Origin: an uncultured Candidatus Peregrinibacteria bacterium
Lineage (GTDB): Bacteria > Patescibacteriota > Gracilibacteria > UBA1369
Assembly (NCBI GenBank): GCA_937858825.1
Contig: CALMAI010000023.1
Coordinates: forward strand, 1-64,000
Length of the DNA stretch: 64,000 nucleotides
Direction of reading: 5' to 3'
In this document: positions 1 to 64,000 of the stretch, piece after piece
How positions within the stretch are numbered: position 1 is the first letter of the stretch
Layout: each line of letters opens with the position of its first letter
The notes under the pieces: model-generated
What the model was told of the DNA's origin: nothing
What the model saw: the letters and a program-made list of their open reading frames with translations, nothing else
Databases searched by the model: none
Program-made: the position numbers and the translations under genes

Positions 1-144
1 AATGCAGGCCTTAAGAGCTTTATGGGAGCCCTTCATCCTGAAGAAAGCCCTTACTGGTTCTATCTGACGACTCTCGACACCGGAGAAGTTATTTATGGCG
101 AAAACAACGCCCAACACGAGGCGAACAAAGCCCAATATCTCTAG
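1..144 (+). CDS. mltG: Endolytic murein transglycosylase MltG, C-terminal end (partial)
   Basis: An open frame enters from the left edge and stops at TAG after 47 codons. The residues read NAGLKSFMGALHPEESPYWF, then a short beta turn, then NAQHEANKAQYL. This matches the end of the YceG/MltG catalytic domain, where an NPGLxSIxAAL-type helix is followed by a Y-W/L-Y-F strand and a conserved EHN(A)xxxxYL tail. MltG cleaves nascent peptidoglycan glycan strands at the membrane. The catalytic Glu would lie upstream, outside the window. The gene converges on the FecR-domain gene 21 bases away. Identity rests on about 45 residues only. Confidence 0.7.
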   Translation, partial: NAGLKSFMGALHPEESPYWFYLTTLDTGEVIYGENNAQHEANKAQYL

Positions 145-165
145 AGAGTTTATTGAGAATCCAAA

Positions 166-1788
166 CTAGAATCCAAACTCAACACCGGAATCTTCGGCTG
201 GAGTTTCTTCTGGGGCCGGCTCTTCTTCTGCAGGTGTTGAATCCTCTTCCGGAGCAGTTTCCTCCGGCTCTGGAGTTGTATCTGTTCCGGTATAGTTAAT
301 GGTGAATGACACCACCTCTGATTTATTACCATCAGGATCAATTCCATACACCTCAAACGTATTGTCTCCAGGCTTCAGGTTTCCAAGTGCTGTGCTGGCA
401 ACATACTTCCATTGTGTTCCGCCAGAAGTAAACTGAGAAAGCGTGTAGCCATTTACAACCACCTTTTCAGCTCCTTTAATCGATCCAATAACGGTAACAG
501 TGTTTGCATCTGTCGTTGAAGAAGAAGATCCATTATAGGTCTCCACAACCGGCTTGGTGAGATCATCAGTGATCTCGACCTTATCCTTTTCATACGTAAT
601 AGTAATAGTTGCCGCAGAGCTTCGGGCACCATCTTCATTTACCGCATACACTTTATAGGTATTCTCACCTGGCTTCAGGTTTCCAAAAGAGTCAGAAACG
701 TTATATGACCATTCTGTGTCACCTTCTTTAAACTGACTGAGTTCATAATCCCCAAGGTTACTGTTCACCACAACAGCAGCCGTTCCAGCCTTCACCGTTC
801 CGGCAAGAACAAACGAACCTTCTGTCGTCGTTTTACTGGTTGGACTTGTAATCACCGGTTGATCAGAAGATCCGACAGCATTATTGGCAGTATCTTCCTC
901 TCCTTCATCACCATTTGTATCTTCAGAATTTTCATCATCCGGGTTTTCTTCACCATTTGTCTCCTCATCAGTCATTTCTGTATCGGTTTCATCATCCACC
1001 ATACTTGAGCTTGATCCTGAAATAGAGAAATCTGTTGGATTTTGATCTTCCCGGACATTCCATCTATACCAGGCAGAATCTTTAAACTCATCACTAACGG
1101 CCATCAAAACAGAAGGGGTTTGATTCCCTTCAAAAGCACGCAGAGTAGCGTCATCCAAGACAATCTCCTGACCAACTCCAACGGCAAGAGTTTCTGTTAC
1201 ACGCTCCTGTCCTCCGGTCTCAACAATCACATCCACTTCAATATCTCCTTCAAAAACACGGACAACCTGTGTTGTATTGTTTTCAACCTCAAAAATTGTC
1301 CCGGTCGCACGGACCAAAAGGTTATCAGTCCGTACCTCGTAATGGGCTTCCCGTACTCCAGGGCTCTTTTCTCCATTGATCCACACCGATCCATTATCCA
1401 GATTCAAGGCAATCACCTCTTTATCACTACTCTTACTCACGTCTGAAAGCGTAATTGCTGTGTCACTATCCAAACGAACCCGTGTATCATTGAAAAATTC
1501 AGTAACAACACGCCCACCCGGCAATGTTTTCAAACCATCTCCCAATAAAAGCTTCGTTCCACTAAACGCATTGTCCCATTCAGACTGTCCGTACGGTAAA
1601 ACACGCGCGCGCCCTTGAGCGACATAAAAATAAACGTTGGCATCTCCTTCACTATTCCAGTTACTCCAAACCTGGAAAGCCATAACACCAATAACTCCAA
1701 TACTCAAAATCACCAAAAAGGGCAAAATATAATCAATTGGCCTCTTTCTTCGTTGAGCTCTTCGCATTGCTGCACGTCGATGTCTCAT
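166..1788 (-). CDS. Membrane-anchored FecR-domain protein with two Ig-like repeats
   Basis: 540 residues. An Arg/Lys-rich N-terminus (1-18) precedes one membrane helix (about 20-40), giving an N-in anchor with an external body. Residues about 55-215 read as a FecR-type domain (GDGLKTLPGGRVVTEF, then VWINGE and ATGTIFEV strands). A very acidic linker (about 263-300) leads to two similar Ig-like modules of the glucodextranase-B type, each containing a Y-x-LSQF-x-x-G(D/G)T-x-W motif and GNLKPG(E/D)NT. The C-terminal tail is rich in Pro, Glu and Thr. In proteobacteria FecR domains relay signals to sigma factors; here there is no sigma factor nearby, and the architecture suggests a surface or adhesion protein. 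It follows dnaA by 68 bases on the same strand. Confidence 0.65.
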   Translation of the reverse strand: MRHRRAAMRRAQRRKRPIDYILPFLVILSIGVIGVMAFQVWSNWNSEGDANVYFYVAQGRARVLPYGQSEWDNAFSGTKLLLGDGLKTLPGGRVVTEFFNDTRVRLDSDTAITLSDVSKSSDKEVIALNLDNGSVWINGEKSPGVREAHYEVRTDNLLVRATGTIFEVENNTTQVVRVFEGDIEVDVIVETGGQERVTETLAVGVGQEIVLDDATLRAFEGNQTPSVLMAVSDEFKDSAWYRWNVREDQNPTDFSISGSSSSMVDDETDTEMTDEETNGEENPDDENSEDTNGDEGEEDTANNAVGSSDQPVITSPTSKTTTEGSFVLAGTVKAGTAAVVVNSNLGDYELSQFKEGDTEWSYNVSDSFGNLKPGENTYKVYAVNEDGARSSAATITITYEKDKVEITDDLTKPVVETYNGSSSSTTDANTVTVIGSIKGAEKVVVNGYTLSQFTSGGTQWKYVASTALGNLKPGDNTFEVYGIDPDGNKSEVVSFTINYTGTDTTPEPEETAPEEDSTPAEEEPAPEETPAEDSGVEFGF

Positions 1789-1856
1789 AGCTATTATGCT
1801 AAAAATGATCGCTATAAATATAACAGCAAATCGCTTGCTGTAAAGGGAAAAACTGT

Positions 1857-2669
1857 TTAAACACCCATTTCCTTTAAGAGAGCGTTGACATCCCTCTTAA
1901 TTCTCGTGTCCTTTTCCAGTTCGGTCGCGATCTTATTATAAGCATGCAAAACAGTGGTGTGGTTTCGCCCGCTAAAGCTTTCACCAATCGTTTCATACGA
2001 TTGATCCAAAACATGCCGGATGAGATACATAGAAATCTGCCGTGGAACCATAACCTCTTTACGTCTGTTCGCGCCGATAAGGTCGGTTTTTGGAACCTTA
2101 AAATAGTCCGCCACAATATCAATCACATCGTCACAGCTTCGCACCACCACACTTTTATCAATATCAACGGCGATACCTTTAAAGGTTGTCTCATCCTGGC
2201 TCAGCGTTCGAATCGCGCGGGCCGCTGACTTAATAGTTGGTGTTGTTTCAGCCAGCTTCGCCTCGGCCATGGTCTTAATCAATATCCCTTCCAGCTCACG
2301 CACGCTCCGGTGAACGTTAAAAGCAATAAATTCAAGAACTTCAGGGTCAATCAATGTTTGATGTTCACGACATTTCTCATTCAAAATCGCCAAACGGGTT
2401 TCATAATCCGGAAGCAAAACCTCCACCACCATTCCCATACCAAAGCGGCTCTTCAAACGTTCTTCCAAACCATCCAGTTCGCGCGGCGGCTTGTCCGAAC
2501 TCATAACAATCTGTTTCCCCGCATCGTAGAGTTCATTAAAGGTATGAAAGAACTCACTGCGTCGATGCCTTATTTCCAAAAAACTGCACATCATCAACAA
2601 TGAAGCAGTCCACTTTTCTATATTTCTCTTTAAATGAAGCGGTATGCTTTTTCCCGATTGCCGCGACAA
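1857..2669 (-). CDS. dnaA: Chromosomal replication initiator DnaA, C-terminal part (frame-shifted from N-terminal part)
   Basis: This frame carries the second half of DnaA. From EFFHTFNEL onward it has sensor I and the box VII arginine region (RLKSRFGMG), the AAA+ lid, and the DNA-binding domain IV with the signature GRNHTTVLHAYNKI. The first ~38 codons of the open frame (upstream of EFFHTF) are not DnaA-like: they are the out-of-frame overlap with the N-terminal half. A continuous DnaA would therefore need a frame change at about 2553-2559. DnaA opens the origin by ATP-dependent binding to DnaA boxes. The end KEMGV is a normal length for domain IV, so only the joint is abnormal. Confidence 0.9.
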   Translation of the reverse strand: MSRQSGKSIPLHLKRNIEKWTASLLMMCSFLEIRHRRSEFFHTFNELYDAGKQIVMSSDKPPRELDGLEERLKSRFGMGMVVEVLLPDYETRLAILNEKCREHQTLIDPEVLEFIAFNVHRSVRELEGILIKTMAEAKLAETTPTIKSAARAIRTLSQDETTFKGIAVDIDKSVVVRSCDDVIDIVADYFKVPKTDLIGANRRKEVMVPRQISMYLIRHVLDQSYETIGESFSGRNHTTVLHAYNKIATELEKDTRIKRDVNALLKEMGV

Positions 2670-3273
2670 TCTCGTTCATAAATCGCTCAGATGTCATATA
2701 GACAACATTTTTATCCGGAAAGTTTTTAAGAATCTCCAACCCAACCCCCTGCAAAAGATGTGTCTTCCCAAGACCGGTATCTCCATAAAGGAAGAGCGGA
2801 TTGTAAATATCCCCGGGTTTGGCCGCCACCGCCTTACAAGCCGCATGTGAAAGCTGGTTTTCCTGTCCCGGAATAAAGTTATCGAGCGTATAACGGGGAT
2901 TGAACATTTTACTGCGGATCCCATCGATCATAACCTCCTTCTTATTTGGAAGTTTTCGGATTTTTCGCGCGTTCAAATCCTGAAAAAGCTTGATATCAAT
3001 TTTATATGGATGCTCATTATCAGCCAAAGAGCCCATCACCTCCAATTTAAGCTGCTTCACCTCTGAACAAAGATCTTTCAGAGCCTGAAGGAGTCTGATT
3101 TCATGTCGATCACGGATAAAGTTCAGTGTGATTGGAGTAGGAACGCCAACAGTCACAACTCCGTGTTCGATATTTTTAATAATGGAATCCTTAAAGAGAG
3201 AAAAAATAGTTGTCTTTCCAATTTGAGGAGCAAGACGGGTAAGGACCCCCTCCCACAGAGTTTTATTATCCAT
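2554..3273 (-). CDS. dnaA: Chromosomal replication initiator DnaA, N-terminal part
   Basis: 239 residues covering domain I (LWEGVLTRLAPQIGKTTIFS...), a short domain II, and the first half of the AAA+ domain III, with NPRYTLDNFIPG, Walker A GDTGLGKTHL and Walker B FIVDDVQFF. It runs into TGA directly after GNKASTQ, exactly where other DnaA proteins continue with EEFFHTFN. The missing continuation is present in another frame of the same strand (the 1857-2669 entry). The start ATG at 3273 has no Shine-Dalgarno sequence upstream. DnaA is normally essential, so either the sequence has an indel error here or the frame is shifted during expression. Confidence 0.9.
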   Translation of the reverse strand: MDNKTLWEGVLTRLAPQIGKTTIFSLFKDSIIKNIEHGVVTVGVPTPITLNFIRDRHEIRLLQALKDLCSEVKQLKLEVMGSLADNEHPYKIDIKLFQDLNARKIRKLPNKKEVMIDGIRSKMFNPRYTLDNFIPGQENQLSHAACKAVAAKPGDIYNPLFLYGDTGLGKTHLLQGVGLEILKNFPDKNVVYMTSERFMNEIVAAIGKKHTASFKEKYRKVDCFIVDDVQFFGNKASTQ

Positions 3274-3582
3274 GTGCTGAAGTGTCTGAATGTGAATCGA
3301 AAGTGAAGCAATACTAAAGACTTTTTATGCCTTCTACAAGGCTTGCAGCTCTTCACTAGGTCTTGGGGCACTCCAGCTCCCTACCCACTAATGATGGATT
3401 TTTTTTGCATCCAAAATACATTTTGAATCAGAGCGCAATGATACCCGAAATCAGATTCTGATCTGTCGCAACATTTTTTATGTCAACTTTAAAAAAACAT
3501 CAGATTTTTTTGTCAAAATTGTCACTATTGTTGCACAAAAAAATTGAACAGACGGTATGAGGCCATCATACTTTTCCATTTT
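3274..3582. promoter_or_regulatory. Gap upstream of dnaA with promoter-like elements and small palindromes
   Basis: This 309-base gap separates rseP from dnaA and contains no gene. On the minus strand two TTGACA hexamers occur in a T/A-rich stretch (about 3480-3530), suitable as -35 elements for dnaA. A perfect 13-base dyad, ATCAGA-T-TCTGAT, lies at 3450-3462, and a related ATCAGAT occurs near 3510. I found no exact DnaA box (TTATCCACA or its complement), so there is no support here for oriC. A small GCCTT/AAGGC hairpin lies at 3329-3342. Confidence 0.45.
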
Positions 3583-5172
3583 CTATAAGCCAGAAATCCA
3601 ACGCACAATATCGCTGTATGTCACGACAACGATAAGGAGCATAAGGAAAGCAAATCCCACCATATGAACCAGCGCTTCAGCCCTCCCTCTGAGTCGCTGT
3701 TTAAAGATCACTTCTATAAGGATAAAGAAGGCACGTCCCCCATCCAGTGCCGGAAAAGGGAAAATGTTGATAATTGCCAAACTCAAGGACAGGAGCGCCA
3801 TAAAGCGAAGAAGTGATCCAAACCCTTCCTGCACTACCGTATGGGTCATTTGCGCAATACCAACCGGCCCCGCAACACCTTCGGGAACGGTAAACTGAGT
3901 CACCAACTGCCGAACCACCTCTCCAAACATATTCACGGTCAAAATTGCCAGTTTTCCGGTCTCTTCCACAGCCTTAATCGGCGCGATCCAAACCGGATAC
4001 TGAACATCTTGAATTTCAATAACCGAAAGAGGTGCCACAGAATCATAAACGTCTCCTTCCAAACCATCCACCGTCATCAGTTCGGCAATCTGAACACCAA
4101 TAAGCCCATCTTCATCAGGCGTAACCTCAACATCCAGAAATTCATCTCCACGTTGAAGTGTATAAAGCGATGGCAACCCCTGATTAGCCTGGTTTCGTTC
4201 AACTAAATCCTCCGGAGCCATTAAGCCCTCATCATTAATTGCTACCACTTTATCCATTGGCATGAATCCAGCCTGGTCCGCCGGACTTTCTGGAACAACA
4301 TAGTCAATCACCACACCTGCTGAAGCCTGTTCAGCTTCCCCAAATGTCATATTGACCATCACTTCCTGATCATCACGAACAATCGTAAAACTGTTCTCTC
4401 CATCTTGAATACTCTCAAAAAACTCAGTCGTACTATAAATCGGCTCTCCATTAACTCCGACAATAAAGTCACCCACCTGAAGCTCACTCTCTGTTTCAGT
4501 CAAGGCGTGAACCTTTACCCGTGGAAGGTAGGTCATAGGATAGAGCACCACATCGCCTGGCAGGAACTCCACAGTCTTCAAATCCTCTCCCCGAAGCTCA
4601 AATGTACCAACCTCATCTCCAGCTATCTGACTCACATCCAGAATTGACTGACCATTATAGGATACAACAACATCTCCTGAACTCACTCCTCCTTCCGCAG
4701 CCAGACTTCCTTCTTTTACATTTTGTATCACTAATCCCGACTGGGTCTGAATACTCCCATCCTCAATCGCTTCCAGAAATTGATTTGGCTCAACAATAAG
4801 CGGCTGAATACCAATTGAAAATCCAATCGTCAGCAAAAGCCAGCACAAAAACAGATTCATCAATACTCCGGCAGTCACAATCCACAGACGTATCCATGGC
4901 GACTTACTGGAATAGCTCCTCTTGTTTTTTCGCAACTTGTCATCACTCGCGTCCTCCCCCAAAAGCTTCACAAATCCCCCAAAAGGAATCCAGTTAAGAG
5001 AATAGAGAGTCTCCCCTCTTTTCTTTCCCCAGATTCGCGGAGGCAAACCAAACCCAAACTCTTCCACTTTTACTCCAGCCCTTCGGGCAGCCGTAAAGTG
5101 TCCCCATTCATGGATAAGCACCAGAACGGAAAAAATGAGCAGGAACGCAATCGCAGTAATTAAAAAGTCCAT
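3583..5172 (-). CDS. rseP: Site-2 intramembrane zinc metalloprotease RseP
   Basis: 529-residue M50 family protease that cleaves membrane-embedded anti-sigma factors or signal-peptide remnants. The zinc-binding motif HEWGH is at residues 21-25 in the first membrane helix, and the second metal motif is in NIFPFPALDGGR near the C-terminus, followed by the last two helices. A membrane helix at about 90-115 precedes a long periplasmic-type region with at least two PDZ-like segments (GLVIQNVKEGSLAAEGGV and SPADQAGFMPMDKVVAI). At 529 residues it is longer than the usual 350-450, the excess lying in the PDZ region. It sits 3 bases downstream of frr in the pyrH-frr-rseP order common in bacteria. No anti-sigma factor is adjacent. 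Confidence 0.93.
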   Translation of the reverse strand: MDFLITAIAFLLIFSVLVLIHEWGHFTAARRAGVKVEEFGFGLPPRIWGKKRGETLYSLNWIPFGGFVKLLGEDASDDKLRKNKRSYSSKSPWIRLWIVTAGVLMNLFLCWLLLTIGFSIGIQPLIVEPNQFLEAIEDGSIQTQSGLVIQNVKEGSLAAEGGVSSGDVVVSYNGQSILDVSQIAGDEVGTFELRGEDLKTVEFLPGDVVLYPMTYLPRVKVHALTETESELQVGDFIVGVNGEPIYSTTEFFESIQDGENSFTIVRDDQEVMVNMTFGEAEQASAGVVIDYVVPESPADQAGFMPMDKVVAINDEGLMAPEDLVERNQANQGLPSLYTLQRGDEFLDVEVTPDEDGLIGVQIAELMTVDGLEGDVYDSVAPLSVIEIQDVQYPVWIAPIKAVEETGKLAILTVNMFGEVVRQLVTQFTVPEGVAGPVGIAQMTHTVVQEGFGSLLRFMALLSLSLAIINIFPFPALDGGRAFFILIEVIFKQRLRGRAEALVHMVGFAFLMLLIVVVTYSDIVRWISGL

Positions 5173-5175
5173 GAA

Positions 5176-5733
5176 TTAAACAGTCATTACATCGGTCTCC
5201 TTCTTCTTAGCCATGTCTTCAATGGTCTGATTCACCTTGTCGACGTGCTCCTGAAGTTTCTTGTCCGCTCCTTTGGCATCATCTTCGGTAAGATCACCAT
5301 TCTTTTGTTGACTCTTGATTTCATCGTGAACCTTCTGCCGTGCGGTACGAACAGAAATACGCGCGTCTTCAGCCAGCTTGTGAACCACCTTTGTTAAATC
5401 ACGCCGACGCTCTTCGGTGAGTGGGGGGATGTTCAGTCGCACAACCACACCATCGTTCACTGGAGCAATATTAATATCAGAAGCCTGAATCGCTTTTTCA
5501 ATTGGTCCAAGATTGGCTTTATCCCATGGTTGAATCTGAATCGTCTTGGCATCCGGCACAGAAATAGAAGCCACAGCCTTGAGCGGTTGCTTACTTCCAT
5601 ACACATCAACCTCCACCTGTTCCACCAATGTCGCCGATGCCCGACCAATCTGCAAACGAGAATACTCGTCCTGTAGGTGAGCAACCACTTTATCCAGGTC
5701 AGTTTTCAGCTGATTCATCGCACTATCCATCAT
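5176..5733 (-). CDS. frr: Ribosome recycling factor
   Basis: 185 residues, the standard length. RRF splits post-termination ribosomes with EF-G. The family hallmarks are present: LQIGRASATLVEQVEVDVYG near the N-terminus, the central PWDKANLGPIEKAIQASDINIAPVNDG block, IPPLTEERRRDLTKVVHK, and a long charged C-terminal helix. Three Met codons (1, 2 and 6) could start the protein; none has a Shine-Dalgarno sequence. It lies 13 bases after pyrH and 3 bases before rseP and is probably cotranscribed with both. Confidence 0.96.
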   Translation of the reverse strand: MMDSAMNQLKTDLDKVVAHLQDEYSRLQIGRASATLVEQVEVDVYGSKQPLKAVASISVPDAKTIQIQPWDKANLGPIEKAIQASDINIAPVNDGVVVRLNIPPLTEERRRDLTKVVHKLAEDARISVRTARQKVHDEIKSQQKNGDLTEDDAKGADKKLQEHVDKVNQTIEDMAKKKETDVMTV

Positions 5734-5746
5734 ATTCTATAAATTT

Positions 5747-6463
5747 TTAAGTTATAAGTGTTCCAATATCCTGCCCTTTCACCACGCGCGCAATGTTTCC
5801 TTTCTTGGTTAGATTAAACACCGCAATCGGGAGCTTATTATCAGCACAAAGTGACACAGCACTCAAGTCCATTACCTCCAGTCCCATATCCAGAACTTTG
5901 TGATACGACAGTTTCTTGAACTTCTTGGCATCTTTATGTTTCACCGGATCTTTATCATACACATAATCAACCTTTGTCGCTTTCATGAGCACGTCACAGT
6001 TGAGTTCCAACGCCCGGAGCGCCGCAGCTGTATCCGTTGTAAAGAATGGATTTCCGGTCCCACCCGCGCAAATAACAATCTTTCCTTTGCCAAGGTAGGC
6101 CAGCCCTTTCTCCACCAAATACGTTTCAACCACCACCGGCATGGCAAAAGCCGAAAGCGGCCTCGCGTCGATTTTAAATTTCCGGAAACCGTTCCTCAAC
6201 GCAAGCGAGTTCATAATCGTCGCCATCATCCCCATATAGTCGGAATGCACACGATCAATTCCTGATTCCACAAAATCCCGATACCGCCAGAAATTTCCAC
6301 CTCCAATCACAATCACCACCTCAACTCCCATTTTCTTCACGGCTGTCACCTCTTTACAGAGCTGTTCAACCATTGAAAAATCGATACCACTCCCCTTTTC
6401 GCCCTCCAGAACTTCTCCGGACAGTTTGAGCATGATCCGTTTATATTTGAGCCGCTTGGCCAT
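5747..6463 (-). CDS. pyrH: Uridylate kinase (UMP kinase)
   Basis: 238 residues, typical of the bacterial amino-acid-kinase-fold UMP kinase that phosphorylates UMP to UDP in pyrimidine synthesis. Visible motifs are KLSGEVLEGEKGSGID at the N-terminus, VIVIGGGNFWRYRDF for phosphate binding, DYMGMMATIMNSLALR, the glycine loop ICAGGTGNPFFTTDTAAALRA, and KATKVDYVYDKDPVKHKDAKK. The C-terminus (KGNIARVVKGQDIGTLI) is complete. It is followed closely by frr and preceded by the Lys-rich tail-anchored gene with a 3-base gap, so all of these probably form one transcript. Confidence 0.96.
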   Translation of the reverse strand: MAKRLKYKRIMLKLSGEVLEGEKGSGIDFSMVEQLCKEVTAVKKMGVEVVIVIGGGNFWRYRDFVESGIDRVHSDYMGMMATIMNSLALRNGFRKFKIDARPLSAFAMPVVVETYLVEKGLAYLGKGKIVICAGGTGNPFFTTDTAAALRALELNCDVLMKATKVDYVYDKDPVKHKDAKKFKKLSYHKVLDMGLEVMDLSAVSLCADNKLPIAVFNLTKKGNIARVVKGQDIGTLIT

Positions 6464-6466
6464 AGT

Positions 6467-7282
6467 CTATGTTGAAAAGAATATATAGGTCAGCACCACT
6501 CCCAGTGCAATTCCCACCAAAAAAACGAGTGGCACCCGCCGCTCTTCGCGTTGATCACGGCTGCTGGCCAGCTCTGTTAAAAGATTTGCTTCCATAATCA
6601 GCTCTTTTTCCGCATTTTCCGCGACCACCTCTTCCATGTCATGGTTCGTCACCAGGTTCACAAAAGTCCCAAAGCGCACTTTAATAATGTCTTTGGGTGG
6701 AATGTTTTCAATATCCGAAACAGAAGAGACTGAATCAAAGTCATCCGTTGAATCAACATCGTCGAGGTCGTCGACCGGTTCAACCCGCATAGAAGGTTTC
6801 CGGATCGGGTGATAGCTCATGTCCAAATTGTCGCCTTGGTCTTCCATAGATTCAATGTCATCGGTGAGTTGGTCTACCGCGTCCACTAACGGTTCGATTT
6901 TCGGCGTGACATCGTCCAATTGTCGTATCGTAAAGGTATTGGTCGGCGCTTCATTCGCGCTCAGCGATGAAATCTTCATTGGTGCTTCTACTTCGACTTT
7001 TACTGGCGTCTCCGCTTCAACGTTTACCACGTTTTTTCTCACACTTTTAGTCGTTCTCCCGGACGACACTTTTGTTGAGCGAGTTTTTTTCGTTAATGTA
7101 ATGCTTTGGGTGCTTTTGGCCTTTGTCGATTTTGGTGTCTTTTTGGTACTTTTGACCTTGGCACTCCCAGCTGTCTTGGCTTTTCCCCTGGCGGCTTTTG
7201 TACTAGCCTTTTTCTCCGATTTCCGAGGGGTCGAAGTCATCTTCTTTTTCCCAGTTTTTGAGGATGATTTCTTAGTAGCCAT
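6467..7282 (-). CDS. Lys/Thr/Ser-rich protein with C-terminal membrane anchor
   Basis: 271 residues, family not recognised. Residues 1-85 are extremely rich in Lys, Ser, Thr and Ala (KKSSSKTGKKKMTSTPRKSEKK pattern), like histone H1 tails. The middle is acidic with many Asp (DDLDDVDSTDDFDSV). Residues about 245-268 form a single hydrophobic helix (LVFLVGIALGVVLTYIFF), so the protein is probably tail-anchored with the basic part in the cytoplasm, where it could contact nucleic acid. The PPKDIIKVRFGTFVNLVTNHDMEEVV segment looks folded. It heads the pyrH-frr-rseP run and starts just upstream of the groEL terminator. The function is unknown. Confidence 0.6.
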   Translation of the reverse strand: MATKKSSSKTGKKKMTSTPRKSEKKASTKAARGKAKTAGSAKVKSTKKTPKSTKAKSTQSITLTKKTRSTKVSSGRTTKSVRKNVVNVEAETPVKVEVEAPMKISSLSANEAPTNTFTIRQLDDVTPKIEPLVDAVDQLTDDIESMEDQGDNLDMSYHPIRKPSMRVEPVDDLDDVDSTDDFDSVSSVSDIENIPPKDIIKVRFGTFVNLVTNHDMEEVVAENAEKELIMEANLLTELASSRDQREERRVPLVFLVGIALGVVLTYIFFST

Positions 7283-7341
7283 AGTTTCCTGAACTATAGC
7301 ACAGATTTTATTCCACCTCCAAGATTTTTCGAGCCATACAA

Positions 7342-7367
7342 AAAGCCGGCGATAAATCGCCGGCTTT
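7342..7367 (-). terminator. Rho-independent terminator of groES-groEL
   Basis: A perfect 11-base stem (AAAGCCGGCGA / TCGCCGGCTTT) with a four-base loop lies 15 bases past the groEL stop. On the minus strand it is followed by a run of T residues, which is the direction of groEL transcription. It separates the chaperonin operon from the downstream Lys-rich gene. Confidence 0.85.
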
Positions 7368-7382
7368 CTTGTAAACGAGCAA

Positions 7383-9029
<1,647 letters not shown>

Positions 9030-9046
9030 TTAAAGATATATGAAAA

Positions 9047-9343
9047 TTACTCAATCACAGCCAGGATGTCTGACTGACTCAGAATAAGAAGTTCCTTCCC
9101 ATCCAGCTTCACTTCAGTTGGGCCATATTTGGTAAAAAGAACCGTGTCCCCTTCCTTTATATCCATTGGCATCCGTTTACCATCTTCATCATATTTTCCC
9201 GGTCCCACCGCTAAAACTTTTCCCTTTTGAGGTTTTTCCTTGGAACCAGTACCCGGAATAATCAACCCGGAAGAATGGTTCATCTCTTCCTCAACCGCCT
9301 CGACAAGAATGTTATCCATAAGCGGACGAAGTTTGCTCGACAT
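9047..9343 (-). CDS. groS: Co-chaperonin GroES (10 kDa)
   Basis: 98 residues, the normal length. GroES caps the GroEL ring. Sequence features: [16 protein letters not shown] at the start, the mobile loop ([28 protein letters not shown]), then [34 protein letters not shown]. It is the first gene of the groES-groEL operon and starts about 45 bases downstream of its -10 element. The start has no Shine-Dalgarno sequence. Confidence 0.97.
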
Positions 9344-9386
9344 AGTTATGTAAAGTTAAAGATTATGTATTTCAAATGCATCAGGC

Positions 9387-9421
9387 ATTGTACCTTAGCA
9401 CACAGGAGCGTCAAGTGCTAA
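9387..9421 (-). promoter_or_regulatory. groESL promoter overlapped by a CIRCE-like HrcA operator
   Basis: The plus strand reads TTAGCACAC (9395-9403), nine bases, then AAGTGCTAA (9413-9421). The CIRCE consensus is TTAGCACTC-N9-GAGTGCTAA, so seven outer bases per arm and the spacing are exact. On the minus strand TTGACG (9409-9414) and TACAAT (9387-9392) with a 16-base spacer form a sigma-70-type promoter lying inside the operator. HrcA repression of the chaperonin operon is the established role of such sites. hrcA itself is not in the window. Confidence 0.85.
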
Positions 9422-9445
9422 GAGGTATTATGATATGATACTTCC

Positions 9446-9952
9446 ATGATTTTCCTCCGTCCCGACATTCTGGTCCTCATCCTTACCGCGATCATTCTTT
9501 CAACATTGATCCTCGCCAATAAAAAACAGTGGCTCCCCTACCTTGGGATTGCCCTTACCATTTCAGTCATCTGGAACCTCTTCGCCTCCAGCCAATACGG
9601 ATACAACCAGACATTTTTATCAATCGGGCCTATTAGCATTTTTCCACTCCTGGCCTGGATGATTGGACTCTTCTCTCTCCATATACTTTATATATCGGTC
9701 CTCCCCCGTACCTCTTTTGAAGGTTTCACAAAACAACTCCTCTTTTATATAGCCCTTTATTGGCCGATCCTTTTAATCGCGGAAACAATTGGATACCACT
9801 CCCTTAACATAAAAAACAGCGCCGCGGCGCAATACCCCGGACTTCCTTTCTGTGACTGCCTCCACGCACCCTTGTGGATGCAGATTGCGTACCTTATGAT
9901 TGGACCTGCATACTTTCTCTGTGTGAATTTTGTGCCTTTAAAAAGGGCTTAG
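9446..9952 (+). CDS. Polytopic membrane protein of unknown function
   Basis: 168 residues with about five hydrophobic helices (about 7-25, 31-48, 60-85, 98-118 and 142-162). A short conserved-looking stretch, ETIGYHSLNIKN followed by YPGLPFCDCLHAPLWMQIAY, carries two Cys and two His between the last helices and is the likeliest functional site. I do not recognise the family with certainty; small carotenoid-pathway membrane enzymes have a similar size and layout, but that is only a thought. It is divergent from groES, with its start 25 bases past the CIRCE-like arm, so the operator could affect it too. Confidence 0.5.
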   Translation: MIFLRPDILVLILTAIILSTLILANKKQWLPYLGIALTISVIWNLFASSQYGYNQTFLSIGPISIFPLLAWMIGLFSLHILYISVLPRTSFEGFTKQLLFYIALYWPILLIAETIGYHSLNIKNSAAAQYPGLPFCDCLHAPLWMQIAYLMIGPAYFLCVNFVPLKRA

Positions 9953-10124
9953 GGCTATTTCCTGGAAAAATTCTTTCGCCCAGAAGGCGAGTTATATGAA
10001 ATACATATTTTCCTTTTGGGGCTATCGCCCCAGCTCTTAAAAAGAATCCGATTTTGTTTTTCTTTTTTATAGAGGGAAAATATAATGTGTTTCCTCCGCT
10101 ACGCTACAGAGCCACTTAATAATT
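9953..10124. other. Gene-free gap with two short hairpins at the left edge of the accessory block
   Basis: Two GC-rich hairpins stand out in AT-rich sequence: TCGCC/GGCGA at 9976-9990 and GGGGC/GCCCC at 10018-10031. Either could stop transcription from the preceding gene, but neither is followed directly by a clear T run. A TATAAT-like element at about 10081 (after GGGAAAA) may serve the nuclease gene. No attC-like arms were found here. Confidence 0.35.
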
Positions 10125-11489
10125 ATGATTATAAGACCAAGACTGAACGACTACCATGGATTACTCTTTACTCAAGAAGAAGTAGATTTTGCAATTCCAT
10201 TCTTAGACGAAGATATCCCTCTCTACTTAGACCCTTTTCTTCTTTGGAAAAGTCCATCTCAAATGGACAATAGCCTACACACAACATTAACAAATTGTTT
10301 CAATTATTTAGGGCAAACTTATCTTAAAGACGAAGGCAAAGCCATTGAAATGTTAAAAGAAATATCAGAATGTGATGAGGTTGGTTTAGGAAATTCAAAA
10401 ACCAAAAAAGGCAAAAAGATTGGTAATGACTTTGCAAACAAAATTCTTTCAACCTTCAAGGATATCCCACAAGTCAACAAAAACGGCTTTACGCATTTTG
10501 AGACATTGCAACTACTCGTCGAAAATTTTTCTAAAGATCGAGTTAGTGATATAGCGTGCAATTTTATCAAATCATTTCTGATCGATTACACCATTCAGGA
10601 ATCAAAAAAACTTAATATTCCACTTGAAAGTACTGAAATTCAATATTTTGATACAAAAAAATTAAAAATTGTAACTGAAAAAGTGGAGCTACCAGTTAAC
10701 CCTAATACAAAAACGCCCATTCTTCTAACTCCAAAAAGATGGCTTCGTTTTGTGCCATGGATAAGCTTTGAAAACTATTTTTCAGAGTACATCGCTACCT
10801 CTCAAAAAGTATTAGAAGGAAGCCCTATCAGCAGAGTGGCGATATTAGAATATAACAGGGCAAATTATGAGCAAGTGCAGACCTACATCGAAAGAAGACA
10901 ACTTGAACAGAAAGATTGTAAAAATGACCCATTATTCAGTCAAATTCCAATTTTGTCATCCAAAAGGAAAAAGAATACCATTTTAAAACTACCAACAGGA
11001 AAGACTGATAATGCAGACAAGGCTTATGAGGATAATCTATGCCCACTTTTAGCTTCAATGCTCTACCCTGAACTAGATTTTGCTCAACCTCAGAGCCGAA
11101 CAATTTCGGGCGTACTCATCCGAGATTTAATTTTTTACAACAACATATCTCATCCACTCCTTAAAGAGATATATGAAAATTTTGAAAGTAAACAATTGGT
11201 GTTTGAGCTCAAAAATGTAAAAGACGTGAATACAACACACATTAACCAGCTAAATAGATATCTAAACGAAGAATTTGGTAATTTTGGAATAATCTTCGCA
11301 AGAAACAAGCCACCCAAAAAAGTTTTCCAAAACACAATTAACCTATGGGCTGGACAAAGGAAATGTATACTAATCCTTGATGACACTGACCTAGAAATAA
11401 TGTGCCAAGTTTATGAAAATAAACAACGCAAACCGCTTGATGTTATCAATAAAAAATACAGAGAATTTATCAGAGCATGCCCCTCATAA
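10125..11489 (+). CDS. Putative PD-(D/E)XK nuclease-like protein of an unassigned three-gene module
   Basis: 454 residues. The N-terminal half (MIIRPRLNDYHGLLFTQEEV, then DPFLLWKSPS and ECDEVGLGNSKTKKGKKIG) looks like a conserved domain that I cannot name. The C-terminal region has the order expected of a PD-(D/E)XK nuclease core: Glu302 in a helix, Asp334 in IRDLIFYN, Glu361-Leu-Lys363 in FELKN after a strand, then Gln375 and Tyr379 in a helix (QLNRYL). This is an inference from motif order. The DNA is much more AT-rich than the core genes, with A/T-ending codons, suggesting recent transfer. Two small paralogous genes follow within 17 and 11 bases, so the three are probably one operon. A defence or DNA-processing role is plausible but unproven. 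Confidence 0.6.
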   Translation: MIIRPRLNDYHGLLFTQEEVDFAIPFLDEDIPLYLDPFLLWKSPSQMDNSLHTTLTNCFNYLGQTYLKDEGKAIEMLKEISECDEVGLGNSKTKKGKKIGNDFANKILSTFKDIPQVNKNGFTHFETLQLLVENFSKDRVSDIACNFIKSFLIDYTIQESKKLNIPLESTEIQYFDTKKLKIVTEKVELPVNPNTKTPILLTPKRWLRFVPWISFENYFSEYIATSQKVLEGSPISRVAILEYNRANYEQVQTYIERRQLEQKDCKNDPLFSQIPILSSKRKKNTILKLPTGKTDNADKAYEDNLCPLLASMLYPELDFAQPQSRTISGVLIRDLIFYNNISHPLLKEIYENFESKQLVFELKNVKDVNTTHINQLNRYLNEEFGNFGIIFARNKPPKKVFQNTINLWAGQRKCILILDDTDLEIMCQVYENKQRKPLDVINKKYREFIRACPS

Positions 11490-11506
11490 AAAACTAACTT
11501 ATCATT

Positions 11507-11890
11507 ATGAATACACAACAAATTGAAACCTTCCTAAAACTACAACCACAGTTAAAAAGTGCATATGAAGAAATAAGTCTACTTTCAAAGAAAAAACCCA
11601 CAGATCAACTTAACAAATTTAAGTTAAAATTCATCAACAGCATCCTCTCAAGAGCAAACGGGATTTTAGCAAAAAAATATCAACCATTTCCGGATGAATT
11701 TGAATTGTTTGATGAAGACGATATGCCCAACAATGGAGATGTTGTATTCATTCTTTCACATTATCTAACTTCCTTGGAGAAATTGAGATGTGACAATATT
11801 GAAAGAGAGAGTGAATATCCACACTACTGGTATTGGAAAACAAATAATAAGCTCTCAGATAAAAGAACTGATCCACCTACAATAAAATAA
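11507..11890 (+). CDS. Small protein, first of two tandem paralogues next to the nuclease-like gene
   Basis: 127 residues, mostly helical, no signal peptide or membrane helix. It shares a core with the next gene: LLSKKK-x3/4-QLN-x2-K-x-K (about residues 25-42) and ED-x2-P-x-N-x-DVV-x-I-x-S-x-Y-x-T-x2-E (about 70-92). No known domain recognised. It lies 17 bases after the nuclease-like gene and 11 bases before its paralogue, with the same AT-rich base use. Possible roles include a partner or inhibitor of the nuclease-like protein. Confidence 0.55.
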   Translation: MNTQQIETFLKLQPQLKSAYEEISLLSKKKPTDQLNKFKLKFINSILSRANGILAKKYQPFPDEFELFDEDDMPNNGDVVFILSHYLTSLEKLRCDNIERESEYPHYWYWKTNNKLSDKRTDPPTIK

Positions 11891-11901
11891 TTCCACAAAA
11901 T

Positions 11902-12354
11902 ATGAAAAAAGATGATAATTGGCTACCAAGTGAAAAGGATATTGAGAATTACCAACTCCTAAAGGATATGTTACAAGCACAAAGGCAAGAGTTTGATTTG
12001 TTGAGCAAAAAGAAAGCTGACGGTCAATTAAATCCAATGAAGATTAAAATGGTTAATAGAGTTCTTGAGCCACTAAATAAATTATTTAAACATGAACCAT
12101 CCCATGATTTTTTGGATAAAATTAGTGAAGATGAAATTCCTACAAACAGCGATGTTGTATTAATAATTAGCCAATATGAAACCGCTATTGAAGAATTCAA
12201 AAAAAAGTACCACAGAAAAGACGGACACAAATCATCCTACTTAAATAATGTGTACAGATGGATGACAAAAGAATATCCGCCGGATTTTTATGAAGGAGAA
12301 GATGTTGAAAGTGAATATGAGGAAGATGATGAAGACACAGAAATACCTGAATAA
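11902..12354 (+). CDS. Small protein, second of two tandem paralogues
   Basis: 150 residues. It repeats the core of the preceding gene (FDLLSKKKADGQLNPMKIK at about 31-49; SEDEIPTNSDVVLIISQYETAIEEF at about 75-99) and adds a distinct tail with an aromatic patch (YRWMTKEYPPDFY) and a very acidic end (EDVESEYEEDDEDTEIPE). An acidic tail of this kind can mimic nucleic acid or mediate protein contacts, which is inference. The pair looks like a tandem duplication followed by divergence. It ends the three-gene module; a terminator-like hairpin follows. Confidence 0.55.
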   Translation: MKKDDNWLPSEKDIENYQLLKDMLQAQRQEFDLLSKKKADGQLNPMKIKMVNRVLEPLNKLFKHEPSHDFLDKISEDEIPTNSDVVLIISQYETAIEEFKKKYHRKDGHKSSYLNNVYRWMTKEYPPDFYEGEDVESEYEEDDEDTEIPE

Positions 12355-12357
12355 GGT

Positions 12358-12407
12358 GTTTTGGGCTCGGACATTCGCCCCTAACCCCTCTGCCCTTCGC
12401 CCAAAAC
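12358..12407 (+). terminator. Terminator-like inverted repeat after the nuclease module
   Basis: GTTTTGGGC at 12358-12366 pairs perfectly with GCCCAAAAC at 12399-12407, beginning three bases after the stop codon. The loop is 32 bases and C-rich, and no U tract follows immediately, so it is a weak terminator candidate or another structural element. Confidence 0.35.
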
Positions 12408-12479
12408 GAAAACAAAATCGATTCTTTCTTTTTAGGGGGCAATTTCTTCCAGAAATTAAAGGAAAAAATGTACATCATA

Positions 12480-12600
12480 TAACAGCGTGTATGTGGTTCA
12501 TTCGCTTCACTTCGTTACACTCATTTACCCATATTTGCGGGTGATCCGCCTTCGGCGTATTATATCACCCGCAAATATCGCCTATACCTAGACGTTAGCT
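12480..12600 (+). repeat. attC-like recombination site (first of two)
   Basis: A 120-base imperfect palindrome lies in a gene-free gap of 280 bases. The outer boxes are TAAC (12480-12483) and GTTA (12594-12597). Inside, GTGTATGTGG faces CGCCTATACC, partly complementary with mismatches. A perfect 15-base stem follows (12531-12545 with 12564-12578), capped by CGCC-TTC-GGCG. This layout of outer R boxes, inner L boxes and a structured centre is that of integron attC sites. Its first bases, TAACAGC-N3-TATG-N-GG, are shared with the second site at 13355. No integrase is present in the window. Confidence 0.5.
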
Positions 12601-12634
12601 GAATATCCTTTGTTTTTTTTAATCCACAATTACT

Positions 12635-12949
12635 ATGAAACAATTAGATGAGAAAAATTTCGAACAAGCCCTGAATAACCATCCAGTCACGGGATCATTT
12701 ATCCTAAACAAAAAGTATGTTCTCGACTATACATTTGAAAGCCTACACCTTCTGGATCTAAAAATAACCAATGGCAGTTTTACATGCAGTCTTTTCCAAA
12801 AATGCACCTTCAAAAATGTAATTTTTGAATCGGTTCATTTAGATGACTGTAATTTTAGGAATTGCACCTTTAAAAATACAACGTTCAAAAATTGCACAAC
12901 TGAAGGCATTGAATTCGATAATTGTACAGATATGCCAAAAATTATGTAG
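12635..12949 (+). CDS. Small pentapeptide-repeat-like protein
   Basis: 104 residues. The second half repeats a five-residue pattern with central Phe/Leu (CTFKN, VIFES, VHLDD, CNFRN, CTFKN, TTFKN), which folds as a right-handed quadrilateral beta helix in the pentapeptide-repeat family. Many Cys and Asn are present. Such proteins can mimic DNA (Qnr, MfpA) or mediate binding, but this one has only about eight units and its function is open. It is flanked by the first attC-like site and by a strong-SD gene, consistent with a mobile cassette. An inverted repeat CACCATAA/TTATGGTG (12955-12995) follows it. Confidence 0.65.
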   Translation: MKQLDEKNFEQALNNHPVTGSFILNKKYVLDYTFESLHLLDLKITNGSFTCSLFQKCTFKNVIFESVHLDDCNFRNCTFKNTTFKNCTTEGIEFDNCTDMPKIM

Positions 12950-13033
12950 AACCTCACCATAAGGGCTTGTTCAAAATTAACAATTTTTTATGGTGGGGAA
13001 TGTCTACATGCCGTAACACATGGGGAGGTCTCA

Positions 13034-13255
13034 ATGGCCACTCTCAAGCGACACGAGCGTCCTGATGGAACTTATCTCGTCTACTGGGAAGGTGACAACA
13101 TGCATCTGAACCACTGGCACGTTGCCAGTGACGGCACCGTGCTCTCTGTGAAGGAAGGAGGTAACCACAAGTACAACCGCGGACACATCCGCAAGAAAAT
13201 CAGTGAAGTCACGGGAATCAGCTGGGAAATCGGCTGGCGACCCAACAATGACTGA
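13034..13255 (+). CDS. 73-residue protein of unknown family, probably foreign
   Basis: 73 residues, rich in His, Trp and Gly (DGTYLVYWEGDNMHLNHWHV; HVASDGTVLSVKEGG; ending SWEIGWRPNND). No family recognised. It looks like a small all-beta fold with a basic stretch, KYNRGHIRKK. Its codons are GC-ending and its base composition is richer in GC than that of both neighbours. Uniquely in this region it has a strong Shine-Dalgarno sequence (GGGGAGG, five bases from ATG), and it ends at its own terminator. These signs indicate that it comes from a different donor than the surrounding genes. It lies between the two attC-like sites. Confidence 0.55.
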   Translation: MATLKRHERPDGTYLVYWEGDNMHLNHWHVASDGTVLSVKEGGNHKYNRGHIRKKISEVTGISWEIGWRPNND

Positions 13256-13294
13256 ATCCACCTAGACATGTGCGACATTCTCCCACCTACCTTT

Positions 13295-13325
13295 GAGGGC
13301 TTTCTATCACAGAAAGCCCTCTTTC
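13295..13325 (+). terminator. Rho-independent terminator after the 73-residue gene
   Basis: GAGGGCTTTCT (13295-13305) and AGAAAGCCCTC (13311-13321) form a perfect 11-base stem with a five-base loop, followed by TTTCC. It lies 40 bases beyond the stop codon. Confidence 0.8.
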
Positions 13326-13353
13326 CTCACATAAAAAACAAAAGATGCATCAG

Positions 13354-13467
13354 CTAACAGCAACTATGCGGCTACACTTCGCTGGTGCTCGCTTCACCCA
13401 AGTTGACCAGGTTTTAGCCTTCGGCTATTTTAAACCCGATCAACTTCGCATTAGTTGCGGCCGTTAT
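13354..13467 (+). repeat. attC-like recombination site (second of two)
   Basis: Outer boxes CTAAC (13354-13358) and GTTA (13463-13466). The inner arms GCAACTATGCG (13360-13370) and CGCATTAGTTGC (13447-13458) are complementary except for one extra base in the right arm, which would be extrahelical in the folded strand, a hallmark of attC sites. The centre holds AAGTTGA/TCAACTT (13400-13406 with 13440-13446) and TAGCC/GGCTA. The first 7 bases and the TATG-N-GG that follows match the first site. The right box overlaps the next open frame's earliest ATG. Confidence 0.55.
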
Positions 13468-13483
13468 GCATAAATTCCCTACA

Positions 13484-13786
13484 ATGAAACAAAAAAAACA
13501 AGAACCATCAGATCTTCGCAGATATATTACTATCTGGACCATGCCACTAGTAATCTTATCAGTAGGTTTATTGTGGGACGGTCACTGGAGAAGTCATCCA
13601 GAAGTAAACATACCTGCAATACTCATTTTAATTTTATTTTTCGCAAACTTTGTCATAATGACACTTCTCTCAATGCGCATAAAAAAATACATACCTCTAA
13701 TTATGATTAATTATGCACTACAAGCATTCGTGACCTTTATAGTAAGCATTATGTCATTCATAGCTGTCACCGGAAATGTAATTTAA
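13484..13786 (+). CDS. Small membrane protein with three predicted helices
   Basis: 100 residues from ATG 13484; an earlier in-frame ATG at 13466 lies inside the right box of the attC-like site and is less likely. After a basic, Gln/Lys-rich N-terminus come three hydrophobic helices (about 18-33, 44-62 and 69-95 of the short form), with GLLWDGHWRSHPEVNIPA between the first two. No family recognised. A membrane protein placed directly after an attC-like site is common in cassette arrays. The stop is followed at once by TGCGGCTGTTAC and the next start. Confidence 0.5.
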   Translation: MKQKKQEPSDLRRYITIWTMPLVILSVGLLWDGHWRSHPEVNIPAILILILFFANFVIMTLLSMRIKKYIPLIMINYALQAFVTFIVSIMSFIAVTGNVI

Positions 13787-13798
13787 TGCGGCTGTTAC

Positions 13799-14326
13799 AT
13801 GAAATACAGAGCACTACTCAGAGGAATAAATGTTGGCGGAAATCATAAAGTTGAGATGAAAAAGCTCAAGACATTATTTGAAGCTCTTGGCTGCATAAAT
13901 GTTTCAACCTATATAAATTCCGGCAATGTCATTTTTGAATCAAAAGAGAATCAAAAAAATATTTTGAAAAAAGTTGAAGACGAATTAAAGCAAGAGTTTG
14001 GATTTGAAATTCCCATCCTCATTAAAACAGAGAGGGAAATGAAAAAGATCGCAGATTCCATACCGGACAATTGGCAAAATGATTCAGCTCAAAGAACAGA
14101 TGTTGCCTATTTGTTCCCAGAAATAGATTCGATAAAAATTCTAGATGAGCTCCCTCTCAAAAAAGAGTTCATTGAAGTTCGTTATATTAAAGGAGCGATC
14201 TATTGGAATGTTAAAAGAGAAAACGTTTACAAAAGCCAATTGGCCAAATTAATTAGCCATAAACTCTATAAGTCGATGACGGTAAGAAATGTTAATACCG
14301 CCAGGTATTTGGCAGGAATAGCATAA
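13799..14326 (+). CDS. DUF1697 family protein
   Basis: 175 residues, full length for DUF1697. The hallmark start YRALLRGINVGGNHKVEMKKLKTLFEALG and the STYINSGNVIFES strand are clear, as is the end LYKSMTVRNVNTARYLAGIA. The structure of family members is a ferredoxin-like fold; the biochemical role is unknown. The family occurs sporadically in Firmicutes, Actinobacteria and Bacteroidetes and often travels with other short accessory genes, as here. It starts 12 bases after the preceding stop. Confidence 0.88.
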   Translation: MKYRALLRGINVGGNHKVEMKKLKTLFEALGCINVSTYINSGNVIFESKENQKNILKKVEDELKQEFGFEIPILIKTEREMKKIADSIPDNWQNDSAQRTDVAYLFPEIDSIKILDELPLKKEFIEVRYIKGAIYWNVKRENVYKSQLAKLISHKLYKSMTVRNVNTARYLAGIA

Positions 14327-14376
14327 AAAGGCTTTTGAAAGGCAAAATCCGACAAATATATATTTACAAATCTATT

Positions 14377-14772
14377 GTGAAACCCAAAAACTACAATCCC
14401 CAAGTTACTGATTTCCTAAAAGAGAAGAAGCATCCGCACAATGAAATTATTGAAAAACTAAGAATCATAATTCTATCAACGGATGAATCTCTGGATGAGA
14501 ATATAAAATGGAATGGTCCGAATTACAGTATTAACGGAGAAGATAGAATCACAATGAGATTATTTCCTCCCAAAAGTCTTCAATTAATTTTTCATTGCGG
14601 CGCAAAACCTACTAAAACAGATTTGAAAGATAATCTGATCAAAGATGATAGTGGGCTGTTAGTATGGAAATCTAATGACAGAGCATTAATAAATTTGATT
14701 GAATTAGATGTCGAATCACGTAAAAAAGAACTTATATCCATAATTAAAAAATGGATACAAGCCAGCAAATAA
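14377..14772 (+). CDS. DUF1801 (YdhG-like) family protein
   Basis: About 131 residues from GTG 14377. An in-frame TTG at 14335 would add 14 residues (KGKIRQIYIYKSI) that look less like the family. The core VTDFLKEKKHPHNEIIEKLRIIIL, then ENIKWNGPNYSINGEDRITMRLFPPKSLQLIFHCGAK matches DUF1801, whose YdhG/Fra-like members share a fold with frataxin-like iron proteins. The function is unknown. It sits tightly between the DUF1697 and DUF2200 genes on the same strand. Confidence 0.82.
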   Translation: MKPKNYNPQVTDFLKEKKHPHNEIIEKLRIIILSTDESLDENIKWNGPNYSINGEDRITMRLFPPKSLQLIFHCGAKPTKTDLKDNLIKDDSGLLVWKSNDRALINLIELDVESRKKELISIIKKWIQASK

Positions 14773-14831
14773 ATGCGGCTCTTTAAAAGAAATTTCTTTT
14801 AGAAAATAATATACAAACTTACTCTAATCAT

Positions 14832-15179
14832 ATGAAGAAACAGAAAATATTCACCATGTCCTTCGCAAGTGTATATCCGCTCTATATTAAAAAAGTAGAG
14901 AGAAAAGGCCACACCAAGGCAGAAGTGGACACCATAATTTGCTGGCTCACCGGCTACGACCAAAAATCACTCCAGCAACAAATAGACCAAGAGAAAGACT
15001 TTGAAACCTTTTTCGCGGAAGCGCCACAAATCAATCCAAACGCTTCAAAAATAACAGGAGTTATTTGCGGCTATCGCGTAGAGGAAATTGAAGACAAGCT
15101 GATGCAAAAGATTCGCTACCTTGATAAACTGATTGATGAACTGGCCAAAGGAAAAGCCATGGAAAAAATTTTAAGATGA
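14832..15179 (+). CDS. DUF2200 family protein
   Basis: 115 residues, normal length for DUF2200. Recognisable motifs: [35 protein letters not shown] near the start and the C-terminal [41 protein letters not shown]. Members are single-domain, probably cytosolic, with unknown role. The upstream gap holds an AAAAGAAATTTCTTTT dyad that may end the previous transcript or act as a regulatory site. Confidence 0.88.
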
Positions 15180-15207
15180 ATGATTAAAAACACTCACAGA
15201 AGGCAAT

Positions 15208-15573
15208 ATGAGTACAGCATCCAACAAAATGATCGGTGACTTCTCTTCTAAGCCCAAGACACTCCAATTCTTCAAATCGATTGAAAAATACATCAACTCC
15301 CTTGGTTCCTGCGAAAAAACAATCAAAGCCCAAGTAAGTTATTCAGTGAAACGGAAGTTTCTGTGGCTTTGGGCATACGAAAAAACTGCCGATGGGACAC
15401 TTTATATGACAGTATGCCTCGATAAAAAAATGAATAATCCTCATTTTCACTATGTCGCACAAGTAAGCACAAACAGATGGAACCATCATGTTGTAGTAAA
15501 ATCCAGAGAAATAGCAGAAAGTGACTGGCTAAAACAACTAATGCGTGCAGGGTTTGAATTTGCAAATAAATAA
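15208..15573 (+). CDS. DUF5655 family protein
   Basis: 121 residues. The pattern FKSIEKYINSLGSCEKTIKAQVSYSVKRKFLWLWAYEKT, followed by LYMTVCLDKKMNNPHFHYVAQVSTNRWNHHVVVKSREIAESDWLKQLMRAGFEFA, matches DUF5655, a domain found alone or attached to DUF4287 and predicted nuclease-related proteins. No catalytic residue can be assigned. It is one of the few genes here with a hint of a ribosome site (AGAAGG). It belongs to the short-gene accessory run. Confidence 0.8.
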   Translation: MSTASNKMIGDFSSKPKTLQFFKSIEKYINSLGSCEKTIKAQVSYSVKRKFLWLWAYEKTADGTLYMTVCLDKKMNNPHFHYVAQVSTNRWNHHVVVKSREIAESDWLKQLMRAGFEFANK

Positions 15574-15586
15574 TAACAATTAATGT

Positions 15587-16243
15587 ATGACCAAGGAAAA
15601 AATCATTGAGAAAACAAAAGAGTTTGTAAAAGAAAAACTTTCCGGAGAAAGTTCGGGGCATGATTGGTGGCACATTTACCGGGTATGGAAAAATGCCATT
15701 CACATCTGCGCCAATGAAAAAGGTGTCGATCTTTTTACTGTGGAACTTGCAGCTCTATTGCACGACATTGCTGACTACAAATTTCATGATGGCGATGACA
15801 GTGTGGGCCCACAAATAGCTCGTGAATGGCTAGAAAAACTACAAGTGGAAGAAGAAGTCATTGCCCATATTTGCCAGATTATTCAAGAAGCCTCATTCAA
15901 AGGCGCGAATGTAAAAGGTTCCATGAAGACAAAAGAAGGTATGATAGTCCAGGATGCCGATCGGCTTGACGCAATCGGAGCCATTGGAATAGCAAGGACC
16001 TTCGCTTACGGCGGCAACAAAGGAAGAGAGATGTACAATCCGAATATTCAACCCACAATGCATAACTCTTTTGACGAATATAAGAATAATAAAAGCCCAA
16101 CAGTAAACCATTTTTATGAAAAACTCCTTCTTCTTAAAAATCTTATGAACACAGAAACAGCAAAGGCTATTGCACAGGAGCGTCATGAGTTTATGGAACA
16201 ATACCTCCACAAATTTTACGAAGAATGGGAAGGGAAAGCATAG
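15587..16243 (+). CDS. HD-domain phosphohydrolase (YedJ-like)
   Basis: 218 residues. The HD motif residues are visible: SGHDWWHIYRVWKNA (first His), ALLHDIADYKF (His-Asp pair), HICQIIQEASFKG and VQDADRLDAIGAIGIART (last Asp). This spacing is typical of the stand-alone HD hydrolases of the YedJ type, metal-dependent phosphatases or nucleotidases with a signalling or housekeeping role. Substrate unknown. It follows DUF5655 by 13 bases. Confidence 0.9.
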   Translation: MTKEKIIEKTKEFVKEKLSGESSGHDWWHIYRVWKNAIHICANEKGVDLFTVELAALLHDIADYKFHDGDDSVGPQIAREWLEKLQVEEEVIAHICQIIQEASFKGANVKGSMKTKEGMIVQDADRLDAIGAIGIARTFAYGGNKGREMYNPNIQPTMHNSFDEYKNNKSPTVNHFYEKLLLLKNLMNTETAKAIAQERHEFMEQYLHKFYEEWEGKA

Positions 16244-16290
16244 ATCCAGCAAATATAAATGAATAAAGAAAAACCCATTGATTACCCCTC

Positions 16291-16575
16291 ATGGCCAACT
16301 TCAACCTCGATGGTAAATATTTAAAGGACGGAAACAGCATTGTCGCCGAAATCGACAACAGCTTCATTAGGGATAAAAACTCCAAACGGATTGCAGAATT
16401 CAACGAAACATATATCCGAAAAATAAGCGGCGAAATCATTGCTCAAATAGACGGATCATACGTCAAAGACAATCATGGAAAAATCATAACAACCATCGAC
16501 GACATCAAAAACGATATTGATGATGCCGAAGACAGCGCCCTGGTTGCGCTCTGGATGTTATTCATAAAAAAATGA
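16291..16575 (+). CDS. Small protein with repeated beta-strand motif (beta-flower-like)
   Basis: 94 residues. Four or five copies of a strand-turn pattern of about 16 residues (GKYLKDGNSIVAEIDNSF, SFIRDKNSKRIAEFNE, YIRKISGEIIAQIDGS, YVKDNHGKIITTIDD) are followed by a short helix, ALVALWMLFIKK. This resembles the '4-fold beta flower' proteins, which form a compact beta assembly; their function is unknown. The assignment is by pattern only. Confidence 0.55.
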   Translation: MANFNLDGKYLKDGNSIVAEIDNSFIRDKNSKRIAEFNETYIRKISGEIIAQIDGSYVKDNHGKIITTIDDIKNDIDDAEDSALVALWMLFIKK

Positions 16576-16629
16576 CCATGAGGCACTTTGGTGATACTAT
16601 CATTCCAGTTCACCATTTCACTTCCTTTC

Positions 16630-17139
16630 ATGGAACTGATTTTAAAAAACTGGCAGTACGTTGCGCTCCTGGTAATCATTTTAGGAGTCATTCTTGTAAT
16701 AGCTCTGATAAGCGCTAAAAAAGAAACCCTTCCTTACAGAAAAAAGAAATATCTTTTAAACAAAAGTGAAAGAAATTTTTTTAAAGCTGTTGCTCCAAAA
16801 CTCCCACATGAATACGTTATGTATCCTCAAATAGTTATGAGTGCTCTTCTTGAAACGAAAACAGCAAAAAAAGATTTCTGGCAATTTCAAAACAAAATAA
16901 ACAAGAAGATCATTGATTTCGTCATTTTTGAAAAAAAATTTCTTGAACCGATACTGGCAATTGAATATGACGGGCCAACGCACCAACGGTATGACAGAAA
17001 ACAGTCCGATGCCTTTAAAAATAAAGTGTTACAAACAGTCGGCATCCAACTTAAGCATGTAGTGCATTCCGAAAATATGAACTATAACGCCATAAGTCAT
17101 GAAATTAACTCCATACTCCAGGAAATCAAAAACACTTAA
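16630..17139 (+). CDS. Membrane-anchored DUF2726 protein, nuclease-like fold
   Basis: 169 residues from ATG 16630; an in-frame TTG at 16588 is a less likely start. One N-terminal helix (about 8-28) anchors the protein. The rest matches DUF2726: LLNKSERNFFKAVAPKLPHEYVMYPQIVMSALL, then IDFVIFEKKFLEPILAIEYDGPTHQ. The D-F-V...E-Y-D-G arrangement is that of a degenerate PD-(D/E)XK (Vsr-like) core, as noted for this family. Substrate and function are unknown. Confidence 0.8.
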   Translation: MELILKNWQYVALLVIILGVILVIALISAKKETLPYRKKKYLLNKSERNFFKAVAPKLPHEYVMYPQIVMSALLETKTAKKDFWQFQNKINKKIIDFVIFEKKFLEPILAIEYDGPTHQRYDRKQSDAFKNKVLQTVGIQLKHVVHSENMNYNAISHEINSILQEIKNT

Positions 17140-17151
17140 ACTCTTTAAGAT

Positions 17152-17655
17152 ATGACCCTCGAAGAAAAAATATCATCAGCCTTCGGATTAAAGGATGAAA
17201 CCTGGCTCAAACATGCCAATCCTATAAGCGTCTGGACCAGATTCCCCATTCTTGGACTTCTGGCCATAGCTATTTGGAGCAGGGCATGGATTGGAATCTA
17301 CTGCCTTGTTCCACTTGCCGTTCTCATTCTATGGACAGCCATAAATCCAAAATTCTTCACCAAACCTGAATCAACAAAAAACTGGGCATCCAAATCTGTC
17401 CTCGGTGAAAAAGTATGGACCAATCGCAAAAAAGTACCAGTCCCCTCTCATCACAAAACAGCCATCAACATCCTCACGTTTCTCCAGGCACTTGGTGTCA
17501 TCATCACGGGATTTGGCCTCTACTACTTTGATTTCTGGCAAACAATGACAGGAATTTTCTGCGTTTATTTCGCAAAAATGTGGTTTTTAGATAGAATGGT
17601 ATGGATCTTTGAAGACATGAAACAACACGACGAATATAAATCTCTACTCTACTAA
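17152..17655 (+). CDS. DUF6653 family membrane protein
   Basis: 167 residues. The start EETWLKHANPISVWTRFP matches the conserved W-x-x-HANPxSVWTR motif of DUF6653. Hydrophobic helices at about 30-66 and 105-140 suggest four spans, with a loop rich in Trp and Lys (WASKSVLGEKVWTNR). Role unknown. It begins 12 bases after the DUF2726 gene and ends two bases before the YdeI-like gene, so it is probably part of the same transcript. Confidence 0.78.
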   Translation: MTLEEKISSAFGLKDETWLKHANPISVWTRFPILGLLAIAIWSRAWIGIYCLVPLAVLILWTAINPKFFTKPESTKNWASKSVLGEKVWTNRKKVPVPSHHKTAINILTFLQALGVIITGFGLYYFDFWQTMTGIFCVYFAKMWFLDRMVWIFEDMKQHDEYKSLLY

Positions 17656-17657
17656 CC

Positions 17658-18185
17658 ATGCCAAGCATCAGTTTTAAAACCCAACTCATCACTATCAACG
17701 ACTGGACACTCATGGTTCTCCCTAAAAGTGCCAGCTCAAAACTGCCATCAAGAGGATTAGTATTGGTACAGGGAACAATCAATGGAAAAGAGTTCAAACA
17801 TCCTCTGGAACCGGATGGCAAAGGAAGTCACTGGCTCCAGATTGACTCAAAGATGCTCAAAACAATTGGAGCAAAATCTGGCGACACAGTAGAACTTTCC
17901 ATTGAATCATCAAAAGAATGGGAAGAACCAAACATTCCCAAAGATATTAAAGATGCCCTTGAAGCCGATAAAAAAGGGATGGAACTCTGGCTCGACTGCA
18001 CCACCAAAGCTCACTGGGAATGGATTCGATGGATCCGTTCGACCAAAAACCCAGACACCAGAAAAATTCGTATTGAAAAAACCATCTCCAAACTCAAAAG
18101 CGGTAAACGTGCCCCATGCTGCTTTAATATGAGTATGTGTACCGAACCACACGTTTCCAAAGGCGGGGTACTCCTTGATTCTTAA
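17658..18185 (+). CDS. DUF1905 / YdeI (OmpD-associated) family protein
   Basis: 175 residues. The N-terminal beta-barrel part (SRGLVLVQGTINGKEFKHPLEPDGKGSHWLQIDSKMLKTIGAKSGDTVELSIE) matches DUF1905. The C-terminal part (PKDIKDALEADKKGMELWLDCTTKAHWEWIRWIRSTKNPDTRKIRIEKTISKLKSGKR) matches the Bacteriocin-protection/YdeI helical domain. YdeI proteins are linked in E. coli and Salmonella to antimicrobial peptide resistance. The last ~20 residues contain a CCFNMSMC stretch that is unusual. Confidence 0.83.
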   Translation: MPSISFKTQLITINDWTLMVLPKSASSKLPSRGLVLVQGTINGKEFKHPLEPDGKGSHWLQIDSKMLKTIGAKSGDTVELSIESSKEWEEPNIPKDIKDALEADKKGMELWLDCTTKAHWEWIRWIRSTKNPDTRKIRIEKTISKLKSGKRAPCCFNMSMCTEPHVSKGGVLLDS

Positions 18186-18194
18186 ACTCTCTCT

Positions 18195-19088
18195 ATGCAA
18201 AAAATTGTTCCACATCTTTGGTTCGACAAAGAGGCTGTAGAAGCCGCTGAGTTCTATACCAAAATATTCCCAGACTCAAAAATCACCATGAAGTCGATCA
18301 TCAAAGACACGCCTTCCGGTGACTGTGACATTGTTGGATTCGAAATCATGGGTTACCAGTTCATGTCTATTAGTGCTGGACCAGTGTTCAAATTCAATCC
18401 ATCCATCTCCATGATGATCAATTTTGATCCTTCTCAAGACAAAGATGCCGCAACCCGGATAGACCAGATCTGGGAACAACTTTCCGAAGGCGGAACGCCA
18501 TTAATGCCCCTGGACAAATATGACTTTAGTGAGCGATACGGCTGGATCCAGGACAAATACGGACTTTCATGGCAACTCATTCTCACCAATCCCAAAGGTG
18601 AAGATAGACCACCCGTCATGCCAGCTATGCTCTTTGTAACTGACACATGTGAAGGAACCGAAGAAGCAACAGATTTCTATATCTCTCTGTTTCAAGACTC
18701 AAAACGTGGACAACTCGCCCGCTACCCGGCAGGCATGGAGCCAAATAAAGAAGGCTCTATCATGTTCACCGACTTCAAGCTTGCAGATCAATGGTTTGTT
18801 GCCATGGACACCAGCTCCCAAATGCACAAATTTAAATTTAACGAAGCCATTTCATTCATGGTCAACTGCAAAGACCAGCAAGAGATTGACCATTTTTGGA
18901 ACGCGCTCTCTGCCGTTCCAGAATCAGAGCAGTGCGGATGGCTCAAGGATAAATATGGCCTCTCCTGGCAGATTATTCCCGAAAAGATGAATGAGTTGAT
19001 GGGAAAAAATCCGGAAAAAACCACACCGGTTATGCTCCAGCAGAAAAAAATAATCATTGCCGATCTGGAAAAGGCAGGCAATGAATAA
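18195..19088 (+). CDS. Tandem VOC/PhnB-like protein (3-demethylubiquinone methyltransferase-like fold)
   Basis: 297 residues made of two glyoxalase-fold halves of the PhnB / 3-dmu-9_3-mt type. Half one begins KIVPHLWFDKEAVEAAEFYTKIFPDSKI; half two begins ATDFYISLFQDSKRGQLARYP. Both halves end with the family motif YGLSWQ(L/I)I(L/P). Despite the Pfam name these proteins have no shown methyltransferase activity; the fold binds metals and small molecules. The tandem form is usual in accessory genomes. Confidence 0.88.
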   Translation: MQKIVPHLWFDKEAVEAAEFYTKIFPDSKITMKSIIKDTPSGDCDIVGFEIMGYQFMSISAGPVFKFNPSISMMINFDPSQDKDAATRIDQIWEQLSEGGTPLMPLDKYDFSERYGWIQDKYGLSWQLILTNPKGEDRPPVMPAMLFVTDTCEGTEEATDFYISLFQDSKRGQLARYPAGMEPNKEGSIMFTDFKLADQWFVAMDTSSQMHKFKFNEAISFMVNCKDQQEIDHFWNALSAVPESEQCGWLKDKYGLSWQIIPEKMNELMGKNPEKTTPVMLQQKKIIIADLEKAGNE

Positions 19089-19106
19089 CATCTTTAACAA
19101 AAAATC

Positions 19107-19511
19107 ATGATCACCGTACAAACCACCATAAAGGCTCCTATTGAAAAAGTTTGGGAATGCTGGAACAAACCAGAACATATCTCCAATTGGGCATTCGCCA
19201 CAGACGAATGGGAAGCAGATGCCAAAGAAAACGATCTTCGCGTTGGCGGACGCTTTTCGACAATCATGGCTGCCAAAGACGGCAGCGCCAGCTTCGAATT
19301 TGGGGGAGAATACACCCTCATCAAAGAATATGAGCAGATCGAATACATTATGGATGACGGGCGCAAAGTACAAATCACATTCAAACCTTCAAGCGACAGT
19401 GTTGAAATTATAGAATCCTTCGATCCAGAAACCCAAAACGAGCCCGAGTTCCAGAAACAAGGCTGGCAGGCAATTCTCAATAACTTTAAAAAGTACACTG
19501 AATCGCAATGA
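19107..19511 (+). CDS. SRPBCC / AHSA1-family ligand-binding protein
   Basis: 134 residues, full length. It starts ITVQTTIKAPIEKVWECWNKPEHISNWAFATDEW and continues DLRVGGRFSTIM, the standard AHSA1 (Aha1 C-terminal-like) helix-grip pattern, ending GWQAILNNFKKYTES. These stand-alone proteins bind hydrophobic ligands; the ligand is not known. Its stop overlaps the next start by four bases (ATGA), so it is translationally coupled to the TspO-like gene. Confidence 0.88.
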   Translation: MITVQTTIKAPIEKVWECWNKPEHISNWAFATDEWEADAKENDLRVGGRFSTIMAAKDGSASFEFGGEYTLIKEYEQIEYIMDDGRKVQITFKPSSDSVEIIESFDPETQNEPEFQKQGWQAILNNFKKYTESQ

Positions 19512-20278
19512 AAAACGAAAATATCACAAAAATTGTAGCAGCAATCGCCTTCATCTTAATGGTTTTCGTCAACTATCTGGCCAACGCTTTGCCCATTGGA
19601 GGAATCACAACAGCAGAAGCCTCCGACGCCTATCCAAATCTCTTTACTCCAACAGGAATTACCTTTTCCATCTGGGGCCTTATTTATTTGTTGCTCCTTG
19701 GCTACACCATCTATCAATTTAAAACCTCAAAAAACAAAGAACAGACAGCAAGTTTCGCCAAAATCAGAAAAGTTTACATTCTCACATCCCTTGCCAATAT
19801 CTGCTGGATTTTTGCCTGGCATTACCAAATCATTTGGCTCTCAGTATTGTTTATGTTGACCCTTCTCATCTCTCTCATGAGCATAGTCAGCACTATGAGT
19901 AATCAAAAATATTCGCTCAAAGAAAATCTTTTTGTCTATATTCCCTTCAGCATCTACCTTGGCTGGATAACCATTGCAACTATTGCCAACATAACAGTTT
20001 TCCTTGTGAGCATTCAGTGGGATGGATTTGGAATATCCGAAAACATATGGACGATAACAGTCCTGCTTGCAGGGGTTATCGTTGGAATTATTCGCATGCT
20101 CCAGTATAAAAACATCTACTATGGTCTGGTTCTTGTGTGGGGATATACGGGCATATGGATCAAACACACATCCCCAGATGGATTTGCCAATGCTTACCCC
20201 GAAATCATCACAACATTGGTAATGGGCCTCGTCCTGTATCTCACCGCCATTGGCTATATCGGAATAAAAAAAACATGA
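19508..20278 (+). CDS. TspO/MBR-like membrane protein
   Basis: 256 residues with seven or more hydrophobic helices. The segment LFTPTGITFSIWGLIYLLLLGYTIYQF resembles the tryptophan-rich sensory protein/TspO family, in which P-x-W-x-F-G/S-P-V-W-x-x-L-Y motifs bind tetrapyrroles. The protein is longer than TspO (about 160), in line with the extended bacterial subgroup. Start and stop both use four-base overlaps with neighbours, so expression is coupled to the AHSA1 and ICMT-like genes. Confidence 0.72.
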   Translation: MKNENITKIVAAIAFILMVFVNYLANALPIGGITTAEASDAYPNLFTPTGITFSIWGLIYLLLLGYTIYQFKTSKNKEQTASFAKIRKVYILTSLANICWIFAWHYQIIWLSVLFMLTLLISLMSIVSTMSNQKYSLKENLFVYIPFSIYLGWITIATIANITVFLVSIQWDGFGISENIWTITVLLAGVIVGIIRMLQYKNIYYGLVLVWGYTGIWIKHTSPDGFANAYPEIITTLVMGLVLYLTAIGYIGIKKT

Positions 20279-20949
20279 CCACTGCTCAAATTCGCTTCAA
20301 GGCGCTCTTTCTTCTCATCCTCTCCTACATTGGACTCGGAGTGCTCATTTTTCTTCCCGCGCTCACCTTTGATTTCTGGCAGGGATGGCTTGCTTTGCTT
20401 TCCATCATGGTTCCAGCAACCTTATCAGGCATCTACTTCATTATAAAAGATCCCAAACTTGTTGAGCGCCGCCTGCGCATGAAGGAAAAAGAGTCAGTTC
20501 AAAAAGGAGTGGTCCGATGGGCTAGTATTGTGTTTTTTATTGCCCTCATCGTCCCTGGACTGGACCACCGCTTTGGATGGTCAAATATTCCATCAGAAAT
20601 TGTCATCACCGCCGATGTGCTGATGATTATTGGATACCTTATTGTATTTCGAACCTTACAAACGAACAGCTATGCCGCCCGAACAATAGAAGTTGAAAAA
20701 GAACAAAAACTCATCACCACCGGACTCTACGGCATGGTCCGACACCCCATGTATGTGGGCGTTATTATCATGTACTACAGCCTTCCTATTGCTATGGGAT
20801 CATATTGGGCAATCATTCCACTTTTGCCTCTTTTGCCAATTATGGTTATTCGAACACTCAACGAAGAAGAGGTTCTAAAGCGGGATCTTCCAGGCTATAA
20901 AGAGTATTGTAAAAAAGTAAAATACCGGCTTATTCCGGGCATTTGGTAA
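20275..20949 (+). CDS. Isoprenylcysteine carboxyl methyltransferase-like (ICMT/PEMT) membrane protein
   Basis: 224 residues from ATG 20275, which overlaps the preceding TGA; longer upstream frames overlap the TspO-like gene and are rejected. Several helices are followed by the family signature LYGMVRHPMYVGVIIMYY and the C-terminal EEEVLKRDLPGYKEYCKKVKYRLIPGIW. This is the S-adenosylmethionine-binding end of ICMT/phospholipid methyltransferase proteins. The substrate is uncertain in bacteria. It closes the plus-strand accessory run, before a bidirectional terminator. Confidence 0.86.
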   Translation: MTTAQIRFKALFLLILSYIGLGVLIFLPALTFDFWQGWLALLSIMVPATLSGIYFIIKDPKLVERRLRMKEKESVQKGVVRWASIVFFIALIVPGLDHRFGWSNIPSEIVITADVLMIIGYLIVFRTLQTNSYAARTIEVEKEQKLITTGLYGMVRHPMYVGVIIMYYSLPIAMGSYWAIIPLLPLLPIMVIRTLNEEEVLKRDLPGYKEYCKKVKYRLIPGIW

Positions 20950-20970
20950 AATCCAAAATCAAATATACAA

Positions 20971-21006
20971 AAAAGCCCCGACACTCAATTTAATGTCGGG
21001 GCTTTT
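20971..21006. terminator. Bidirectional Rho-independent terminator
   Basis: AAAAGCCCCGACA (20971-20983) and TGTCGGGGCTTTT (20994-21006) form a perfect 13-base stem between convergent genes. A T run follows on both strands, so it can stop the ICMT-like gene on plus and rny on minus. Confidence 0.9.
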
Positions 21007-21023
21007 AATTGCAGAATTAAAAC

Positions 21024-22541
21024 CTAAATCGCGAACTCTTCACTTCTGGTCTCCCGCACAACACTCACCTTCACCTGCCCAGGATATTGATGATCCCGTT
21101 CAATCTTGCGGGCAATGTCATACGTGAGCTTTGCAGCCCCAGTATCGTCAACCAGATCCGGCTTCACAAAGATACGAACCTCTCCGCCAGCCTGCACCGC
21201 AAAAGCTTGAGACACACCATCAAACGAGTTGGCAATATTTTCCAGCTCCTCAAGACGTTTGATATAAGAGTCCAGATTTTCTTTATCCGCTCCCGGCCGG
21301 GACATTGCAATTGCATTGGCAGCATTCACACACATCGCTTCAACAGTCTTGGCTTCCACCAAACCTTCACTCGCTTCAATCGCGTGGATAACCGGTTCAG
21401 CAAGACCAAACTTCTTGGCAATATCCGCTCCCACCTGCGAATGATGACCCTGAATCTCATGATCAACCGCTTTTCCAACATCATGGAGCAACCCGGCCTT
21501 TCGGCACACGGCCGTATCGGCACCAAGTTCAGCAGCCAGCATAGCCGCAAGGAAAGAAACTTCCATAGAATGCTTCAGAACATTTTGCCCAAAGCTGGTA
21601 CGGAACTTCAACCGTCCAAGCAGTTTAATCAAGTTCGGATGCAGACCGGTCACACTCGTTTCAAACGCAGCCTTTTCTCCAAGCTCTTTCATCATGGTGT
21701 TCACCTCTTCACGTACCTTTTCAACCGTTTCTTCAATTCGCGCCGGATGAATACGCCCATCAATAATCAAACGCTCAAGAGCAGTCTTGGCAACATATCG
21801 TCGCACCAGATCAAACCCGGAAATAAGAATAGAACCAGGCGTGTCATCGACAATAACATCAATACCGGTCACCTGTTCAAACGCATTAATATTTCGCCCT
21901 TCACGCCCAATAATTCTTCCCTTCAAATCGTCACTCGGAAGCTGAACAATAGTTGCCGTTGATTCGGTTGCAGTCTCTGCCGCGTAACGCTGGATAGCAT
22001 CAGCCAGAATCGACTTTGCGCGCTCTTTCGACTGCTCCTTCATTTCAGCCTCAGTCTTTTGAATTTGCCTCACAATATCCTCTTTGGAATCCTCCTCCAC
22101 CTGCTTCATGAGCATCACTTTTGCCTCATCCTTGGAAAGGCTACTGATCTTCTCAAGCTCAGTCGTATGCATATCATGAATCTTCTGAACCTCTTCACGC
22201 AGATTCTTCACCGATTCCACCTTCTTTTCCAGATCCTCCTTACTCGCATCCAACTCCTTCACACGCTTATCCAACTGTTCCTCTTTGCTCATAAGTCGCT
22301 CCTCAGCCTTCCGCAGTTCATCCCGCTTCTTCTCTTCTCCACTCTTGGCCTCATCCAAAATCTTCAAGGCATCATTCTTCGCCTTAAAAATAAGCTCCTG
22401 AGCCTTGGTATTGGCTTGTTGAAGGATTAGTTCACCCTTTTCCTTCGTATCCTTACTCTGCTCTTCGATCTGTTTCTTTCGGAGCACATATCCCCCTCCA
22501 AACCCTGCGACCAGCGCAATCAGTCCGATCAAATATTCCAT
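21024..22541 (-). CDS. rny: Ribonuclease Y
   Basis: 505 residues, standard length. RNase Y is a membrane-anchored endoribonuclease that starts mRNA decay. An N-terminal membrane helix (about 3-20) is followed by a long charged coiled coil (about 25-190), a KH RNA-binding domain (VQLPSDDLKGRIIGREGRNINAFEQVTGIDVIVDDTPG) and an HD domain with LLHDVGKAVDHEIQGHH. The C-terminus PGQVKVSVVRETRSEEFAI is complete. It stands alone between a terminator and a divergent surface-protein gene; no Shine-Dalgarno sequence precedes it. Confidence 0.97.
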   Translation of the reverse strand: MEYLIGLIALVAGFGGGYVLRKKQIEEQSKDTKEKGELILQQANTKAQELIFKAKNDALKILDEAKSGEEKKRDELRKAEERLMSKEEQLDKRVKELDASKEDLEKKVESVKNLREEVQKIHDMHTTELEKISSLSKDEAKVMLMKQVEEDSKEDIVRQIQKTEAEMKEQSKERAKSILADAIQRYAAETATESTATIVQLPSDDLKGRIIGREGRNINAFEQVTGIDVIVDDTPGSILISGFDLVRRYVAKTALERLIIDGRIHPARIEETVEKVREEVNTMMKELGEKAAFETSVTGLHPNLIKLLGRLKFRTSFGQNVLKHSMEVSFLAAMLAAELGADTAVCRKAGLLHDVGKAVDHEIQGHHSQVGADIAKKFGLAEPVIHAIEASEGLVEAKTVEAMCVNAANAIAMSRPGADKENLDSYIKRLEELENIANSFDGVSQAFAVQAGGEVRIFVKPDLVDDTGAAKLTYDIARKIERDHQYPGQVKVSVVRETRSEEFAI

Positions 22542-22820
22542 AGTATTAAAAAGTTAGAGAGTGTAATGCCCTCTTGAATCGCGATAAAATACAGAAATAT
22601 GACAAGACTCTTCACTTTTATGTGGAGAGTTTCAATAATGAGTTTTGCTTTATTTTAAGATCAATTTGTAGAATTTTCAGCACTTGTTTTCTGTAGATAA
22701 TGTCAATCACGATACAAAACATTACACCTTCAGATTAGTACTCTGACCAATCTCCGTCAAGCTCACAAAACTTTATTCAAATTTTATCTGCCGATAACGT
22801 GATCCCTCTACAATCGAGCC
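22542..22820. promoter_or_regulatory. Divergent gap between rny and the lamin-tail gene
   Basis: 279 AT-rich bases with no gene. For the plus-strand gene a TACAAT at about 22810 lies just before ATG, which would leave almost no leader; other A/T-rich hexamers upstream are equally possible. No strong hairpin was seen. Promoters for both genes must lie here but cannot be placed with confidence. Confidence 0.3.
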
Positions 22821-24395
22821 ATGAAAAAGATTTTGACAGCATTGATTTTCCTTGGATGGTCCTCTGCCCACGCCCAGATTCTGACAGAAATGGAAGCAAC
22901 ACCTTCTGTTCTTGCCGAACCAAGCGCCCTCATCCTTATTACAGAGGTCAGTTTTAAAAATTCAACAGCGGATTGGCTAAAAATCCACTATCACTCCCCT
23001 TCCAACAAACCAACCAACCTTAAAGGACTGGGGTTTGCCGATGACAAAGTCTTTAAAACGATTGATGAAGATTTCATCATCGCTTCCGGCCAGGACATCC
23101 TGCTCACATTCAAAAGTGAAGAAGCCGACGCAATGCCATATCTCTACAGCTCCCGCAGTGGCCTCACCGGAACAACCGAACAGATTATTCTGTATGATCA
23201 GGATGGATCTGTCCTGGATGCCGTTTGTTGGACGAGCAGCAGCCCAACTGAAAGTGAAATAAAGGAGCAGGCAGAACTCTTTGAGTTAGAAGGATGGCAT
23301 TCATCAGACATCAATAGATGCCTTTTAAGCGACAACATAGCTAAAGAGGAATCCATCATCAGGAACGGACTCACCGACACCAATTCCGCTAATGACTGGA
23401 TTACCCCACAACCGGAGCCAACCCCTACTGAAATCGAAACTCCAGCTATTCAGGAAGTGTCCACTCCAACAGTTCAAGCCCCAACAGTCGAACAAACAGA
23501 AACCCCTCCATCACCCGAACCACTCATCGCTCCAGACATTGTCGCGGTAAACACCCCTGAAGCTCCACAAAAAGAGGAAAAAACATCAAAATCAAAAAAA
23601 TCTTCATCCGGCAGCAGCTACAAGAATGGCCAACTATCAACCGAAGTCTTCATTTCTGAAATTCTTCCCAATCCAGAAGGAACAGACACAAAAAAGGAGT
23701 GGGTAGAGCTAACAAACTCTGGTGAGACAGCAATGAACCTGGGGAACTGGCAACTCGACGACGGCGAAGACGGCAGCAAACCCTATACCATTCCCGACTC
23801 ATTAACCCTTCAACCAGGCCAGGCCCTCACGATTAGCACCAAAGATTCCAAACTCTCTCTTGGCAACAAAGAAGACTCCATTCGCCTCTTTAACTACCAG
23901 GGCGAACTGGTTCATCAAATCGATTATGAAGAGGCCCCAAGCGGACAATCGTACAGCAGCATTATGATTGAGCATGAAGATGGAACAACAACAGAAGAAT
24001 GGATCTGGACTGAAAACCTCACCCCCGATGCTCCAAATCCACAATATCAACAATTTCAGGCAGAAGTCATATCCGAACCGGAATTCAAAGAGCAGTATTT
24101 CTTTGAAGTACAAGATTCATCAGGAGAAACCCACACCATTATTTTTGATGAGTCCAATATTGCCGGTCCCCTGGCCAAAGCCACTTTCACTACCGGAACA
24201 TCAGTTCTCCTCACTATTGAACCTGAAGAGAAAAGGCTTATCTCTTTTGAAGTCATCGGTAAAGCTGTAGAGCAAAACCATTTTCCACCCATCGCCATTC
24301 CGGCAATTATTGGCACTCTCCTTATTCTTGCTGCCGGAACCTTCTACATGGTTCACAAAAAAATCCCATGGCAGCAGGCTTCGAATTCGGTATAA
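22821..24395 (+). CDS. Secreted/anchored protein with two lamin-tail domains
   Basis: 524 residues. A signal peptide (MKKILTALIFLGWSSAHAQ) leads to a first lamin-tail-like domain (ILITEVSFKNSTADWLKIHYHS...LKGLGFADD). A Pro/Thr/Glu-rich linker (about 195-260, with a KSKKSSSGSSYKNG patch) precedes a clear second lamin-tail domain (VFISEILPNPEGTDTKKEWVELTNSGETAMNLGNWQLDDG). A further beta region and a C-terminal helix (PPIAIPAIIGTLLILAAGTFYMV) followed by a short basic tail complete it. LTD proteins in CPR bacteria are surface proteins, often with nucleases; no nuclease motif is visible here. Its end nearly touches the DsbA-like gene. Confidence 0.78.
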   Translation: MKKILTALIFLGWSSAHAQILTEMEATPSVLAEPSALILITEVSFKNSTADWLKIHYHSPSNKPTNLKGLGFADDKVFKTIDEDFIIASGQDILLTFKSEEADAMPYLYSSRSGLTGTTEQIILYDQDGSVLDAVCWTSSSPTESEIKEQAELFELEGWHSSDINRCLLSDNIAKEESIIRNGLTDTNSANDWITPQPEPTPTEIETPAIQEVSTPTVQAPTVEQTETPPSPEPLIAPDIVAVNTPEAPQKEEKTSKSKKSSSGSSYKNGQLSTEVFISEILPNPEGTDTKKEWVELTNSGETAMNLGNWQLDDGEDGSKPYTIPDSLTLQPGQALTISTKDSKLSLGNKEDSIRLFNYQGELVHQIDYEEAPSGQSYSSIMIEHEDGTTTEEWIWTENLTPDAPNPQYQQFQAEVISEPEFKEQYFFEVQDSSGETHTIIFDESNIAGPLAKATFTTGTSVLLTIEPEEKRLISFEVIGKAVEQNHFPPIAIPAIIGTLLILAAGTFYMVHKKIPWQQASNSV

Positions 24396-24403
24396 TAACC
24401 ATA

Positions 24404-25183
24404 ATGCCAAAAACGAAGAAAAAAATAACCATTCCATCTCCTCATCGCACATTAATACTGATTGCGATTGTTGGTGTAGCCATTGGTTACCTTTTTGGCG
24501 GAATCCTTATTCCACAATCACAAACAAATCAACAAAGCGTCACCGAAACTAATACCCCACTCACGGAAACACAGCTGGAAGAAATTCTTGAGGAGGAAAA
24601 AAGCAGTGGGGACAATACCGAACAGCTGACTCTGGTAGAAAATGTCTCCGTTGATGACGATTCAAGTCAGGGCGAACTGAACGCACCTGTAACAATTATT
24701 GAATTTAGCGATTATCAATGCCCTTTCTGCAAACGATTCTACGAAGAGTCACATCAAACTATCATGGATGACTATGTTGCGACTGGCAAAGTACGCTACG
24801 TTTATCGGGACTTCCCACTCGATTCACATCCCCAGGCTTTATCAGCCGCCACTGCCGCAAACTGTGCTGGAGAACAGGACCACTACTGGGAAATGCATAA
24901 TATGCTTTTAGACAATCAGGACGAATGGAGTTTCAACCCATCAGCAAACCAAATTTTCCAGAACTACGCATCAGAACTCAATCTTAATACAGAAGATTTT
25001 TCAAAATGTCTTTCCGACAACCAACAGGTCCAAGAAATTTCCAACGACCAAAATGACGGTATTGCGGCAACTGTAGAACAAACACCCACCGTCTTCATTA
25101 ACGGCAGAAAAATTGTGGGCGCCCAGCCACTTACAACATACATCGCCATCATTGAAGGCGAACTCCTTAAGGTCGATCAATAG
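24404..25183 (+). CDS. Membrane-anchored DsbA-family thioredoxin-fold protein
   Basis: 259 residues from ATG 24404, eight bases past the upstream stop; a longer frame from 24368 overlaps that gene. One N-terminal helix (about 16-34) anchors it outside the membrane. After an acidic linker comes the thioredoxin fold with active site CPFC in EFSDYQCPFCKRFYEESH, followed by VRYVYRDFPLDSHPQALSAATAANCAGEQ and the cis-Pro loop VEQTPTVFINGRKIVGA. This is the DSBA-like/Thioredoxin_4 group common in Gram-positive and CPR bacteria, which forms or exchanges disulfides in secreted proteins. The Cys-rich surface protein at 36.7 kb is a possible client. Confidence 0.9.
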   Translation: MPKTKKKITIPSPHRTLILIAIVGVAIGYLFGGILIPQSQTNQQSVTETNTPLTETQLEEILEEEKSSGDNTEQLTLVENVSVDDDSSQGELNAPVTIIEFSDYQCPFCKRFYEESHQTIMDDYVATGKVRYVYRDFPLDSHPQALSAATAANCAGEQDHYWEMHNMLLDNQDEWSFNPSANQIFQNYASELNLNTEDFSKCLSDNQQVQEISNDQNDGIAATVEQTPTVFINGRKIVGAQPLTTYIAIIEGELLKVDQ

Positions 25184-25186
25184 AAA

Positions 25187-25960
25187 CTACAAAACCGGCA
25201 TTTCCGTATACACAATACGGAAGAGCATTTCGGCAACCTCAGCACGGGTCATCTCTTTATCTGGCTGAAAGTCCGGTCCATCAATAAATCCATCCAAAAG
25301 GCCTTTCTCTTCAGCGGCAACAATATAATCACTGTAGTATGAATCATTGCCAACATCAGCAAAGGTTGAACTTCGTTGCCCATCAGTCATATCAACATCA
25401 AAAGCCCGCATTGCTATTTTAAGCGCGTCTGCCCTGGTAATATTTTCTCCCGGACCAAATGGTTGATCTGAAGATCCTTCAAGCCAACCCCGATCCTTTC
25501 CAAAACAAACAGAAGGAGCAAACCACTCACCCTGAACATCTGGATAGCACCATCCATATCGCAAACGATGAGGATGTACCTGTTTTGCTCCAGTGAGCAT
25601 TTTCATAAACGTTGCCCGATCCATAGTCTCATCAGGAAGGAATGTTCCATCTTCATAACCAAGAATCATTCCCCGACCTTTCAAATAGGCAAGAGCGTAA
25701 GCATGCTCATCGGTCCCTGAAACATCGGCGAAAACCATATAATCAAGATCTTCAAATTCAAAACTTGGCTTTTCCGGGGCTCCATGAAGACTGGCTTGAG
25801 TCTTTGGGAGGACGATATCCGCCATCATATATCCCAAAAAGCCAATAGCAGCAAACATCAAAGCCATCACAATCCATCGCTCAAATCGAATCGTAGCAGA
25901 GTCCATACTCTGAACTTTGTATCGATGAGAAGATGAAGATTGAGATGATTTCTGAAACAT
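25187..25960 (-). CDS. Membrane-anchored SLH-domain protein
   Basis: 257 residues. A Ser-rich cytosolic N-terminus and one helix (about 29-48) are followed by three SLH modules: VFADVSGTDEHAYALAYLKGRGMILGYEDGTFLPDETMDRATFMKML, then CYPDVQGEWFAPSVCFGKDRGWLEGS...NITRADALKIAM, then TFADVGNDSYYSDYIVAAEEKGLLDGF...EMTRAEVAEMLF. SLH modules bind secondary cell-wall polymers or the S-layer. Convergent with the DsbA-like gene, three bases away. Confidence 0.88.
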   Translation of the reverse strand: MFQKSSQSSSSHRYKVQSMDSATIRFERWIVMALMFAAIGFLGYMMADIVLPKTQASLHGAPEKPSFEFEDLDYMVFADVSGTDEHAYALAYLKGRGMILGYEDGTFLPDETMDRATFMKMLTGAKQVHPHRLRYGWCYPDVQGEWFAPSVCFGKDRGWLEGSSDQPFGPGENITRADALKIAMRAFDVDMTDGQRSSTFADVGNDSYYSDYIVAAEEKGLLDGFIDGPDFQPDKEMTRAEVAEMLFRIVYTEMPVL

Positions 25961-26083
25961 GGGCGCTATAACTGAAAAACGAATCTTCTAATTATAGCAC
26001 AAAAACCAATTCTGTAAAAGAGTGACCTTTCAGCTACAAGAAGCCAAAAGGGTCAATTTTAATTGTCATAAAAAAATCACACT

Positions 26084-27247
26084 CTACCCCTGTCGATGCA
26101 AAACTTTATCATACTCCTTTTCATAAATATGAAGGAACGCGAAGAAGAAAGTAAGAATCAGTGGACCAAAGATGACTCCAAGAAGACCAAAAGCCCCAAT
26201 CCCTCCAAAAACCGCCAGGAAAATAAGAAGCTGATTCATCTTAATCCGTTCTCCAATGAAGTAAGCCCTAAAGAAATTATCGGCTGTACTCACAATCAAA
26301 AGTCCATAGAAGAAAAGGAAAACACCACCCCAAATATTCCCCATCAAAAGCAAAACAATTGAAGCCGGGAACCATATAGTCGCTGTCCCAAGCACGGGAA
26401 CCAAAGAGAAAAGCGCAATCGCTGTTCCCCAGAAGAGCGCGCTTGGAATACCAACAATCGCAAACCCTATTCCTCCAATCACACCCTGCACAACCGCTGT
26501 AAGGAAAATTCCATACAAAGCCGCATGGCTGATCTCCTGAAACTTCTCAAAAAGTTCATCCTCATGCCGACGAGGCAGCGGACTAAGAGTCATAATCTTC
26601 TCAATAATTACTTTCGCGTCTTTAAAAAAGTAGTACATAGCAAAGAGCAGCACAAAAAGCTGAATCAAGAGCCACACAAGCCCCTGAACAATCGCCGCGC
26701 TCTTGGTAGCCAGGAATCCAGCAACCATCTGTGCCGTCTCTGTAATTCGATCCCGAATGTTCAAAGAATCAAAATCCACAACATTTCCAAGCTGATCCCG
26801 CGCAAAACCAAGCCCATCATAAATCAATCCACCCTCTTCCCACTTCAAGTATGGATCAAAAACCCCATCACTCACCGAAGTCTGAATATCTCCATAAGCA
26901 TCAAGCGCCTGCCGTCCGAGCATAATAAAAAACACAATCAACGGCACCACAATAAAAATTAAAACCAGAATACAGGTGGTAAAGGAGGCAATCTTCTCAC
27001 GTCCTTTCAGGATCTTTAAAACCCACTTATAAAGTGGATACACCGCCGTCGTTAAAATCGCAGCCAAAATTAAAACCTCAATAAAAGGCCAAAAAATCTG
27101 CAATAAGAAAAACGCTAAAAGTCCCGTACACGCCAACAGGAAATATCCAGGAAATTTTTGCAGCACAACACCATTTCCATTTTTCCCTTTAGGAGTACGT
27201 GAAACGGAGGTTGAACCAGTTTTCTTTGTGGCAGCTTTTCGAGGCAT
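26084..27247 (-). CDS. AI-2E family (PerM/YdiK-like) transporter
   Basis: 387 residues from ATG 27247 (MPRKAATKKTGSTSVSR...); an upstream in-frame extension to 27331 overlaps phhB and is not needed. The basic N-terminus is followed by about eight membrane helices, with the family pattern FWPFIEVLILAAILTTAVYPLYKWV near the start and FGGIGAFGLLGVIFGPLILTFFFAFLHIYEKEY at the end. PF01594 members include sodium/proton antiporters and proposed autoinducer-2 exporters; the substrate here is not determinable. Last gene of the five-gene minus-strand run. Confidence 0.9.
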   Translation of the reverse strand: MPRKAATKKTGSTSVSRTPKGKNGNGVVLQKFPGYFLLACTGLLAFFLLQIFWPFIEVLILAAILTTAVYPLYKWVLKILKGREKIASFTTCILVLIFIVVPLIVFFIMLGRQALDAYGDIQTSVSDGVFDPYLKWEEGGLIYDGLGFARDQLGNVVDFDSLNIRDRITETAQMVAGFLATKSAAIVQGLVWLLIQLFVLLFAMYYFFKDAKVIIEKIMTLSPLPRRHEDELFEKFQEISHAALYGIFLTAVVQGVIGGIGFAIVGIPSALFWGTAIALFSLVPVLGTATIWFPASIVLLLMGNIWGGVFLFFYGLLIVSTADNFFRAYFIGERIKMNQLLIFLAVFGGIGAFGLLGVIFGPLILTFFFAFLHIYEKEYDKVLHRQG

Positions 27248-27266
27248 ACGTGAATTATAGAGGAAT

Positions 27267-27590
27267 TTATGAGAGTCGATCAACCTTTGCCGCAACAATA
27301 AAATCATTGACCGAAAGCCCGCCAATAGCATGCGTGGTCAGCTCCAGTCTCACCTTATTATAAAAGATGTACATGTCGGGATGGTGTCCCTCGCTTTCAG
27401 CAATATCAGCAACTTTATTCACAAAAGCCATCGCCTCTTTAAAATCCTGGAATGTAAACTGTCGACTGATCTCCTGATCTTTCAGCTGCCACTCTTTATT
27501 CAGTTCCGTATAGTATTGATTTGCTTCACCCGAAGAAAGTGGCTGAGTACCACCTTCACAAGGAACACATTTTTTTTCAGCAAGACTCAT
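27267..27590 (-). CDS. phhB: Pterin-4a-carbinolamine dehydratase
   Basis: 107 residues, the usual length. The enzyme dehydrates 4a-hydroxytetrahydropterin or acts as an RpoB-like coactivator in other hosts. Motifs: CVPCEGGTQPLSSGEANQYY at the N-terminus, FKEAMAFVNKVADIAESEGHHPDMYIFYNKVRLELTTHAIGGLSVNDFIVAAKVD, with the active-site EGHHPD and THAIGGLS. No pterin-dependent hydroxylase is in the window. Its start overlaps the previous gene by four bases. Confidence 0.95.
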   Translation of the reverse strand: MSLAEKKCVPCEGGTQPLSSGEANQYYTELNKEWQLKDQEISRQFTFQDFKEAMAFVNKVADIAESEGHHPDMYIFYNKVRLELTTHAIGGLSVNDFIVAAKVDRLS

Positions 27591-27781
27591 GCGTTGTGTT
27601 GTTTAATAAGTTCATTCAGCTTTTCAACATGGGCAGTCTTATCCTGTTCCATCGCAGACCAAAAATCCTTACAAGATTCACATCCATCAGCATCACGTCC
27701 ATACATCTCTTTAATACGCTTAAGACTCTTACTCTCAGTAACCAGTTGCGCCATTAAATTGTAAAGATGATTCTCCATCAT
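27587..27781 (-). CDS. Short helical protein with CxxC-like pair, unknown
   Basis: About 64 residues starting MMENHLYNLMAQLVTESKSLKRIKEMYGRDADGCESCKDFWSAMEQDKTAHVEKL. A longer frame to 27913 exists but its extra part lies inside the ABC permease gene, so the short form is preferred. The GCESCKDF motif holds a CxxC that could bind metal or form a disulfide. It fits between the permease and phhB with a four-base overlap into phhB. Family not recognised. Confidence 0.6.
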   Translation of the reverse strand: MMENHLYNLMAQLVTESKSLKRIKEMYGRDADGCESCKDFWSAMEQDKTAHVEKLNELIKQHNA

Positions 27782-27822
27782 AGAGCGAAAAGTTAAGGGT
27801 AAACTATCCCCCACTATACCAT

Positions 27823-28587
27823 CTAGTTCTTCAAACCAACACCCTTTCTCATCAAATAGAGACAAAGGACACTTATAACAACAGTAAACGTAAGCAGCAT
27901 TGCCACGCTCCACCAGATATTCACATCCGAAAATCCATGAAATCCATAACGGAACCCATCAATCATATAAAGGATAGGATTAAACTTGGAAAGTCCCTGC
28001 CAAAACCCCGGCAGATCATCAATCGAATAGAACACTCCACCAAAATATGTAAGCGGTGTAAGAATAAAAACAGAGAAAACACTAATATCATCAAACTTTC
28101 TGGCAAAAAGAGCATTCAAAAATCCACCCAAAGAAAACAGAAGCGACGTCAAAGTAACAAACATCAGAATAATCCAGATGTTATGAATCTCTGGCTGGGT
28201 AAAAAAGATCGAAACAAAAAACACAATCAACCCCACCAAAACTCCACGCAGCACCCCACCACCACAATAACCGGCAATAATCAGCCAGTTTGGAACCGGT
28301 GAAACCAAAAGCTCATCAACGTTTCGCATAAACTTCGTACTAAAAAACGAACTTACCACATTCTGAAAAGCTCCATTAATCACGGCCATCATGACAAGAC
28401 CCGGCACAATGAAGGCCATATAAGAAACCCCGTTAATATCGGCCACTTGAGATCCAATAAATGTTCCAAAAATAATAAAGTAGAGCGATTGGGTAATCAC
28501 GGGTGGCAGCAACGTTTGCGGCCAGATCCGCATAAACCGGACAACCTCTTTTCTCATAATCGTTTTATAAGCAACCCATTTATTCAT
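27823..28587 (-). CDS. ABC-2 type transporter permease (YadH-like)
   Basis: 254 residues with six predicted membrane helices and the ABC-2 signature region LTPLTYFGGVFYSIDDLPGFWQGLSKFNPILYMIDGFRYGFHG. The start (MNKWVAYKTIMRKEVVRFMRIWPQTLLPP) matches E. coli YadH-type permeases. It overlaps the ATPase gene by eight bases and forms an exporter with it. Substrate unknown. Confidence 0.93.
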   Translation of the reverse strand: MNKWVAYKTIMRKEVVRFMRIWPQTLLPPVITQSLYFIIFGTFIGSQVADINGVSYMAFIVPGLVMMAVINGAFQNVVSSFFSTKFMRNVDELLVSPVPNWLIIAGYCGGGVLRGVLVGLIVFFVSIFFTQPEIHNIWIILMFVTLTSLLFSLGGFLNALFARKFDDISVFSVFILTPLTYFGGVFYSIDDLPGFWQGLSKFNPILYMIDGFRYGFHGFSDVNIWWSVAMLLTFTVVISVLCLYLMRKGVGLKN

Positions 28588-29485
28588 TCAAAAGATTTAA
28601 AAATAGTTGTTCCAGACGATTACTCTTTGGCTTAATATCCTGAACGAGCATCTTGTGAGCATCCAAAATCTTAACGAGCTGATTCACTGTCTTCTCGTGA
28701 TCAACTTCAACCTCTAAAGTGGTGTCGTCGATCTTCTTCCACTTAAATGTGTTCAGTTCATCAATATCTTTCACCTCATCCACATTCACAACATACGTTT
28801 GACGATCCAGCGACTGCAAAACCTCTTTCACTGATCCATTAATAACAATCTCTCCCTTCTTAATCATTGCCACATTACGACAAAGAGCCTCAATCTCTTC
28901 CAGATAGTGCGATGTTAGAAGGATTGTCACGCCATTCTTATTCAGCTCACGCAGATACTTCCACATACCATGACGCAGCTCCACATCCACACCAGCCGTT
29001 GGTTCATCTAAAATCAACAGCTTTGGTTCGTGAATAAGTGCGCGCGCAATCATAAGTCGCCGCTTCATTCCACCCGAAAGCTGCATTGAAGGATGATCTT
29101 TCTTCTCCCACAATTCCAGAGCCTCCAGAATTTTCTGGGCCCGTTTGAGACACTCTTTTCGCGGGATTCCAAAATATCCACCCTGTGTAACAACAATATC
29201 AATCACTTTCTCAAAAATATTGAAGTTAAACTCTTGTGGCACCAAACCAATCATCTCTTTGGCTTTGTTGTGATTTTTATCAATATCAATGCCAAAAATC
29301 TTGGCAGATCCACCAGTTTTTGTGGCCGTACCGGTCAAAATACTAATCATAGTTGTTTTTCCCGCACCATTGGCTCCAAGCAGTCCAAAAAAGTCACCAT
29401 CCTGAATGGTAAGATCAACCCCCTTCAGGGCGTGGACCCCGTTGGAATAGGTTTTTTCGAGTTGTTGTACATCTATAGCTTTCAT
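28580..29485 (-). CDS. ABC transporter ATP-binding protein (YadG-like)
   Basis: 301 residues from ATG 29485 (MKAIDVQQLEKTYSNGV); 15 upstream codons to 29530 are not family-like. Walker A GANGAGKTT, signature LSGGMKRRL, Walker B LLILDEPTAGVD and the His switch LLTSHYLEEIE are all intact. The C-terminal ~70 residues are the extension typical of YadG/CcmA-type exporters. First gene of the minus-strand run that continues with the permease. Confidence 0.95.
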   Translation of the reverse strand: MKAIDVQQLEKTYSNGVHALKGVDLTIQDGDFFGLLGANGAGKTTMISILTGTATKTGGSAKIFGIDIDKNHNKAKEMIGLVPQEFNFNIFEKVIDIVVTQGGYFGIPRKECLKRAQKILEALELWEKKDHPSMQLSGGMKRRLMIARALIHEPKLLILDEPTAGVDVELRHGMWKYLRELNKNGVTILLTSHYLEEIEALCRNVAMIKKGEIVINGSVKEVLQSLDRQTYVVNVDEVKDIDELNTFKWKKIDDTTLEVEVDHEKTVNQLVKILDAHKMLVQDIKPKSNRLEQLFLNLLNE

Positions 29486-29538
29486 GCTGATGGATTCTAT
29501 ATGATAATATGATTCACAACAAGTCCTCACACATTTTC

Positions 29539-30168
29539 ATGATGAACAAACAACGTATAGAAGCTCTGGCTGACGCAGTTTTCGCCATTGTTATGCCCCT
29601 TCTGGTCATTGAAATTAAAGTTCCGGAACTCCACTCAACAGACATAACCGCCAGCGAACTCTGGCAGGAACTTGCTGAATTAAAACCCCTCTACTTCAGC
29701 TATTTTGTCAGTTTTGCCGTTCTTTCAATGTTCTGGACCTCGCACCACGCCTTCTTTCAATTCTTTATTAAAACTCTTGATCGGAAACTGGTCCAATTTA
29801 ACATGCTCTATTTCTCACTTATTGCGCTCATTCCTTTCTCTTCTTATCTTATTGGTCGCTACCCTAACAATCTTGCCGCGATTCAGGTCTATGGCAGCAA
29901 CATTTTCATGGCTGGCGTTACCGCCATTGGAATCTTTCTCTATGCCCAAAAAGCCAAAGAGATCGAAGTCCACACCGTTGAAAGAAGAATGCTCAAACAG
30001 GCGTCCATTCGCCTTATCCTCACACCATTCTTTGCCCTCATCGGCATGCTGGCGGGATACCTAAATATCACACTCGCACTTATACTCTTCGCTTTCCCAA
30101 TCGTGTTTAACATTATCCCGGGAAGCCTTAACTTCCTGGAAAAAGTGTTCCGATTCCGGATCGAATAA
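29539..30168 (+). CDS. TMEM175/DUF1211-family membrane protein
   Basis: About 209 residues (Met at 29539 or 29542) with six helices. The start MNKQRIEALADAVFAIVMPLLVIEIKVP aligns with the RxExFSDGVFAI motif that lines the pore in TMEM175 potassium channels. Here FSD is replaced by LAD, keeping Arg, Asp and the VFAI stretch. The later segment YFSYFVSFAVLSMFWTSHHAFF fits the family. A potassium leak channel is the family role, but the altered signature makes selectivity uncertain. Divergent from the ABC ATPase gene. Confidence 0.85.
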   Translation: MMNKQRIEALADAVFAIVMPLLVIEIKVPELHSTDITASELWQELAELKPLYFSYFVSFAVLSMFWTSHHAFFQFFIKTLDRKLVQFNMLYFSLIALIPFSSYLIGRYPNNLAAIQVYGSNIFMAGVTAIGIFLYAQKAKEIEVHTVERRMLKQASIRLILTPFFALIGMLAGYLNITLALILFAFPIVFNIIPGSLNFLEKVFRFRIE

Positions 30169-30177
30169 CAAACAAAT

Positions 30178-30546
30178 CTAAAACATATCCTCTAAATCCA
30201 CCACCACCCATTGTGAAGAGGTGTCTGGTTTTCGTTTCAACTTAAGATCAACTTTTGGCCGCTCCAGATCTTGCAATGACTTCTTCATACCCTCGCCAAT
30301 AATGCGCACTTCAATCACCTGACGCACAATCTGAAAATCCATACCACCCATGTTGAATTCGACTACGCGTTCATAGCCAATCTCATACTGATCCATACCA
30401 ATATCGGTATAAAGCGGAGCCTCTTCATCTTTAACAATCTCCGCCCCCGCAGTTTTCACCCGTTTTAAAATCTCTTCAAAACGATCCTCTGCCGCGCTTC
30501 CGGCAGTATCATCAATCTCTCGTGCTGGCTTGTCATCATGTTGCAT
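30178..30546 (-). CDS. Hypothetical 122-residue cytosolic protein
   Basis: 122 residues, no signal or membrane segment and no recognised family. An acidic and helical first half (DDTAGSAAEDRFEEILKRVKTAGAEIVKDEEA) precedes a beta-rich middle (YEIGYERVVEFNMGGMDFQIVRQVIEVRIIGEG) and ends WVVVDLEDMF. It is convergent with the TMEM175-like gene (nine bases apart) and divergent from the first MATE gene. Base use matches the core genes. Confidence 0.55.
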   Translation of the reverse strand: MQHDDKPAREIDDTAGSAAEDRFEEILKRVKTAGAEIVKDEEAPLYTDIGMDQYEIGYERVVEFNMGGMDFQIVRQVIEVRIIGEGMKKSLQDLERPKVDLKLKRKPDTSSQWVVVDLEDMF

Positions 30547-30623
30547 GTCCTGATTTTAGGATAGCTTTCCCACCAAAACAAGCATATAATCTGCCAGCTA
30601 TAAATCTGACCCCATTTTTTTGC

Positions 30624-32033
30624 ATGAAAGATTTCACAAAAGGACCAATTCTTAAAGCTCTTGTTTCCCTCTCTGTTCCCATTGTTTTAACCAATATGCT
30701 CCACACAGCCTACCAGCTTGTGGACACCTTTTGGGTTGGCCGACTCGGGAAAGAAGCAGTTGCAGCAGTATCGCTTAGTTTTCCAATCATCTTCCTTCTT
30801 ATTACTTTGGGAGCCGGATTTACAATCGCCGGAACAATTTTGGTAGCACAATACAAAGGTCGTAAAGACCACACTCAGGTAGAACATGTAACCGCCCAAA
30901 CAGTGGTACTCATGCTCATAGTCTCAGTCATTTGTGCGATTCTTGGACTCCTGATTTCTCAACCAATCATGGAACTCATGGGCGCCGAAGCAGACGTTCT
31001 GGCTATGGCTGTTTCCTATTTAAAAATATCGTTCCTGGGAATGCCATTCATGTTTGGATTCTTTATGTTCCAGTCGGTTATGCGTGGAATCGGAGAAGTT
31101 TATATGCCAATGAAGATCGTTTTTGGAACAGTGATGCTCAACCTGGTCCTGGATCCCCTCTTTATTATGGGATACGGTCCAATTCCAGCCTATGGCGTAA
31201 GTGGAGCCGCTGTGGCAACCATCTTCACTCAAGGTCTGGCAACTCTTGCCGGAATGATTATCCTTTTGCGGGGAAAACATGGCATCAAACTCACATTCAA
31301 AAACTTCAAATTTGACTTTACGCTGGTAAAACAGATGTTTAGTCTTGGACTTCCTTCTTCAATTGAACAGTCCATGAAAGCCCTTGGATTAACCGTGATG
31401 TCATTCCTTGTCGCCTCCTTTGGAACAGCAATTGTCGCGGCCTATGGAATTGGAATCCGCATTTTGTCATTCGTAATCATTCCTGCTTTTGGACTCTCTA
31501 TGGCAACTTCAACATTAGTTGGACAAAACATGGGAGCCGAAAAGCCACGACGCGCAGAAAAGATCGCCAATAAAAGCGTGGGGATAGGATTCATTACTAT
31601 TATAGGTATAAGCATCATAATCTTTTTTGCCGCAGATTTTCTGGCTGGAGCGTTCCTGGATAGCGAACCGGAGGTTCTGGCTGAAGCCGCACTGTTTATT
31701 CGCTATCTTTGTTTTGGTTTTGCCTTCATGGCAACCCAGTTGGTTTTGAACGGAGTTTATTCAGGAGCTGGTATCACGCGGACTTCAATGATTTTCTCAA
31801 TTGTATCCACCTGGCTCTTTGAGTTCCCAATTGCCTATATCATGTCCAAACATTCAGGACTGGGCGCGCGTGGACTCTGGATAGCTTATCCAATCTCAAG
31901 TTTTCTCTCTGCTCTTGTTTCCTTCATTTATTTCCGTATGGGCCGATGGAAAAATGTTCGCATTATCCCATCAAAACAGGAAAAACTTGAACACGCAGTT
32001 CAGGAAGAAGCTATGATTGAAGAAGGTTTATAG
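30624..32033 (+). CDS. MATE family multidrug efflux protein (first paralogue)
   Basis: 469 residues from ATG 30624; a frame from 30522 overlaps the divergent gene. Twelve membrane helices, and the two-fold MATE pattern: GPILKALVSLSVPIVLTNMLHTAYQLVDTFWVGRLGKEAVAAVSL and, in the second half, GLPSSIEQSMKALGLTVMSFLVASFGTAIVAAYGIGIRI with LVGQNMGAEKPRRAEK. MATE pumps export cationic drugs against sodium or protons. It is highly similar in sequence and ending (EEAMIEEGL) to the second MATE gene at 33.1 kb, so the two are recent paralogues. Confidence 0.95.
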   Translation: MKDFTKGPILKALVSLSVPIVLTNMLHTAYQLVDTFWVGRLGKEAVAAVSLSFPIIFLLITLGAGFTIAGTILVAQYKGRKDHTQVEHVTAQTVVLMLIVSVICAILGLLISQPIMELMGAEADVLAMAVSYLKISFLGMPFMFGFFMFQSVMRGIGEVYMPMKIVFGTVMLNLVLDPLFIMGYGPIPAYGVSGAAVATIFTQGLATLAGMIILLRGKHGIKLTFKNFKFDFTLVKQMFSLGLPSSIEQSMKALGLTVMSFLVASFGTAIVAAYGIGIRILSFVIIPAFGLSMATSTLVGQNMGAEKPRRAEKIANKSVGIGFITIIGISIIIFFAADFLAGAFLDSEPEVLAEAALFIRYLCFGFAFMATQLVLNGVYSGAGITRTSMIFSIVSTWLFEFPIAYIMSKHSGLGARGLWIAYPISSFLSALVSFIYFRMGRWKNVRIIPSKQEKLEHAVQEEAMIEEGL

Positions 32034-32069
32034 TTCAAACATGTTTTCTATCCTTTAATCCCCCTCATT

Positions 32070-32612
32070 ATGGAACAGACAAATCTGTATTCCATCACAG
32101 TGCCACCAATGAAAAAGGCTCTCCAGGCCCTTTCAGCCATGCTCGATAAAGCAATGGCTCACGCAGAAATAAAAGGAAGTGAATGGCGCCCCGGCAGTGT
32201 TCAAATGGAAGCACTTTTACATTCCCGACTGATTTTCGATCAGTTTTCACTTATAAAACAGATCCAGGTTGCCTGTGATAACGCCAAAGGCGCAGTCGGA
32301 CGACTCGCCGAAATAGAAATCCCATCATTTGAAGATACTGAACAAACGGTTGAAGAGTTGAAAGAACGCATCTCCAAAACTATTGAATTCATGGAGAGCG
32401 TTCAACCCGAACAGATTATTGGAAAAGAAGACATAAAAGTAAGCCTTCCTTATTTTCATGGGAAATATTTCACCGGCTTTGAATATGTAACCGAATACCT
32501 CCTTCCCAACTTCTTTTTTCACATCACTACGGCATATAGCATCATGCGACAAAATGGCATAGAACTGGGAAAAGCAGACTACATTGGAGGCCTACCACTC
32601 AAAGATTTATAA
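32070..32612 (+). CDS. DUF1993 family protein
   Basis: 180 residues, full length. It starts LYSITVPPMKKALQALSAMLDKAMAHAEIKG and has RLIFDQFSLIKQIQVACDNAKGAVGRL, ending FHGKYFTGFEYVTEYLLPNFFFHITTAYSIMRQNGIELGKADYIGGL. This is the DinB-like DUF1993 fold. Function unknown, though DinB-superfamily proteins bind metals through His clusters. It lies between the two MATE genes on the plus strand. Confidence 0.9.
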   Translation: MEQTNLYSITVPPMKKALQALSAMLDKAMAHAEIKGSEWRPGSVQMEALLHSRLIFDQFSLIKQIQVACDNAKGAVGRLAEIEIPSFEDTEQTVEELKERISKTIEFMESVQPEQIIGKEDIKVSLPYFHGKYFTGFEYVTEYLLPNFFFHITTAYSIMRQNGIELGKADYIGGLPLKDL

Positions 32613-32617
32613 AAGCT

Positions 32618-32676
32618 TTGACTTTCTACAGAATTTAGTTAAGATACTTAACCGAACAGCATCTTAACTAAATTCT
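32618..32676 (+). promoter_or_regulatory. marR-MATE promoter and operator with a perfect 16-base inverted repeat
   Basis: TTGACT (32618-32623) and TAAGAT (32640-32645) form a promoter with a 16-base spacer. AGAATTTAGTTAAGAT (32630-32645) is repeated inverted at 32661-32676, ending directly before the marR ATG. Within it a second dyad, GTTAAG-ATA-CTTAAC (32638-32652), has MarR-site size. Binding here would block the promoter, so autorepression of the operon is likely. Confidence 0.8.
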
Positions 32677-33114
32677 ATGCAACGTACTGAAAACATAAAA
32701 AGCATCATGGATAGCATGCGAAGCATCCGCCGAAACATGATGTCTTTCAAAAAACACAAAGCAAATATGACCCACGCACAATGGGGAATCCTTCATAGTG
32801 TCATGCATGAAGAAGCTCAAAATGTTAAAGATCTGGCGGAACGCTTTAACCTCTCCAAGAGCGCCATAACACAACACATAAACACGTTGGTGGAAAAAGG
32901 CCTCATCACCCGGAAAGAAAACCCCCAGGATCGACGACATATTATCCTCAAAATCACCCCGACTTTCAAAAAAAAATCCCAGGCATTGCACTCCAAAATG
33001 ATCGAACAAATGGGAAAACTCTTTGAACCACTCTCAGATAAAGAACTCCAGGAATTCGCACGCCTCCACAAAAAAATTCACGACCACTTCTCATCAACTC
33101 ACTCACACTCATGA
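32677..33114 (+). CDS. MarR family transcriptional regulator
   Basis: 145 residues. The winged-helix core is visible: MTHAQWGILHSVMHEEAQNVKDLAERFNLSKSAITQHINTLVEKGLITRKENPQDRRHIILKITP, with the wing tip DRRH. Ligand-responsive repressors of this family often control adjacent efflux pumps. Its stop overlaps the start of the second MATE gene (ATGA), and an inverted repeat abuts its own start, so it most likely represses itself and the pump until a drug binds. The C-terminus is Ser/His-rich. Confidence 0.93.
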   Translation: MQRTENIKSIMDSMRSIRRNMMSFKKHKANMTHAQWGILHSVMHEEAQNVKDLAERFNLSKSAITQHINTLVEKGLITRKENPQDRRHIILKITPTFKKKSQALHSKMIEQMGKLFEPLSDKELQEFARLHKKIHDHFSSTHSHS

Positions 33115-34541
33115 AAAAATCTGACACACGAAAAGCACTCCCCGACTTCACAAAAGGACCAATCATAAAAGCGCTCATATCGCTTTCTATCCCTATTGTC
33201 TTCGCCAATATTCTCCAAACGGCTTATCAACTGGTGGACACGTTTTGGGTAGGCCGTCTTGGTGCAGAAGCAGTCGCCGCCGTATCACTCAGCTTCCCCT
33301 TCCTCTTTCTTCTTATCTCTTTAGCCGGAGGACTGGCTATTGCCGGAACCATTATGGTTTCGCAATACAAAGGGAAGGGCGACATTGAACAGGTCGACTA
33401 CATTTCGGCTCAAACCCTCATGATGATGTTCATTGTCGGAATTATTGTATCCATTATTGGATACTTTCTTTCGGCTCCCCTCATGCACTTTATGGGCGCA
33501 GAAGGAGATGTCCTTCCCGCCGCGACATCATATCTCCAAATATCATTTGTCGGTCTTGTCTTCATGTTTGGATTCTTCATTTACCAATCACTCATGAGAG
33601 GTGTTGGCGATGTAAAAACCCCCCTCTTTATTGTGTTTGGTACAGTCCTCTTAAATCTTGTACTGGATCCCCTCTTCATTTTGGGATGGGGACCGATCCC
33701 TGCCTATGGCGTAACAGGAGCTGCCCTGGCAACTATTGGAACACAGGGGCTCGCTACCATAATTGGGATAGCGCTCCTCATGAGTGGAAAACAAGGAATT
33801 CACCTCAAGGCCTCAAATATGAAACCCGATTTCTCTCTCATGAAAAAAATGTTCTCCCTTGGATTTCCCGCATCAATCAGTCAGTCAGCACGAGCACTGG
33901 GGATGATGCTTATGACCTTCCTTGTTGCCAGTTTTGGAACTGTTGTAGTCGCATCATATGGTATTGGAGGAAGAATTCTCAGCTTCATCATTATTCCCGC
34001 TGTCGGACTCGCCATGGCCACTTCAACACTCGTGGGACAAAATATAGGAGCCGGAAAAATCGACCGCGCCGCCAAAATATCCAAAACCAGTTCACTCATC
34101 TCATTTGCCCTGCTATCTGCGGTTGGAGTGCTGGTCTTTCTTTTTGCAGAACCTCTTACAGCCGCATTCATTCCCGATGACACAGAAGTCATTCAGTCCG
34201 GTTCACAGTTCGTAAAAATAATGGCACTCACATTCGGATTCATTGGAATACAACAAACGATCAACGGAACACTCATGGGATCTGGAAACACCAAAATGTC
34301 TATGATCCTCTCTCTCATAACCCTATTCATCGTCCAATTCCCTTTTGCTTACATCCTCTCAAAACACACAACACTTGGATTTGAAGGGATTTACTGGGCA
34401 TTCCCAATCACAAACATTATCATGGCCATCGGAACCGTTATATGGTTCAGCAAGGGATCCTGGAAAAAGAAAAAAATCACCGAAGATCCAGCTATTGGAC
34501 AAGTGGTTGAAGAGACCATTATTGAAGAAGGTGTACAGTAG
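33111..34541 (+). CDS. MATE family multidrug efflux protein (second paralogue, MarR-coupled)
   Basis: 476 residues, twelve helices. It parallels the first MATE nearly throughout (DFTKGPIIKALISLSIPIVFANILQTAYQLVDTFWVGRLGAEAVAAVSL; NLVLDPLFILGWGPIPAYGV; LVGQNIGAGKIDRAAK; ending VEETIIEEGVQ). It is translationally coupled to marR, so it should be induced by the MarR ligand, whereas the first copy has its own upstream region. The second copy arose by duplication, and DUF1993 and marR lie between them. Confidence 0.95.
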   Translation: MKKSDTRKALPDFTKGPIIKALISLSIPIVFANILQTAYQLVDTFWVGRLGAEAVAAVSLSFPFLFLLISLAGGLAIAGTIMVSQYKGKGDIEQVDYISAQTLMMMFIVGIIVSIIGYFLSAPLMHFMGAEGDVLPAATSYLQISFVGLVFMFGFFIYQSLMRGVGDVKTPLFIVFGTVLLNLVLDPLFILGWGPIPAYGVTGAALATIGTQGLATIIGIALLMSGKQGIHLKASNMKPDFSLMKKMFSLGFPASISQSARALGMMLMTFLVASFGTVVVASYGIGGRILSFIIIPAVGLAMATSTLVGQNIGAGKIDRAAKISKTSSLISFALLSAVGVLVFLFAEPLTAAFIPDDTEVIQSGSQFVKIMALTFGFIGIQQTINGTLMGSGNTKMSMILSLITLFIVQFPFAYILSKHTTLGFEGIYWAFPITNIIMAIGTVIWFSKGSWKKKKITEDPAIGQVVEETIIEEGVQ

Positions 34542-34580
34542 CAACAAGTATAGGCGCACCCCTATAATAACAATAGAACG

Positions 34581-34616
34581 AATTAAAGCGCTCAAGAAAG
34601 AGCGCTTTAATTTTAA
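34581..34616 (+). terminator. Rho-independent terminator of the marR-MATE operon
   Basis: AATTAAAGCGCTC (34581-34593) and GAGCGCTTTAATT (34600-34612) form a perfect 13-base stem with a six-base loop, followed by TTAAGCTT. It lies 40 bases past the pump gene. Confidence 0.85.
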
Positions 34617-34623
34617 GCTTGAT

Positions 34624-34641
34624 TATACACTAGGGGGTATA
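34624..34641 (+). promoter_or_regulatory. CsoR/CstR-type operator-like site
   Basis: TATACACTAGGGGGTATA is an imperfect dyad with a G tract, flanked by TATAC/GTATA arms. CsoR/CstR-family operators are typically ATAC-C(n)-G(n)-GTAT pseudo-palindromes. It lies 31 bases before the regulator gene, where it could cover the promoter. Confidence 0.6.
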
Positions 34642-34672
34642 TAGAATAGACTCAGAAATTAACCCTCATACA

Positions 34673-34933
34673 ATGTCACAAAAACTGATCCATCGACTGA
34701 ATCGGATTCAGGGACAAATAGATGCCATTAAACGCCTCACCGAATCAGAAGATTTCAGCCAGGAAACATGCATCCAAAACCTCCAACTCCTCAAAGCATC
34801 CATCAATGGACTGAAAAAGTTTGGAGCCGCGTATGTAGCAGAAAACATGAAAAAATGTATTAAAGACAAAAAGAGCCCCGCCGAGCAGGAAAAACTCATG
34901 CTCACATTCATCGACACTGGATTCGACCTCTAA
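34673..34933 (+). CDS. CsoR/CstR-family persulfide-type sensor repressor
   Basis: 86 residues, normal for the DUF156 family of all-helical repressors. KLIHRLNRIQGQIDAIKRL is the DNA-contact helix region. Cys33 and Cys62 are spaced 29 residues, as in all members, but the position four before the second Cys, His in copper sensors, is Asn58. A two-Cys, no-His site is characteristic of CstR, which responds to persulfides. The next two genes are a rhodanese and a persulfide dioxygenase, which fits. It probably represses this operon through the site at 34624. Confidence 0.85.
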   Translation: MSQKLIHRLNRIQGQIDAIKRLTESEDFSQETCIQNLQLLKASINGLKKFGAAYVAENMKKCIKDKKSPAEQEKLMLTFIDTGFDL

Positions 34934-34945
34934 CCCCCCTCCCCC

Positions 34946-35473
34946 ATGAGCAAAACACTCGAAATATCCGTTCACGATCTTCATGAAATCCTCAAAAAGG
35001 ATAAGACCGAAAATACCATCCTCGTAGACGTGCGAACCAAAGCCGAACACAAAGAAGTAAAAATCAAAGGCGCGACCAACATCCCACTCAACGAGCTGGA
35101 AAGCCACAAAAAAGAGCTGGAACAGTATGACACCGTTTTCGTTCACTGCCGTAGCGGCGGACGAAGCACCAAAGGGTGCGAACTCCTCCAAGATTTAAAG
35201 CATCCTGCAATCGTGAATGTAAAAGGAGGAATTCTGGAATGGGAAGCCGAAGGGTTCCACGTTGAAAAACATAAAGGATTCCGCCTACCACTCCTCCGCC
35301 AGGTTCAAATTGGCGCGGGATCATTGGTTCTTATTGGAGTCATACTCTCATTCACAGTCAATTCACAGTGGGCCCTTCTTTCAGGGTTCGCCGGAGCAGG
35401 ACTTCTCTTTGCCGGCATCACAGGATGGTGCGGCATGGCAGAACTCCTGGCTCGAATGCCATGGAACAAATAA
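34946..35473 (+). CDS. Rhodanese-DUF2892 membrane sulfurtransferase (YgaP-like)
   Basis: 175 residues. A rhodanese domain (about 5-105) has active-site Cys68 in HCRSGGRS, followed by two membrane helices (about 118-138 and 142-163) in a DUF2892 segment (RLPLLRQVQIGAGSLVLIGVIL... ITGWCGMAELLARMPWN). The arrangement is that of E. coli YgaP, whose rhodanese handles sulfane sulfur at the membrane. It lies 12 bases after the CstR-like gene. Cys in GWCGMAEL at the end of the second helix is conserved in the family. Confidence 0.93.
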   Translation: MSKTLEISVHDLHEILKKDKTENTILVDVRTKAEHKEVKIKGATNIPLNELESHKKELEQYDTVFVHCRSGGRSTKGCELLQDLKHPAIVNVKGGILEWEAEGFHVEKHKGFRLPLLRQVQIGAGSLVLIGVILSFTVNSQWALLSGFAGAGLLFAGITGWCGMAELLARMPWNK

Positions 35474-35492
35474 ACTTTAATTCTCTCTTATT

Positions 35493-36386
35493 ATGAAGGA
35501 CTACACATTCTCAGATGGACGACCGCAAGTACACTCATTCTTTGACCCGGCAACCAACACCGTCAGCCATATTGTGGTCGATCCGGAAACCAAAAAATGC
35601 GCTGTTATCGACAGCGTTATGGACTACGAACCAAACGCCGCAAAAATCTCTTTTGAATCAGCGGATCGATTAATCGAACTCATTAAAAAGGAAGGATATG
35701 AAGTTGAATGGGTTATGGAAACACACGCCCATGCCGATCACCTTTCAGCAGCACCCTATATTCAGCAACAGCTAGGTGGAAAAGTCGCCATTGGTGAACA
35801 TATCTCTACCGTTCAGGAAGTATTCGGCAAAGTGTTCAATTTTGGAACAGAGTTTGAAAGAGACGCCAGCCAGTTTGACCACCTCTTCAAAGACGGCGAC
35901 ACCTTCAAAATTGGAAACATTGAAGCACGAGTCATCCACACACCCGGACACACCCCAGCCGACGTTACCTATGCTATTGGAGACTCCGCCTTTGTAGGCG
36001 ACACCCTCTTCATGCCAGACTACGGAACCGCCCGCTGCGACTTCCCTGGGGGAAGCGCCGAAACACTCTACGACTCAACCCAGAAAATCTTCGCACTCCC
36101 GGACGAAACACGACTCTTCATGTGTCACGACTACCTACCCGAAGGACGAACCGAATACATCTGGGAAACCACCGTCGCCGACCAACAGGGCAAAAACATT
36201 CATGTTGGCTATGACGCAGAAACAAATAAAGAAAAATTTGTCGAAATGCGCAACGAACGCGACTCAAAACTGGGTATGCCACGCCTCATCATCCCTTCCA
36301 TCCAGGTAAACATTAACAAAGGAAAACTCCCCGAAGCCGAAGAAAACGGCACCCAATATCTGAAAGTGCCGATTAATAAATTTTAA
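35493..36386 (+). CDS. Metallo-beta-lactamase-fold persulfide dioxygenase (Blh/ETHE1-like)
   Basis: 297 residues. Metal motif T-H78-A-H80-A-D82-H83 (THAHADHLSA), then HTPGHTPADVTYAIG, FVGDTLFMPDYGTARCDFPGGSAETLYDS and FMCHDYLPEGR. The DYGTARCDFPGGS block is diagnostic for ETHE1/Blh/CstB-type persulfide dioxygenases, which oxidise glutathione or low-molecular-weight persulfide to sulfite. Cytosolic. With the upstream CstR-like sensor and the rhodanese it forms a sulfide/persulfide detoxification operon, ended by a strong terminator. Confidence 0.94.
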   Translation: MKDYTFSDGRPQVHSFFDPATNTVSHIVVDPETKKCAVIDSVMDYEPNAAKISFESADRLIELIKKEGYEVEWVMETHAHADHLSAAPYIQQQLGGKVAIGEHISTVQEVFGKVFNFGTEFERDASQFDHLFKDGDTFKIGNIEARVIHTPGHTPADVTYAIGDSAFVGDTLFMPDYGTARCDFPGGSAETLYDSTQKIFALPDETRLFMCHDYLPEGRTEYIWETTVADQQGKNIHVGYDAETNKEKFVEMRNERDSKLGMPRLIIPSIQVNINKGKLPEAEENGTQYLKVPINKF

Positions 36387-36406
36387 CAACAAACATATAA
36401 TCAACG

Positions 36407-36445
36407 AAATGCTCTGGAACATTACTTTGCTCTAGAGCATTTTTG
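36407..36445 (+). terminator. Rho-independent terminator of the persulfide operon
   Basis: AAATGCTCT (36407-36415) pairs with AGAGCATTT (36434-36442), followed by further T residues. It begins 20 bases past the dioxygenase stop. Confidence 0.75.
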
Positions 36446-36524
36446 AATTACAAAATTCTGACAAAAAACAGTACCCAAGCATCTACCCTTTTAATCAACT
36501 ATCAATTTCTATAGAATAGGCAAC

Positions 36525-36636
36525 GACACCCAAAAACTTTCATCACTCAAAGAGTGTTCGTCCATCCTGCGCTAACTGGTGCAGAGGTGGGCGTCGAGCC
36601 AGTTAGGCTACTCTTTGAGCAAGTGAATTGGGTGTC
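36525..36636 (+). ncRNA. Structured RNA or 5' leader of unknown class
   Basis: Four nested perfect helices form one rod: GACACCCAA/TTGGGTGTC (36525-36533, 36628-36636), ACTT/AAGT next to it, CTCAAAGAGT/ACTCTTTGAG (36546-36555, 36610-36619) and CTAACTGG/CCAGTTAG (36572-36579, 36599-36606). The apex loop has 19 bases, and a 16-base bulge at 36556-36571 contains CCATC, which can pair with GGTGG in the apex loop, forming a pseudoknot. A TATAGAAT (about 36510) sits just upstream, so transcription would begin at the structure. It could be the leader of the SLH gene at 36675 or an independent RNA. It did not match SRP, twister or 6S consensus by eye. Confidence 0.6.
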
Positions 36637-36674
36637 CTCGGCGCCCTCTTTTGTTATCCTTAACCCAATTTATA

Positions 36675-37949
36675 ATGAAAAAGGCACTCCTTATATTCAG
36701 TTTTTTAGTAATCTTCAGCACAACTTCACCAGCTCATGCCGCTTCTTCAGGAGCCTGCTCCGGTCATAATGGAGTCAACTGCCTAGCAGGCCACGACACC
36801 GATGGAAGCGTCATCTGCAACGATGGATGGAAAAATAGTTCGGTGCAATATGTAGACATTAAAGATGTTTGCATGGAAAACTATTTGGAGCCGGGACCTT
36901 TCTACGATGTCACTCAGACAAACCCTAATCGTGACGCCATTCTCGATCTTTACGAACAAGGCGTAATTAACGGCTATCCTGATAGCACTTTCAAACCTGA
37001 AAATGAAATTAATCGCGCTGAATTGCTCAAAATTCTTGTTGAAGGATCAGGAGTAACACCGGACTCCAACAAATACAACGGCTGCTTTACCGATGTTCTA
37101 ACAGACTGGTACGCCCCATACGTCTGCTACGCAAAAACAGTCCAATGGGTTGACGGCTATCCTGATGGAACATTTAAACCCGCCCAAACCGTTAACAAAG
37201 TTGAAGCCATAAAGATGCTTCTTAATTCTCAAAACATAACAATTCCCACAACTATTTCTGAAGACCCATTTTTGGACGTTTCAAAAAATGAATGGTTTGC
37301 CCCATTCATAAAGGTAGCAAAAGATATGAAAATTCTTGAAGAAAATGGGAACTATCTCCAGCCGGCAGAATTCATGAAGAGAGGAAGCATAAGTGAAAAC
37401 CTCTATCGACTTCTCCAGTATGAAGAAAAAAACAACGACAACTCTTCAACCAAAGAACCAGAAACCCAATCAGGAACAGAAGATCATGAAACGATCATCT
37501 TAAACTACTGTAAAACTGAGTGGCCGGATGACACAGACATGCAAGAGTATTGCCAGGAACAACAGCTCGAAAGCTGGAAAAATCTATCCAATGATCAGCC
37601 AAATAACGTCAGCAATGAACAGTATTCGATAATCGTCAATCAATGCGCTGAAGACTGGGGAAATGACTACTCTATGCAGGAATACTGCAGAGAGCAACAA
37701 TTTGATGGAGTTACACAAATTAATGAACCAAAGCCATCACACGTTACAAATGAACAGTACTCAATAATTGTGGATCAATGCACTGAAGACTGGGAAAATG
37801 ATTACTCCATGCAAGCTTACTGCTATGAACAACAGTTTGAAGGAATTGAAAAAATTAACAATTCAACAAAAAGCCAAGCCACAAAAAATCAATGCGCCTC
37901 TGATTGGCCAAATGACTACTCTATGCAGGCTTATTGCCTGGAGCAGTAA
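36675..37949 (+). CDS. Secreted SLH-domain protein with four Cys-containing C-terminal repeats
   Basis: 424 residues from ATG 36675; an in-frame TTG at 36651 only lengthens the signal. Signal peptide MKKALLIFSFLVIFSTTSPAHA. A short Cys-rich module follows (ACSGHNGVNCLAGHDTDGSVICNDGWKNSS), then three SLH modules (ITxxAxLLKILV-type; CFTDVLTDWYAPYVCYAKTVQWVDGYPDGTFKP). The C-terminal third repeats C-x2-(D/E)W-x-(N/D)D-x2-MQ-x-YC-x-EQQ four times, spaced 45, 45 and 38 residues, each with two Cys. Six or more disulfides are possible, suggesting dependence on the DsbA-like protein. The repeat family is not known to me. Confidence 0.75.
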   Translation: MKKALLIFSFLVIFSTTSPAHAASSGACSGHNGVNCLAGHDTDGSVICNDGWKNSSVQYVDIKDVCMENYLEPGPFYDVTQTNPNRDAILDLYEQGVINGYPDSTFKPENEINRAELLKILVEGSGVTPDSNKYNGCFTDVLTDWYAPYVCYAKTVQWVDGYPDGTFKPAQTVNKVEAIKMLLNSQNITIPTTISEDPFLDVSKNEWFAPFIKVAKDMKILEENGNYLQPAEFMKRGSISENLYRLLQYEEKNNDNSSTKEPETQSGTEDHETIILNYCKTEWPDDTDMQEYCQEQQLESWKNLSNDQPNNVSNEQYSIIVNQCAEDWGNDYSMQEYCREQQFDGVTQINEPKPSHVTNEQYSIIVDQCTEDWENDYSMQAYCYEQQFEGIEKINNSTKSQATKNQCASDWPNDYSMQAYCLEQ

Positions 37950-37973
37950 TATATATCCTTTAAAAAAAAAGTT

Positions 37974-38516
37974 ATGGATTATGAAATAGCCACTTATATC
38001 CTAGCAATAATTTCAATAATTCTTTGTTTAGGTATTGGATCTTTCATAACCAACTTGCATTCAGCAACATATTGGATAGGAAAAAAAATAGCACCAATTG
38101 GTTCGGAAAAAGAGTTACCTCGTGGGTTTCAAGATGCTATTACTCCAAGTCGTCACGCTTATTTATATTTTTTCACTCGTATTTTATATTTAATCATACT
38201 TATCCTTGGTTCAATTAAACTTTGGTATTTAGGAATTTTATTAGTCCTGGTAATTGCAATACTTACAAAGTTTTTAGGGGAATTATGGCCCAACAACATA
38301 AATTTTTACTTGAAAATACTTATCAGATCTATGACTAACAGAATGGCTGATTATTCGAAAAAAGGTGATTTTATGAGATCAGATGCTGCTAAAGAAATGC
38401 TTGAAAAAATGGAAAATCTATATGTAGAAATTCGGGATGAGAATTTAATAATTCCAGATTTTATGGAAATAAGAAATATGCGGTCAGGTACCCTAGCTGA
38501 AGACGTTAGATTCTAA
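37974..38516 (+). CDS. Hypothetical membrane protein with three helices
   Basis: 180 residues. Hydrophobic helices at about 5-24, 60-78 and 82-100, then a cytosolic, charged helical C-terminal half (MTNRMADYSKKGDFMRSDAAKEMLEKMENLYVEIRDENLIIPDFMEIRN). No family recognised. AT-rich with A/T-ending codons, like the following island genes. It starts 24 bases after the SLH gene and is convergent with the next gene, one base apart. Confidence 0.5.
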   Translation: MDYEIATYILAIISIILCLGIGSFITNLHSATYWIGKKIAPIGSEKELPRGFQDAITPSRHAYLYFFTRILYLIILILGSIKLWYLGILLVLVIAILTKFLGELWPNNINFYLKILIRSMTNRMADYSKKGDFMRSDAAKEMLEKMENLYVEIRDENLIIPDFMEIRNMRSGTLAEDVRF

Positions 38517-38517
38517 A

Positions 38518-39339
38518 TTACTCTCCATACTTTTCTTTAATACAGAGCTTTACCAAGGCCTGAAGTCTTGGAAGGTGGCTACTTATTTGTGAAAAAGGAA
38601 AATCAATAGATTTAGCATGTATGTTATCCCGCAAAAAAGTAAGTACTGAAATATCACTCTTCCCATTCTTATCTTTTTCCAAAGGCAGCTTAGGGTCTGT
38701 TAATCGAATCCATCGATCAACAGCCTTTCTTTCTTTACCAATTCCTTCTCCTCTATGAATCCATTCTAGTAATCTAAATAATAATAAAAACTTAAGCGCA
38801 TCAGTTTCCTGCCCCAAAGCATCCTTCCACATAATTAATATCTCCTCAAAGTCAGCAGTACACTTATTTGACAGATTTAAAGCTAATTTCGAGGCAGCTT
38901 TTCCTTTAATATAAAAATTAGTTGTTAAGCTATCACCTATAGTGATTGTTTGATTCAAAGAAACTTCCATTCTTCCATCAGCTATGTCCACCTTTTGGGA
39001 ACCAGTTATCTTAGCTCCCTTTATAGGCATACCATGTGCCCAGCTCAAACGGTTCGCAATTTTATCAATTTCAAAACTTGCAACTTGAATAGCCTCTCTA
39101 GGAGACTTTCCTTTAATTATCATTTCCACTCTCAGCTCATTCTTATGAGCACCATTCTTCAAAAGGCCTTTAAATCCAGAAGGAGTTCGAAACGAAAGAG
39201 GCTTAACCAGCGTAATGAAACGAAAAGGGAAAACCCGAATATAGCCGTAAAAAAGCATATTTAAATTGACTAAGACAAAATTTAGTACCGATTTTTTATG
39301 GCCTTTTAGACCATTTTTGTTTATAAAAAGGAACACCAT
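38518..39339 (-). CDS. Unassigned protein downstream of ImmA/IrrE peptidase, possibly HEPN-like
   Basis: 273 residues from 39339, overlapping the peptidase gene by 44 bases; a Met at 39258 gives a start clear of the overlap. Central region: ASFEIDKIANRLSWAHGMPIKGAKITGS. The C-terminal half is helical: TDALKFLLLFRLLEWIHRGEGI, and LTFLRDNIHAKSIDFPFSQISSHLPRLQALVKLCI. The RDNIHAK pattern recalls the conserved Arg...His of HEPN-type domains, some of which are RNases; the spacing is not ideal, so this is weak. Cotranscribed with the XRE and peptidase genes, it may be the effector of the module. Confidence 0.45.
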   Translation of the reverse strand: MVFLFINKNGLKGHKKSVLNFVLVNLNMLFYGYIRVFPFRFITLVKPLSFRTPSGFKGLLKNGAHKNELRVEMIIKGKSPREAIQVASFEIDKIANRLSWAHGMPIKGAKITGSQKVDIADGRMEVSLNQTITIGDSLTTNFYIKGKAASKLALNLSNKCTADFEEILIMWKDALGQETDALKFLLLFRLLEWIHRGEGIGKERKAVDRWIRLTDPKLPLEKDKNGKSDISVLTFLRDNIHAKSIDFPFSQISSHLPRLQALVKLCIKEKYGE

Positions 39340-39913
39340 AAATTTCTTCTTTCAGTTTTCTAAATCGAACATCATCAAACTGTCCTGGCTTAATGAGACC
39401 GAAGAACTCAAAACGTTTTTTTATAAACATATAACTCACTGGAGCAAATTTTTCTTCCCTAAAATCTACAACTGACCTAGGTTCACAGCTAGAACGGTCA
39501 ATACCGAGCCTAGAAAGTGCTTCACGCATCTCTTGTTCTGGAAATATAAACTCTGCAGCAAAAACCTCCGCACCTTTTTCAATAATTTCATTTGCATTAT
39601 AGTCACCACACTCTATCTCACCTCTTTCAATAGCTTCTCTATCTACAAAGTGATGCTTAAGCTCATGGACTAAAGAAAAAATTTTGGGCTCCCTGGGTAG
39701 TTCTTTATTAAGTAGAACTGAACAATCATCTCCATCGCAAAAATAAGCTGCTCTAATCTTTGCAGAGAGTTTTCTATAATCAATTTTGATTCCCTCCATT
39801 TTATAAATCTTTTTAATAACAGGAATAGTGATTTTCGAGGTGACAATACCATACTCTGTACGCTTTTTTTGAGCTAAAGCCTTCATTGAAGCATAGTATT
39901 GAGATCTAGTCAT
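39296..39913 (-). CDS. ImmA/IrrE-type zinc metallopeptidase
   Basis: 205 residues. The zinc motif H83-E-L-K-H87 is in FSLVHELKHHFV, preceded by DDCSVLLNKELPREPKIFS and followed by EIIEKGAEVFAAEFIFPEQEMREAL, which supplies the third ligand (Glu). ImmA in ICEBs1 cleaves the ImmR repressor to start excision; IrrE acts in radiation response. It overlaps the XRE repressor gene by eight bases, the classical repressor/antirepressor pair, so cleavage of that repressor is the likely role. Confidence 0.88.
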   Translation of the reverse strand: MTRSQYYASMKALAQKKRTEYGIVTSKITIPVIKKIYKMEGIKIDYRKLSAKIRAAYFCDGDDCSVLLNKELPREPKIFSLVHELKHHFVDREAIERGEIECGDYNANEIIEKGAEVFAAEFIFPEQEMREALSRLGIDRSSCEPRSVVDFREEKFAPVSYMFIKKRFEFFGLIKPGQFDDVRFRKLKEEIYGVPFYKQKWSKRP

Positions 39914-40262
39914 TTTTGGAATCTTTATTTTTTAACATTTGTCGAGCCTTTCTAAACTTAGCATATTCAATCAACTCATCCATTTCCTTACCATCAAGGT
40001 CCCCGGTCGCACTCAACAAAGCCTCTTGCTTCTCATTCAACTCCATATCAGGGAAAAAAGCCGCAATACTTACACCAAAAAATTTAGAAAGTTTAAAAAG
40101 ATCGTCAGCAGAGGGTCTATAGACAGACTTTTCCCACCTGGAAATAGTATTAGGAGTAGTTTTTACAGCTTTAGCAAGAGCTTCTTGACTTATTCCCTTA
40201 CCACCAAAATTACCGCGTAACTCTGCAATTTTCTGACCAATTTTTTGATAAACAGAGTCCAT
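39906..40262 (-). CDS. XRE-family transcriptional repressor (ImmR-like)
   Basis: 118 residues. Helix-turn-helix: YQKIGQKIAELRGNFGGKGISQEALAKAVKTTPNTISRWEKSVYRPSADDLFKLSKFFGVSIAAFFPD, then a helical tail (EMDELIEYAKFRKARQML). It is transcribed away from the DUF3892 gene, and the 133-base gap contains four AGGA(T)/(A)TCCT half-sites. With the overlapping metallopeptidase gene it forms an ImmR/ImmA-type switch, which would be released by proteolysis. Confidence 0.9.
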   Translation of the reverse strand: MDSVYQKIGQKIAELRGNFGGKGISQEALAKAVKTTPNTISRWEKSVYRPSADDLFKLSKFFGVSIAAFFPDMELNEKQEALLSATGDLDGKEMDELIEYAKFRKARQMLKNKDSKND

Positions 40263-40321
40263 ATTTTCCTGATTTAGGATATAAGTTTCCCTTTTGCGTT
40301 GATTAAGTAATTGACAGCTGA

Positions 40322-40360
40322 TAGGATGATAGCGTCCTAGAACAGGATAGCACTATCCTT
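40322..40360. promoter_or_regulatory. XRE operator-like cluster between divergent genes
   Basis: The site TAGGATGATAGCGTCCTA (40322-40339) is an imperfect dyad. AGGATAG-CA-CTATCCT (40344-40359) is a perfect one. Between them the outer arms also pair as TCCT-AGAAC-AGGA. The repeated AGGAT half-sites are about ten bases apart, in line with helical phasing for two dimers of the divergent XRE protein. Confidence 0.7.
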
Positions 40361-40395
40361 GAGGAAAACAAGACATTAACTTAACTCTTAATACT

Positions 40396-40683
40396 ATGCT
40401 AGAAGTACAAATCATATGCATCAATAAAGATCGTGGGAACCATGCAAATCCTCACGAAGCAATATCTCACTATGGCTGGGTGAATAGCTCAGGCAAAAGA
40501 GGAAAAACCAATAGATCTAAAATGGTCAGTTGGTTAGAAAAGGGAAACCAAGCTTATGTAGAAGACAAATATGGGAATCGCGCATATTGTCATATTCGGG
40601 AAAGCATTCACGGAAACAAATTTTTGCAAACTGCAGCCGATGGCAAATACAATAACAATCTATTAAGTCTCCCTGAGTGTTAA
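40396..40683 (+). CDS. DUF3892 family protein
   Basis: 95 residues. The conserved DUF3892 ending is present: YLxT..DG followed by NNLLSLPEC (here FLQTAADGKYNNNLLSLPEC). The N-terminal part VQIICINKDRGNHANPHEAISHYGWV, with SKMVSWLEKGNQAYVEDKYGNRAYCHI, fits too. Role unknown; members are found near phage-type regulators and small basic proteins. Divergent from the XRE gene with operator-like dyads between, so it is probably repressed by it. The 47-residue gene follows by 28 bases. Confidence 0.85.
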   Translation: MLEVQIICINKDRGNHANPHEAISHYGWVNSSGKRGKTNRSKMVSWLEKGNQAYVEDKYGNRAYCHIRESIHGNKFLQTAADGKYNNNLLSLPEC

Positions 40684-40711
40684 AATTATACAATTTATTA
40701 AATTAATTTTT

Positions 40712-40855
40712 ATGTCTAAAAAAAATAATAAAACTCACAAAGCTGGACGCAGTGCTAAAACAGGTCGTTTCGTAAAATTAGGCTATGCGGAAAAGTATCC
40801 CCATACAACAGTCATTGAAAGAGTACCAAATCCTGGACATGGCGATACGAAGTGA
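40712..40855 (+). CDS. 47-residue basic protein with KTGRF motif, partner of DUF3892
   Basis: A short frame missed by length filters, starting MSKKNNKTHKAGRSAKTGRF and ending GHGDTK. The pattern AGRSAKTGRFV...A-x4-P-x-TTV-x-ERV is a recurrent small-protein family (phage- and island-associated) of unknown role. It follows DUF3892 in the same direction and precedes the 3' end of tRNA-Gln by 26 bases. Confidence 0.65.
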   Translation: MSKKNNKTHKAGRSAKTGRFVKLGYAEKYPHTTVIERVPNPGHGDTK

Positions 40856-40880
40856 TTAAAGATAGCCATAAAGTACCGAT

Positions 40881-40954
40881 TGGCTGGGGTGGAGGGATTC
40901 GAACCCCCGATCATGGGACCAGAACCCACTGCCTTACCACTTGGCTACACCCCA
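40881..40954 (-). tRNA. tRNA-Gln (anticodon CTG)
   Basis: Minus-strand cloverleaf of 74 bases. The acceptor stem TGGGGTG pairs with CACCCCA, the D arm is AGCCAAGTGGTAAGGCA, the anticodon stem GTGGG/CCCAT encloses loop TTCTGGT giving CTG, and the T arm holds GGTTCGAATCC. Discriminator G and an encoded CCA follow. The 3' end faces the accessory genes at 38-40.9 kb, a frequent integration point for islands. Confidence 0.95.
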
Positions 40955-41078
40955 TCGGAAAAGTATGCCTATAAGAAAATACGGGAAGATTCTACCCAAA
41001 AGCTTCCAGCAACTCAAGCCTTCACTTTCGCAATGTGATCATTTTCTTTAGAATGCAATCACAACATTATTCATCAGG

Positions 41079-42326
41079 ATGAAAATCCTCCTCACATCAA
41101 TTGGGAGCAGAGGTGATATGGAGCCATTTTTGGCTATTGCCGAAATTTTAAAAAAGCGCGGACACAAAGTTATTTGTGTCTTTCCCGAACAGTTCAGGTC
41201 ACTCGCCGAAGACAGCGATTTTGAATTCGCTTCACTCGGTTCAAAATTCATTGAAATGCTCAACAGCGAAACCGGAAAAACCGTTATGGGTGGCGGATAT
41301 AGTGGCATCAGAAAGCTCTTTGCATACATTAAACTGGCCAAAGAGTTTTCCGGAACCAATAAAGATATGCTCATTGCTCAAAAAGAGATTATTGAGCGGG
41401 AAAAGCCGGACAAAATTGTTCGGAATGCAAAAGCCATCTATCCTCTCATTCAGGATTTGGATCGGACTCCCCAAAATATTTTGATTAGTCCAGTACCATA
41501 TATGCACTATGTAAAAGGCCATCCGCATATTGGATTTCATAAAAATTATGGAAACTTTATCAACAAGCTCACCTTTAAACTTGCAGATTTTGGATTGGCC
41601 GCAACTGTTAAAAGCAGCCTCAAGTGGGTCAATGAAAAAAAACGATCTCTCAAACAAATCAAAAATACCATCGCGAATAGTAAAACCATCTATACTATCT
41701 CTCCCACACTCGTCCCAAAACCCACCAACTGGCCCGATCATCTTCAGATCCTCGGTTTTCATGAACGTGACAAAACTGTTAACTGGCAACCCTCTTCAGA
41801 CCTCCAAAATTTCCTCAAATTTCACAAAAAAATCCTGTTTATCAGCTTTGGAAGCATGACCAATCCGCATCCAGCAGAAAAAACAAAAATGTTCCTCGAC
41901 ATTGTCACTAAACACAACATCCCAACCATCATAAATTGCGGAGCCGGAGGACTCGTGCAACCGAAAGAGTACAACCAAGAGCTCATTCACTTTGTCGACC
42001 GCGTACCCTACGACTGGCTCTTTCCCAAAATGCACGCTGTTATCCATCATGGTGGATCCGGAACCACCCACATGGGCATCAAAAACGGCTGCGCCACAAT
42101 GATTATTCCCCACATTGTCGACCAGTTTGTTTGGAATCGGATTATCGCCGAAAAAGGAGCCGGACCTACCGGGCCACCCATCAACACCATCACGGCAGAA
42201 AATTTAGAACCCAAGATCCTCGACCTTTTCAATCATCAACAGTACAAAGACAAAGCTGAAACACTCGCCCACCAGATGGCCCAAGAGCAGTTCCAGGACC
42301 AACTTTGCGCATCAATCCTCGCCTAA
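41079..42326 (+). CDS. GT1-family (UDP-glucuronosyl/sterol glucosyltransferase-like) glycosyltransferase
   Basis: 415 residues. N-terminal acceptor domain begins MKILLTSIGSRGDMEPFLAIAEILKKRGHKVICVFPEQFRSLAEDSDFEF, the typical start of sterol/macrolide-type GT1 enzymes. C-terminal donor site: ILFISFGSMTNPHP, VPYDWLFPKMHAVIHHGGSGTTHMGIKNGCATMIIPHIVDQFVWNRIIAEKGAGP, with the catalytic-domain HHGGSGTT box. It probably transfers a sugar from a UDP or TDP donor to a lipid or small molecule. Stand-alone gene, no biosynthetic cluster nearby. Confidence 0.93.
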   Translation: MKILLTSIGSRGDMEPFLAIAEILKKRGHKVICVFPEQFRSLAEDSDFEFASLGSKFIEMLNSETGKTVMGGGYSGIRKLFAYIKLAKEFSGTNKDMLIAQKEIIEREKPDKIVRNAKAIYPLIQDLDRTPQNILISPVPYMHYVKGHPHIGFHKNYGNFINKLTFKLADFGLAATVKSSLKWVNEKKRSLKQIKNTIANSKTIYTISPTLVPKPTNWPDHLQILGFHERDKTVNWQPSSDLQNFLKFHKKILFISFGSMTNPHPAEKTKMFLDIVTKHNIPTIINCGAGGLVQPKEYNQELIHFVDRVPYDWLFPKMHAVIHHGGSGTTHMGIKNGCATMIIPHIVDQFVWNRIIAEKGAGPTGPPINTITAENLEPKILDLFNHQQYKDKAETLAHQMAQEQFQDQLCASILA

Positions 42327-42372
42327 ATAAAATATGGTATTATCTGAATCATAATACTTTAACTTTTAAAAT

Positions 42373-42909
42373 ATGAGTTCAAAAAACGGTGTTATCGGCG
42401 CCATCATAACTGTAGTTATTGGAGGGGCCGCTTACACAATAAATCAAACAGATCTCGTCAATAATTTTGCGGCAGATTCAGGACTATCGCAGGAACAAGC
42501 ACAAGACTACATTGATAACATGAGCGATGAAGATTTTGCGTCATTTACCGAAATTGGTAGCGATTTCTTGGATGACGGGGAAATCATCAATGGAATTGTC
42601 GCCGATATGGACTGCGCAAATGACGAATATGAATGGGAATCACCGATGTTAACCTGCGAAGAAGGTAAGAGTCAGCTTGAAAAAATTGCAAATGACTCAA
42701 TCGCATTAGGAGACGCATACATAAAACTCGATGACGAATCAGCTTCAGAAGCAGATATCAAAAACACAATCTCACTGATATCAGTTGTAAATGACGACTA
42801 CGATTTAGAGATCGTCAGCTATTTTCTCGACTTTGATGTCATCGACGAAACGAAAAAATCAGGCTCATACAACAAAGCTCTCTTAGAAGCGGCGCTCGAT
42901 AGCGAATAA
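42373..42909 (+). CDS. Hypothetical membrane-anchored acidic protein
   Basis: 178 residues, no family recognised. A short N-terminal helix (about 6-22, GVIGAIITVVIGGAAYTI) may anchor or export it. The rest is acidic and mostly helical (SGLSQEQAQDYIDNMSDEDFASFTEIGSDFLDDGEIING), with two Cys (MDCAND, LTCEEGKS) about 18 residues apart. It converges on the GNAT gene with no gap (stop codons adjoin). Confidence 0.5.
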   Translation: MSSKNGVIGAIITVVIGGAAYTINQTDLVNNFAADSGLSQEQAQDYIDNMSDEDFASFTEIGSDFLDDGEIINGIVADMDCANDEYEWESPMLTCEEGKSQLEKIANDSIALGDAYIKLDDESASEADIKNTISLISVVNDDYDLEIVSYFLDFDVIDETKKSGSYNKALLEAALDSE

Positions 42910-43380
42910 TCAAGCCAGCTCCTTCACAAAAAATTTATCGGCCCAGCGGGTTTCCAAAGGGAAATCCTCTTTGCCGATCTCTTCATATCCATGTGTCCGG
43001 TAAAACTCAAGCGCATCCTTAAAAGCATGGAAAGAGGTTGCGTACGCCTTCTTATACGGCAAATCTTTCAAATACTCCGCGCGATGATGCCAAAGTTTAC
43101 TCCCCCACCCCTGCCCGCGATACTCCTTCTTCACATAAAAACGTGAAAAATAACAGGAATCTTCGGAAAGCTTATGGAGGCCAATCGTTCCCACAACCTG
43201 GCCATCATCCTCCAACACCCACAAACCTCCGCCATTCGAAAAATCAAAATAAGCCGGAATATCTTTTAAATCCGGCTCCTGCCCAACATCCTCCTGAATC
43301 CCATACTCATCCAAAACCTCTTGAATGAGCGCTACAATCTGCGAATCATCCTCTTCACCATATGGACGGATTCTGATCAT
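42910..43380 (-). CDS. GNAT family N-acetyltransferase
   Basis: 156 residues. GNAT motif A is CYFSRFYVKKEYRGQGWGSKLWHH, with the acetyl-CoA loop R-G-Q-G-W-G, after the IRIRPYGEEDDSQIVALIQEVLDEYG start and VGTIGLHKL strand. Motif B is ALEFYRTHGYEEIGKEDFP. The acceptor is unknown. Its first codon overlaps the end of gmk by four bases, so it is coupled to it. Confidence 0.93.
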   Translation of the reverse strand: MIRIRPYGEEDDSQIVALIQEVLDEYGIQEDVGQEPDLKDIPAYFDFSNGGGLWVLEDDGQVVGTIGLHKLSEDSCYFSRFYVKKEYRGQGWGSKLWHHRAEYLKDLPYKKAYATSFHAFKDALEFYRTHGYEEIGKEDFPLETRWADKFFVKELA

Positions 43381-43988
43381 AGATTTTCAGGATCAATGCC
43401 AGCTTTTTCCATTTCTTCGACGACGATCGCGTTCACATCATCAACACATTTCTGAATTTGATCCTGCAGACTCCAGACCTGATAGTCGAAATCGTCAGCA
43501 AGATCCATTTCTCTTTCCGCGCTCTTCATCCGCCTTTTCACCTCCTCTTCCGGAAGCTCTCCACGATGAGCAATTCGCTGCATTAACTCCTCCTTGTTTT
43601 TCGCCTTAATAAAGATTGTCACCAGGTTTTCCGCAGGAACCACCTCTTTCATAGAGTGCGCCCCCTGAACGTCCACTTCACGAACAATCACTTTCCCCTG
43701 CTTCAAGCCATCCATAATCGGCTTTTTAAGGGTTCCATAATAGTTCGTCTCATGCACGCGCGCGTATTCCAGGAAATCCCCATCCTCAATCCCCTGTTCA
43801 AACTGCTCTTTCGAGATAAAATGATACACCTCCCCATCTTTTTCGCCTGGACGTGGATCCCGGGTTGTATGTGAAATCGGATATTCAAACTGCGGATACA
43901 TCTTTTTAAGACTTCGGATAACGGTCCCTTTTCCCACGCCGGAAGGTCCAGAAATGATGATCAATAAGCCTTTAAGTTCGTTTTGCAT
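43377..43988 (-). CDS. gmk: Guanylate kinase
   Basis: 203 residues from ATG 43988 (MQNELKGLLIIISGPSGVGKGTV), a typical gmk start; an extension to 44045 enters the ncRNA promoter side and is unlikely. P-loop SGPSGVGKG, GMP-binding YPISHTTRDPRPGEKDGEVYHFISKEQFEQGIEDGDFLEYARVHETNYYGT, then VREVDVQGAHSMKE and RGELPEEEVKRRM. It makes GDP from GMP. It overlaps the GNAT gene and is divergent from the structured RNA region. Confidence 0.96.
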   Translation of the reverse strand: MQNELKGLLIIISGPSGVGKGTVIRSLKKMYPQFEYPISHTTRDPRPGEKDGEVYHFISKEQFEQGIEDGDFLEYARVHETNYYGTLKKPIMDGLKQGKVIVREVDVQGAHSMKEVVPAENLVTIFIKAKNKEELMQRIAHRGELPEEEVKRRMKSAEREMDLADDFDYQVWSLQDQIQKCVDDVNAIVVEEMEKAGIDPENL

Positions 43989-44061
43989 AATAAATAAAAA
44001 TTGAAGCGGGCCCATTATAACAAAAAGCATCTTCAGAGTCTTCACGAAAGGCCTTCCCCGT

Positions 44062-44423
44062 GCTATAATACATGGATCTCTACTTTTCGAAACGGCCCCC
44101 GATCACGGCCCACCTTCGCACTGTGTGTGCGACAAAAATCAAAAACACACGAAACAAAAATAAGTTCACTTCTTCCTTCACCGGAAGAGAAACAAAACAA
44201 AAAACAAAAAAGGACCGTGGTGTATAAGGTCCGAAAAAATCTCACCGAAGGACAGTAGAGACACAGCTTTTCACACCGTGAAAGGCGGTAATAGGACACA
44301 TGATCGCAATCCTGTTACTCTTGCTCCCTGATCTTCTATCCTCCGGGCTTCTAAAGCACCAGATAGGATGTGGTCAGAGAGTCCCGAGGCGCCAGCTCAA
44401 TTCATTCGCTGGCGCCTCTTTCC
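44062..44423 (+). ncRNA. Unassigned structured RNA of about 310-350 nt
   Basis: An extended -10 element TGCTATAAT (44061-44069) lies five bases before GGATCTCT (44074-44081), which pairs with AGAGAGTCC (44376-44384) with one bulge, so the transcript's 5' and 3' ends are joined. A terminator follows at once. Inside are hairpins CGCAC/GTGCG, TTCC/GGAA, and GGACC/GGTCC (44212-44232), plus an A-rich linker. No open frame looks coding. The segment GTGAAAGGCGGTAATAGG is faintly like the RNase P RNA CRII/III region, and the length fits, but the P4 signatures are not seen. It lies between gmk and ssb. Confidence 0.6.
44386..44423 (+). terminator. Rho-independent terminator of the unassigned RNA
   Basis: GAGGCGCCAGC (44386-44396) and GCTGGCGCCTC (44408-44418) form a perfect 11-base stem with an 11-base loop, followed by TTTCCT. 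It could also slow ssb transcripts on the minus strand but lies downstream of ssb there as well. Confidence 0.85.
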
Positions 44424-44434
44424 TAATATATTAA

Positions 44435-44908
44435 TTAAAACGGCAGGTCATCAACCGGCACCTCACCTTCTGTTGGAGTTGTCATATCAACACCTTCCTG
44501 AACAGATGATTCAGGCTGTGATTGCTGAAGACCACCATGCTCAGCCTGATTTCCATACGATTGTCCTCCCTGAAAATCACCCTTTCTATCGAGCATAATC
44601 ATGTTTTCAGCAACAATTTCAGTCCGATATTTCTTGGTCCCATCTTCAGCTTCCCATTCCCGGGTCTGAATACGACCTTCAATATACACTTTCATTCCCT
44701 TCTTCAGGTACTGACCGCAAATTTCAGCCAGTTTTCGCCAGGCAACAATATTATGAAACTCAGCCTTATCCTGCTTTTGACCACTTTGATCAGTCCAGCT
44801 CATATTGGTCGCCATTCCAAAAGAAGCAACAGCTGCCCCACCAGGAATCTGTCGAACCTCCGGGTCACGGGTCAAATTTCCAATAAGCTGTACTTTATTT
44901 AAAGACAT
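44435..44908 (-). CDS. ssb: Single-stranded DNA-binding protein
   Basis: 157 residues from ATG 44908 (MSLNKVQLIGNLTRDPEVRQIPGG); an ATG two codons earlier (44914) is also possible. The OB fold has VASFGMATNMSW, EFHNIVAWRKLAEICGQYLKKGMKVYIEGRIQTREWEAEDGTKKYRTEIVAENMIML. A Gln/Gly-rich linker leads to the acidic tip VDDLPF, the conserved docking peptide for replication and repair partners. It stands after a divergent small membrane protein and before the structured RNA. Confidence 0.96.
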   Translation of the reverse strand: MSLNKVQLIGNLTRDPEVRQIPGGAAVASFGMATNMSWTDQSGQKQDKAEFHNIVAWRKLAEICGQYLKKGMKVYIEGRIQTREWEAEDGTKKYRTEIVAENMIMLDRKGDFQGGQSYGNQAEHGGLQQSQPESSVQEGVDMTTPTEGEVPVDDLPF

Positions 44909-44968
44909 TGCCATAAGCCAATTTAAGTTAAACATTACTCCAGTAGTAGCCGCATAATACGCACTCCC

Positions 44969-45157
44969 CTAGAGCACGTCCACCTCCGACTCCAATCTGC
45001 AATTGACATCAGGCATGACTTGCAGCCCAGATTTATTCAACTCAATTTGCTCATATTGACCAAAGAAATAACCAAATCCAAAGCTCAATCCCAAAAACAC
45101 AAAAATACCAGCCACTCCCATCATCACGTCTGTCTTGAGCAAAGTAATCTTTTTCAT
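44969..45157 (-). CDS. Small single-helix membrane protein
   Basis: 62 residues from ATG 45157 (MKKITLLKTDVMMGVAGIFVFLGLSFGFGYFFGQYEQIELN); a longer frame to 45295 lies antisense within the methyltransferase gene and is rejected. One helix (about 10-31) of the type with many Gly and Phe, then a short outside tail ending MPDVNCRLESEVDVL. Unknown family. Divergent from the methyltransferase gene by 12 bases and 33 bases upstream of ssb's longer start region. Confidence 0.45.
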   Translation of the reverse strand: MKKITLLKTDVMMGVAGIFVFLGLSFGFGYFFGQYEQIELNKSGLQVMPDVNCRLESEVDVL

Positions 45158-45169
45158 TAAGGTACCATT

Positions 45170-46420
45170 ATGAATTTGTATGCTTTCATTCTTGGCCGCA
45201 AACATCTGCTCTCTACAGCAGAGCTCCTTCATGTCCTGAATCCGAAGGATCACATTGTCGACATAACCCATGAAGCCCTCATTGTCGATCTCCACGAACC
45301 GCTCAAGGAGCCGCAGGAAAGTCTTAACCGCTTAGGCGGGACCATTAAAATTGCAAAAATTTTTAGTGAACTTTCCCTCAGCCAATCAGACTTTGCATCT
45401 CCCATCAGTGAACACCTTATTCGACTGTTCAGTGACCGCGACACCAAGCTCTCCTACGGCTTGAGCATGTACAATTTCTCACATGGATATGATCGGCAGA
45501 TAAAAAATGCGTTAATGAAAATAAAAAAATCACTTAAATCCGAGGAAATCAAAAGCCGTTTCATCAACAAAAATTTCAAAAACGTCAAAAATGCCGCTAT
45601 TGCCGGAGAAAAACTGCTAGAAGATGGCATCGACCTCAATATCATCAATGGAACACACAACACCTACATCGCTGAAACGGTCGCTCTCCAGGACTTTGAA
45701 TCATACAGTCATCGAGACTACGATCGTCCGGCCCGTGACGCAAAACTCGGCATGTTGCCGCCAAAACTCGCCCAAATGATGATTAATCTGGCTGGCTTCA
45801 CCAAACTCTCAGATCAACCCCAAAGCGCATCAACCCTCTACGATCCTTTTTGCGGAATGGGAACAGTCTTGACCGAAGCCCTCCTACTCAAATTTCATGT
45901 TGTCGGATCCGACATCAACAGCGAGGTACTTGAAGGAGCAAGCCAGAACATTGATTGGCATATTCAAGAATTCTCGGACATCAATCCATCACAACTTGCC
46001 CAGCCACTCTTTCCTAAAGATGCCACTACATTAGAATCAAAAGACCTTCCCCAACTCCCGGACTGCATTGTCACTGAATCATACCTGGGGCCGCCACAAA
46101 AGCATCTCCCCGATCCAAAAATCATGAAAAAGAACTTCCAGCACATCCAGGAAACCCTCATTCGATTCTTCCGCAATGCCCATCCTCTAATAAAACCCCA
46201 TACACCAATCATCATCAGCTTTGCCGCATACCGCGACAAGAATCGCATCCACACCATGGACCAGCTCCCCGAACAGATTAAAAACCTTGGATACAAAATC
46301 GAACCACTCATCTCCAAGGATATTGCAGCCCGGCATAATCTAAAATCGGAGCAATCGCTTCTCTACGACCGCCCCGATCAAATTGTTGGAAGACAAATCT
46401 GGAAATTTGTACGAAACTAG
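45170..46420 (+). CDS. Trm11/THUMP-like RNA or DNA methyltransferase
   Basis: 416 residues. An N-terminal THUMP-like part (MNLYAFILGRKHLLSTAELLHVL...) precedes a Rossmann methyltransferase. Motif I is LYDPFCGMGTVLTEALLLKFHVVGSDINSEVLEGASQNI, typical of Trm11 (tRNA guanosine-10 N2-methyltransferase). The catalytic position, normally (D/N)PPY, reads TESYLGPP here, so the tetrad is altered. The end of the protein (SLLYDRPDQIVGRQIWKF) fits this group. Probably a tRNA-modifying enzyme, target not certain. Its stop overlaps the convergent gene's stop by four bases. Confidence 0.82.
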   Translation: MNLYAFILGRKHLLSTAELLHVLNPKDHIVDITHEALIVDLHEPLKEPQESLNRLGGTIKIAKIFSELSLSQSDFASPISEHLIRLFSDRDTKLSYGLSMYNFSHGYDRQIKNALMKIKKSLKSEEIKSRFINKNFKNVKNAAIAGEKLLEDGIDLNIINGTHNTYIAETVALQDFESYSHRDYDRPARDAKLGMLPPKLAQMMINLAGFTKLSDQPQSASTLYDPFCGMGTVLTEALLLKFHVVGSDINSEVLEGASQNIDWHIQEFSDINPSQLAQPLFPKDATTLESKDLPQLPDCIVTESYLGPPQKHLPDPKIMKKNFQHIQETLIRFFRNAHPLIKPHTPIIISFAAYRDKNRIHTMDQLPEQIKNLGYKIEPLISKDIAARHNLKSEQSLLYDRPDQIVGRQIWKFVRN

Positions 46421-47313
46421 AACTTAAACCAGCCAGCCACCTTCTTCGCTACCGATCCAAGCTTGCCAAAGAGTCCTTTTGGCTGCTCTTCTTTTTTAGG
46501 CGTTGAAACCCATGGACTTTGAACAGGTGCATCCTGTTGGGTCTGTGGCTGCTTTCCTTCTTCACGGACTTTCGCAATTTGGGCATTTCTTGTAAAAGCT
46601 CCGGCATAACGTTCATCAGGATCAACTCCCATGGCATCAATCTGCTGCTGAACAACATTTAGTTGCCCTTTAATGTCATTCATAACATTTTCCACTCGGA
46701 CATCACCCTTTTCCCTCTGCATACTGGTATAGGCAAGATTTTTATGATGCTCCAGAGCTTCAGCATTCAAACGAACACGCAATTCACGCTGCTGCGAAAG
46801 CGACATTCCATGTGTCAGATAAAACTTCCTCCAATCCTCAATATGAGCTGTAACCTCTGCACCAACACCCAAAAGTTCAGCCGTTGTTCCTAAACCATAA
46901 CTCAAAGCCGCACAAATACGATTCCAGTCAGCTCCATCTTTTTGAAGCTTTTGCCAGTCGGCACGGACCAATGACTCAATAGCTGCATCAAAAGTTGCAT
47001 TAAGCGCCGAACCCATTTTTCCACCTTCTCTCAGGTCATGCATGTTGTCCTGGACATAATCAAGATTCTCCAAAAAAGATTTCAAAACACTTTGATTTCC
47101 GGCTTTTGTCGCAAACACATCAAACGCTTCATGAAGCTCCAGATCACGAAGTTCCTTTTTGGCAAGAACATAAAGACCAGTTGTCTCACTTGATTCATTG
47201 ATAGCCTCAGGTGAACTTGGCCGTGTAAGTCGATCAAAAAATTCTTGATCATAAACACGGGTTTCCAGATCCAAATTGTCCAAATTTTTGGCTGCATCTA
47301 CACGCATATTCAT
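46417..47313 (-). CDS. Hypothetical helical protein with C-terminal amphipathic helix
   Basis: 298 residues, no known family. Mostly helical, with a coiled-coil-like stretch at about 165-230. The C-terminus after a Gln/Pro linker (QPQTQQDAPVQSPWVSTPKKEEQPKG) is LFGKLGSVAKKVAGWFKF, an amphipathic cationic helix suited to membrane contact. Met1 and Met3 can both be starts. Base use matches core genes, so a lineage-specific conserved protein is likely. Confidence 0.5.
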   Translation of the reverse strand: MNMRVDAAKNLDNLDLETRVYDQEFFDRLTRPSSPEAINESSETTGLYVLAKKELRDLELHEAFDVFATKAGNQSVLKSFLENLDYVQDNMHDLREGGKMGSALNATFDAAIESLVRADWQKLQKDGADWNRICAALSYGLGTTAELLGVGAEVTAHIEDWRKFYLTHGMSLSQQRELRVRLNAEALEHHKNLAYTSMQREKGDVRVENVMNDIKGQLNVVQQQIDAMGVDPDERYAGAFTRNAQIAKVREEGKQPQTQQDAPVQSPWVSTPKKEEQPKGLFGKLGSVAKKVAGWFKF

Positions 47314-47440
47314 AATTTGTGTTGATTATGATAGGATGCCAAATTAACACATTAATAGCATATTGTCAAGTCTTATCGTTCACTTTTTTGTCAGAGATCA
47401 ATAAAACTTAAATTTTGGCAATCTATTACAAAAAAAATGA

Positions 47441-47469
47441 TTGAAAAAGCATCACCGCTTGGCTATAGT
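47441..47469 (+). promoter_or_regulatory. Promoter of tRNA-Asn
   Basis: TTGAAA (47441-47446), a 17-base spacer and TATAGT (47464-47469) form a near-consensus sigma-70-type promoter about 70 bases before the tRNA. A second TATAAT at about 47502 could also serve. Confidence 0.65.
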
Positions 47470-47537
47470 ACCTCTTGCTTTTAAAGCGGAGATAAAAAGT
47501 CTATAATTTTTTCTCCTGTCGATTTACAAGTAGATGA

Positions 47538-47612
47538 TCCCCTGTAGCTCAGTGGTAGAGCAACCGGCTGTTAACCGGTAGGTCACTGGTTCGAATCCAG
47601 TCGGGGGAGCCA
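47538..47612 (+). tRNA. tRNA-Asn (anticodon GTT)
   Basis: 75-base cloverleaf. Acceptor TCCCCTG/CGGGGGA, D arm AGCTCAGTGGTAGAGCA, anticodon stem ACCGG/CCGGT with loop CTGTTAA (anticodon GTT), T arm CACTGG-TTCGAAT-CCAGTC. Discriminator G and an encoded CCA at the 3' end. Confidence 0.97.
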
Positions 47613-47628
47613 TTTTTCGTTTTTGAAA

Positions 47629-47646
47629 TCCGTTTTCGAAAACGGA
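47629..47646. repeat. Perfect 18-base palindrome after tRNA-Asn
   Basis: TCCGTTTTCGAAAACGGA is its own reverse complement. It lies 17 bases past the tRNA and 20 bases from the end of the convergent lipoprotein gene. T-rich sequence (TTTTTCGTTTTTG) lies before it on plus; it may help end transcription from either side, though it lacks a classical trailing U run. Confidence 0.5.
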
Positions 47647-47666
47647 AAGCAGACACAGCTTTAAAT

Positions 47667-48548
47667 CTAAGCGCTGCCGTTCACCATAAAATCACTACAC
47701 TCCCCGGCATCAATATCGACCTTCACATTAAAAAAACTGTTGCCGCCATCATCAACGGCAATAATGCGCTTCTTCCAATCTTTGAAAGTCAGGGGTTCAT
47801 TATCAATAAAGAAATTCATCCACACCATCTTGTGGCCATCTTGAACAAATCCAACATACTGACGCTTATAAGAACCAATTTTTTTCTGAATATCAGCAAG
47901 ATTTTCATCTTTTAAAGATGAATCCGCCAAACATTGAGAAAAAATCCCTTCAGCCTTCTGAACATCCTGAATTGTTGGGGTAAAGAGTTCCTCCCTGCCC
48001 ACCCAAATTTCATTTCCAAGCTGGTGAGGGAAAATAACCCCCAAAGGATTTTCAACTTCAATCACGGGATATGCCGGCAAAGTACTTTCAACAATAAAAG
48101 TCACCCGATAATCAGTTTTCGCAATCTCTTCAAAGCTTTTTCCTTTTGCAGGTTCAACTGAAACAAAATTGAGAGCATATTCGGGAGTAAGATCTTTTGA
48201 ATTATGAAGATTCATTGGAAGCATCAGATCTTCTTTCCCTTTCTCTGAAACTTTCAGAGTAACACCAACCGTTCCCTTACTGTCACAAACAACATCAGAC
48301 GCACAACGAGAATCTTTGTGAACATCCAAAAAATAGAGATCCAAGCCAAGATCACTTATTTGAGCGGTTTGACCAATTTGCAAAGTAAAACTTTTCTCAA
48401 CTGCAACATCAACAACCCCTGAAGGATCGCTCGTCCGTTGAGAAATATCCAAAGAACCCATATCGTTACCATTTTCAGAAGGCATACAAGCAGTTAAAGA
48501 AAAAAGAATACTTAACCCAAAAACAAATTGTAAAACTGTATTTTTCAT
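47667..48548 (-). CDS. Predicted lipoprotein of unknown function
   Basis: 293 residues from ATG 48548 (MKNTVLQFVFGLSILFSLTACMPSENG). The lipobox SLTAC gives lipid-modified Cys21, so it is a lipoprotein. The mature part has a beta-rich first domain (FTLQIGQTAQISDLGLDLYFLDVHKDSRCASDVVCDSKGTVGVTLKV), resembling the small DUF4377/'CsgG-neighbour'-type beta domains only loosely, and a second part (GIFSQCLADSSLKDENLADIQKKIGSYKRQYVGFVQDGHKMVWMNFF). Function unknown. It precedes no other gene in the same transcript. Confidence 0.65.
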   Translation of the reverse strand: MKNTVLQFVFGLSILFSLTACMPSENGNDMGSLDISQRTSDPSGVVDVAVEKSFTLQIGQTAQISDLGLDLYFLDVHKDSRCASDVVCDSKGTVGVTLKVSEKGKEDLMLPMNLHNSKDLTPEYALNFVSVEPAKGKSFEEIAKTDYRVTFIVESTLPAYPVIEVENPLGVIFPHQLGNEIWVGREELFTPTIQDVQKAEGIFSQCLADSSLKDENLADIQKKIGSYKRQYVGFVQDGHKMVWMNFFIDNEPLTFKDWKKRIIAVDDGGNSFFNVKVDIDAGECSDFMVNGSA

Positions 48549-48584
48549 TGTCAAAAGATTCAAAAAATAATATAAGTCCAGGCC

Positions 48585-49385
48585 CTATCCACCATACCAC
48601 TCCAACAGTTCGTTCTTTCGCTTCTGGAACTGTTTTTTACCAAAATCATAACTCTTGGACAAGTCAGTAATATTCCAAAGAGACATAAAACGACTCTTAA
48701 ACTCCAGATCAAAGACAAACAATCGCTCGTCCTCCTCATAAATTCTATGGAAAGCGTTATCCATCATCAGCTCCAAAGACCTGGAAACAATAGCAATCGA
48801 CGAGTTCAGTTCCGATTTATCTCCACCAGCCACGCTCAAATTAACAGCAACAACCCTATCAATCTTGTGTTCAAAAAGAATATCATACGGCAGGTTGTCT
48901 AAAACCCCGCCATCAACAAGAACCTTATTCCCCTTTTGAAAAGGAGGAAAAACTCCAGGATAAGCAGAAGAAGCAAGTAAAGCGTCAACAATCTTCCCCT
49001 TTCTCATATAATCAATCTTTCCAGTCACAAGATCGGTCACCGCAACAAAAAGAGGGATTTTTGTATCCTCAAACGTTGCGTCTTCAAATTTTTCCTGCAG
49101 ATACTCTTTATATCTCTCCCCTTTTATAAGAGATTCCCGATTTCCGATTGTAAAGTCCGCAAACTTAAGCCAGTCAATTTTCCCAAAACCTTCAAGCTCC
49201 TTCCGTAAACTCTCCACCTCGCCAAAAAGGGCAAAATAAGCTCCAATAATGGCACCGGCGCTCGCCCCCGAAACAGCATCAAAAGAAATACCGGAGTCCA
49301 AAAGCTCCTCCACAATAGCAAACGACCCAAAAGCCTTCGCCCCGCCACCTCCAAGGGTTAACCCGGTTGTTCTATCTTGAGACAT
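48585..49385 (-). CDS. Patatin-like phospholipase (RssA/NTE-type)
   Basis: 266 residues. Oxyanion hole GGGGAKAFG near the start, nucleophile Ser42 in GASAG, and catalytic Asp158 in VDGG with the following VLDNLPYDI. The catalytic dyad is complete. The family hydrolyses lipids or lysophospholipids in the cytosol or at the membrane. The end FGKKQFQKRKNELLEWYGG is short. Stand-alone, between the lipoprotein and YjdM genes on the same strand. Confidence 0.93.
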   Translation of the reverse strand: MSQDRTTGLTLGGGGAKAFGSFAIVEELLDSGISFDAVSGASAGAIIGAYFALFGEVESLRKELEGFGKIDWLKFADFTIGNRESLIKGERYKEYLQEKFEDATFEDTKIPLFVAVTDLVTGKIDYMRKGKIVDALLASSAYPGVFPPFQKGNKVLVDGGVLDNLPYDILFEHKIDRVVAVNLSVAGGDKSELNSSIAIVSRSLELMMDNAFHRIYEEDERLFVFDLEFKSRFMSLWNITDLSKSYDFGKKQFQKRKNELLEWYGG

Positions 49386-49403
49386 TTTTATGATGAATGA
49401 GTG

Positions 49404-49754
49404 CTACACCTTTTTCAAAAACTCAGTCCGCAAAACAATGGCCATGCCATCAACCTTACAATCAACCTCTTCAGGATTATCAGTAAGCCGGATTTTTGAA
49501 ACTTTGGTCCCCTGCTTAATCTTCTGGGAAGTCCCCCGCAGAGTCAGATCTTTAATCAAAACCACGCTGTCACCATCCTCCAAAACAGCACCATTACTAT
49601 CCTTTGCTACAGGCTTCTCCTCTTCTTTTCCATGAAGGCCATCGGAACATTCACATTCAACCATCATCTCCCATTGGTTTGGACATCCATCCTTTTCGCA
49701 GACGCCAATATCAGGAAGAGTCCCCATACACCCAGAACAAAAATAATGTTTCAT
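49404..49754 (-). CDS. yjdM: PhnA/YjdM family zinc-ribbon protein
   Basis: 116 residues. An N-terminal zinc ribbon (CSGC...CEKDGCPN and CECSDG) is followed by the PhnA domain: VAKDSNGAVLEDGDSVVLIKDLTLRGTSQKIKQGTKVSKIRLTDNPEEVDCKVDGMAIVLRTEFLKK. Despite the name (alkylphosphonate uptake), members are not required for phosphonate use; the role is unclear. Divergent from the epimerase gene; the gap carries two dyads. Confidence 0.93.
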   Translation of the reverse strand: MKHYFCSGCMGTLPDIGVCEKDGCPNQWEMMVECECSDGLHGKEEEKPVAKDSNGAVLEDGDSVVLIKDLTLRGTSQKIKQGTKVSKIRLTDNPEEVDCKVDGMAIVLRTEFLKKV

Positions 49755-49768
49755 AGATTTCTTTTATA

Positions 49769-49809
49769 ATACTCCCTGAGTATACAATAAAACATTTTGA
49801 GTTATACTC
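49769..49809. promoter_or_regulatory. Two related dyads in the divergent yjdM/epimerase gap
   Basis: ATACTC-CCT-GAGTAT (49769-49783) and GAGT-TAT-ACTC (49799-49809) share GAGTATA-type half-sites 20-30 bases apart, next to TATAAT-like hexamers for both genes. This layout suggests that one regulator controls both directions. No regulator gene is adjacent. Confidence 0.4.
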
Positions 49810-49815
49810 TTTAAT

Positions 49816-50706
49816 ATGAAAAAAGTCCTCATAACTGGCGGAACCGGATTTATCGGGAACAAACTCACCCGGCTTCTTCAGCTTAAAGGCTACAAAGTTA
49901 TTCTCCTCAGTCGACATAAACCAAAAGATCCAAAACTCCTTCACATAAAAGCCGACCTTGCAAAAGAGATACCATATGATCCGCTGTTGGAAGGTCTCTA
50001 TGGCGTGATTCATCTGGCCGGGAAAAACATTATTGGTCGATGGACCAGCAGCTTTAAAAAAGGAGTCTATAACAGCCGGATTGAGGGAACCAAAAACCTT
50101 GTCAATGCATTTCAAAAAGTGAAAAAGAAACCAAAAGTTTTTATTTCCGCATCTGCTATTGGATATTATGGCAACAGGAAAAATGACCTTCTAACCGAAA
50201 ATGATGGTCCCGGAAAAGATTTTTTGGCACATGTTTGCACTGATTGGGAAAAAGAGTCAGCCAAAACCATACCGATGGGTATGCGATGGGCGGCAGTTCG
50301 AACAGCCCTTGTCATAGGATCTCACGGCGGCATTATTCAAACGCTCAAACCACTTTTTAAATGGTTTGCAGGAGGCCCACTCGGAACAGGAAAACAGTAC
50401 TTCCCCTGGGTTCATATCAACGACCTTGCCCGAGCCTATTTATTCATTCTCGAAAACCGGATCGATGGGCCAATCAACGTTTGCGCGCCAGAAAAAATCA
50501 CCAACGAAGAGTTTTCAGCCGCCTTCGCAAAAAAGCTTCATCGCCCATCCTGGCTGAGAACCCGGAAATGGATGCTCCGCATAATTTTTGGAGATTTCAC
50601 CAATGCCATAATGGCAAGCCAGAGAGTATCTTCAAAAAAACTGGAATCCGCAGACTTTGTATTTGAATATCCAACTATAGAAAAAGCCCTTACCGAAGCA
50701 GTATGA
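49816..50706 (+). CDS. TIGR01777 family NAD(P)-binding epimerase
   Basis: 296 residues. Rossmann motif VLITGGTGFIGNKLTRLLQLKGYKV. The family blocks are GVIHLAGKNIIGRWTSSFKKGVYNSRIEGTKNLV, SASAIGYYGNRKND, AAVRTALVIG, and GGPLGTGKQYFPWVHINDLARAYLFILEN, matching the YfcH/SDR39U1 group. Substrate unknown. It is coupled to yaaA by a four-base overlap. Confidence 0.93.
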   Translation: MKKVLITGGTGFIGNKLTRLLQLKGYKVILLSRHKPKDPKLLHIKADLAKEIPYDPLLEGLYGVIHLAGKNIIGRWTSSFKKGVYNSRIEGTKNLVNAFQKVKKKPKVFISASAIGYYGNRKNDLLTENDGPGKDFLAHVCTDWEKESAKTIPMGMRWAAVRTALVIGSHGGIIQTLKPLFKWFAGGPLGTGKQYFPWVHINDLARAYLFILENRIDGPINVCAPEKITNEEFSAAFAKKLHRPSWLRTRKWMLRIIFGDFTNAIMASQRVSSKKLESADFVFEYPTIEKALTEAV

Positions 50707-51488
50707 TCATCCTCCTCCACTCATCCAAATCCATGAAAGCCAATCCGTCAAAAACGGAAAAATATCAAGCCCCCCAACTCCTTGAACAGGCAAAAAAAAT
50801 CAATACATATCTCAAAACGCTTTCTTCCACACAGATTGAAAAGTCGATGAAAGTTTCTGCCTCATTGGCAGAAAAAACAAAAGAACTTATTGCCGATTGG
50901 AATATTGCTCCTCAAAAACAGACTCCGGCAATTGATGCCTTTCGCGGAGACATCTATAGCGGCCTCCAGGCTCACACTCTCACCCCCGCCCAAAGATTTT
51001 ATGCCAACAAAACGCTCTATATACTTTCCGGACTCTACGGCGTCCTCAAAGCCCTGGACGGCATTTATCCTTACCGGCTTGAAATGGCCTACAAATTCCC
51101 TCAGAAACCATTCTCCAATATGTATAATTTTTGGGATAATGCCATTGCCTCCTGCCTTCCAAAAAACGAACCCATCATCAACCTCGCCGCGGACGAATAC
51201 TCAAAAACTGTCACCAGGTTTGTCCCTAAAGATCGGATCATTTCTCCCAAATTCCTCACTATGAACCCCAAGAACGGCGAACCCAAATTCGTGGTTGTCC
51301 ATGCAAAAATTGCTCGTGGAGCCTTTGCAAACTGGCTCATAACATCGGGACAAAATGATCCAAAAAAAATCAGCACCTTTAACAAAATCGGCTACCAATA
51401 CAGCAAGACACTCAGCACTCCGGACATTCCTACTTTTGTATGCCAGGAATTTCAAGGTACCGGACTGAGCGTAAAGCTTCGTCCATAA
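50703..51488 (+). CDS. yaaA: Peroxide stress protein YaaA
   Basis: 261 residues, family length. It starts MIILLHSSKSMKANPSKTEKYQAPQLLEQAKKI and has PAIDAFRGDIYSGL, ILSGLYGVLKALDGIYPYRLEMAYKF, IINLAADEYSKTV and VVHAKIARGAFANWLI. In E. coli YaaA lowers free intracellular iron after hydrogen peroxide, limiting DNA damage. Cytosolic. Coupled to the upstream epimerase gene. Confidence 0.93.
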   Translation: MIILLHSSKSMKANPSKTEKYQAPQLLEQAKKINTYLKTLSSTQIEKSMKVSASLAEKTKELIADWNIAPQKQTPAIDAFRGDIYSGLQAHTLTPAQRFYANKTLYILSGLYGVLKALDGIYPYRLEMAYKFPQKPFSNMYNFWDNAIASCLPKNEPIINLAADEYSKTVTRFVPKDRIISPKFLTMNPKNGEPKFVVVHAKIARGAFANWLITSGQNDPKKISTFNKIGYQYSKTLSTPDIPTFVCQEFQGTGLSVKLRP

Positions 51489-51581
51489 GCCAAATTGTCA
51501 TTAAAAAATCATCGATGCTACCTTGAACCACATCTAAAAATCAACAATAATAACAAAAATAAAGATCTCACTGCTTCTTCT

Positions 51582-54500
51582 ATGCTTTACACTCACAGTT
51601 TTCGCAGAATAAAAACTGCGCTCGTCGCCCTTTCTTTTGTTGCCGGGGTGCTCTTCAGCATGACATTCATACCAAAAGCTTCGGCTGCAGACACCTGTAT
51701 GGGAGCTTGTATCAGCGCTGGCCCACAACTGGGATCAGTAAGCAGCGAACAGTCAGTGTTACTGAATGCTTTGTTAGGACAGTTCCTGAATACCACTATC
51801 AACATTTCTGCTGTAGACTGGAACGCTCTTGCAACCAGTGACATCAACCTTGATGATCTTTTAACACAACTTCAAACAGACCTGACCCTCGCTTCACCAT
51901 CAGCAGCTCTTACCACAGATATCACCCTTAATGAGCTCCTTGCCTCAGCGGCAACAGTTGCTCAGGCAGATGGTAATGCACCTCTTCAAACAGCCTTGAA
52001 TGATTTCAACGCAGAGATTCCCGGCCTTACCGACACCATCCAGCTGGGAGATCTTCTCTCTATAGGATACCCCGAAGATGCTTTTTCAAATGTAGATCTT
52101 AACGCGCTTGACCTCCTTACAGGATCAGTCCAGTTGTTTAACTATGACAATGTAGCCAGCACTCCAACTCCAATCAGCCTCTCTGGAACAAATTTAGGAC
52201 TTGGATCCCTTCTGAACACAGTAGAGTTTGCAGCAACCGTTATTGAACCACCAATCTATGTATGTGGAATCGAAGGAAATACATTTAGTACAGGAGCAAT
52301 CCGACTCTTCACCGATATAGATTTAGTAGATGTAGCTATTGATTTCACAACACTCGAATCAGCTCTGGAAACACTACTCGGGGTTTTAATCGATGTAGAA
52401 ATTGATGCCAGCATTGCTGACCTTACCCTTTATACAGAGATCACCAAATTAGAAGGAACTATCACCGCCGTTGACGCTGTTGCCCAAACCGTATCGGTGA
52501 GCGCAACTCCAGGAATTGCTGATCTTTATCTTGGAAACATTGATCAAACCGCCTTCTTCAACCGTGTATATGTTTTGGATGAAACAACCGATCTCGATTA
52601 TGGAACAATTGGAAGCTTTGGCATAACCGTAGAAGACACCCTTCTTTCAAGCATACTTGCAGATGTAAGCGTCGGCATCGAAGCCAAAGCTCACGCCGAC
52701 ACAACACCTGGAGCAAGCACACTCAACTTTACCGGCCCTTATCCAGAAACACAAACTATAGGAGGCGCAGGCATCAACAGCACTCTTGTTACTGACCTCA
52801 TCAATGACCTCGACATCCAACTCAGTGGATCATTGGGTGCACTTTTGGATCCATTGGTTGCCGGAACAATTGAGCCAGCACTCGACCTCGCAATCCCATC
52901 TCTCCTGGACCCGATAGTAGAATCACTACTCAATAATCTCATTGATCCAACCCTCAACTTACTCGGAATTGGGATTGGGAAAGGCACCGTAACCGTTGAA
53001 GGAATTGTAAACATCTGCGAATTCGCCGACACCGATGGCGATTCCGTCACCGATAACTACGAAGATTTCAATTTAGATGGAGATCTGGATAACGATGATC
53101 AGGACGGAGATGGAACGCCAAACTATCTGGACACCGATGATGACAACGACAATGTTCCAACGATAGAAGAAGATCCAAATGGAAACGGCAACCCCTTTGA
53201 TGACAACACCGATAGTGACCTTCTCCCCAACTTCCTCGACAACGATGACGATGGGGACAACGTTCCAACTATTGACGAAGATCCCAACGAAGACGGTCTT
53301 CCAGCCAATGATGATACAGACGGCGACACAACCCCAAACTACCTCGACGCCGATGATGACGACGATGGAACCGATACTATAGACGAAGACACCAACACGA
53401 ACAATGATCCAACCGATGACGATCAGGATGGAGACTTAGTCCCAGACTATCTGGAACCGGACAATGTCGATACCGATTCTGATGGAAACTTCAACGAAAA
53501 TGATCCAGACGATGACGGCGATAACGTCCCAACCGCAACAGAGGATGGAGATTCAAGCGGCAATCCTTTAAACGACGACACCGACAGCGATGGCATTCCA
53601 GACTTCCTGGATACGGATGATGATGGAGACAATGTTCCAACCATCGACGAAGATCCAAACGAAGATAGTGACCCAACCAATGATGACACCGATAGCGATA
53701 CTATTCCAAACTACCTGGACCCTGATGATGACGATGATGGTATCGACACGATCGACGAAGACACCAACGCGAACAATGATCCAACCGATGACGACGCCGA
53801 TTCTGACCTTGTTCCTGACTATCTGGAACCAAACGACGTTGATACCGACAGTGATGGAAACAACAATAACGTGGACCCTGATGACGATGGGGACAATGTT
53901 CCAACCGCAATGGAAGACGTAGATTCCAATGGAAATCCTTTAAATGATGATTCCGACTCTGATGGAACCCCAGACTATCTGGACACCGATGATGATGGAG
54001 ACAATGTTCCAACCATCAATGAAGACCCAAACAATGATGATGACCCAACCAACGATGACACAGATAAAGACACCATTCCAAACTACCTCGATACCGATGA
54101 CGACGGCGATGGAACCGACACCATAAACGAAGATACCAACACCAACAACGACCCAACTGATGATGATGAAGACGCTGACTCTGTTCCTGATTACCTAGAG
54201 CCAGACAATGTGGATACCGATTCTGACGGTAATTTCAACGAAAACGATCCCGATGACGACGGTGATAACGTTCCAACCATTAATGAAGATGTTGATGGGA
54301 ACGGAAACCCTCTCAACGATGATACAGATAGCGATACCATCGCCAATTTCCTGGATGACGACGATGATGGCGACGGAATCCCAACCAAAGATGAAGACCC
54401 AAATGGAAACAATGACCCAACCGATGACGATTCAGATGGTGATACCATTCCTGACTATTTAGATAATCTCCACAACCCTTCAAGTGGAGGTGGTGGCGGC

Positions 54501-55340
54501 GGTGGATCAATTTCAAGCAGTAGCGGTGCCGGAGGACGAGCAGCAAACTTTAACAAAAACATTTTCGATGCCGTTGAAGACGTTGCCGCAGAAACCGACA
54601 CAAATAAAAACACCAACATAGAAGATCTGACCCAAGAGGCCTGCCTAGAAAAAACAGCTTTCAGAAATCTTCAATTCCGAGATCTCCCATCATCGCACTG
54701 GGCCCACAAATACATGGACTTCATGCGCCTCTCCAAAATCGTCGCAACCGATGAATACATCTTGAACGGATACAAACATCTCCAGGAAGGAAGCACCACA
54801 TCTATTCTCCCCGATGCCAATATTAAACGATTCGAAATCGTAAGTATGGCTCTGGTTGCCAACTGTATTCCAGTTAAACAAAATATTCAGAATGGCAGCC
54901 GCCAGTTCAGCGACCTTTCACGGGAACCCACCGATGACACCCTCCTCAATGAAGTCAAAAAAGTCATGTATACCGCTCTTGATGAAGGGATCATCAGTGG
55001 ATTCGAAGATGACTTTTCTGCCCGGGGACTCCAGGATGTAACAAAGGCGGAAGCGCTCAAAATCATGATGAACGCTTCCGGCCAAAGCAGCATGGACTAC
55101 GACAACTTTGGACAGATCTACACGGATGTGCTCAGAAACGACTGGTACGCCCCATACATTGCCAGCGCCTTTGACAAGGCTATCATCGACGCACCAACCG
55201 CAGAAAACAAAACATTCAGTCCAAACGATCCACTTCTTCGTTCCAATGCCACAAAATATATGACATTATCACTCCTCTACTCCCTCAACCTGGATAACAA
55301 CTTCAAGTACGAAATCAAAGAGATGCTCTATCAAGGATAA
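51582..55340 (+). CDS. Giant SLH protein with thrombospondin type-3 Ca-binding repeats
   Basis: 1252 residues from ATG 51582 (MLYTHSFRRIKTALVALSFVAGVLFSMTFIPKASA signal); an upstream TTG at 51495 is unlikely. Residues about 36-478 are a large beta-rich secretory region without a named match. About 479-963 are DxDxDGxxD-type thrombospondin-3 repeats (for example PNYLDTDDDNDNVPTIEEDP), which bind many calcium ions. A Gly-rich linker leads to three C-terminal SLH modules (LPSSHWAHKYMDFMRLSKIV, FSDLSREPTDDTLLNEVKKVMYTALDEGIISG, YTDVLRNDWYAPYIASAFDKAI). It is an anchored rod. A 372-base super-repeat is described separately. Confidence 0.9.
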   Translation: MLYTHSFRRIKTALVALSFVAGVLFSMTFIPKASAADTCMGACISAGPQLGSVSSEQSVLLNALLGQFLNTTINISAVDWNALATSDINLDDLLTQLQTDLTLASPSAALTTDITLNELLASAATVAQADGNAPLQTALNDFNAEIPGLTDTIQLGDLLSIGYPEDAFSNVDLNALDLLTGSVQLFNYDNVASTPTPISLSGTNLGLGSLLNTVEFAATVIEPPIYVCGIEGNTFSTGAIRLFTDIDLVDVAIDFTTLESALETLLGVLIDVEIDASIADLTLYTEITKLEGTITAVDAVAQTVSVSATPGIADLYLGNIDQTAFFNRVYVLDETTDLDYGTIGSFGITVEDTLLSSILADVSVGIEAKAHADTTPGASTLNFTGPYPETQTIGGAGINSTLVTDLINDLDIQLSGSLGALLDPLVAGTIEPALDLAIPSLLDPIVESLLNNLIDPTLNLLGIGIGKGTVTVEGIVNICEFADTDGDSVTDNYEDFNLDGDLDNDDQDGDGTPNYLDTDDDNDNVPTIEEDPNGNGNPFDDNTDSDLLPNFLDNDDDGDNVPTIDEDPNEDGLPANDDTDGDTTPNYLDADDDDDGTDTIDEDTNTNNDPTDDDQDGDLVPDYLEPDNVDTDSDGNFNENDPDDDGDNVPTATEDGDSSGNPLNDDTDSDGIPDFLDTDDDGDNVPTIDEDPNEDSDPTNDDTDSDTIPNYLDPDDDDDGIDTIDEDTNANNDPTDDDADSDLVPDYLEPNDVDTDSDGNNNNVDPDDDGDNVPTAMEDVDSNGNPLNDDSDSDGTPDYLDTDDDGDNVPTINEDPNNDDDPTNDDTDKDTIPNYLDTDDDGDGTDTINEDTNTNNDPTDDDEDADSVPDYLEPDNVDTDSDGNFNENDPDDDGDNVPTINEDVDGNGNPLNDDTDSDTIANFLDDDDDGDGIPTKDEDPNGNNDPTDDDSDGDTIPDYLDNLHNPSSGGGGGGGSISSSSGAGGRAANFNKNIFDAVEDVAAETDTNKNTNIEDLTQEACLEKTAFRNLQFRDLPSSHWAHKYMDFMRLSKIVATDEYILNGYKHLQEGSTTSILPDANIKRFEIVSMALVANCIPVKQNIQNGSRQFSDLSREPTDDTLLNEVKKVMYTALDEGIISGFEDDFSARGLQDVTKAEALKIMMNASGQSSMDYDNFGQIYTDVLRNDWYAPYIASAFDKAIIDAPTAENKTFSPNDPLLRSNATKYMTLSLLYSLNLDNNFKYEIKEMLYQG
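53020..54470 (+). repeat. Tandem 372-base super-repeats inside the Ca-repeat region
   Basis: Corresponding points in the DNA (CTGGAACC-type codons for YLEP followed by DNVDTDSDGN) occur at 53451, 53823 and 54195, exactly 372 bases (124 residues) apart twice. Each unit contains about eight to ten shorter Asp-rich repeats. The near-identity suggests recent duplication by slippage or recombination, and assembly across it is error-prone. Confidence 0.85.
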
Positions 55341-55347
55341 TGAATCT

Positions 55348-56094
55348 TTAGGAACGGTCACAATACATATGAATTGCCTCGGTCATAAAAGCTGCAAGCC
55401 CCGGGGCAATTTTTTCATAGTAAGCGGCAAAGCGCTCATCTTCTGAATACATCGTTCCCAGATTACGAAACATCATTTTTGAACAGTCATAAAAACGATT
55501 CATATGCTGAAGGTATTCCTCGACAAGTTTCTGAACACCTTCATCCCTCGGCCCCTTATCCATAACATCAGCGATCTTAGCCAAAATTGCTTTGCCCTCT
55601 TCCTGAATCCTCTTCATATCGTCCTTTGACCAGTTTTTTAAGCGTTCCTGACTTTGCTTCCAGGCATCCGTTTTACCCCATCGCAATTTTGCCTCTTCCT
55701 GATACTCCTCCAATTTCTTTGTTGAAAGACCATCATATAAAGATTGATCTTCAACATTTTTTTTCTTTTTCATAGTGGTAAGTGTTTGAGATAAAGTAAT
55801 AAGAATTTGATCCAATCTTTCCCTTTTAAGACGAAGCATTTTCTCTTGCTCCATCAAAGCTTCAACAAGGTTAAAATCAGGTGCACTCATGATTTCGGCA
55901 ATGTCTTGCAGTGAAAATTCCAACTCCCGAAAAAACAGAATTTGCTGCAATTGCAAAAGCTCTTTCTGCTCATAGTATCGATAACCATTTTCGCCAACAA
56001 AAGAGGGCCTCAAAAGACCAATGTCATCATAATGGTGAAGTGTGCGCACACTCACATGAGCCATTTTTGCCAGTTGTCGAACCGTATAAGCCAT
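55348..56094 (-). CDS. MerR-family regulator with TipAS-like drug-binding domain
   Basis: 248 residues. MerR helix-turn-helix: YTVRQLAKMAHVSVRTLHHYDDIGLLRPSFVGENGYRYYEQKELLQLQQILFFRELEFSLQDI, a dimer helix, and a C-terminal region (RFYDCSKMMFRNLGTMYSEDERFAAYYEKIAPGLAAFMTEAIHMYC) like the TipAS antibiotic-recognition domain of TipA/Mta. It probably activates a promoter on drug binding, often its own. The regulated target is not obvious: the helicase gene lies upstream on the same strand. Confidence 0.92.
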   Translation of the reverse strand: MAYTVRQLAKMAHVSVRTLHHYDDIGLLRPSFVGENGYRYYEQKELLQLQQILFFRELEFSLQDIAEIMSAPDFNLVEALMEQEKMLRLKRERLDQILITLSQTLTTMKKKKNVEDQSLYDGLSTKKLEEYQEEAKLRWGKTDAWKQSQERLKNWSKDDMKRIQEEGKAILAKIADVMDKGPRDEGVQKLVEEYLQHMNRFYDCSKMMFRNLGTMYSEDERFAAYYEKIAPGLAAFMTEAIHMYCDRS

Positions 56095-56165
56095 AGAAAT
56101 TGATAAGATCTAGGCAACCTTAAACTATAACGTCACGGAAGAGTCAACAATTTCACACATTTTTA

Positions 56166-57353
56166 TTACTTCGCATTCACAAACGTCAATGCAATACCTG
56201 TTTTACTCCCTCGGCCAGTCCGGCCAATTCGGTGAACATAATCTTCCTGGGTTTCCGGAAGATCATAGTTAATAACATGACTCACATTATCAATATCCAG
56301 TCCACGCGCGGCAACATCAGTCGCCACCAAAATGTTCACTCTATTCTTTTTAAAAGCCTCCAAAGCACGTTGACGTCGACTTTGAGTCTTATCTCCATGA
56401 ATTGATTCAACTTTTAAACCACTCTTATCCAAGATTCGGGAAAGTTTATCCACTCCGCGCTTGGTTCGTCCAAAGACCAAAACTTTCTGAAAATCAGGTT
56501 TCCGCAAAAGATCCTTCAAGACATCAATCTTATTCTCATTTGGATGAACCCGAACAACATCCTGCTCAACATTTGCCGCCGTTTCACGGGTTTTCACAGA
56601 AATCGTAACCGGCTCATGCAAAAAGGTTTGAATCAGCTCTTCAATTTGCTTGGAAATTGTAGCCGAGAAAAACAGTGAATGTCGTCGTTCTGGTAAATGA
56701 CTCAACAAGTACTTAATATCATCAATAAATCCCATGTCGAGCATGCGATCAGCTTCATCCAAAATCACGTTATCGAATGTATCAAGGTGAAGCAATTTTC
56801 GCTGAAGCAAATCTTTCACACGACCTGGAGTTCCAATAATAAAGTTATGTTTCTTCTTCAATTTTCGAATTTGCCCGGTGATGTTGGTCCCACCAATACA
56901 CAAAACTGACCGAATCCCCATATCCAGCGCAAATCCTTTAAATTCATCTTCAATCTGGAACGCCAGCTCGCGCGTTGGGGCCAAAATCAAAACACGCTCT
57001 CCACGGTTCTGCAAAACCTTGTGAAGCATAGGCAACAAAAACGCTGCCGTTTTTCCGGTTCCCGTATTCGCAATACCTACAACATCACGACCCTCCATAA
57101 CAGCTGGAATGGCCTGATCCTGAATTGGTGTTGGATCTTTATAACCTTTTTTCGCAATATTGAGCTTCAGACGCGTATCGAGTCCAAAATCTTCAAAAGT
57201 ATGCTGACACTCATAGACCACAGGAGCTTCTGCCTCTGCCGCCCTTTTCACAAACTGACTTACGTCAATCCCCCTGCCTTTTCCGGCACTTTTTTTCCTT
57301 CCCCTAAAATTTGACGGTCTTCGATTGCCGCCAAACGATCTTCTACGTTTCAT
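56166..57353 (-). CDS. rhlE: DEAD-box RNA helicase (RhlE-like)
   Basis: 395 residues, N-terminal Arg/Lys/Gly-rich tail (MKRRRSFGGNRRPSNFRGRKKS) first. Q motif FEDFGLDTRLKLNIAKKGYKDPTPIQ, Walker A ANTGTGKTAAFLL, PTRELA, DEAD box ILDEADRMLDMGF, SAT FFSATI, and ARGLDIDNVSHVINYDLPETQEDYVHRIGRTGR. It lacks the C-terminal extension of RhlE, and the tail is at the N-terminus. It probably acts in ribosome assembly or RNA decay, in line with the nearby cold-shock gene. Confidence 0.93.
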   Translation of the reverse strand: MKRRRSFGGNRRPSNFRGRKKSAGKGRGIDVSQFVKRAAEAEAPVVYECQHTFEDFGLDTRLKLNIAKKGYKDPTPIQDQAIPAVMEGRDVVGIANTGTGKTAAFLLPMLHKVLQNRGERVLILAPTRELAFQIEDEFKGFALDMGIRSVLCIGGTNITGQIRKLKKKHNFIIGTPGRVKDLLQRKLLHLDTFDNVILDEADRMLDMGFIDDIKYLLSHLPERRHSLFFSATISKQIEELIQTFLHEPVTISVKTRETAANVEQDVVRVHPNENKIDVLKDLLRKPDFQKVLVFGRTKRGVDKLSRILDKSGLKVESIHGDKTQSRRQRALEAFKKNRVNILVATDVAARGLDIDNVSHVINYDLPETQEDYVHRIGRTGRGSKTGIALTFVNAK

Positions 57354-57436
57354 GGCTGAAATTAATAATCTAATATTTTCCGAGCGCTAAATCTACAACA
57401 TATTAATTGTAAAGTCAACCATCTTTTAATCGAAGG

Positions 57437-57561
57437 TTGACTTATAAAAAAGAACCAGTATTATATGCCAGATCCAGGAAGTAGAGTTTTAAGGGGTTCT
57501 GAATATAGATTCCACCGACAAGACGACGCTGAGTGGAATATATATCTTAACCTTTTTATTT
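57437..57561 (+). promoter_or_regulatory. Cold-shock gene promoter and structured 5' leader
   Basis: TTGACT (57437-57442), a 16-base spacer and TATTAT (57459-57464) make a good promoter. The leader of about 90 bases contains the hairpin ATTCCAC/GTGGAAT with flanking TATA/TATA pairing (about 57507-57547). Long structured leaders are typical of cspA-type genes, where they change fold with temperature. No Shine-Dalgarno sequence precedes the ATG. Confidence 0.7.
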
Positions 57562-57819
57562 ATGAAAGGTGTTATCCAAAAAGTCACCGATAAAGGCTTT
57601 GGTTTTATCGCTCCAGAAGCTGGAGGAAGCGAAATCTTCTTCCACGCTAACGACCTTCAAGGCATCAGCTTTGACGACATTCGTGAAGGAATGTCAGTTA
57701 CTTACGAAATGGAAGACTCTGCAAAGGGTCCTCGAGCCGTTCAAGTAAAGGTAGCAGACGGAGGAAGTGAAACTCCTGCTGAAGCTGCAGACGATTCTAT
57801 GGAAGAATCTGCTGAGTAA
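57562..57819 (+). CDS. csp: Cold-shock domain protein with acidic tail
   Basis: 85 residues. Cold-shock domain: [32 protein letters not shown] with RNP1 (KGFGFIA) and RNP2 (IFFHA) motifs, ending RAVQVKV. A tail ([20 protein letters not shown]) is acidic and disordered, which is longer than in E. coli CspA. Single-stranded RNA/DNA binder acting as a chaperone. Followed by its own terminator. Confidence 0.95.
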
Positions 57820-57838
57820 TTCACTCACAAAAAGAGAA

Positions 57839-57866
57839 GAGCACTCCAATCGGGGTGCTCTTTTTT
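57839..57866 (+). terminator. Rho-independent terminator of the cold-shock gene
   Basis: GAGCACTCC (57839-57847) pairs with GGGGTGCTC (57852-57860) using one G-T pair, followed by six T residues. It lies 19 bases past the stop. Confidence 0.85.
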
Positions 57867-57903
57867 GTTGAATCAGTATAATGAAACTATCTAACATCAC
57901 ATC

Positions 57904-59196
57904 ATGACCAAGATCGCCGTAATCGGTGCCGGGATCGCTGGACTTTCCTGCGCCTATGAACTTCAAAAAGCCGGATTAGACGTGACCGTCTTTGAAAAAG
58001 AAAACTATGTTGGAGGAAGAATGGCCAGCCGCACCAAAGATGGCCTCACTTTCGACATTGGAGCCGACCACCTTTGTAATCTCTATGAATCAATGCAGCA
58101 ATACTGCAAAGAACTTGGAATCGAATGGAAAAAAATGGAGTTTGAAAAATATGGCATCATCAAAAAAGGGACCCTCATTCCTATGGAAAAGGCTATCGGA
58201 CTCACCACCGGATTAAAACTCGCAAAGCAGTACAAAAAAATTCAAGAACGGACGACCAATTTTCTGGACCTCACCACTGCAGTCCAATACGACACAGAAA
58301 CAGCCTATGACGCCATGATGAGAGAAATCGGCAAAGAAGGCGTAGACTACCTTGTCGATCCATTCACATCCACTTACCAGTTTCACACCAGTGAAGAGAT
58401 CAGCTATGGCGCCCTTTTGGCAATTCTTCAATCTGTAAAGTATCAACAGGAAGGATGGAAACTCCACCGTATGAAAGGAGGTATGAGCGCATTGCCGGAA
58501 GCTTTGGCAAAGAAAGTAGACATCCGTTTGAACAGTGCTGTCATGAATGTTGAATGGAGTCAGGATGGAGTCAGCAACGTCACGACCGAAAAAGATGGAA
58601 CAAAACAGTACGACATGGTTGTTTTCGCGTGCCAGTCCAGCACTGTTCAAAAAATCCTTAAAAATCCAACCCCAGAACAACAAGATCTGTTTAAAAACAC
58701 GAAGTACGCAACCTCTATCAGCATCGCGTTCAAAGTAAAGAAAGATCTTCTCCCCAATGACTATTCAATTGTCTGGGTTCCAAAAGTTGAAAATCAAACC
58801 ATTTCCGGCTTTGTCAATGAAAAAATAAAATCTGAAGATACGACTGACCAAAATCACACACTTTTGTGCACCTGGATTCACGAATCGGCAGCTAAAGAGC
58901 TCATCAGTAATAGTAACGAAAAAATCTACAACAATATCGCCGGGGAGCTCGTTACTATTTGCCCATGGGTCGAATCATCAGATCAGCTCCAACCATTCGA
59001 CATCCAACGATGGCCGGAAGCCATGCCAAAGTTCTCTCACGGCCATCTTGCCAGAGTTGCAAAATTCCTCGAAAAAAACGGTGACCACAACCTTTTCTTC
59101 TGTGGCGATTATCTCAACAGTCCATGGACTGAAGGCGCTCTCCGTTCAGGACAGAGAGTCGCCAGACAAATCATTGAAATTAAAAAGCTCTACTAG
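57904..59196 (+). CDS. FAD-dependent NAD(P)-binding oxidoreductase (protoporphyrinogen oxidase/amine oxidase superfamily)
   Basis: 430 residues. FAD-binding GAGIAGLSCAYELQKAGLDVTVFEKENYVGGRMASR at the N-terminus, and the second FAD contact FFCGDYLNSPWTEGALRSGQRVARQI at the C-terminus. The middle (GGMSALPEALAKKVDIRLNSAVMNVEW) is the GGM-type substrate region of HemY/desaturase-like enzymes. No heme-synthesis genes are nearby, so the substrate is open; carotenoid-like or related isoprenoid oxidation is possible. Stop overlaps the convergent CrtI-like gene by four bases. Confidence 0.86.
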   Translation: MTKIAVIGAGIAGLSCAYELQKAGLDVTVFEKENYVGGRMASRTKDGLTFDIGADHLCNLYESMQQYCKELGIEWKKMEFEKYGIIKKGTLIPMEKAIGLTTGLKLAKQYKKIQERTTNFLDLTTAVQYDTETAYDAMMREIGKEGVDYLVDPFTSTYQFHTSEEISYGALLAILQSVKYQQEGWKLHRMKGGMSALPEALAKKVDIRLNSAVMNVEWSQDGVSNVTTEKDGTKQYDMVVFACQSSTVQKILKNPTPEQQDLFKNTKYATSISIAFKVKKDLLPNDYSIVWVPKVENQTISGFVNEKIKSEDTTDQNHTLLCTWIHESAAKELISNSNEKIYNNIAGELVTICPWVESSDQLQPFDIQRWPEAMPKFSHGHLARVAKFLEKNGDHNLFFCGDYLNSPWTEGALRSGQRVARQIIEIKKLY

Positions 59197-60851
59197 GCCA
59201 GCTTTGCGCGCAAATCCTTGAGCAGCTTATCATCACTCGCCGGAACATCGCCGGTGTAGTATTCGTCACCGGTAAGCTGCATATAAAGGTTAACACCTGT
59301 AGCAGCAGTTCCATACATTCCAGCATACCCACTGGAAGCGTTACACCACCAAAGATTTGAAAACGGTGTCTCTGCTTTTAAACGTCCGGCAGAAACATTC
59401 TTAACCGTCATTGCACTTCCGTACGCATTTCCAACCGGAGCCATCACAAAATCCTCACTCGTCATCGGCGATCCAACCACCTTCACTTCAATATTATCCC
59501 TCAAGTTCGGAATATATTTTTCTTCCACCAGATCAATCATCCGATCCGCAATCTTCATCTTCAGTTCAACATAATCTTTATACGATTTTTCAGCACGCTC
59601 CTTAAACGGCTTGTATTCAATATAGCTGGCCAGCTCCAAAATCTGCTGATCATCCGGGGAGTTCCCACCTTCATGCGTATGCAACGTTGGAGTTGAAAGA
59701 AACACCCACGGATTCGAAAAATCTCCAACAGCCATCTCGTCCCACATCTTATTCATATCCCATTGCTCCAGATGCCAAATATTATAACTGCCAAAACCAT
59801 ACTCACGCAGATCAAACCCCTTTTTCAACCCCAGATAAATCACCACACCAGACTGTGAATACTCATACGAAAGCTGCTCTTTCTGCCTGGCGCTAAAGTA
59901 CTCCCAACCAATCATCTTTGCCGCCGACTGCGGATCCATATTGCACACAAAATTCTCCTTTGCCTCAAATCGCTTTCCATCCTCTGTTTCCACACCGGCA
60001 ATTTTGCCATCCTTCACATCAAACTTTGTCACTTTTGTTTCATAGTAAATATGACACCCTTCATGATCGGTAATAAAGCCCGCCAACCGATCCACATAGT
60101 ATTTGAAATGTTTGGTCGGATAGTACGAACCAGTGTTGTATCCACCAAAAAGTCCAGCATAAGAAAAGAGTGAAAGTCGATTCGGCGGAAGCATAAAGTC
60201 TCCGGCATTCGCGCACAAAATCGCCTGAGCCTCTTTGCTCAATCCACACTCATCAAACAGATCCTGAACCGTCTTCTTCCTATACTTAATCATCTTTAAA
60301 AACTGTGGCCACTTGGTCACATAGTCCAATAAGGTCAAAGGCCGATTCGGAAACCGAGCCATCTCATCACGCAAATCATCAATAGTCTTACAAAACTTCT
60401 CAACCTTCTCCTTCTCTCCCGGATAATCTTTCTCAATATTTTCCACCAGCTTATCAAACCCATACGGAATTCCCACCTTCTTCCCGTCCGGCATGGCCAT
60501 CAAGTCATAAAACTCCGGACCCATCACCTCAAAAGTAATATCTTTTTCCAGGCCAATCTTTTTCAAAAATTCATAAATCAATCCTCCTGGCGCACAACCC
60601 CAAATATAATGAACCTGCGCACAGAATTTAAAATTTCCCATCTCAAACGTCTGAGCATATCCACCCGGAATATCATGAGCCTCCAACATACAAATTTTCT
60701 TCCCCGCATTCGCCAAAAGCGCCGCAGCCACAAGAGCCGAATTCCCTGTTCCCACAAAAACATAATCGTATTCATGGCCCTGAGCATAACGCTCATCCTG
60801 CATCTTATGATCTTCTGCTGTTAACGCGGTTGTGCTGTGTTTTTTAGCCAT
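59193..60851 (-). CDS. Phytoene desaturase / carotenoid isomerase / retinol saturase-like oxidoreductase
   Basis: 552 residues. FAD motif VFVGTGNSALVAAALLANAGKKICMLEAHDIPGGYAQTF near the N-terminus (an unusual Thr-Gly-Asn-Ser in the Gly motif), and the C-terminal TPFSNLWWCNASSGYAGMYGTAATGVNLYMQLTG region. This is the CrtI/CrtISO/RetSat branch. Its partner at 57904 faces it, so two related oxidoreductases abut. A downstream carotenoid pathway is not in the window. The N-terminal 25 residues are soluble. Confidence 0.85.
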   Translation of the reverse strand: MAKKHSTTALTAEDHKMQDERYAQGHEYDYVFVGTGNSALVAAALLANAGKKICMLEAHDIPGGYAQTFEMGNFKFCAQVHYIWGCAPGGLIYEFLKKIGLEKDITFEVMGPEFYDLMAMPDGKKVGIPYGFDKLVENIEKDYPGEKEKVEKFCKTIDDLRDEMARFPNRPLTLLDYVTKWPQFLKMIKYRKKTVQDLFDECGLSKEAQAILCANAGDFMLPPNRLSLFSYAGLFGGYNTGSYYPTKHFKYYVDRLAGFITDHEGCHIYYETKVTKFDVKDGKIAGVETEDGKRFEAKENFVCNMDPQSAAKMIGWEYFSARQKEQLSYEYSQSGVVIYLGLKKGFDLREYGFGSYNIWHLEQWDMNKMWDEMAVGDFSNPWVFLSTPTLHTHEGGNSPDDQQILELASYIEYKPFKERAEKSYKDYVELKMKIADRMIDLVEEKYIPNLRDNIEVKVVGSPMTSEDFVMAPVGNAYGSAMTVKNVSAGRLKAETPFSNLWWCNASSGYAGMYGTAATGVNLYMQLTGDEYYTGDVPASDDKLLKDLRAKLA

Positions 60852-60889
60852 AACGAAAAGTAAAAAATTCCTCTCCGTTATATCACAGC

Positions 60890-62107
60890 TTAGGTATCGA
60901 TTAAAAGTAGCTTCACAATATTCTCAACATTATTCACATTTCCAAAAGTCGGATACACATCAATATTCTTTAGCCGACGCAGCTCATAAAACATGAGCGA
61001 ATGCATGTCGTTATTCACAATAATATTCACCTTTTCTCTCTGCAAAAAGTCAGTAATCCCTTTAATATCGGTTTCCGCAAACTTAAACTCATGGCTATAA
61101 CTGTCCACAATCTCTTTCTCTTTTACCTCCACAAAAATATAAGCATTTGTTTGCGCAAAATTAGGCGCCAATTCTGACTCCAGCCCTTTGTCCTCCTTCA
61201 CCGGAACAGCCACTTTCACCTTTTTTCGATACGGAATATCCACAAAAATCAAAAAATCTTTCAAATAAGGACTCGCATCCTCAATCGCTTCCCGCAGAGT
61301 TTTTAACTCATTCCGAATATCTTTCGTCTGCGCATAAGGATTGATCTCCAAAAACGCTTCTCCAAAAACAAACGTCCCGGCCCGCCTCATCCGAATATCC
61401 TTAATATCCCGAACAATGTGAGCCTTGGATTCAATAATATCGCGCACCTTCTTCATAAGCACCTGATCGTCAAAATAGTCGAGCAGGAAAAAGAGCGCCT
61501 CCTTTGCCGTCTCCAATCCCAGTTTCAACGTTAAAAAAGAGATAATCACACCAACCACACCCTCCAGATACGGAAAATGCAAATAGTGAGCCCCCGCACC
61601 AAACAAGACAGCAACCTCCACCAGCACATCCATCTTTTTATCCTTTCCATTATTAATCAGGGCCAGCGAATTAATCTTCTTTCCTGCCCCAATGAGATTC
61701 CTACTCGCATACAAAGAAAACAGAATACTCAATCCAACAGAAAAGAAGACCAAAAACAGGTGCTCCGGCTCTTTTGGATTTACAATCCGATCCACACTTT
61801 CAAGCAAAATATCGATCCCAAAATAAATAATCACCACAGCTGCCACAAGCGCCGCAAATGTTTCAGCCTTATAGTATCCATACTTAAAATTCTTGGTTGC
61901 CGATCGCCGACTGAGTCGCAAACCAATATACGCCGCGAACAAACTCAAAAAGTCAGCAAAACTGGAAAGCGCATCCGCAATTAAGACCACAAACCCCGTC
62001 ACCGATCCCAAAACGCCTTTCACAATCGCCAGAATGGCAATCATGACAATCGATCGCAGCGCAACTTTGGACCCATACTCTAAATCTTCACGATAATCCT
62101 TTTTCAC
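60890..62107 (-). CDS. Cation diffusion facilitator with NifX-like C-terminal domain
   Basis: 405 residues from GTG 62107 (VKKDYREDLEYGSKVALRS), since the -10 box at 62133 lies inside the longer open frame. Six helices of the CDF family (SSFADFLSLFAAYIGLRLSRRSATKNFKYGYYKAETFAAL, with the metal Asp residues of the second and fifth helices). A CDF C-terminal metal-binding domain follows (IESKAHIVRDIKDIRMRRAGTFVFGEAFLEINPYAQTKD), and finally about 90 residues like the NifX/NifB family (ANAYIFVEVKEKEIVDSYSHEFKFAETDIKGITDFLQREKVNIIVNNDMHS). Exports divalent metals. Last-domain role unknown. Confidence 0.85.
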   Translation of the reverse strand: MKKDYREDLEYGSKVALRSIVMIAILAIVKGVLGSVTGFVVLIADALSSFADFLSLFAAYIGLRLSRRSATKNFKYGYYKAETFAALVAAVVIIYFGIDILLESVDRIVNPKEPEHLFLVFFSVGLSILFSLYASRNLIGAGKKINSLALINNGKDKKMDVLVEVAVLFGAGAHYLHFPYLEGVVGVIISFLTLKLGLETAKEALFFLLDYFDDQVLMKKVRDIIESKAHIVRDIKDIRMRRAGTFVFGEAFLEINPYAQTKDIRNELKTLREAIEDASPYLKDFLIFVDIPYRKKVKVAVPVKEDKGLESELAPNFAQTNAYIFVEVKEKEIVDSYSHEFKFAETDIKGITDFLQREKVNIIVNNDMHSLMFYELRRLKNIDVYPTFGNVNNVENIVKLLLIDT

Positions 62108-62132
62108 AAGAATGATTTGAAAATATCCTTTT

Positions 62133-62138
62133 ATTATA
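62133..62138 (-). promoter_or_regulatory. -10 element of the CDF gene
   Basis: TATAAT on the minus strand, with the start GTG about 26 bases downstream. A convincing -35 hexamer was not found. Confidence 0.55.
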
Positions 62139-62190
62139 GCACTAAAAGCCAAAAAATGGTATAAACAAAGCCAGACTTTAACTTTCAACC

Positions 62191-62925
62191 ATGAAACCTT
62201 TCCTGATTTTGCAGCTCCGCCCGAACGACGAAGCTTCCAATGGAGAATACAATGCCTTCCTTCAATTTGGAGGACTGAAACCAGAAGAAACTCATCGAAT
62301 TCGCATGGAAAAAGATGGCGTTCCTGAGCTAAATCTGGATGACTATTCAGGCGTGATTGTTGGTGGAGGTCCCAGCAATGTCAGCGATGCAGAAGATAAA
62401 AAAAGTGATGAACAAAAACGGTTTGAATCCGATTTAAAAAACCTATTGGCGCAGGTCGTGGAAAAAGATATCCCTTATATGGGAGCCTGTTATGGACTTG
62501 GAGCCATTGCCAATAACTGTGGAGCCACAGTCTCAAAAGAGAAATATTCTGAACCGGTTGGCGGACTGGACATTCAGCTGACCGAAGAGGCAGAAAACGA
62601 TCCACTTACCCAGGGATTGCCTCAACATTTCCGTGCCCTTGGCGGACACAAAGAAGCCTGCCAAAACGCACCGGAAGGAGCAACAATTCTGGCTCAGTCA
62701 GCTACATGCCCAATTCAAATGATTCGGCTCAAAAACAACATCTATGCCACCCAGTTTCACCCGGAACTCGACGCCGAAGGACTGATCGTGCGAATCCACA
62801 TCTATAAAAATGCCGGATATTTCCCTCCAGAAGATGCCGAACCACTCATCGAAAAAGTGAAGGCTGAAAATATCACCATCCCACAAACTATTTTAAAACG
62901 TTTCGTGGATCGTTACAGAAGTTAA
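62191..62925 (+). CDS. Class I glutamine amidotransferase (GMP synthase-like)
   Basis: 244 residues. Cys100 in GACYGLGA is the catalytic nucleophile, and H190-P-E192 in TQFHPELD completes the triad. The start FLILQLRPNDEASNGEYNAFLQFGGL and the SGVIVGGGPSNVSDAEDKKS loop are typical of the GuaA_N-like stand-alone group used as transamidases or glutaminases of unknown acceptor. No synthetase domain partner is next to it. Divergent from the CDF gene. Confidence 0.92.
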   Translation: MKPFLILQLRPNDEASNGEYNAFLQFGGLKPEETHRIRMEKDGVPELNLDDYSGVIVGGGPSNVSDAEDKKSDEQKRFESDLKNLLAQVVEKDIPYMGACYGLGAIANNCGATVSKEKYSEPVGGLDIQLTEEAENDPLTQGLPQHFRALGGHKEACQNAPEGATILAQSATCPIQMIRLKNNIYATQFHPELDAEGLIVRIHIYKNAGYFPPEDAEPLIEKVKAENITIPQTILKRFVDRYRS

Positions 62926-62958
62926 TCTTTCTGACTTAAAAAAAGCTGTTAAACATGC

Positions 62959-62964
62959 TATAAT
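62959..62964 (+). promoter_or_regulatory. -10 element of the terminal Thr/Pro-rich gene
   Basis: TATAAT, 23 bases before the ATG. The best -35 is weak (CTGACT at about 62931). Confidence 0.5.
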
Positions 62965-62987
62965 AGAGAGAAATCTAAAACAAAAGC

Positions 62988-64000
62988 ATGTTCAGAAAAC
63001 AGCACATTCTTTTTATTCTCATCGCTCTTCTTGGAGCAACCGCTTTCACTAATAACAATGCGGAACTTATTGCCGATACAGGAAAAACGGCAACAACAGC
63101 CACCATTCCTTCACGATCACTCACTACTACAACAACCGACACCCGTTTAACAACGGTCACTCCCACTGAGAGCACAACAACAACACGACCAACAGCTGAA
63201 CCCACAACCAGTCCATCAACAACAGTTGTAACAACCGATACATCAACTCCCGCCACTGTTGAATCAGAACCTGCTCCAACTCCTCCACGAGAAACAACAA
63301 CTCCAGAATCGACAACAGTTGTAGCACCGTCAGAGCCGGATCCTGAACCGGTTACTGAAGCAACTCCCGTAACCACCACTGAACCGACTCCACCAGTCGA
63401 ACCTGTTTCTGTTTCAGAACCCGAGCCAACATCAACTCCTGAACCAGCCCCAGAGCCGAACCCGACTCCAGCCTCAACTCCAACTCCCGAACCCGAAACT
63501 GCAGCAGCTCCAAGCCCTGCACCAACCACCGCCGCTCCCCCAACCCGAACTTACCCCCAGCCGGTTTACCAACCCACAACTTCAGTGTCAGTTCCAGTCA
63601 TAGAAATTGAACCAGAACCTGAACAGGAATCCGGAGAGATTATTGACCAATGGGAAGCGATTGCTGCCATTCCAAACGGTACAGCCGACGATGACCACGA
63701 TGGACTTTCCAACAATATTGAATTCCTGGAAAAGACTGATCCTCTCAATCCAGACACCGATGGTGACCAACTCACCGACAGTGAAGAGGTCATTGATTTT
63801 AAAACCGATCCACTTGACCCCAACAGCCCACAAAGAATGAGTGATCTGGGCATTCGTATCACCAGCTTTGAAGAAGGACAAATCGTCGCTGATCCAGAGC
63901 CATTTATAAAAGGATTCGCTCCAATCTCTTCATACATTCAGATAAGCGCGACCAATGAACAGGAGGAAACAACCATTCTTGGACAAACCCAAACCCATGA
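62988..64000 (+). CDS. Secreted Thr/Pro-rich protein with Ca-binding repeat, 3' end outside window
   Basis: Starts at ATG 62988 and stays open to the window end (at least 337 residues). Signal peptide MFRKQHILFILIALLGATAFTNNNA. Residues about 30-205 are a disordered stretch of Thr, Pro, Ser and Glu with a strong repetitive (P/T)-E-P pattern, suitable for glycosylation. Then come thrombospondin-3 type Ca repeats (DDDHDGLSNNIEFLEKTDPLNPDTDGDQLTDSEEV), followed by a folded beta segment (ISSYIQISATNEQEE...). It is probably another surface protein, like the giant protein at 51.6 kb. Confidence 0.75.
   Translation, partial: MFRKQHILFILIALLGATAFTNNNAELIADTGKTATTATIPSRSLTTTTTDTRLTTVTPTESTTTTRPTAEPTTSPSTTVVTTDTSTPATVESEPAPTPPRETTTPESTTVVAPSEPDPEPVTEATPVTTTEPTPPVEPVSVSEPEPTSTPEPAPEPNPTPASTPTPEPETAAAPSPAPTTAAPPTRTYPQPVYQPTTSVSVPVIEIEPEPEQESGEIIDQWEAIAAIPNGTADDDHDGLSNNIEFLEKTDPLNPDTDGDQLTDSEEVIDFKTDPLDPNSPQRMSDLGIRITSFEEGQIVADPEPFIKGFAPISSYIQISATNEQEETTILGQTQTH

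Follow-up and report, generated by a model that had tools for sequence, protein, structure and literature searches.

What does the compact three-gene operon near the start of the 64,000-nucleotide stretch of DNA analysed here (the window) encode, and by what means could it have reached its present genome? The three ORFs lie on the forward strand of the source genome (G000; 1.32 Mb, 96% complete) at positions 10125-11489, 11507-11890 and 11902-12354, separated by intergenic gaps of 17 and 11 bp, in agreement with a preliminary description of this DNA that had read them as a tight operon. The same description had called the region AT-rich, and the GC content across 10-13 kb, 33-35%, is indeed below the 43-48% of most of the upstream sequence. 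The genes upstream of the operon are, from their sequences, presumably groES and groEL. Genome size and gene content suggest that G000 is probably one of the ultra-small Patescibacteria. An Rfam scan returned tRNAs only.

Identification and distribution of the PDC-M36 module

The protein encoded by the first gene (A, 454 aa) matches PDC-M36A of PADLOC-DB 2.0.0 over its full length (residues 2-454 of 454, E-value 2.3e-223, 740 bits), and the two small proteins, B1 (127 aa) and B2 (150 aa), both match PDC-M36B in the same database, each with a different best model (7.9e-47 and 6e-36). Judged by sequence, the operon encodes a PDC-M36 system, i.e., a member of an already listed phage defence candidate (PDC; usage in PMC11514479). 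The module itself is thus already known, and the preliminary description, which had presented it as undescribed, has to be corrected on this point, since PADLOC-DB 2.0.0 lists it as PDC-M36 A/B. In PADLOC, PDC-M36 has the rank of a candidate, and our full-text search of published open-access papers retrieved none on it. The proteins of the window do not differ from PDC-M36; what is new here, on present evidence, is the carriage of M36 on an integron cassette and the host lineage, together with integron-like arrays whose integrases lack the IntI extra domain.

Our scan yielded 134 relatives, and 80 of them were retained (50-75% identity). Going by the titles of their records, they span about 13 phyla, including Bacteroidota, Bacillota, Pseudomonadota, Planctomycetota, Acidobacteriota, Cyanobacteriota, Spirochaetota and Campylobacterota, and the nearest are encoded by a Scalindua MAG (75%), then by a Thermodesulfobacteriota MAG (72%). 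Full-length A is also present on plasmids of Leptolyngbya and Methylobacterium and in two copies on viral contigs, and was found in none of 50,697 phage records. Among 99 related genomes, G000 alone encodes it in full length, and horizontal acquisition of the operon is the natural reading of this patchy distribution. PDC-M36 is a widespread and conserved candidate defence nuclease, and the cassette described below delimits a minimal clonable unit.

One other related genome encodes a 490-aa protein (L002:1426-2898, G052:C2) in which an M36A-like N-terminus is joined to a different C-terminus containing a D...ExK-like motif; the N-terminal domain of M36A may be a shared targeting part. An identical contig of 28,958 bp occurs in a Thermodesulfobacteriota MAG and in a Saprospiraceae MAG from one study (L011 and L012), so that at least one of the two binnings must be wrong; this contig was entered once in our counts.

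Protein A contains a predicted PD-(D/E)XK nuclease domain

Protein A (10125-11489) is composed of a conserved N-terminal domain and a putative C-terminal PD-(D/E)XK domain (residues ~271-454). The preliminary description had pointed to an ordered set of nuclease-type residues, E302, D334, E361, K363, Q375 and Y379, and all six turn out to be invariant across the 80 homologues. The AlphaFold2 model (pLDDT 89, pTM 0.87), for which plasmid-collection sequences were left out of the alignment, places E302 within helix 294-313, D334 immediately before strand 335-339, E361 within strand 357-362 with K363 next after this strand, and both Q375 and Y379 within helix 370-379. Foldseek E-values for the model are weak (best 5.6e-3); structural realignment puts the nicking enzyme N.BspD6I, the BspD6I small subunit and FokI on top, with Z-scores of 10.4-11.4 over ~150-170 residues. 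The PD-(D/E)XK likeness proposed earlier thus finds its counterpart in a structure search, and we take the C-terminal part of A to have a PD-(D/E)XK nuclease fold, with DNA cleavage as its predicted activity. Pfam and NCBIfam give weak hints only (PDDEXK_3, E = 0.13; GxxExxY, E = 0.074), and searches of PDB sequences yielded no credible match.

The likeness to FokI, N.BspD6I and the small subunit of R.BspD6I concerns the cleavage domain and its invariant E-D-ExK set. In contrast, A is only ~10% identical to these domains, has a different N-terminal part and a QxxxY-like pair (Q375/Y379), and belongs to a system with two conserved small partners and no methyltransferase partner. No match to a methyltransferase was found among the three proteins or the neighbouring window proteins scanned, and we rejected a type II restriction-modification system because no cognate methyltransferase accompanies the operon.

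B1 and B2 form an ancient pair of paralogues

The co-occurrence of A with the small proteins, essential to the module as first proposed, is well conserved: of the 81 loci for which 900 bp or more of downstream sequence was available, 74 have two B genes behind A and 7 a single detected B, the plain order B1 then B2 (by best match) being found in 69 loci. The arrangement A-B1-B2 is conserved over some 13 phyla. In a tree of 62 sequences, B1 (11507-11890) and B2 (11902-12354) fall into separate clades with support of 100/100. The small proteins are thus tandem paralogues, as had been suggested, and B2 of G000 has the acidic C-terminal tail noted at the outset. The presence of both clades across phyla argues that the duplication is older than the spread of the module and that both copies were retained, and we regard B1/B2, from this tree, as an ancient paralogue pair. 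B1 is modelled as a three-helix bundle with a beta hairpin (pLDDT 95). Its best structural match, Bpa (Z 7.8), was not used because such a score lies among those of common helical arrangements.

The operon is the payload of an integron-type gene cassette

The boundaries of the mobile unit can be read from short complementary boxes on either side of the operon. The left box (R'') of attC1, a 126-bp imperfect palindrome (12476-12601, forward strand), is CATATAAC at 12476, and its exact reverse complement, GTTATATG, lies at 9991, 134 bp before the start of A. For the right box (R') of attC1, GTTAGCTG at 12594, the reverse complement CAGCTAAC occurs at 13351, as the left box of attC2, a further palindrome (13351-13470, forward strand) whose R' is GTTATGC (13463). 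Both GTTAGCTG and CAGCTAAC occur only once in the 64 kb. Folded as single-stranded DNA, attC1 has a z-score of -4.7 and attC2 one of -4.2, so that the recombination-like site noticed downstream of the operon is real, attC-like and followed by another.

When an integron cassette is free and circular, its R' is restored from the bases at its own start. In both cassettes of the window, all eight bases of the cassette start are complementary to the R'' box of the cassette's own attC (8/8), which fits this rule, and the boundaries are therefore set at 9992-12594 for cassette 1 and at 12595-13463 for cassette 2, both on the forward strand. Cassette 1 (2.6 kb) has its left end between G and TTATATG and its right end in attC1; cassette 2 contains an ORF with pentapeptide repeats according to Pfam (12635-12949) and an ORF of 73 aa (13034-13255). 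As far as sequence and predicted folding can tell, the M36 operon is the payload of one integron-type gene cassette, with a second cassette next to it. The mobile unit of the preliminary description is supported; its kind, an integron gene cassette, was missing from that account.

Cassettes were called by their boundary 8-mers and folding, then by a covariance model. A scan for the AAC..GTT pattern was uninformative (the reversed control gave more matches), and both an arm-score scan and a script pairing L-boxes missed attC1.

The exact 8-mer boundary rule holds around M36 homologues in 11 of the 81 loci, G000 included, against 1.45 expected from mispaired flanks, and the corresponding 9-mer rule gives 10 observed and 0.5 expected. 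Chance was rejected as the source of the boundaries on the 8-mer counts, and the loci that follow the rule use ten different 8-mers. Moreover, a protein above the IntI cut-off is encoded in the genomes of 4 of the 10 other loci following the rule, compared with 2 of 64 (Fisher p = 0.002). Some ten homologues of M36 in other genomes look cassette-borne, and the excess of boundaries together with the enrichment in IntI points to PDC-M36 as a recurrent cassette payload.

Known integron cassettes resemble the M36 cassette in their folded attC, boundary rule, arrangement in arrays and defence-type payloads; for defence cassettes in integrons, PMC13092281 cites work by Kieffer et al. and by Darracq et al. 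The M36 cassette differs from them by its three-gene payload, its conserved leader and its inverted trailer, as well as by a source assembly without integrase and a lineage whose array integrases lack the IntI extra domain.

Downstream of the two cassettes, the window contains a run of short accessory genes on the same strand (13799-20960), encoding DUF1697, DUF1801, DUF2200 and DUF2726 proteins, among others. Most of them are common to the sister genome G001, and attC sites were not found in that stretch; these genes are possibly old cassettes that have lost their attCs.

A conserved leader and trailer frame different payloads

The cassette begins with a leader (9991-10107, forward strand) that is 75-90% conserved in other cassettes of the same taxonomic order, likewise at their 5' end, and ends with a trailer (12355-12483, forward strand), the last part of which repeats the leader imperfectly in inverted orientation (~80 bp). 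These imperfect inverted repeats bound the payload both in G000 and in its sister genome G001, from the same genus. The insertion site is common to the two genomes: the region downstream of the cassettes is 91-99% alike, and the alignment of G001 to the window begins exactly at 9991. In the first visible cassette of G001, the leader is 89.8% identical from the exact cassette boundary and the trailer 85.7% identical from the B2 stop, with an AAA_21/AAA_15 ATPase replacing M36 within this frame. The next G001 cassette encodes a CAP12/Pycsar-type TIR protein. G001 has five consecutive cassettes ended by attCs, and the boundary rule is exact in three of them and shows one mismatch in the two others.

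The leader was found in 16 of 59 related genomes, and most of its full-length copies begin at a cassette boundary. Among the 11 payloads readable behind it (L119 and L132-L141 among the loci), 7 are of defence type, corresponding to M36, an AAA ATPase, a type IIG restriction-modification enzyme, a type I methyltransferase with PDC-S13, two type III methyltransferases and a CapH/CapP-like pair, and 4 are not (MFS, SLH and two DsrE proteins). For M36, these payloads favour a defence role by association only. A TATAAT box is present in G000 (10081-10086) and in G001; it is absent from the other aligned leader copies, which leaves the role of the leader as a promoter a guess.

attC arrays are frequent in related genomes

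A covariance model of the attC was built from eight sites (28 base pairs) and used with a cut-off of E <= 1e-4, these E-values being rough. Two-sided changes were observed in 21 of the 28 pairs, against none in 500 shuffles, the structure having been derived from the same alignment. Among the 99 related genomes, 66 contain attC sites according to this model; the sites often stand in tandem arrays, the longest with ~15 of them. No site was detected in 44 unrelated control genomes, a figure that speaks for the specificity of the model and not for the absence of attCs, as the controls include loci with the cassette signature. Misbinning was judged an unlikely source of the arrays: in G059, integrase and array are carried by a single contig of 998 kb.

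Among the published open-access papers retrieved, none describes integrons in this lineage. If our reading is true, the lineage would have integrons as an additional route of gene capture. The closest parallel is offered by archaeal integrons, which also have attC arrays, occur in uncultivated lineages and in most cases have no detected IntI (PMC9668308). Archaeal IntIs are nevertheless reported to keep the IntI-specific additional domain (PMC9668308), unlike the array-associated integrases described below.

A candidate defence nuclease with two small partners as its putative controllers

We favour, with a probability of roughly 0.62, the reading in which PDC-M36 is carried as an integron-type cassette (9992-12594), with A as a defence nuclease, B1 and B2 as a controlling pair and the whole as a cassette-mobile unit. 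In this mechanism, the N-terminal domain of A would sense or bind the target or trigger, and A would cut DNA as the defence effector. B1 and B2 would act as a paired accessory unit, either loading or restraining A. No methyltransferase accompanies the unit, which suggests that the cell's own DNA would escape either through target specificity, in a type IV-like manner, or by A acting only upon infection. The entire unit would be moved between genomes by cassette recombination, with an integrase that is absent from the G000 assembly. The predicted nuclease fold and the conserved partners come from the model and the alignments; the direction of control, the substrate and the trigger are inferred. 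The defence-type context proposed in the preliminary description is also recovered around the homologues: in a tally made without a matched control set, their neighbours include type I and type III restriction-modification systems, DRT2, AriA/PtuA-like ATPases, TIR proteins and kinase proteins.

The main rival is an abortive or toxin-antitoxin mode, to which we give about one chance in four in our own weighing: A would be toxic to its own cell, restrained by B1 and/or B2 and freed by infection or by loss of the unit, and the cassette would be kept by addiction. The tight operon, in which two small conserved partners come after a nuclease, would suit such a mode, and toxin-antitoxin units are common integron cassettes. 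However, most two-gene toxin-antitoxin loci differ from this arrangement, in which the first gene is the large one and two distinct partners are retained, and only one B is detected at some loci. Less likely still, and improbable in our view, is a role in DNA repair or plasmid maintenance, with A as a structure-specific nuclease acting after damage. Such a role could be indicated by the UmuD/UmuC-type genes located directly upstream of the M36 operon on the Leptolyngbya and Methylobacterium plasmids (L005:4160-5843 and L006:4931-5962), but these SOS-gene neighbours were seen on plasmids only, the neighbours being mostly varied defence families, and the presence of full-length A in a single one of 99 related genomes also argues against it. 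Finally, it is very improbable that the flanks are those of a transposon-like or MITE-like element with terminal inverted repeats: imperfect inverted repeats of ~80 bp do surround the payload in G000 and G001, but each end coincides with an attC box, the next cassette starts at that attC, the other cassettes of the G001 array follow the same boundary rule, the attC arrays of the lineage begin at an IntI-like integrase, and the cassette contains no recognised transposase.

Array-associated integrases lack the IntI extra domain

The cassette reading raises the question of which recombinase could move the unit. In array-bearing genomes, a divergently oriented tyrosine recombinase of 271-301 aa is encoded at the 5' end of the array (loci L157-L170, including G029:C6, G051:C6, G020:C8, G055:C23, G085:C96 and G059:C1). 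Fourteen loci have attCs within the flanking sequence retrieved, and in every one of the 14 the array begins just upstream of the integrase gene, on the opposite strand. These array integrases form one clade (97/95) that is provisionally placed with IntI and apart from the Xer proteins of the lineage (100/100, in an unrooted tree with six IntI and no XerA/XerH sample). They share the terminal SP motif of IntI and lack ~42 residues of the IntI-specific insert, the motif spacing being 65-72 against 107 in all six IntI. The recombinases of loci L157-L176 score 197-205 bits against TIGR02249 (cut-off 265), and the best NCBIfam match of the array integrases is NF040815 (207-213 bits, just under the cut-off of 220), which makes a XerA-like origin possible.

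The extra domain of IntI is considered necessary for the recombination of folded single-stranded attC sites. We tentatively propose, at somewhat less than even odds, that this lineage has working integrons whose integrases, scoring below the standard IntI cut-off, either never acquired the extra domain or lost it, and that these integrons exchange defence systems such as PDC-M36 among its members. A clade of integrases that groups with IntI but has no I2 region would open the origin of single-strand recombination to direct tests. It has been proposed that IntI gained the I2 region, a helix for the handling of single strands, in a Xer-like ancestor, intermediates being lacking (PMC7790495, eLife 2020). 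Our search of published open-access papers found none reporting arrays beside integrases without the extra domain.

In the G000 assembly (96% complete), we detected neither an integrase that scores above the IntI cut-off nor one of the array clade, and the G001 assembly is without an integrase of the array clade. G000 encodes a Xer-like recombinase, scoring below the cut-off, that is split over two frames (G000:C33:41840-42672) and is intact in G001 (G001:C69), the split being either a true frameshift or an assembly error. In a sample of 379 genomes of the phylum, no protein scored above the integron-integrase cut-off. A canonical IntI (460 bits) is encoded on a 4.1-kb contig of a genome of the same family (G005:C21:2406-3344; L155, L181), which also carries an array-type integrase; this canonical IntI corresponds either to an acquisition or to contamination. 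A distant genome of the phylum encodes an IntI-like protein (G307:C5:2411-3307, L100; 235 bits) with one internal TGA, a codon that this genome may reassign.

Follow-up and report, generated by a model that had tools for sequence, protein, structure and literature searches.

Three gene cassettes and two attC sites lie at positions 9991-13796 of the window, the 64,000-nucleotide stretch of DNA analysed here, as delimited by the cassette junctions and by comparison with a genome of the same genus (G001). The initial annotation of this sequence had recognised the two sites and assigned the segment to 12480-13467; the sites stood, but these coordinates proved too narrow for the array. The features of the locus are the following:

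9991..9998, plus strand: left edge of the array and start of cassette 1, junction G|TTATATG
9992..12594, plus strand: cassette 1, a candidate phage-defence system of three genes that closes with attC site 1; the R' and R'' at its two limits are complementary
10125..11489, plus strand: PDC-M36A-like protein, 454 aa (PADLOC PDLC04597, E 2e-223, 740 bits)
11507..11890, plus strand: PDC-M36B-like protein, 127 aa (PADLOC PDLC04599, E 8e-47)
11902..12354, plus strand: PDC-M36B-like protein, 150 aa (PADLOC PDLC04600, E 6e-36)
12476..12601, plus strand: attC site 1, R'' CATATAAC ... R' GTTAGCTG; folds on the minus strand
12595..13463, plus strand: cassette 2, pentapeptide-repeat protein and 73-aa ORF, closing with attC site 2; R' GTTAGCTG (at 12594) is exactly complementary to R'' CAGCTAAC (at 13351)
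12635..12949, plus strand: pentapeptide-repeat protein, 104 aa (PF13599, 4e-9; PF13576, 6e-8)
13034..13255, plus strand: 73-aa ORF, known as an ORF only
13351..13470, plus strand: attC site 2, R'' CAGCTAAC ... R' GTTATGCA; a single additional L'-side base
13464..13796, plus strand: cassette 3, 106-aa ORF; homology to the right flank of G001 resumes at 13797, directly after GTT
13799..14326, plus strand: DUF1697 gene of the right flank, outside the cassettes and common to G001 (PF08002, 1e-37)

The stretch 10125-12354 matches the PADLOC candidate system PDC-M36 (an A gene and two B genes) almost at full length, and judged by these matches cassette 1 would be a candidate defence system carried as one integron cassette. 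No significant Pfam domain was found in the 454-aa PDC-M36A-like protein. Cassette 2 contains the two same-strand genes that had been noticed between the sites at the outset; its 73-aa ORF has no family match in Pfam and PADLOC searches. At the right edge of cassette 3, a refined covariance model built from 34 sites (R2) gave no match, and the attC of this cassette has presumably decayed, with GCGGCTGTT left at the edge. Beyond it, 13797-14333 is 97% identical to G001. Genes of the DUF1697, DUF1801, DUF2200 and DUF5655 families follow the array on one strand (13799-15573), with no attC between them, and most are common to G001.

Both sites start with the motif TAACAGC-N3-TATG-N-GG (12480-12496 and 13355-13371), which has no other copy in the 1.32-Mb genome, and have GTTA ends (at 12594 and 13463), as the initial annotation had described. 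The end boxes R'' (RYYYAAC-like) and R' (GTTRRRY-like) are present, and R' of site 1 and R'' of site 2 are perfect reverse complements, as expected if the intervening segment was once a circle. The hairpins proposed for the sites were recovered: as single strands both fold better than dinucleotide shuffles, with minus-strand folds of -23.5 and -26.7 kcal/mol (sites 1 and 2, respectively; z about -4.2) and weaker plus-strand folds of -19.5 and -22.2 kcal/mol. The minus strand is the bottom strand expected for plus-strand genes. Arm pairing is weak in site 1, and the arms of site 2 contain the single extra base that had been read there. A covariance model built from the two window sites alone found no further match in the 1.32 Mb of their own genome, which shows that they are not ordinary genome-wide repeats; neither of the two outcomes named at the outset as speaking against a cassette array, a lack of attC matches or palindromes dispersed between genes across the genome, occurred, and in relatives the same sites build clear cassette arrays. 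An Rfam search returned two tRNAs and no other match. Membership in the sequence type of classical integrons was set aside, since R2 has no match on these, and the sites accordingly represent a distinct sequence type.

The left edge is defined by several observations. The sequence GTTATATG found there is the reverse complement of the R'' box of site 1, homology with G001 on the left side starts exactly at 9991, and this position ranks first among 127,918 positions when scored with an attI matrix. The half upstream of 9991, scored alone, ranks 171st of 2263 GTT positions, which is not significant, and 9991 was for this reason set aside as a proven attI. Tentatively, TTCGCCCAGAAGGCGA upstream of 9991 may be a decayed attI.

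Host genome and cassette turnover

The contig of the array also carries a GroEL gene, about 1 kb away from the left array edge; this GroEL shares 71% identity with that of Ca. Peregrinibacteria GW2011_GWA2_33_10, which identifies the host as a CPR bacterium, as the initial annotation had supposed. In G001 an array stands at the same place as in the window genome (G000), with right flanks that are 89-99% identical; the G001 contig ends at the left flank of its array. The first two G001 cassettes encode an OLD/PtuA-like ATPase and a CAP12/Pycsar-type TIR protein. Since the two genomes thus hold different cassettes at one locus, the cassette content has turned over. The left part of attC site 1 of the window matches the first attC of G001 and the right part matches the second (L124, 9515-9642 and 10436-10558), and the TIR cassette that lies between those two G001 sites is missing from the window. 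On sequence comparison, site 1 therefore looks like a hybrid of two neighbouring G001 sites. This suggests that an exchange between sites removed one cassette, and points to homologous exchange between two attC sites, not integrase action, as the likelier source of site 1.

Genome searches found neither an integrase nor the short recombinase described below in G000 and G001. A search for intI in the window genome, which the initial annotation had suggested, returned only a Xer-like recombinase, and its candidacy as the integrase was ruled out by context and by tree. As the short recombinase is missing from this genome, the window array is a CALIN; the earlier reading of a cassette array without integrase was correct, with two attC sites close together. 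The Xer-like recombinase (G000:C33:41840-42672; L003, L006) is split by a frame change and its G001 copy is intact at 304 aa; the change is either an assembly error or a real loss.

Arrays and a short recombinase in related genomes

With the two-site model, sites were detected in six of the 13 family genomes (own included), in clustered arrays of one gene plus one site, and with E-values, which are rough for covariance models, down to 1e-25 in other genomes. Of the 353 genomes of the class, 138 have sites by R2, which matched nothing in 1.2 Mb of control DNA. Most of the genomes were assembled from metagenomes, and many arrays reach contig ends. Paired positions covary, with 245 double-change cells versus 74 after shuffling and 29-50 after sliding. 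Over 99 cassettes, R' agrees with the R'' of the next site at 4.31 of 5 variable positions, compared with 2.66 for the two boxes of a single site and 2.61 ± 0.11 for random pairs, so that the ends fit together as they would after cutting and joining at R' G|TT. The median length of 107 cassettes is 710 bp, exactly one ORF is present in 91 of them, and their contents are unrelated to one another. The arms of the attC sites pair over 11 bases, with spacers of 1 nt (R''-L'') and 4 nt (L'-R'). A conserved single-strand structure was found for attC sites, with both strands compared for the two window sites only. No extrahelical base occurs in 110 of 118 sites, and the classical criterion of an extrahelical base in L'' therefore does not describe CPR-type attC; the same routine located that base in five out of five classical control sites.

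A tyrosine recombinase of about 270 aa is encoded by 110 of the 353 class genomes. Both attC and recombinase are found in 90 genomes, attC only in 48, the recombinase only in 20 and neither in 195, counts that ignore shared ancestry. Among 18 fetched recombinase loci without attC, 13 end within about 1.5 kb on the expected array side. Where a fetched locus contains attC as well as the recombinase (30 loci), every one of the 104 sites is in integron order and orientation relative to the recombinase, which stands at the array head and is divergent from the cassettes. An attI junction predicted from the R'' of the first site is present with all 9 bases in 22 of 28 loci; most of these junctions are no more than about 120 bp away from the recombinase ORF, and they follow a conserved TTCGCATAAAAACGA.

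The catalytic residues R137, K162, H226, R229, H252 and Y261 are invariant (alignment A8), and the IntI-specific I2 insert with its ALER motif is absent from an alignment of 27 members. In the class search, all short recombinases score below the TIGR02249 cut-off. The closest solved structure is IntI4 (2a3v), which aligns on both sides of the I2 region and leaves a gap at 2a3v 185-237. Phylogenetic trees place the short recombinase on the IntI side of the IntI/Xer split (support 99/98 and 99/96), as a clade that is itself separate from Xer (100/99 and 100/97); how IntI, the short recombinase and I2-less phage relatives are related to one another is weakly resolved (93/73). In some families the recombinase genes contain in-frame TGA codons, several of which fall on invariant glycine positions, as is expected of lineages that read TGA as glycine, and these genes are thus native. 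The distribution extends to other classes of the phylum, to which 33 of the 51 holders in a 380-genome phylum sample belong, and R2 sites adjoin the recombinase in most of the fetched out-of-class loci. No match above 218 bits was found in 37 genomes from other phyla, whereas Patescibacteria members mostly score 270-450.

Nature of the system and relation to known integrons

The window sites are very probably attC of an integrase-less array (CALIN) that belongs to a Patescibacteria (CPR) integron system, the putative integrase of which is by its sequence allied to IntI and devoid of I2. The short recombinase would excise circular cassettes and insert them at attI and attC, as homology, architecture and the footprint at the cassette ends suggest, and on the same basis strand exchange would most likely take place at G|TT on the folded bottom strand of attC, as it does with IntI. 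Recognition of attC would not depend on the docking of an extrahelical base in I2 but on another feature, for which the asymmetric R-L box spacer, 1 nt versus 4 nt, is a candidate cue. The cassettes of the window genome, including the candidate phage-defence system, would be movable only by an integrase supplied in trans.

Three other origins of the array have to be weighed. Its cassettes could have been placed by a classical IntI from another bacterium, which would make the array a passive CALIN and the short recombinase a bystander. G000 and G001 have no integrase, CALINs are common in bacteria and archaea (PMC9668308), and a full classical IntI (460 bits) is indeed present in one assembly of the same family (G012:C21, L101). 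It is, however, the only IntI above cut-off in the 353 genomes, and its 4.1-kb contig has 51% GC, as against 38% in another contig of that genome. This IntI shares 60% identity with a cyanobacterial one, and the attC sites that accompany it are classical and not of the CPR type. We discarded it, its contig being probably a contaminant. With the short recombinase heading arrays that have a matching attI, placement by a classical IntI is improbable.

Movement of the cassettes by a host recombinase of the XerC/XerD type, as in mobile elements that exploit Xer, is less probable again. Family genomes contain a housekeeping Xer-like recombinase, and Xer is known to use hairpin DNA (CTX phage, PMC7790495), but the array-head recombinase forms a clade apart from Xer, the sites carry R''/R' boxes and an attI rather than a dif-like site, and the Xer reading frame of G000 is interrupted. 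A reading of the palindromes as transcription terminators, or as dispersed repeats that multiplied by copying, would fit the position of the hairpins downstream of genes; it is contradicted by the presence of only two in the genome, by R'/R'' pairing across cassettes, by the attI junctions and by the unrelated cassette content, and its probability is close to nil.

The Patescibacteria system favoured here resembles classical integrons (class 1, Vibrio type) in its divergent integrase at the array head, its attI and its one-gene cassettes, and also in the R'' (..YAAC) and R' (GTTR..) boxes, the G|TT crossover, the more stable bottom strand and sites of about 120 nt. It differs from them in its hosts, which are Patescibacteria, in an integrase without the I2 domain (the ALER region of IntI1), and in attC arms that are perfectly paired over 11 bp without an extrahelical base and flanked by spacers of 1 nt and 4 nt. 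The window copy is like a CALIN, with two attC sites and three cassettes in a genome without integrase. It is unlike CALINs as known, since its attC are of the CPR type and the complete systems of relatives rely on an integrase without I2. Archaeal integrons are comparable in that their hosts, too, lie beyond the usual bacterial phyla and that most were found in metagenome assemblies as CALINs, whereas archaeal IntIs keep the additional domain that CPR recombinases do not have (PMC9668308). The short recombinase shares length, fold family and the lack of I2 with XerA, XerC and XerD (PDB 4a8e, 5hxy, 1a0p), and one member scores 219 with NF040815 (XerA_Arch), just under the cut-off of 220. In contrast to these proteins, it forms a separate clade tied to attC arrays and attI, and its closest solved structure is IntI4.

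I2 has been reported as necessary for cassette capture and as present in no other protein (PMC7790495, eLife), and its gain is the presumed step that created integrons, for which intermediates are lacking (PMC7790495). Here, I2 is absent from the enzyme and the extrahelical base from the sites, so that two matching parts are lacking together. It is quite possible, if still tentative, that Patescibacteria integrons recombine folded attC without I2 and without extrahelical bases, either as a surviving pre-I2 form or as a parallel solution, in which case I2 would not be required for cassette capture. In the open-access literature searched, integrons are not described for Patescibacteria, CPR, Peregrinibacteria, Gracilibacteria or Parcubacteria, and an earlier report may exist among preprints or in subscription journals. 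A widespread I2-less relative that heads attC arrays would provide natural enzymes for testing the origin of single-strand recombination, and would constitute a gene-capture platform in bacteria of small genome size, with defence and toxin-antitoxin-like genes among its cargo. Software that requires an IntI domain would see CALINs at best.

Within the short clade, one member of 324 aa (L163, G252:C73; recombinase 1339-2313, attC 127-259) has about 33 extra residues at the position of I2 without ALER, possibly an independent insertion at the same place. An I2-less recombinase is also encoded on a contig classed as viral (L272, IMGVR_UViG_3300000568_000548) at 6001-6837; four weak attC-like sites lie at 8485-11906, and the recombinase is co-directional with the cassettes.
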